A DNA stretch of 13,775 nt, taken from positions 1 to 13,775 of the forward strand of contig LJUI01000061.1 of NCBI GenBank assembly GCA_001303705.1, in the 5' to 3' direction. This document shows positions 1-13,775 of this stretch, piece by piece (within the stretch, counting starts at the first letter, position 1; every line of letters starts with the position of its first letter). The stretch comes from a candidate division TA06 bacterium SM23_40. GTDB taxonomy: Bacteria > LJUI01 > SM1-40. A program made the position numbers and the translations under genes. The notes under the pieces were generated by a model. It did not search any database and was not told the DNA's origin. It was given only the letters and a program-made list of their open reading frames with translations.

Positions 1-170
1 ATGCCGGACTCCTCCTCGAACTCGCCGATGAGCTCCTCCCAGAACTCGATCTCGAACGGCGCACCGCCTACCGCGAAGGTGACATCAGTTCGCCCGTCTC
101 TGCCGCAGCCGCCGAGAAGAGAGAGGAACAGGAAGGCGGACAGCGAGACAAGAAGAATTCTGGGCATCAT
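1..170 (-). CDS. ABC transporter sugar-binding lipoprotein, N-terminal part (runs off window)
   Basis: Reading the minus strand from ATG at 170 gives 56 codons with no stop before the window edge. The protein begins with a basic residue and a hydrophobic stretch (residues 5-19), then a lipobox LGGC with the lipidated cysteine at residue 22. The mature part starts with VTFAVGG, then APFEIEFWEELI and GEFEEESG. This is the usual opening of family 1 extracellular solute-binding proteins, which deliver sugars to ABC permeases (established family knowledge). A GGGGAGG ribosome site at 180-186, 9 nt upstream, supports ATG 170; a second in-frame ATG follows directly. It lies downstream of, and on the same strand as, the trehalose synthase gene, 237 nt away, so a sugar (trehalose/maltose-type) substrate is plausible but inferred. 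The plus-strand frame over this region looks like a shadow. Confidence 0.8.
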   Translation of the reverse strand, partial: MMPRILLVSLSAFLFLSLLGGCGRDGRTDVTFAVGGAPFEIEFWEELIGEFEEESG

Positions 171-199
171 CGCATCGTTCCTCCCCGAACTACCAAACG

Positions 200-222
200 A
201 GGTGCCACTGTACCGGGCACCT
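200..222. promoter_or_regulatory. Perfect 7-bp inverted repeat upstream of the binding-protein gene
   Basis: AGGTGCC (200-206) and GGCACCT (216-222) form perfect arms around a 9-nt spacer, ending 30 nt from the ATG of the solute-binding lipoprotein. A minus-strand TTGACT (229-224) abuts it and resembles a -35 box, but no good -10 box sits 16-18 nt further. The position suits an operator for a sugar-responsive repressor, or a leader hairpin. The role is inferred. Confidence 0.35.
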
Positions 223-358
223 GAGTCAACAGCACGATGGGGTCCACGACCGGATGAACCGGACGGACCAAACGGGCGGCGCACACTGATCCGCTGTCGT
301 ATCGAGGCGACCTCTGTGAGCTGGAACCGACAGGAGTGCTCGTGACGGCACGCCTGGA

Positions 359-382
359 GCCGGCCTGCGGTGACGGGCCGGC
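359..382 (-). terminator. GC-rich hairpin after the trehalose gene (possible terminator)
   Basis: GCCGGCC (359-365) and GGCCGGC (376-382) make a perfect 7-bp stem with a 10-nt loop, about 26 nt beyond the stop codon of the minus-strand trehalose gene. No T-tract follows on the minus strand, so it is not a canonical intrinsic terminator. It could still pause or protect the transcript between this gene and the downstream binding-protein gene. Confidence 0.35.
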
Positions 383-407
383 AGGAAGAACGGGACTGTG
401 CTCGAGA

Positions 408-2591
408 TCACCGCGCCAGCTCTCTCAGAAGATCGATGACCTCCGCACGCGAATCGAGACTGAACCTCGCCTTCGATGGCCGCAGGCCGACGTTGACGGA
501 ATAGGCGTCCCGGGGAAGAACGCCGAACACGTCCTCGTCCGTTCGATCATCGCCTGCTGCCAGTATGAAATCCCACTTCTGTCTGGTGATCCACCGTAAT
601 GCCGCGCGCCCTTTGTTGATTCCGGCGCTCTTGATCTCGATTACCTTGCTGCCCTCGAGAACCCCGATGTCCAGACTGGCAGTGAGATGTGTGAGGGTCT
701 CCTTCAATTCCCGGCCCCGCACAGAGGCCAACTGGGGATCGACTCTGCGGCAGTGCCAGACGAGGGAGAACTCCTTTTCTTCGATGAACGATCCGGGCGT
801 CCGATCGACATGGATCTCCAGAATGGGCCGTATCTCCTCTTTCCAAGCGTTGTTCAGAGGCTCTATCGTTTCCCACTCTCCGCTCCTCTCCTTCACCCAC
901 GCCCCGTGCTCTCCCACAAGGGCGACGTCGAGGTCCTTGAACCAGAGATCGAGTATTCCCCTCCCGCGCCCGCTCACGATGACCAGCTCGGTTCTCGGTC
1001 TGTCTGCGAGATCTCTGAGCAGTGCGAGGAGCGCATCGTCCGGGCTGGCACGGTCGGGTCTCTCTGAGAACGGGACGAGCGTACCGTCATAGTCCAGCAA
1101 TAGCAGCCGGGAACCACTCCTCAGGTAGTCATCCACCAACACTCTGCGCGCCTCATCGGTCAGACGCCTGGCAGCGAGGTCCTGCTGGAGCGCCTTGGTG
1201 TGGAGAAGGCCCTCCAGGAAGTCCCTCGACCATCGCGCGATATCATAGCGTTGCAGTCTCCGCTGCATCGTTCTGTTGCGCTCTATCTGTTCCTCCTCGG
1301 GCATGTTGAGCGCTTCCACCAGGGCATCGAGAATCATCTCGCGATTGTGCGGGCTCACGATGATCGCCTCGCCCAGCTCTCTCGCAGCGCCGGCCATCTC
1401 GCTCAGGATCAACACACCTTTGCCGTCGGTCTTCGTCGCAATGAATTCCTTCGCTATCAAGTTCATCCCGTCCTTCAACGGCGTAACGAGCGCAACATCG
1501 GCCACGATGTACAGCGGGACGAGACTGTCGAAAGGCAAGAACCGGTAGAGGTACCAGACAGGCATCCAGCCGAGAGTCCCGTGCTCCCCATTGATCTTGC
1601 CGACCAGCTCATCCACCTGCTTCTTCAGCATCCTGTAGTGTTCTACGCCGGTCCGTGAAGGCACTGCCACCAGGATGAGCGTCACCTCTCCGATATACTC
1701 GGGGTTCTTCTCCAGAAAGAGATCGAACGCCTCGAGCCGCTGGAGGATGCCCTTCGTGTAGTCGAGGCGATCGATCGATATGACTATTTTGCGCTCGCCT
1801 ATCCTCCTCCGTATCCGCTCGACTTCCCTGTGGACATTCGCATCGTCGGCTGCCCCGGCAAACCGCCCGTAGTCTATCCCCATGGGGAATGCCTCTGCCC
1901 TCACTACACGGTTGCCGACCGAGATCTGACCGAGAGTGTGCTCATATCCCAGCAGGCCGCTGACGCTCTCCAGAAAATGCCTCACGTAGTCAAAGGTGTG
2001 GAATCCGATCAGATCTGCCTCCAACAGTCCCCGCAGTATATCTTCTCGCCAGGGAAGCAGACGGAGTATCTCAAACGGTGGAAACGGTATATGGAGAAAA
2101 AAGCCTATCGTAGCGTCAGGCATCCGCTGCCTGACCAGACCGGGAAGGAGCATCAACTGATAGTCATGTATCCAGACAATGTCGCCCGGCTCTGCGACCT
2201 CCATTACGGTATCGCAGAAGAGCTCATTGACTCGCCTGTACGACTCCCACAGATCTCTTTCATAGACGGCATACTGGGTGAAGCAGTGGAAGAGCGGCCA
2301 GATGGTTCTGTTGCAGAACCCGCGATAGTACATATCGACGTCTCTTCTGGAGAGATGCACGGGGTAGCTATTGAAATCGGCCACTAACCTTGTTTCGATC
2401 TCTTCTTTTTCCTCCCTCTCCAGTCTATCGAGCGGCGTTCCGCACCACCCGATCCAGGCACTGTCATAGGACTCCTGGAACGAGCTGACGGCAGTGGCCA
2501 AGCCGCCGACACTCTGGCGAAACCGGAGGAGGTTCCTCCTCTTCTCGATTGTGATCGGCAGCCTGTTCGAAACGGTAAGTAGCCTGGGCAT
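408..2591 (-). CDS. Bifunctional trehalose-6-phosphate synthase/phosphatase
   Basis: A cytoplasmic fusion enzyme that makes trehalose in two steps: UDP-glucose (or another NDP-glucose) plus glucose-6-phosphate gives trehalose-6-phosphate, which is then dephosphorylated. Residues 1-465 are the GT20 (OtsA-type) domain. It has the SNRLP start, VGGLA at 28-32, HDYQLMLLP at 142-150, FFLHIPFPP at 164-172, DRLDYTKGI at 274-282 (Arg275 and Lys280 of the donor site), DGMNLIAKE at 374-382 and LSEMAGAA at 396-403. Residues 490-727 are the HAD phosphatase (OtsB-type) domain: DYDGT at 500-504 with the nucleophile and acid/base aspartates, SGRGR at 540-544, KSAGINKG at 654-661 and GDDRTDED at 680-687. All key motifs of both halves are present, so both activities are expected. 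The start gives the normal OtsA N-terminus; its ribosome site (GGAG, 12 nt upstream) is weak. A TTGACC-N17-TAGGAT promoter lies about 130 nt upstream. Fused OtsA-OtsB proteins are known in several bacterial and archaeal lineages. Confidence 0.95.
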   Translation of the reverse strand: MPRLLTVSNRLPITIEKRRNLLRFRQSVGGLATAVSSFQESYDSAWIGWCGTPLDRLEREEKEEIETRLVADFNSYPVHLSRRDVDMYYRGFCNRTIWPLFHCFTQYAVYERDLWESYRRVNELFCDTVMEVAEPGDIVWIHDYQLMLLPGLVRQRMPDATIGFFLHIPFPPFEILRLLPWREDILRGLLEADLIGFHTFDYVRHFLESVSGLLGYEHTLGQISVGNRVVRAEAFPMGIDYGRFAGAADDANVHREVERIRRRIGERKIVISIDRLDYTKGILQRLEAFDLFLEKNPEYIGEVTLILVAVPSRTGVEHYRMLKKQVDELVGKINGEHGTLGWMPVWYLYRFLPFDSLVPLYIVADVALVTPLKDGMNLIAKEFIATKTDGKGVLILSEMAGAARELGEAIIVSPHNREMILDALVEALNMPEEEQIERNRTMQRRLQRYDIARWSRDFLEGLLHTKALQQDLAARRLTDEARRVLVDDYLRSGSRLLLLDYDGTLVPFSERPDRASPDDALLALLRDLADRPRTELVIVSGRGRGILDLWFKDLDVALVGEHGAWVKERSGEWETIEPLNNAWKEEIRPILEIHVDRTPGSFIEEKEFSLVWHCRRVDPQLASVRGRELKETLTHLTASLDIGVLEGSKVIEIKSAGINKGRAALRWITRQKWDFILAAGDDRTDEDVFGVLPRDAYSVNVGLRPSKARFSLDSRAEVIDLLRELAR

Positions 2592-2723
2592 AATGACTCT
2601 GCGCTCCGTTTGTGGTCATCGCTGGATACAAGACGCCCCGGCGTATCAGGAGGGGGGCGGCCCCGAACAGCCCATAAAACGGGGGAACCGACGAGGAAGA
2701 TCGGGCTCATGATGATTAGAGAC

Positions 2724-2752
2724 ATCCTACCACAACGCGCCCTCCGGGTCAA
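2724..2752 (-). promoter_or_regulatory. Sigma70-type promoter for the trehalose gene
   Basis: On the minus strand TTGACC (2752-2747) is followed, after exactly 17 nt, by TAGGAT (2729-2724). Transcription would start near 2717, leaving a leader of about 125 nt before the trehalose synthase/phosphatase ATG at 2591. The box matches (5/6 and 4/6) and the optimal spacing are seen directly; activity is inferred. Confidence 0.55.
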
Positions 2753-2783
2753 GCGCCAGTATGGCGGTCCTACAAGTCGCTTC

Positions 2784-2812
2784 TTGACCGGATCTTCCAT
2801 CTGTGGTAGAGT
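2784..2812 (+). promoter_or_regulatory. Sigma70-type promoter for the TGS GTPase gene
   Basis: TTGACC (2784-2789), a 17-nt spacer and TAGAGT (2807-2812) form a good promoter, with a start expected near 2819 and a leader of about 60 nt to the GTPase ATG at 2880. It sits back-to-back with the minus-strand promoter at 2724-2752 and shares the TGTGGTAG sequence across the -10 region. Confidence 0.55.
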
Positions 2813-2879
2813 GCGTCGGATGGAGATCGGAGAGGTTTCGTCCAGCCGAAGCAGCAGCTTCACCGGAGCATAGAGGACA

Positions 2880-3878
2880 ATGGTGCCGGCCAACCTTCCA
2901 CCCCAATATATCCAAGCGGAACAGCGTTTTCGCGAGGCCAAGACCGATGAGGAGAAGATCGCCCGGCTGCAGGAGATGCTGGCGATCATCCCGAAACACA
3001 AGGGAACGGAGAAGATCCGTGCCGACCTCAAGACGCGGCTCTCGCGGCTCCGCAAGGGTTCAGCCAAGAAGCAACGAGCGGCATCGAGGCGTCCCCAATT
3101 CGATCACGTCGAGCGCGAGGGAGCGGCTCAGGTCGCTTTGATCGGCCCTCCCAACGCCGGCAAGTCTGCACTGCTCGCCGCACTGACCGGTGCCTCGCCG
3201 GAGGTCGCTCCGTACCCATTCACGACACACCGCCCCGCACCCGGCATGATGCCGTTCCAGAATATCCAGATCCAGCTCATCGATACGCCCCCCATTGCAA
3301 GCGATGTCATGGAGACCTGGCTGCCGAGCCTCGTGCGAAAGGTAGATTTCGTCCTGTTCGTCGTCGATCTCTCGAGCGATGATATCCTCGAGCAGACAGA
3401 TACAGTAGTTGAGCGGCTCAGAGAGGGACGCGTCGAACTGGTCCAGACAGCTCCCGACGACCAGCCTGCTTCAGGCGTAGCAGCGAAGAAGACGGTGATC
3501 GTAGCCAACAAGTGCGATGTCCCGGGCTCACCTGAGCGTCTCAAGATCCTCCGGGAGTTCTTCGGAGACCGGTTGCCGCTGGTGCAGGTCTCGGCATCGA
3601 CCGGAGAGGGACTGGAAGACCTCCGTACGTATGTCTACCGCGCCCTCGAAATCATCCGTGTTTACACCAAAGAGCCGAACAGGCCGCCCGATCGAGAGGA
3701 TCCGGTTATCCTGAAACGGGGGAGTACGGTCCTCGACGCCGCACGATCGATCCACAAGGATTTCGCCCGCAACCTCAAGTATGCGAGGATCTGGGGGAGT
3801 AACACATACGACGGCCAGCGTGTGGAGCGCGCACACGTCCTCGCAGACGAGGATATCATCGAATTCCACATTCGATGA
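2880..3878 (+). CDS. Obg/DRG-family GTPase with C-terminal TGS domain
   Basis: A cytoplasmic GTPase of 332 residues, probably acting on ribosomes or translation, as DRG- and Obg-type proteins do (family knowledge). Residues 1-70 are a charged helical N-terminal region rich in Lys/Arg/Glu. The G domain follows: G1 GPPNAGKS at 89-96, switch I threonines in PFTTHRPAPG (113-122), G3 DTPP at 135-138, G4 NKCD at 210-213 and G5 SAS at 238-240. Residues 258-332 are a TGS domain, with VYTKEPNRPP, RGSTVLDAARSIHKDF and the ending EDIIEFHIR. The G3 motif has Pro in place of the usual Gly of DTPG, a notable change next to switch II. The start is supported by GGAG (2865-2868) and GAGG (2873-2876). The gene stands alone, divergent from the trehalose gene. 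The exact cellular partner is unknown. Confidence 0.9.
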   Translation: MVPANLPPQYIQAEQRFREAKTDEEKIARLQEMLAIIPKHKGTEKIRADLKTRLSRLRKGSAKKQRAASRRPQFDHVEREGAAQVALIGPPNAGKSALLAALTGASPEVAPYPFTTHRPAPGMMPFQNIQIQLIDTPPIASDVMETWLPSLVRKVDFVLFVVDLSSDDILEQTDTVVERLREGRVELVQTAPDDQPASGVAAKKTVIVANKCDVPGSPERLKILREFFGDRLPLVQVSASTGEGLEDLRTYVYRALEIIRVYTKEPNRPPDREDPVILKRGSTVLDAARSIHKDFARNLKYARIWGSNTYDGQRVERAHVLADEDIIEFHIR

Positions 3879-3915
3879 GGACGCCATCCACCGAGATCCT
3901 CCTTGCCGGAGCGTC

Positions 3916-3945
3916 GGGACGGGCGGAGCGATTATAGCCCGTCCC
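3916..3945 (+). terminator. 9-bp GC-rich hairpin after the GTPase gene
   Basis: GGGACGGGC (3916-3924) and GCCCGTCCC (3937-3945) are perfect complements around a 12-nt loop, beginning 38 nt after the GTPase stop. The downstream sequence is C/T-rich rather than a T-run, so it is at best a non-canonical terminator or a 3' stabilising stem. Confidence 0.45.
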
Positions 3946-4211
3946 CTCCTCCTGCCCGGGGCCGTACGATCCGACCGCAAACACGATACCTCACCGGGAA
4001 CGATGGGTGCGGAGACTGCTCGCGGCATCGCAAGAATAGGGTTGCGGGAAAGCGGCTGGATGTGCTAATCTCCTGTCTCATCGGGAACCGACCGGCATTG
4101 CCTGCTGGCAGCAACCGTCCGCAGATACAGATTCTGCCGAACTGAGCGAGTCGGACATGGCCCTCCGGCTCTGTCTCTGTGAAGATGCGCCTGGCCACGC
4201 AGCCCACACCG

Positions 4212-4243
4212 AATGACCTGGAGCCCGGCTCGCGCAGGTCATT
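4212..4243 (+). promoter_or_regulatory. Leader hairpin upstream of the acyl-CoA dehydrogenase gene
   Basis: AATGACCTG (4212-4220) pairs perfectly with CAGGTCATT (4235-4243). Inside, GAGC (4221-4224) pairs with GCTC (4228-4231), giving a nearly continuous 13-bp stem. It ends 43 nt before the acyl-CoA dehydrogenase start and no T-run follows on either strand, so a terminator is unlikely. As DNA it could be an operator (TetR/GntR-type regulators of fatty-acid genes use such dyads); as RNA it could be a leader stem. Both roles are inferred. Confidence 0.45.
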
Positions 4244-4286
4244 ATGAACAAAACCTCGAATCAAACCAATAAAGGAGGTCTTCCGC

Positions 4287-5495
4287 ATGCTGCCGTTTCT
4301 CACCGATCACCATCTCGAATGGAAGGAAAAAGCTCGAGCGCTGGCAGAGAACGTTGTGCGACCGATCGCCAGGGAGTACGATGAGGCCCAGGAATACCCG
4401 ACGGAGGTGAAGGACGCTCTCGCGAAAGAAGGGTTCATGGGGTTGTGGATCTCTCCTGACTATGGAGGCTCAGGATCCGGTCTCCTCACCCTCTGCGTAT
4501 GCGTGGAGGAGCTCTCGCGGGCCTGTGGAGGGATTGGCGTCGCCTATGCGGTCAACGCGCTCGGATCCTTTCCTATCATTGTCGCAGGCACAGAAGACCA
4601 GAAGAAGCGGTATCTTCCCGGAATTGCCACAGGAGAGACGCTCACGGCGTTCGGCCTGTCCGAGAAGTTCGCCGGGAGCGACGCGGGAAGCATCCGATCG
4701 ACTGCGGTCAAGGACGGGGATGAGTACATTATCAACGGCGAGAAGAAATGGACGACCAACGGAGGAGTGGCGCATCTATACAGCGTATTTGCCGTGACGG
4801 ACCCTGAATCCAAATCGCGTCGGACGAGCGCATTCATCGTTCCGAAGGGCACCCCGGGATTCGAGTTCGGCAAGACGGAAGACAAGATGGGCATCCGCGC
4901 CGCACCTGTTCGAGAACTCCGCTTCACTGACTGTCGCGTACCGACAGAGAACCTGATCGGCGGGCAGCCAGGACTCGGATTCAAACACGCCATGATGACG
5001 CTCGACCATGCCCGCCCGGGAGTGGCGGCACAGGCCGTCGGTCTCGCCCAGGGAGCCCTCGAGTACGCCACCTACTATGCGATCAAGCGCGAGCAGTTCG
5101 GCGGCCCCATCTCCTCGTTTCAGATGATCCAACAGATGCTCGCCGAGATGTCCGCCAAGGTCGATGCAGCACGCTACCTCGTCTATGCGGCAGCCGATGC
5201 ACTCGAGCGGAAACTCCCCAACACGTCGAAGTTGGCGGCCGAGGCAAAGCTCCTGGCGACCGATACAGCAATGGAGGTAACGACGAACGCCGTCCAGATC
5301 TTCGGCGGATATGGGTTCATGAAAGACTACCCGATCGAGAAGTATATGCGCGACGCAAAGATCACCCAGATCTATGAAGGCACCAACCAGGTACAACGCC
5401 TGGTGATCGCCAGGGCTCTGGTCAAGGAGGCGTCTCAGCTCAGCTTCCTCGATCCCTACATTCCAAAGGAAGTTCAGAAAGGAGTCAATGACTGA
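4287..5495 (+). CDS. Acyl-CoA dehydrogenase
   Basis: An FAD flavoenzyme of 402 residues that oxidises acyl-CoA to trans-2-enoyl-CoA in fatty-acid or branched-chain amino-acid breakdown, passing electrons to electron-transfer flavoprotein (family knowledge). The N-terminal helical domain ends with AFGLSEKFAGSDAGS (121-135), the FAD/substrate signature. The beta domain contains GEKKWTTNGG (151-160). The C-terminal helical domain has FGGPISSFQMIQ (271-282), QIFGGYGFMKDYPIEKYMRD (337-356) and IYEGTNQVQR (362-371). Glu364 in YEGTNQ aligns with the catalytic base of short- and medium-chain enzymes. Length is normal. The start is fixed by AGGAGGT (4273-4279), 7 nt upstream, one of the best ribosome sites in the window. 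The gene overlaps the following enoyl-ACP reductase-like gene by 8 nt, so the two are translationally coupled. Chain-length preference cannot be read from the sequence. Confidence 0.94.
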   Translation: MLPFLTDHHLEWKEKARALAENVVRPIAREYDEAQEYPTEVKDALAKEGFMGLWISPDYGGSGSGLLTLCVCVEELSRACGGIGVAYAVNALGSFPIIVAGTEDQKKRYLPGIATGETLTAFGLSEKFAGSDAGSIRSTAVKDGDEYIINGEKKWTTNGGVAHLYSVFAVTDPESKSRRTSAFIVPKGTPGFEFGKTEDKMGIRAAPVRELRFTDCRVPTENLIGGQPGLGFKHAMMTLDHARPGVAAQAVGLAQGALEYATYYAIKREQFGGPISSFQMIQQMLAEMSAKVDAARYLVYAAADALERKLPNTSKLAAEAKLLATDTAMEVTTNAVQIFGGYGFMKDYPIEKYMRDAKITQIYEGTNQVQRLVIARALVKEASQLSFLDPYIPKEVQKGVND

Positions 5496-6252
5496 CAGGC
5501 GCATGCGGTTCGCGGATAAGGCGGCACTCGTAACCGGGGGGTCGAGGGGAATCGGCCGGGCAATCGCCCTCCGACTCGCCGCAGAAGGGGCCGACGTTGC
5601 GCTTACGTTCGTCAAGAATGAGGCCGCGGCGAGCGATGTTGCAAAGGAGATCGAAGAGCTCGGCCGAAGGGGCATCGCAATTCAGGCCGACGTGGGAAAA
5701 CCCGAAGATATCCGGCGCATCTTCCAGATCTGCAAGGAGCTGTTCGGCCAACTCGACATCTTCGTCTCGAATGCGGTGTCCGGGGTGGTGGGGCCGACGA
5801 CCCGCATCGGCAAGTTCGGATGGGGCAGGGCAATGGATGTCAACGCCCGGGCGTTCCTGCTCGGCGCCCAGGAGGCCGCACGGCTGATGGAGGGATCGGG
5901 CGGGGCTATCATCGCCCTTTCGAGTATCGGCGCGGTGCGGTGCCTTCCCGGGTATGGGGCCGTGGGAGCATCGAAGGCCGCCATCGAGTGCCTCACGAGA
6001 TATCTGGCGGCAGAGCTTGCGCCACGGGGGATTCGCGTCAACGCGGTCTCCGGAGGCCCCGTGAACACGGAAGCACTCAACTATTTTCCCGAGACAGAGG
6101 AACTGAAGAAAGCCTGGCAGGAGCGCACGCCTGCCGGGAGGATCGCCGATCCAGACGATATCGCTCACGTCGTTCTGTTTCTCTGTTCGGACGAATCGCG
6201 GTGGATATGCGGGCAGACGATCATCGCCGACGGCGGCCTCTCACTCGTCTGA
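5488..6252 (+). CDS. fabL: Enoyl-ACP reductase III-like short-chain dehydrogenase
   Basis: A 254-residue NAD(P)H-dependent SDR enzyme. The cofactor motif TGGSRGIG is at 16-23, and the strand/loop DIFVSNAVSG (90-99) replaces the usual NNAG motif. Active-site residues are Ser145/Ser146 (ALSSIG), Tyr156 and Lys163. The Tyr and Lys are separated by six residues (Y-x6-K) rather than the three of ordinary SDRs. Y-x6-K, together with SNAVSG, VNAVSGGPVNT and TPAGRIADPDD, matches the FabL type of enoyl-ACP reductase known from Bacillus (family knowledge). That enzyme reduces trans-2-enoyl-ACP in the last step of fatty-acid elongation. ATG 5488 overlaps the preceding gene and has AAAGGAG just upstream (3-nt gap); ATG 5503 is an alternative start without a ribosome site. 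Pairing with an acyl-CoA dehydrogenase suggests work on the same enoyl/acyl redox step, perhaps as a 2,4-dienoyl or enoyl-CoA reductase instead. Assignment to FabL is by motif, not assay. Confidence 0.8.
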   Translation: MTDRRMRFADKAALVTGGSRGIGRAIALRLAAEGADVALTFVKNEAAASDVAKEIEELGRRGIAIQADVGKPEDIRRIFQICKELFGQLDIFVSNAVSGVVGPTTRIGKFGWGRAMDVNARAFLLGAQEAARLMEGSGGAIIALSSIGAVRCLPGYGAVGASKAAIECLTRYLAAELAPRGIRVNAVSGGPVNTEALNYFPETEELKKAWQERTPAGRIADPDDIAHVVLFLCSDESRWICGQTIIADGGLSLV

Positions 6253-6380
6253 GTCACAGCGATTTTCATCTGCGTCCTCGAGCGTTGCGCAACAGAAGAG
6301 GTCGCGCACGGACGAGCGAAAGCATAGACAGAGAACGGAGTATCAATCCTCCCCCGCTCTGAAAGGACTGGCCGAGCGAG

Positions 6381-7283
6381 ATGGACCCACTCAACAGATC
6401 GATAGCGACTCTCGTGCCTCTCCTCCCCAAACCGGTCGTCCGGCTCTTCTCCAGGCGGTACATAGCGGGGGACACCCTCGACGATGCAATCCGGGTCGTC
6501 CGGTCGCTGAATAGCGACGGCATGATGGCCACCCTTGACGTGCTGGGAGAGCACACCACGCAGCGCGAGAACGCGGCCGCGGCACGCGATGCGTACTTCG
6601 AGGTCCTTCAGGCGATCGATGAACACAAGATCGATTCGAACATCTCGGTCAAGCTCACACAGCTGGGTCTCAAGCTCGACAGATCACTCTGCGAGCAGAA
6701 CATTGAGGCGATCGTCGCGAGGGCGAGAGACTACAACAACTTCGTACGCATCGACATGGAGGACAGAACGTGCACCGCCGACACGCTCGACATCTTCACC
6801 GCCCTGCGCAGCAGGCACGATAACGTCGGAATCGTCATCCAGGCGTACCTCCGACGCACGCTCACGGATGTCGAACGCCTCATCGAATGCTCTGCGAACG
6901 TGCGCGTCTGTAAGGGCGCGTACATAGAACCGCGCACCATCGCCTACAAGAGTCCAACGATCATCAACCGCAACTTCTCGTTGCTCGTGGAAGAACTTCT
7001 GTCGCATGGATGCTATGTGGGGATTGCGACACACGATGAAGAAGTGATCTGGTCTGCATATCGCATCGCTCACGTCCGGGGGCTCGAACCGCATCGATAC
7101 GAGTTCCAGATGTTGCTCGGCGTCAATGACGAGCTCGCGAGGCTCATCGTCCAGGCCGGGCACCGTCTGCGAATCTATGTACCATTCGGCCCTCACTGGT
7201 TCGCATATTCCAAGAGACGGCTCAGGGAAAATCCCCGAATCGCCGGCTATGTCTTGCAGAATCTCTTCACAAAGAGGGGTTGA
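6381..7283 (+). CDS. Proline dehydrogenase, monofunctional
   Basis: An FAD enzyme of 300 residues that oxidises L-proline to delta-1-pyrroline-5-carboxylate, the first step of proline breakdown, usually at the inner membrane face with quinone as acceptor (family knowledge). Motifs seen in order along the TIM barrel: NISVKLTQLGL (87-97), VRIDMEDR (122-129), VIQAYLRRT (152-160), VRVCKGAY (174-181) with Lys178, GIATHD (214-219), YEFQMLLG (240-247), RIYVPFG (264-270) and the paired arginines Arg279-Arg280 in YSKRRLRENP. Those two arginines and the central lysine correspond to substrate-binding positions in PutA-type domains. Length matches the single-domain bacterial enzymes (PutB/FadM type), not the PutA fusion. 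No pyrroline-5-carboxylate dehydrogenase gene lies in the window. AAAGGA (6362-6367) is 13 nt from the ATG. A 128-nt gap separates it from the reductase gene, with a perfect 10-bp palindrome GTTGCGCAAC at 6284-6293 that could be a regulator site. Confidence 0.92.
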   Translation: MDPLNRSIATLVPLLPKPVVRLFSRRYIAGDTLDDAIRVVRSLNSDGMMATLDVLGEHTTQRENAAAARDAYFEVLQAIDEHKIDSNISVKLTQLGLKLDRSLCEQNIEAIVARARDYNNFVRIDMEDRTCTADTLDIFTALRSRHDNVGIVIQAYLRRTLTDVERLIECSANVRVCKGAYIEPRTIAYKSPTIINRNFSLLVEELLSHGCYVGIATHDEEVIWSAYRIAHVRGLEPHRYEFQMLLGVNDELARLIVQAGHRLRIYVPFGPHWFAYSKRRLRENPRIAGYVLQNLFTKRG

Positions 7284-7440
7284 TCGCCGCCGTAAGAGCC
7301 ATAGTCACTCCCCACCGTCGGCAGTAGCCTGTTCGCCACTCGAGGCGTTCTGAGTAGCATCCGGCGGCGCACGGAGAGGGCTGCCGGCCCGCTGCCCGCG
7401 CCAAATGCGCCCACGACACGAAGATGAGGGAGAACTCGGC

Positions 7441-8067
7441 GTGGATATCGTCCTCCCGGAGATCAATCAGTATCTCCATGCGATGACGCCCGAACGGGAC
7501 CCGATCCTCAAGGAGATGGAGGCTCTCGGCGCACGAGATGGATTCCCCCTTGTCGGTCCGCTCGTCGGCAGGTTTCTGTACCAGATGACGATCATCGCGC
7601 GGGCGCAGCGGGTCTTCGAGATGGGATCCGGCTTCGGGTATTCCGCTTATTGGTTCGCGGCGGCCATGGCCCAGGGTGGACAGGTGATCTGTACCGACAC
7701 AAGTGAAGATCGGTTGCGCTACGCGCGCGCATTCTTCACCCGGGCAGGACTCGAGGACCGCATCGTCTGCAAGGTGGGCAATGCACTCGACATCCTCCGC
7801 ACTGAGCCAGGACCCTTTGACATCATCTTCAACGATATCGACAAACAGGACTATCCACAGGCGTTCAGGTTGGCGATGGAAAAGCTGAGACCCGGGGGAA
7901 TCCTCATAACCGATAACGTCCTCTGGTCAGGAGAGGTGCTTGCCGAGGACCCGGACGCGGAGACTAAGGCGATTCTCGAATTCAACGACCTCATCTACCG
8001 AACAGAGGGTGTCTTCAGCACTATCGTTCCCCTGAGGGACGGGCTGTCGATCAGCCTCAAACTCTGA
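7441..8067 (+). CDS. SAM-dependent O-methyltransferase, family 3 (catechol-type)
   Basis: A soluble 208-residue methyltransferase of the cation-dependent catechol/caffeoyl-CoA O-methyltransferase family. SAM motif I reads VFEMGSGFGYS at 58-68; the acidic residue after strand 2 lies in CTDTSEDRL (84-92). IIFNDIDKQDYP (128-139) and ITDNVLWSGEV (156-166) carry the Asp and Asp-Asn metal ligands expected in this family. The C-terminus LRDGLSISLK (198-207) is also typical. I chose GTG 7441 over the upstream in-frame ATG 7405. GAGGGAG (7426-7432) lies 8 nt before the GTG, and the extra 12 residues from 7405 are unlike the family, which normally begins around this point. The substrate (a catechol, flavonoid-like or other vicinal hydroxyl compound) cannot be told. 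It follows the proline dehydrogenase gene by 157 nt with no clear terminator between them. Confidence 0.88.
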   Translation: MDIVLPEINQYLHAMTPERDPILKEMEALGARDGFPLVGPLVGRFLYQMTIIARAQRVFEMGSGFGYSAYWFAAAMAQGGQVICTDTSEDRLRYARAFFTRAGLEDRIVCKVGNALDILRTEPGPFDIIFNDIDKQDYPQAFRLAMEKLRPGGILITDNVLWSGEVLAEDPDAETKAILEFNDLIYRTEGVFSTIVPLRDGLSISLKL

Positions 8068-8168
8068 CCCTAATGGCTCGTCCGACGCATAGAAGAACGC
8101 ATAGATCGCAGCTATTCTGTCGCCAGACGATCACAACCCCTAATTCATGACGTGCCGAGAGGCGGACG
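8068..8168. other. Short intergenic region with a 9-bp direct repeat
   Basis: ACGCATAGA occurs twice, at 8085-8093 and 8097-8105, with 12-bp periodicity, just after the methyltransferase stop. No terminator with a T-run is visible. The spacing (about one helical turn) could suit a regulator site, but this is inference from a short repeat. Confidence 0.3.
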
Positions 8169-8378
8169 ATGATCAACCCGCCGCTGCAACATCCGACACA
8201 AGAGGTCAGGCGCACCGAGCCGGATAGGGAGATGCCGTGTCGCGACTTCGATTTCGACTGCCTGGCGCTCGACGGAGTCGTACCGTTCGGCGATTACCGG
8301 CGCTGCTATCGGTACGCTCCCGAACTCGGCACCTGCCTCTTCGTCGTCCAGGATGAACCGCGGCGCACGTCTCCCTAG
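8169..8378 (+). CDS. Small hypothetical protein with four cysteines
   Basis: A 69-residue frame I do not recognise. In favour of a real gene: GAGAGG (8157-8162) sits 6 nt before the ATG, third codon positions are strongly G/C as in the neighbouring genes, and it fills an otherwise empty gap in the same direction as its neighbours. The N-terminal third is Pro/Arg/Glu-rich; the rest looks globular, with PCRDFDFDCLALDG (23-36), DYRRCYRYAPEL (42-53) and GTCLFVVQDE (54-63). Cysteines at 24, 31, 46 and 56 could bind a metal or pair in disulfides. There is no signal peptide or membrane segment. An opposite-strand frame overlaps it but is Arg-rich and lacks a ribosome site. It may also be spurious. 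Confidence 0.45.
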   Translation: MINPPLQHPTQEVRRTEPDREMPCRDFDFDCLALDGVVPFGDYRRCYRYAPELGTCLFVVQDEPRRTSP

Positions 8379-8517
8379 TCGCCTACCCCGTCTCGCGTAA
8401 GAACATAGCGCAGACCTGCACCGTACGGGAAACCAGTGAGGGAAATAGATAACCGGGGCGGCCGCCGGGACGATGCCAGGATGCTTTTGCGGCAGTGATT
8501 GGAGCGTTCTGATTCCG

Positions 8518-9792
8518 ATGGACAAAGCCGATTACATCATCGCCTCCTATCTGCTGGAGACGGACGGAGATCTGGAAGAGGCAGCAGACGCGTTGGCCAC
8601 TGAGCAGTCAACGGGCACGTGGACGGACGTCCCCGGGGAAGGAGAGGCCCGGGAGCGACACGGCGCCAGGGTGGTCAAGGTGACCAAGCAGGGGGAGCGA
8701 GATCGTCCCTCTCTCCCCACGCGTTTCGCACCGCAAGGCGAGGCGCCGACTGCCAGGACCTACTCCTGGGGGGTCGCAGAGATCGCCTTCCCGCACATCA
8801 ACTTCGGGCCCCGCCTACCGAACCTCCTGTCGGCCGTCGCGGGGAACCTCTTCGAAATGGGCGCGTTCACGGCAGTCAAGCTCCTCGACCTCGAACTCCC
8901 GGATGAGTTCCTATCCCGGTTCCCCGGCCCCCGGTTCGGAATCGAGGGCACACGCGAGCTGCTCGGCGTGTTCGATCGCCCTCTCGCAGGGGCCATCGTC
9001 AAGCCCTGTGTTGGACTCGGCCCCCGTGAGCTCGCTGACATCGTCTATCAGGCAGCCCGGGGCGGCCTCGACTTCATAAAGGACGACGAACTCCTCGCCG
9101 ATCCAGCGTACAACCCCCTCGAGGACCGCGTCGACGCGGTGATGGAGGCTCTGGGTCGCGCGGAGCAGGAAACGGGCGAGAAGACGATGTATGCATTCAA
9201 TGTGACAGACCGCTCCGACAGGATTCTCGAACTCCATGACATCGTCGTCGATGGGGGCGGTACGTGCGTTATGCTCAACTACGTAACGGCCGGATTTGGC
9301 GCACTGCGCATGCTCGCCGAGCACACCAGAGTCCCGATCCACGCCCACCGCGACTTCTTCCCGGCGTTCACGAGGTCTCCCTCCCTGGGGTTGAGCACGA
9401 AGGTGTTCACGAAGCTGTCGAGAATTGCCGGCGCCGATCAGCTCCATATCGGTGCATTGGCCGGCAAGCTCTATGAGACCGACGATGAAGTACTCGAGAA
9501 CGTGGCAGCTTGCATGGCCGACCTCGACGGCTTGAAGCGAAGCATGCCAGTCTCCTCAGGAGGACAGCACGCGGGGAAGGTCCCCCTCACCTGGCGAAAG
9601 ATGGGCCACCCCGACTACCTCCATCTGAGCGGCGGAGGTGTCTTCGGCCATCCTGACGGGCCCGAGGCGGGAGCCCGCTCTATCCGTCAGGCGATCGCCG
9701 CAACGTCTGAGAGTCGAAGGCTCGAGGATGCAGCGCAGGACCAGGTGGAACTCCGGCGTGCGATCGAGTACTTCGGCGAGGTACTCTATTGA
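8518..9792 (+). CDS. RuBisCO large-chain family protein (RuBisCO-like, form III/IV type)
   Basis: A cytoplasmic protein of 424 residues with both RuBisCO domains. Using spinach numbering, I can match Glu60, Thr65 and Trp66 in TEQSTGTWT (Glu29, Thr34, Trp35), Asn123 (Asn110 in GNLFEM) and Lys175 (Lys162). The carbamate/metal triad is in GGLDFIKDDE (Lys188, Asp190, Glu191), and His294-Arg295 are in HAHRD (His277, Arg278). His327 and loop-6 Lys334 are in HIGALAGK (His310, Lys317), Ser379-Gly-Gly is in VSSGG (347-349), and the phosphate-site glycines are in SGGGVFGHP (371-379). Two positions differ: Thr173 is Ile160, and Lys177 of KPK is Cys164 (KPC). Text such as KPCVGLGPRE and ARGGLDF recalls form IV RuBisCO-like proteins, while the retained loop-6 lysine recalls form III. 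Carboxylase, enolase/isomerase or decarboxylase activity on a sugar phosphate are all possible. ATG 8518 gives the family N-terminus and has GGAG (8501-8504); ATG 8473, in frame, adds 15 atypical residues. The next gene starts 3 nt after the stop. Confidence 0.9.
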   Translation: MDKADYIIASYLLETDGDLEEAADALATEQSTGTWTDVPGEGEARERHGARVVKVTKQGERDRPSLPTRFAPQGEAPTARTYSWGVAEIAFPHINFGPRLPNLLSAVAGNLFEMGAFTAVKLLDLELPDEFLSRFPGPRFGIEGTRELLGVFDRPLAGAIVKPCVGLGPRELADIVYQAARGGLDFIKDDELLADPAYNPLEDRVDAVMEALGRAEQETGEKTMYAFNVTDRSDRILELHDIVVDGGGTCVMLNYVTAGFGALRMLAEHTRVPIHAHRDFFPAFTRSPSLGLSTKVFTKLSRIAGADQLHIGALAGKLYETDDEVLENVAACMADLDGLKRSMPVSSGGQHAGKVPLTWRKMGHPDYLHLSGGGVFGHPDGPEAGARSIRQAIAATSESRRLEDAAQDQVELRRAIEYFGEVLY

Positions 9793-9795
9793 GCC

Positions 9796-10335
9796 ATGGA
9801 GGACTCATTCCGCGTCAGAGGCCGCGACTCTCGACTCTCACCTGAGGATTTGATTAAGATCGAGCGCCATCCGATCCACGTGGTCCTCGACAACCTGAGG
9901 AGCGCGTTCAACGTCGGATCCATCTTCCGCACTGCCGACGCCGCCCTCGTCGAGAGACTGCATCTGTGCGGAATCACCGCCTATCCTCCACATCAGAAGC
10001 TCGACAAGACCGCGATGGGCGCGCTCGACTATGTGCCCTGGGAACATCATCCCGACACCCGAGACGCAGTCCTGAGCCTCAAGGATCGAGGCATGCCGAT
10101 CGTCTGCCTCGAACCCGCCGACATCAGCAAGCGCTTCTGGGAGATCGAATACCCCAGGCCCGTCTGTCTCGTCCTGGGCAACGAGGCGCTAGGAATATCG
10201 CGGGATGTGCTCCACCTCGCCGACCACCTGGTACACATCCCCATGCTCGGCTTCAAGAATTCGATCAATGTGGCCACTGCATTCGGGGTGGTCGTCTTCG
10301 AGGTGGTCAGGCAGTACCGGGGCGGACAATGCTAG
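9796..10335 (+). CDS. SpoU/TrmH-family RNA 2'-O-methyltransferase
   Basis: A 179-residue SPOUT-class enzyme that transfers methyl from SAM to a ribose 2'-hydroxyl in tRNA or rRNA (family knowledge). All three family motifs are visible: motif 1 DNLRSAFNVGSIFRTAD (32-48), motif 2 VLGNEALGIS (126-135), and motif 3 IPMLGFKNSINVATAFGV (148-165), which forms the trefoil knot and SAM pocket. KTAMGALDYVPWE (71-83) is also typical. There is no extra N-terminal RNA-binding domain, so it is a compact enzyme like TrmL or small TrmH proteins; the target nucleotide cannot be told. It starts 3 nt after the RuBisCO-family stop codon with only a weak ribosome site (GCGAGG, 14 nt upstream), so translation is probably coupled to that gene. 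The functional link between the two is unclear and may be only shared transcription. Its end faces the convergent minus-strand transcript. Confidence 0.9.
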   Translation: MEDSFRVRGRDSRLSPEDLIKIERHPIHVVLDNLRSAFNVGSIFRTADAALVERLHLCGITAYPPHQKLDKTAMGALDYVPWEHHPDTRDAVLSLKDRGMPIVCLEPADISKRFWEIEYPRPVCLVLGNEALGISRDVLHLADHLVHIPMLGFKNSINVATAFGVVVFEVVRQYRGGQC

Positions 10336-10360
10336 AGAGGGATGCTCCCCCGGCGGGCGC

Positions 10361-10435
10361 AAAAAAGAACGCCCCGACAGCTTCCTCAACCGCTCAAGAA
10401 TGAACGGTTAGGAGGTGGAGGATAGCCATCGGGGC
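10361..10435 (-). terminator. Large intrinsic terminator on the minus strand
   Basis: GCCCCGA (10371-10377) and TCGGGGC (10429-10435) form a perfect 7-bp base. Within it AACCGCTC (10388-10395) pairs with GAACGGTT (10402-10409) with one mismatch and a 6-nt loop, flanked by further CCTC/GAGG pairing. Read on the minus strand the base stem is followed at once by GTTCTTTTTT (10370-10361), a good U-tract, so termination is on that strand. It would end the transcript coming from the aldolase gene or from a separate RNA gene. Confidence 0.75.
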
Positions 10436-10441
10436 AGGGAT

Positions 10442-10588
10442 AGGTGATTTCGTCAGGGCATGTTCCTGCCTCGCGCTGTAGGGGCCGAGCGCCCTGTATG
10501 TATAATGTAGTAGCCCCCTGCGCAAATCCGCAAGGGGAAAATCGCCGGCTACAGGTCTTTCGTCAGCGCCCTGATGTTCCTCTCGCGG
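10442..10588. repeat. Two diverged copies of a ~36-bp motif, 111 bp apart
   Basis: On the plus strand both 10442-10478 and 10553-10588 contain, in order, AGGT, TTTCGTCAG (10448-10456; 10558-10566), ATGTTCCT (10460-10467; 10574-10581) and CTCGCG (10470-10475; 10582-10587). The stretches between the blocks differ in length and sequence. That pattern is expected of a conserved RNA fold or protein-binding site rather than a recent duplication. Confidence 0.7.
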
Positions 10589-10673
10589 CGCGGCCGGTAG
10601 CCGGGGACCGGGCCAGGATCCGCCTCTGCCCGGCCGTGCCGACTCCGCCGGAGACGCGGCCTCTGAATCTTGC

Positions 10674-11573
10674 CTACCTGTTGCTATCCGTCCTTTCCGT
10701 GACCTCACCCCGGGCCCTTCTGCGGTACGCCTCACGCGTCAGAGCCATCTGATCCCCTTCGATCAGCGTGGGATCTTGCCCCGCGGCGAGAACGGCCAGA
10801 TAGATCTCCGCAGCCTTCGCCAGCACCTCTACCCTATCGAATGCCCGGGAGAGGGACTCGGCAACTGCCACAACGCCGTGCTTCTTCCAGAGGACGATGT
10901 CGAACTCCTCGAGAGCTTGCGCAGTGGCCTCGCCAAGCTCCAGAGAACCCGGGATCCGGTAGGGAATCGAGCCAACACCGGCAGGGAGGTGGAATCGCGT
11001 CTCCGGATGGAGGCGGAGGAGCCGATCGAGCACGACATCCGGCTTGTCGGCATAGGCCGGAAGATGGGTGAGCGCAATCAGATGCGTGGGGTGCGTATGG
11101 AGCACGGCCCTGAGCGAGGGCTTCGCCCGCTTCAGTACGGCGTGTATCGCAGCATGCGCAGGAAACTCGCTCGTCACCGGGGAGGCGCCCCAGAGGTGGA
11201 GGTATCCCTCCCCGGCCGGGAGGATCCGAATGAGCGCGACATTCTCCTCAGGTGCCACCGCCACATCACGCATTCGCCTGAGCGATCCCGTGATGAGAAG
11301 GAGATCTCCTGCCAGGTCGGGGGCCGGGACCGGCATCTTCCCGCCCGCTCCCCCGCCGGAGGCTCTACCGCCGCGAGATGGAGAGTCTGCACTATGGCGA
11401 CCCGTGGACGGGCCGCCACCCGAGGCGGCATCCGGGGAAAGAAGATCATCCCGAGTCCGACTCAACCTGACTGAGCAGTTACCTGCGTTCGCCTCCGCCC
11501 AGCCCCTCTCCGCAAGCCAGCGGGCAACGCGCGCCATCTCCTGGAGCTCTGGAATCGTGTCGATTGTCCGCAT
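10674..11573 (-). CDS. Rhamnulose-1-phosphate aldolase-like class II aldolase
   Basis: A zinc-dependent class II aldolase-family protein of 299 residues, closest in pattern to RhaD, which splits L-rhamnulose-1-phosphate into dihydroxyacetone phosphate and L-lactaldehyde (family knowledge). Seen: GNCSVRL (31-37), LLITGSLRRMRDV (92-104) for phosphate binding, GYLHLWG (123-129), TSEFPAH (134-140) with the catalytic Glu136, HTHPTHLIALTHL (159-171) with zinc ligands His159 and His161, AGVGSIPYRIPGS (198-210), and KKHGV (230-234) with His232 as third ligand. These match E. coli RhaD Glu117, His141, His143 and His212. Residues 46-85 form a Gly/Ser/Pro/Arg-rich low-complexity segment, which makes the protein longer than the 274-residue E. 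coli enzyme. ATG 11573 fits the family N-terminus and has AGAGG 11 nt upstream; the frame extends to GTG 11654, which is less likely. No other rhamnose genes are nearby. Related deoxy-ribulose-phosphate aldolases are an alternative. Confidence 0.85.
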   Translation of the reverse strand: MRTIDTIPELQEMARVARWLAERGWAEANAGNCSVRLSRTRDDLLSPDAASGGGPSTGRHSADSPSRGGRASGGGAGGKMPVPAPDLAGDLLLITGSLRRMRDVAVAPEENVALIRILPAGEGYLHLWGASPVTSEFPAHAAIHAVLKRAKPSLRAVLHTHPTHLIALTHLPAYADKPDVVLDRLLRLHPETRFHLPAGVGSIPYRIPGSLELGEATAQALEEFDIVLWKKHGVVAVAESLSRAFDRVEVLAKAAEIYLAVLAAGQDPTLIEGDQMALTREAYRRRARGEVTERTDSNR

Positions 11574-11767
11574 CAATGAGATAACCTCTTCGACACACTC
11601 ACTGGATACCCCACCCCGACGGCCACCCAACCTCAAGCCCACCGTCCTGACCACAGGCCACGACCAGACTCAGTCTACACAGACGGGCTCGAATCTGCAA
11701 GCAGCAAACCTGTGCTGAGAGGAAGATCTCGCGCCGCCCCCGGCACCAAGAAGGGCCATGAAAAGAC

Positions 11768-11796
11768 TTGACAAAAGGTCGCCGGAGGAGGAAAAT
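11768..11796 (+). promoter_or_regulatory. Possible promoter for the propeller gene
   Basis: A perfect -35 TTGACA (11768-11773) is followed after 17 nt by GAAAAT (11791-11796), which matches four of six -10 positions. Transcription from here would give a 5' leader of about 400 nt before the propeller gene. The perfect -35 is unusual in this GC-rich sequence, but a chance match is possible. Confidence 0.35.
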
Positions 11797-12140
11797 AGCG
11801 ACTAGAGCGGTGTGGCCCGCGGGGGGATGAGTAGGGTGGCGTTTTCCTCTTCGAGATCTTCTGATTCGCCCAATTCCCTGTTGCTTCCCTGGATGTTCTC
11901 CTCGCCCTTCGGATCCGAGTACGCCCCAATCCCCGGCACTACGTTCGAACCGCACGCTATCCTGCGCCGCACACCCGCACACGATTCCCTTCGCGATCGA
12001 AACCCGATCCATCACATCGACAATTCCGCTCTACTGAAAGGGGGGATGAACAGAGAGGAACGAAAACTCATCCTGGCAGCAGGTTTCCACTGTACACAGG
12101 CTCGACAGGGGGGTGAGAACGGCACATGAAATCCGGTAGC

Positions 12141-12162
12141 AAGGGTACGAGAAGGGTACGAG
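12141..12162. repeat. Perfect 11-bp tandem repeat
   Basis: AAGGGTACGAG occurs twice head-to-tail (12141-12151 and 12152-12162), 45 nt before the start of the propeller gene. With one-helical-turn spacing it could be a binding site for an activator or repressor of that gene, or simple slippage. Confidence 0.5.
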
Positions 12163-12206
12163 GTAAATCACTATTCATCGATGGGAGTGAGAGAGGAGGG
12201 GGGATC

Positions 12207-13775
12207 ATGTACTCGTCGTGGAAACTCACATCTCTTCTAACCGTGGCCCTTACGCTGGCCGCGGGCTCGGCACTCTGGGCTGTTGGCGGAACAACTGCAC
12301 TCGAGGACGGAGCACCCGCCCCTGCAGAGCTGGTTCCGCTCCCGACGATCTCGCCGGCGGCACCGATGAGCTACAGGCTCGACGCATACCCCGCGGTGCC
12401 GGATCTGGAGTGGCCGACACTATCGAACAACATGGCGCGCCAGGGGCACTCACCCTGGCAGATCGATCCGAATGCGCTCACACTCGCCTGGCAGACAACG
12501 GTCACGCACGACATCTTCTACTCCCATCCGGTCGTGGCCGACGGATATGTGTACATCGCCTCCGGTGGGGCCAGCGCAGGGTTGACGGGACATCTCAACA
12601 AGATTGATCTCGCGACCGGCATCAACACACCGCTGTACATCTCTCCCACCACGCAGGGGTTCATGCGTACCACGGCCACGGTCAAGGACGGCTTCGTCTT
12701 CTTCGGGACGGGAGGAGACAGCACGTTCGTCTGCTACGATGAGGCGACGGGAGCGCTCGTCTGGACGGCTACGCACGATGGCGTCAATATCATCAAAGCG
12801 CGGTTCCGCTATGCACCCTCGATCGTGGCGGATGGCCTCGTCTACTTCGGCGGAGATGGAGGTGTGCTGTACTGCGTCGACGAGTATACCGGGATCAAGG
12901 CCTGGGAGTTTCCCCTGCCGGGGAACATCTACAACGGTCCGACCCTGGGTACGAACGACCTCCTGTACATCGGCAACAACTATGCCGGGGCAGTCGACTA
13001 CTACCTGTACGCGCTCGATCCGATGACCGGCGCGATCGTCTGGTCCTGGTCTCCCCAGGTCCACGGCGGCAGCGCGATCGACGACGGGTTCAGCGCGGCC
13101 ACCTACTATGACCATCCGACATTGGGACCGACGCTCTACTTCGGCACAGGCGATTACAACCTCACGCCGCTCGACGGCCACATGTACTGCCTCGACGCCG
13201 ACACCGGGACGATGATCTGGGCAGTCTACAATGTGGGATCTGCCCAGGCCTCTTCACCGGTGCTGGCCGAGGGTCCGGACCAGATCGTGGCGATCATCGG
13301 ATCGCACGATCTCGCCACGATGACCGGGTATGACAGCGAGGACGGGACCGTGGTGTGGCAGTATTCGCCGGGCGTCTCGAGCGCCTTTTCGGTGCCGCCC
13401 GCCCTCGCCTCGAGCAACGTCGTCTTCTGCGCGGGTCAGCTCGGGTACGGGTTCGCCGCCTGGGATGCCTTCACCGGCGTTCTGCTCTGGAACGAACCGA
13501 ATCCGCTGGCCACGAACGCGATCTCCGGGCCGTGCATTACCAAGAATTCCCATGGGCCCGGGGCCTACGTCATCTTCGCGGAGGCCGGCACCGCCAACGG
13601 CGTAGTCTACTGCTACTACGACGCGACTGCCACGCTCTGTCCCGACGAGGCGTGGTATTTCAAGGGTGCGTATGAGGACTACGCCCCGGCCGGCATGCCT
13701 GACTTCGACCAGAAGCAGGACGGCTGGTGGGTGGGTGCAGACACGAGCTGGACCTTCTGCGGGCCGACGGCCGTG
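12207..13775 (+). CDS. Secreted PQQ-like beta-propeller protein with start of a Cys-Gly-Pro (C39-like) domain; runs off window
   Basis: The frame is open for 523 codons from ATG 12207 to the window end, so the C-terminus is missing. AGGAGG (12194-12199) is 7 nt upstream; an in-frame ATG at 12126 has no comparable site and would bury the signal peptide. Residues 1-25 (MYSSWK, then Leu/Ala-rich) look like a Sec signal peptide. From about residue 70 at least seven PQQ-like blades follow. Each has a strand such as ADGYVYIASGG, KDGFVFFGTGG or ADGLVYFGGDGG and then a D-x-x-TG-x-x-x-W motif: IDLATGINT, YDEATGALVW, VDEYTGIKAW, LDPMTGAIVW, LDADTGTMIW, YDSEDGTVVW, WDAFTGVLLW. After the propeller comes MPDFDQKQDGWW and finally TSWTFCGPTAV, with Cys518. 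The CGPTA signature resembles the nucleophile region of papain-fold C39-like peptidases. An exported binding or scaffold protein with a peptidase-like tail is inferred; cofactor binding and catalysis are unproven. Confidence 0.85.
   Translation, partial: MYSSWKLTSLLTVALTLAAGSALWAVGGTTALEDGAPAPAELVPLPTISPAAPMSYRLDAYPAVPDLEWPTLSNNMARQGHSPWQIDPNALTLAWQTTVTHDIFYSHPVVADGYVYIASGGASAGLTGHLNKIDLATGINTPLYISPTTQGFMRTTATVKDGFVFFGTGGDSTFVCYDEATGALVWTATHDGVNIIKARFRYAPSIVADGLVYFGGDGGVLYCVDEYTGIKAWEFPLPGNIYNGPTLGTNDLLYIGNNYAGAVDYYLYALDPMTGAIVWSWSPQVHGGSAIDDGFSAATYYDHPTLGPTLYFGTGDYNLTPLDGHMYCLDADTGTMIWAVYNVGSAQASSPVLAEGPDQIVAIIGSHDLATMTGYDSEDGTVVWQYSPGVSSAFSVPPALASSNVVFCAGQLGYGFAAWDAFTGVLLWNEPNPLATNAISGPCITKNSHGPGAYVIFAEAGTANGVVYCYYDATATLCPDEAWYFKGAYEDYAPAGMPDFDQKQDGWWVGADTSWTFCGPTAV

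Follow-up and report, generated by a model that had tools for sequence, protein, structure and literature searches.

The question whether RuBisCO gave rise to the RuBisCO-like proteins (RLPs) or arose from them is an old one, and a gene in a contig of the candidate division TA06 bacterium SM23_40 bears on it, as a single catalytic residue separates its product from form III. The 13,775-nt stretch of DNA analysed here is referred to as the window, and the protein as the window RLP. The open reading frame matches PF00016 over the full domain length (242 bits) and PF02788 (51 bits), far beyond chance, and an in-frame ATG at 8473 would allow 15 extra residues upstream. The AlphaFold2 model of the protein is a confident prediction (mean pLDDT 94.5, pTM 0.93), and compared over its full length with known structures gave TM scores of 0.93 for 2qyg, 0.93 for 1tel, 0.90 for 3nwr and 0.86–0.87 for 2cwx. 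The Pfam matches, the two-domain large-subunit fold (TM 0.86–0.93) and the replacement of at least one conserved active-site residue (Lys177, here Cys164) provisionally place the protein within form IV/RLP in the broad sense, a group defined in addition by the lack of RuBP carboxylase/oxygenase activity.

To describe the active site, 20 columns (E60, T65, W66, N123, T173, K175, K177, K201, D203, E204, H294, R295, H327, K334, L335, S379, G380, G381, G403 and G404, in that order) were read on an alignment of the window RLP with form I/III RuBisCOs, MtnW, IV-Photo, OiaX/NonPhoto and the new relatives. The window RLP reads ETWNIKCKDEHRHKLSGGGG and the form I type rows (L013 and L019) read ETWNTKKKDEHRHKLSGGGG. 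A preliminary description of this DNA had proposed a nearly complete active site with two changes, and the alignment agrees, with 18 of the 20 tabulated positions kept and exactly Thr173 (Ile160) and Lys177 (Cys164) altered. The same description counted Thr173 to Ile as a departure from RuBisCO, which does not hold, as the form III rows (ETWNIKKKDEHRHKMSGGGG) also carry Ile (L011, L165 and L166) or Val (2CWX) at this position. As Ile is the common form III residue here, the change of Lys177 to Cys is the sole real catalytic break. True RuBisCOs do retain Lys177, as had been supposed, in every sampled form I/III row. The expectation that known RLPs lose more was likewise borne out; the window RLP retains more of these residues than the sampled rows of MtnW (2oek, GTWKIKMKDEHPLSVSAGGG), IV-Photo (EQWEVKNKDEHFIRMGGSGR), OiaX/NonPhoto (in most rows ETFNIKSKDEHRHKFSS(G/A)GG) and the DeepYkr type. 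Lys177 is given in the literature as an active-site residue, and the search found no study testing it in RLPs; the GOS survey describes it as variable among environmental homologs.

Table 1. Features of the RLP gene, its active-site positions and its neighbours in the window.
Feature	Position	Strand	Basis
RuBisCO-like protein gene	8518..9792	+	open frame, 424 aa + stop
EQSTGTW: E29, T34, W35 = Glu60, Thr65, Trp66 of RuBisCO	8602..8622	+	alignment columns
N110 = Asn123	8845..8847	+	alignment columns
IVKPC motif: I160 (Thr173), K162 (Lys175, kept), C164 (Lys177 to Cys)	8995..9009	+	alignment columns
KDDE: K188 (Lys201, putatively carbamylated), D190 and E191 (Mg ligands Asp203, Glu204)	9079..9090	+	alignment columns
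H277, R278 = His294, Arg295	9346..9351	+	alignment columns
H310 = His327; K317, L318 = loop 6 Lys334, Leu335	9445..9471	+	alignment columns
S347, G348, G349 = Ser379, Gly380, Gly381	9556..9564	+	alignment columns
G372, G373 = Gly403, Gly404	9631..9636	+	alignment columns
SpoU/TrmH-type RNA methylase	9796..10335	+	PF00588, 122 bits; start 3 nt past RLP stop
Rhamnulose-1-phosphate-aldolase-type class II aldolase	10674-11654	-	222 bits, cut-off 170; ~0.9 kb from RLP stop

The name KPC stem grade is introduced here for proteins that carry KPC (KPN in L003), keep the other catalytic residues and fall outside Photo, NonPhoto, MtnW and form III, and the window RLP belongs to it by residues and by position. 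In 192 genomes across other phyla the best matches to the window RLP were 57% (G014, KPN), 51% (G064, KPC) and 45% identical, and a Nitrospirota relative reached 58%. Of the best 80 loci from a scan of 84,980 genomes, seven encode KPC proteins (L026–L031 and L051) and the other 73 encode OiaX/NonPhoto proteins, in which the motif is KPS or KPN. Among 395 Nitrospirota genomes, ten gave matches, of which two had come up before and nine read as KPC; among 400 Chloroflexota genomes two did, one being the seed. The archaeal phylum searched was that of BMS3Abin16, which PMC6759336 assigns to Ca. Hydrothermarchaeota; here 13 of 23 genomes gave matches, ten reading as KPC and one (G610) as the KPK form III type. 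At least two archaeal genomes, G197 and G198, encode a KPC protein together with a separate KPK form III homolog (L164 and L165, respectively). One more KPC protein was present in G1176, a scan of viral contigs for relatives gave no match, and 4NAS has KAC rather than KPC. The preliminary description had suggested that the combination of a nearly intact site with KPC may mark a clade between forms III and IV. KPC as a unique marker is ruled out by its presence in several RLP lineages (L004, L006–L009, L012, L026–L031, L051 and others), with carriers in Nitrospirota, Ca. Hydrothermarchaeota and a few other bacterial lineages.

Three maximum-likelihood trees were built, from 56, 51 and 58 rows, and share one outline. 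Form III lies on one side, and a second branch consists of MtnW, DeepYkr-like and related rows; next come the Hydrothermarchaeota KPC clade and then a starred group formed by OiaX/NonPhoto, IV-Photo with an FCPU426-type KPC pair, a bacterial KPC clade and the window RLP. The exact branch of the window RLP inside that group is weakly resolved: support is 81/90 for joining the KPC and Photo side and 74/69 for joining only the bacterial KPC rows. Trees and residues together, the check proposed in the preliminary description, put it outside each of the subclades compared (form III, MtnW, IV-Photo and OiaX/NonPhoto). A single KPC clade was rejected in an AU test that constrained 21 named KPC-grade rows together (p-AU 1.3e-5, to be read as a guide, the rows having been chosen after inspection of earlier trees). 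The KPC proteins are therefore a grade and not a clade, with IV-Photo and IV-NonPhoto/OiaX branching from inside it; of the clade between forms III and IV that had been proposed, the intermediate position stands in all three trees and the single clade falls.

Unit-cost parsimony at position 177 placed Cys at the base of two groups, one of 37 rows and one of 14 rows on the MtnW side. On the assumption of form III rooting, this would most simply make Cys177 the state of early RLPs, from which the Asn of Photo and the Ser of NonPhoto derive. When L180 is included the deepest RLP node becomes C or K, which blurs the ancestral state. This protein (from G1142) lies on the RLP side and has KPK, but its residues 295 and 334 are Pro and Ser, respectively. 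The KPC grade has the appearance of a stem group that gave rise to most RLPs, and part of it may already be named IV-AMC, IV-Aful, IV-GOS or IV-EnvOnly.

Against curated equivalog models the window RLP scored below every cut-off, at 360 of 700 for OiaX (NF042437), 328 of 497 for form III (TIGR03326) and 242 of 514 for MtnW (TIGR03332), whereas the annotated OiaX in L106 scored 731 against the NF042437 cut-off of 700. Scores, residues and context rule out membership in OiaX, MtnW, IV-Photo and form III. The top model invites the reading that the window RLP is an OiaX-type beta-keto-acid phosphate decarboxylase in sugar-acid catabolism, and the OiaX/NonPhoto clade is near in the trees while 3nwr is among the best structural matches. 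That reading is nevertheless unlikely, as 360 bits is half of the cut-off, the W66F, L335F and G380S signature is absent, and a four-carbon acid sugar kinase, encoded up to 6 kb from the RLP in 68 of the 73 OiaX/NonPhoto loci among the best 80, has no counterpart at that distance in any of the 28 grade loci. The window also has no such kinase.

Gene context sets the KPC grade apart from the known families. Of 28 grade loci, 15 have genes resembling glcD/glcF no more than 6 kb from the RLP, compared with 1 of the 73 OiaX/NonPhoto loci among the best 80 (Fisher p 1.7e-9, uncorrected for kinship, which overstates the case because related loci are not independent), and fsa lies within the same distance in 5 of 28 versus 0 of those 73. 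In the Nitrospirota locus L148 the RLP is the first gene of an RLP-glcD-glcF-fsa run (gap of 2 nt, overlap of 4 nt, gap of 14 nt), with a like layout in L149 and L027. The locus in G1176 (L203) has RLP-glcD-glcF downstream of housekeeping genes. Among the archaea, a glcF-like gene abuts or overlaps the RLP as glcF-RLP in L156–L158 and L161–L163, and a divergent glcF-glcD pair lies beside it in L031 and L160. These differing layouts argue for repeated linkage. HdrA-like and FlpD genes precede the RLP-abutting glcF-like gene in L156 (10813-14357) and L158 (2112-5662), an arrangement that suggests an electron-transfer complex. The GlcD proteins linked to RLPs reach 480–535 bits, under the cut-off of 568, and thus need not act on glycolate. 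The linkage is absent from the grade members L026, L029, L030, L051, L147, L150 and L152–L154. Taken together, the genes beside the RLP in relatives indicate a different pathway from that of OiaX.

Other loci show arrangements of their own. L152, L153 and L154, from the Nitrospirota genomes G363, G377 and G335, have KPC and most other residues with Glu60, Thr65, Asn123 and Gly404 lost, and share a conserved gene order different from the glcD/glcF type. The KPC pair L030 and L111 has Glu60, Asn123, His327 and Lys334 changed, and its loci share a conserved gene order that includes PAP2, ureidoglycolate-lyase-like and M16 peptidase genes. On a Thiodictyon plasmid (L107, 6948-9269), the gene for an IV-Photo RLP comes immediately after idi and yjbQ within a photosynthesis gene cluster.

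The retention of 18 of 20 positions as in form I rows, with only Lys177 and Met/Leu335 differing from form III, would also fit a working RuBP carboxylase of form III-like type in which Cys is tolerated in place of Lys177. The Hydrothermarchaeota relatives score 383–388 bits against the form III model, above their OiaX scores, and AMP phosphorylase is present in the archaeal genomes searched. This possibility is nonetheless held to be remote. Lys177 is never replaced in the sampled form I/III rows, a phosphoribulokinase-family gene occurs in 0 of 9 genomes searched, and AMP phosphorylase is under the cut-off in the genome of the window and in the other bacterial relatives searched. In addition, at least two archaeal genomes with a KPC protein (G197 and G198) have the KPK form III homolog described above, which makes it improbable that the KPC protein serves them as RuBisCO. 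The genome of the window contains one RuBisCO homolog, gave no match to phosphoribulokinase (PF00485; the control was positive in 11 of 14 genomes) and gave a best AMP phosphorylase score of 240 bits versus a cut-off of 535. Neither route of RuBP supply was thus detected, and carbon fixation is unlikely, with single gene absences being soft in a bin that is 90% complete.

Two neighbours of the window RLP were considered as functional partners. The SpoU methylase is possibly co-transcribed with it, with no sign of a functional link. The class II aldolase carries a Gly/Ser/Pro-rich insert of roughly 45 residues near residues 70–115. Neither these two genes nor the O-methyltransferase of the window recurs beside other RLPs, and the pairs RLP-SpoU and RLP-class II aldolase are ruled out, as no other locus has them. 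The aldolase had offered a salvage-type reading, as in Rhodospirillum and Rhodopseudomonas the salvage of MTA involves RLPs as well as the class II aldolase Ald2 (PMC5893883). By this precedent the window RLP would be an isomerase or enolase of the MtnW/DeepYkr-like kind for 5-deoxy- or 5-methylthio-ribulose-1-phosphate, with the nearby aldolase as its companion. The proposal is judged improbable to a similar degree as the carboxylase, as the aldolase is on the opposite strand and beside no other grade RLP, the MtnW score is less than half of its cut-off, and the window RLP keeps Arg295 and His327, which are lost in MtnW and IKDDH (DeepYkr-like) rows.

Many of the groups from which the KPC relatives come are generally regarded as anaerobic, which weighs against the least probable alternative, an O2-requiring oxygenase of the D-hamamelose type that splits a keto-pentitol bisphosphate into two phosphorylated acids, the GlcD/GlcF of relatives then oxidising the resulting glycolate. 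The precedent of an RLP oxygenase that makes phosphoglycolate in the D-hamamelose pathway (Kim et al. 2018, as cited in PMC10173188) would suit GlcD/GlcF, and the window RLP retains loop 6 together with both charged-group sites, but no phosphatase gene was noticed among the linked genes of relatives and the window has no glcD/glcF.

The window RLP is probably best described as a KPC-stem-grade RLP that acts as a carbamate- and Mg-dependent enolising enzyme on a doubly charged sugar phosphate. The kept residues imply, as far as alignment can tell, a carbamate-Mg centre of the enolase type, a pair of sites for charged groups and a loop 6 that closes. The known substrates of MtnW and DeepYkr-like proteins have one phosphate. 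Rows of these two families (IKDDH for the latter) are without Arg295 and His327, both of which are present in the window RLP, and a substrate charged at both ends is therefore likely. In the proposed mechanism, K188 would be carbamylated and would bind Mg together with D190 and E191, and a phosphorylated 2-keto sugar or keto acid would chelate the metal. The carbamate could then abstract a proton (or CO2 could be lost) to give an enediolate, K162 would return the proton, and K317 of loop 6 would hold a carboxylate or phosphate. On general grounds, the loss of Lys177 leaves one positive charge fewer near K162, which may favour enolisation, isomerisation or decarboxylation over net carboxylation of RuBP. 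One known RLP reaction is the 1,3-isomerase of DeepYkr (PMC5893883). The gene context of the KPC grade suits none of the MtnW enolase, DeepYkr isomerase, OiaX decarboxylase or D-hamamelose oxygenase well.

In relatives, a 2-hydroxy acid on which a GlcD/GlcF-type dehydrogenase acts is probably connected with the substrate or product of the enolising enzyme, and in some a fructose-6-phosphate-aldolase-type enzyme may also be involved. This pathway is not simply transferable to the organism of the window, as glcD/glcF-like genes are absent beside the window RLP; its genome (G000) gave no GlcD match at E 1e-20 in the 90% complete bin, and its FSA gene is on another contig. More tentatively, the KPC grade could be both a remnant of the form III/RLP step, with one change between Lys177 and Cys and the rest intact, and the seat of an undescribed bisphosphate or phospho-carboxylate reaction tied to GlcD/GlcF in bacteria and archaea. 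The single-residue gap lets swaps at 177, in both directions, test directly which reaction appears, and the bacterial and archaeal runs of linked genes offer a concrete route to the physiological substrate.

Compared with known systems, the window RLP represents a genuine variant within the RLP family, no description of which was found in the literature searched, and its Hydrothermarchaeota homologs are already filed as form IV in the accessible part of PMC6759336. That part sorts RuBisCO homologs into III-a, III-b and IV and describes neither the KPC change nor a glcD/glcF linkage; one of the MAGs it covers, BMS3Abin16, yields the archaeal KPC-grade protein L051. The form III RuBisCO of Pyrococcus horikoshii (2cwx) has the fold in common with the window RLP, as well as Ile/Val at 173 and all tabulated catalytic residues except 177 and 335 (Met/Leu). 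Form III has Lys177, whereas the window RLP has Cys, branches apart (100/100) and resides in a genome without detected RuBP supply. OiaX, the 3-oxo-isoapionate-4-phosphate decarboxylase of NCBIfam, is the closest curated model, and OiaX/IV-NonPhoto proteins (3nwr; L032–L105, 41–49% identical to the window RLP) likewise keep Arg295, His327 and Lys334. Where they have W66F, L335F and G380S, the window RLP retains Trp66, Leu335 and Gly380, and it has neither their usual Ser or Asn at 177 nor their sugar-acid kinase neighbour. The IV-Photo proteins of Chlorobium (1tel) and R. palustris (RLP2, 2qyg) are among its best structural matches, and their clade groups with the FCPU426-type KPC proteins in the trees. 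Unlike the window RLP, they have Thr65, Asn123, Arg295, His327, Lys334, Ser379, Gly381 and Gly404 changed and Asn at 177, and none of the signature changes of this clade (T65Q, N123E, K177N, R295F and K334R) occurs in the window RLP. MtnW (2zvi, 2oek), the 2,3-diketo-5-methylthiopentyl-1-phosphate enolase, has the carbamate/Mg triad and the Lys175 column in common with the window RLP; it forms a separate starred branch in which Glu60, Asn123, Arg295, His327 and Lys334 are changed, all of which the window RLP retains.
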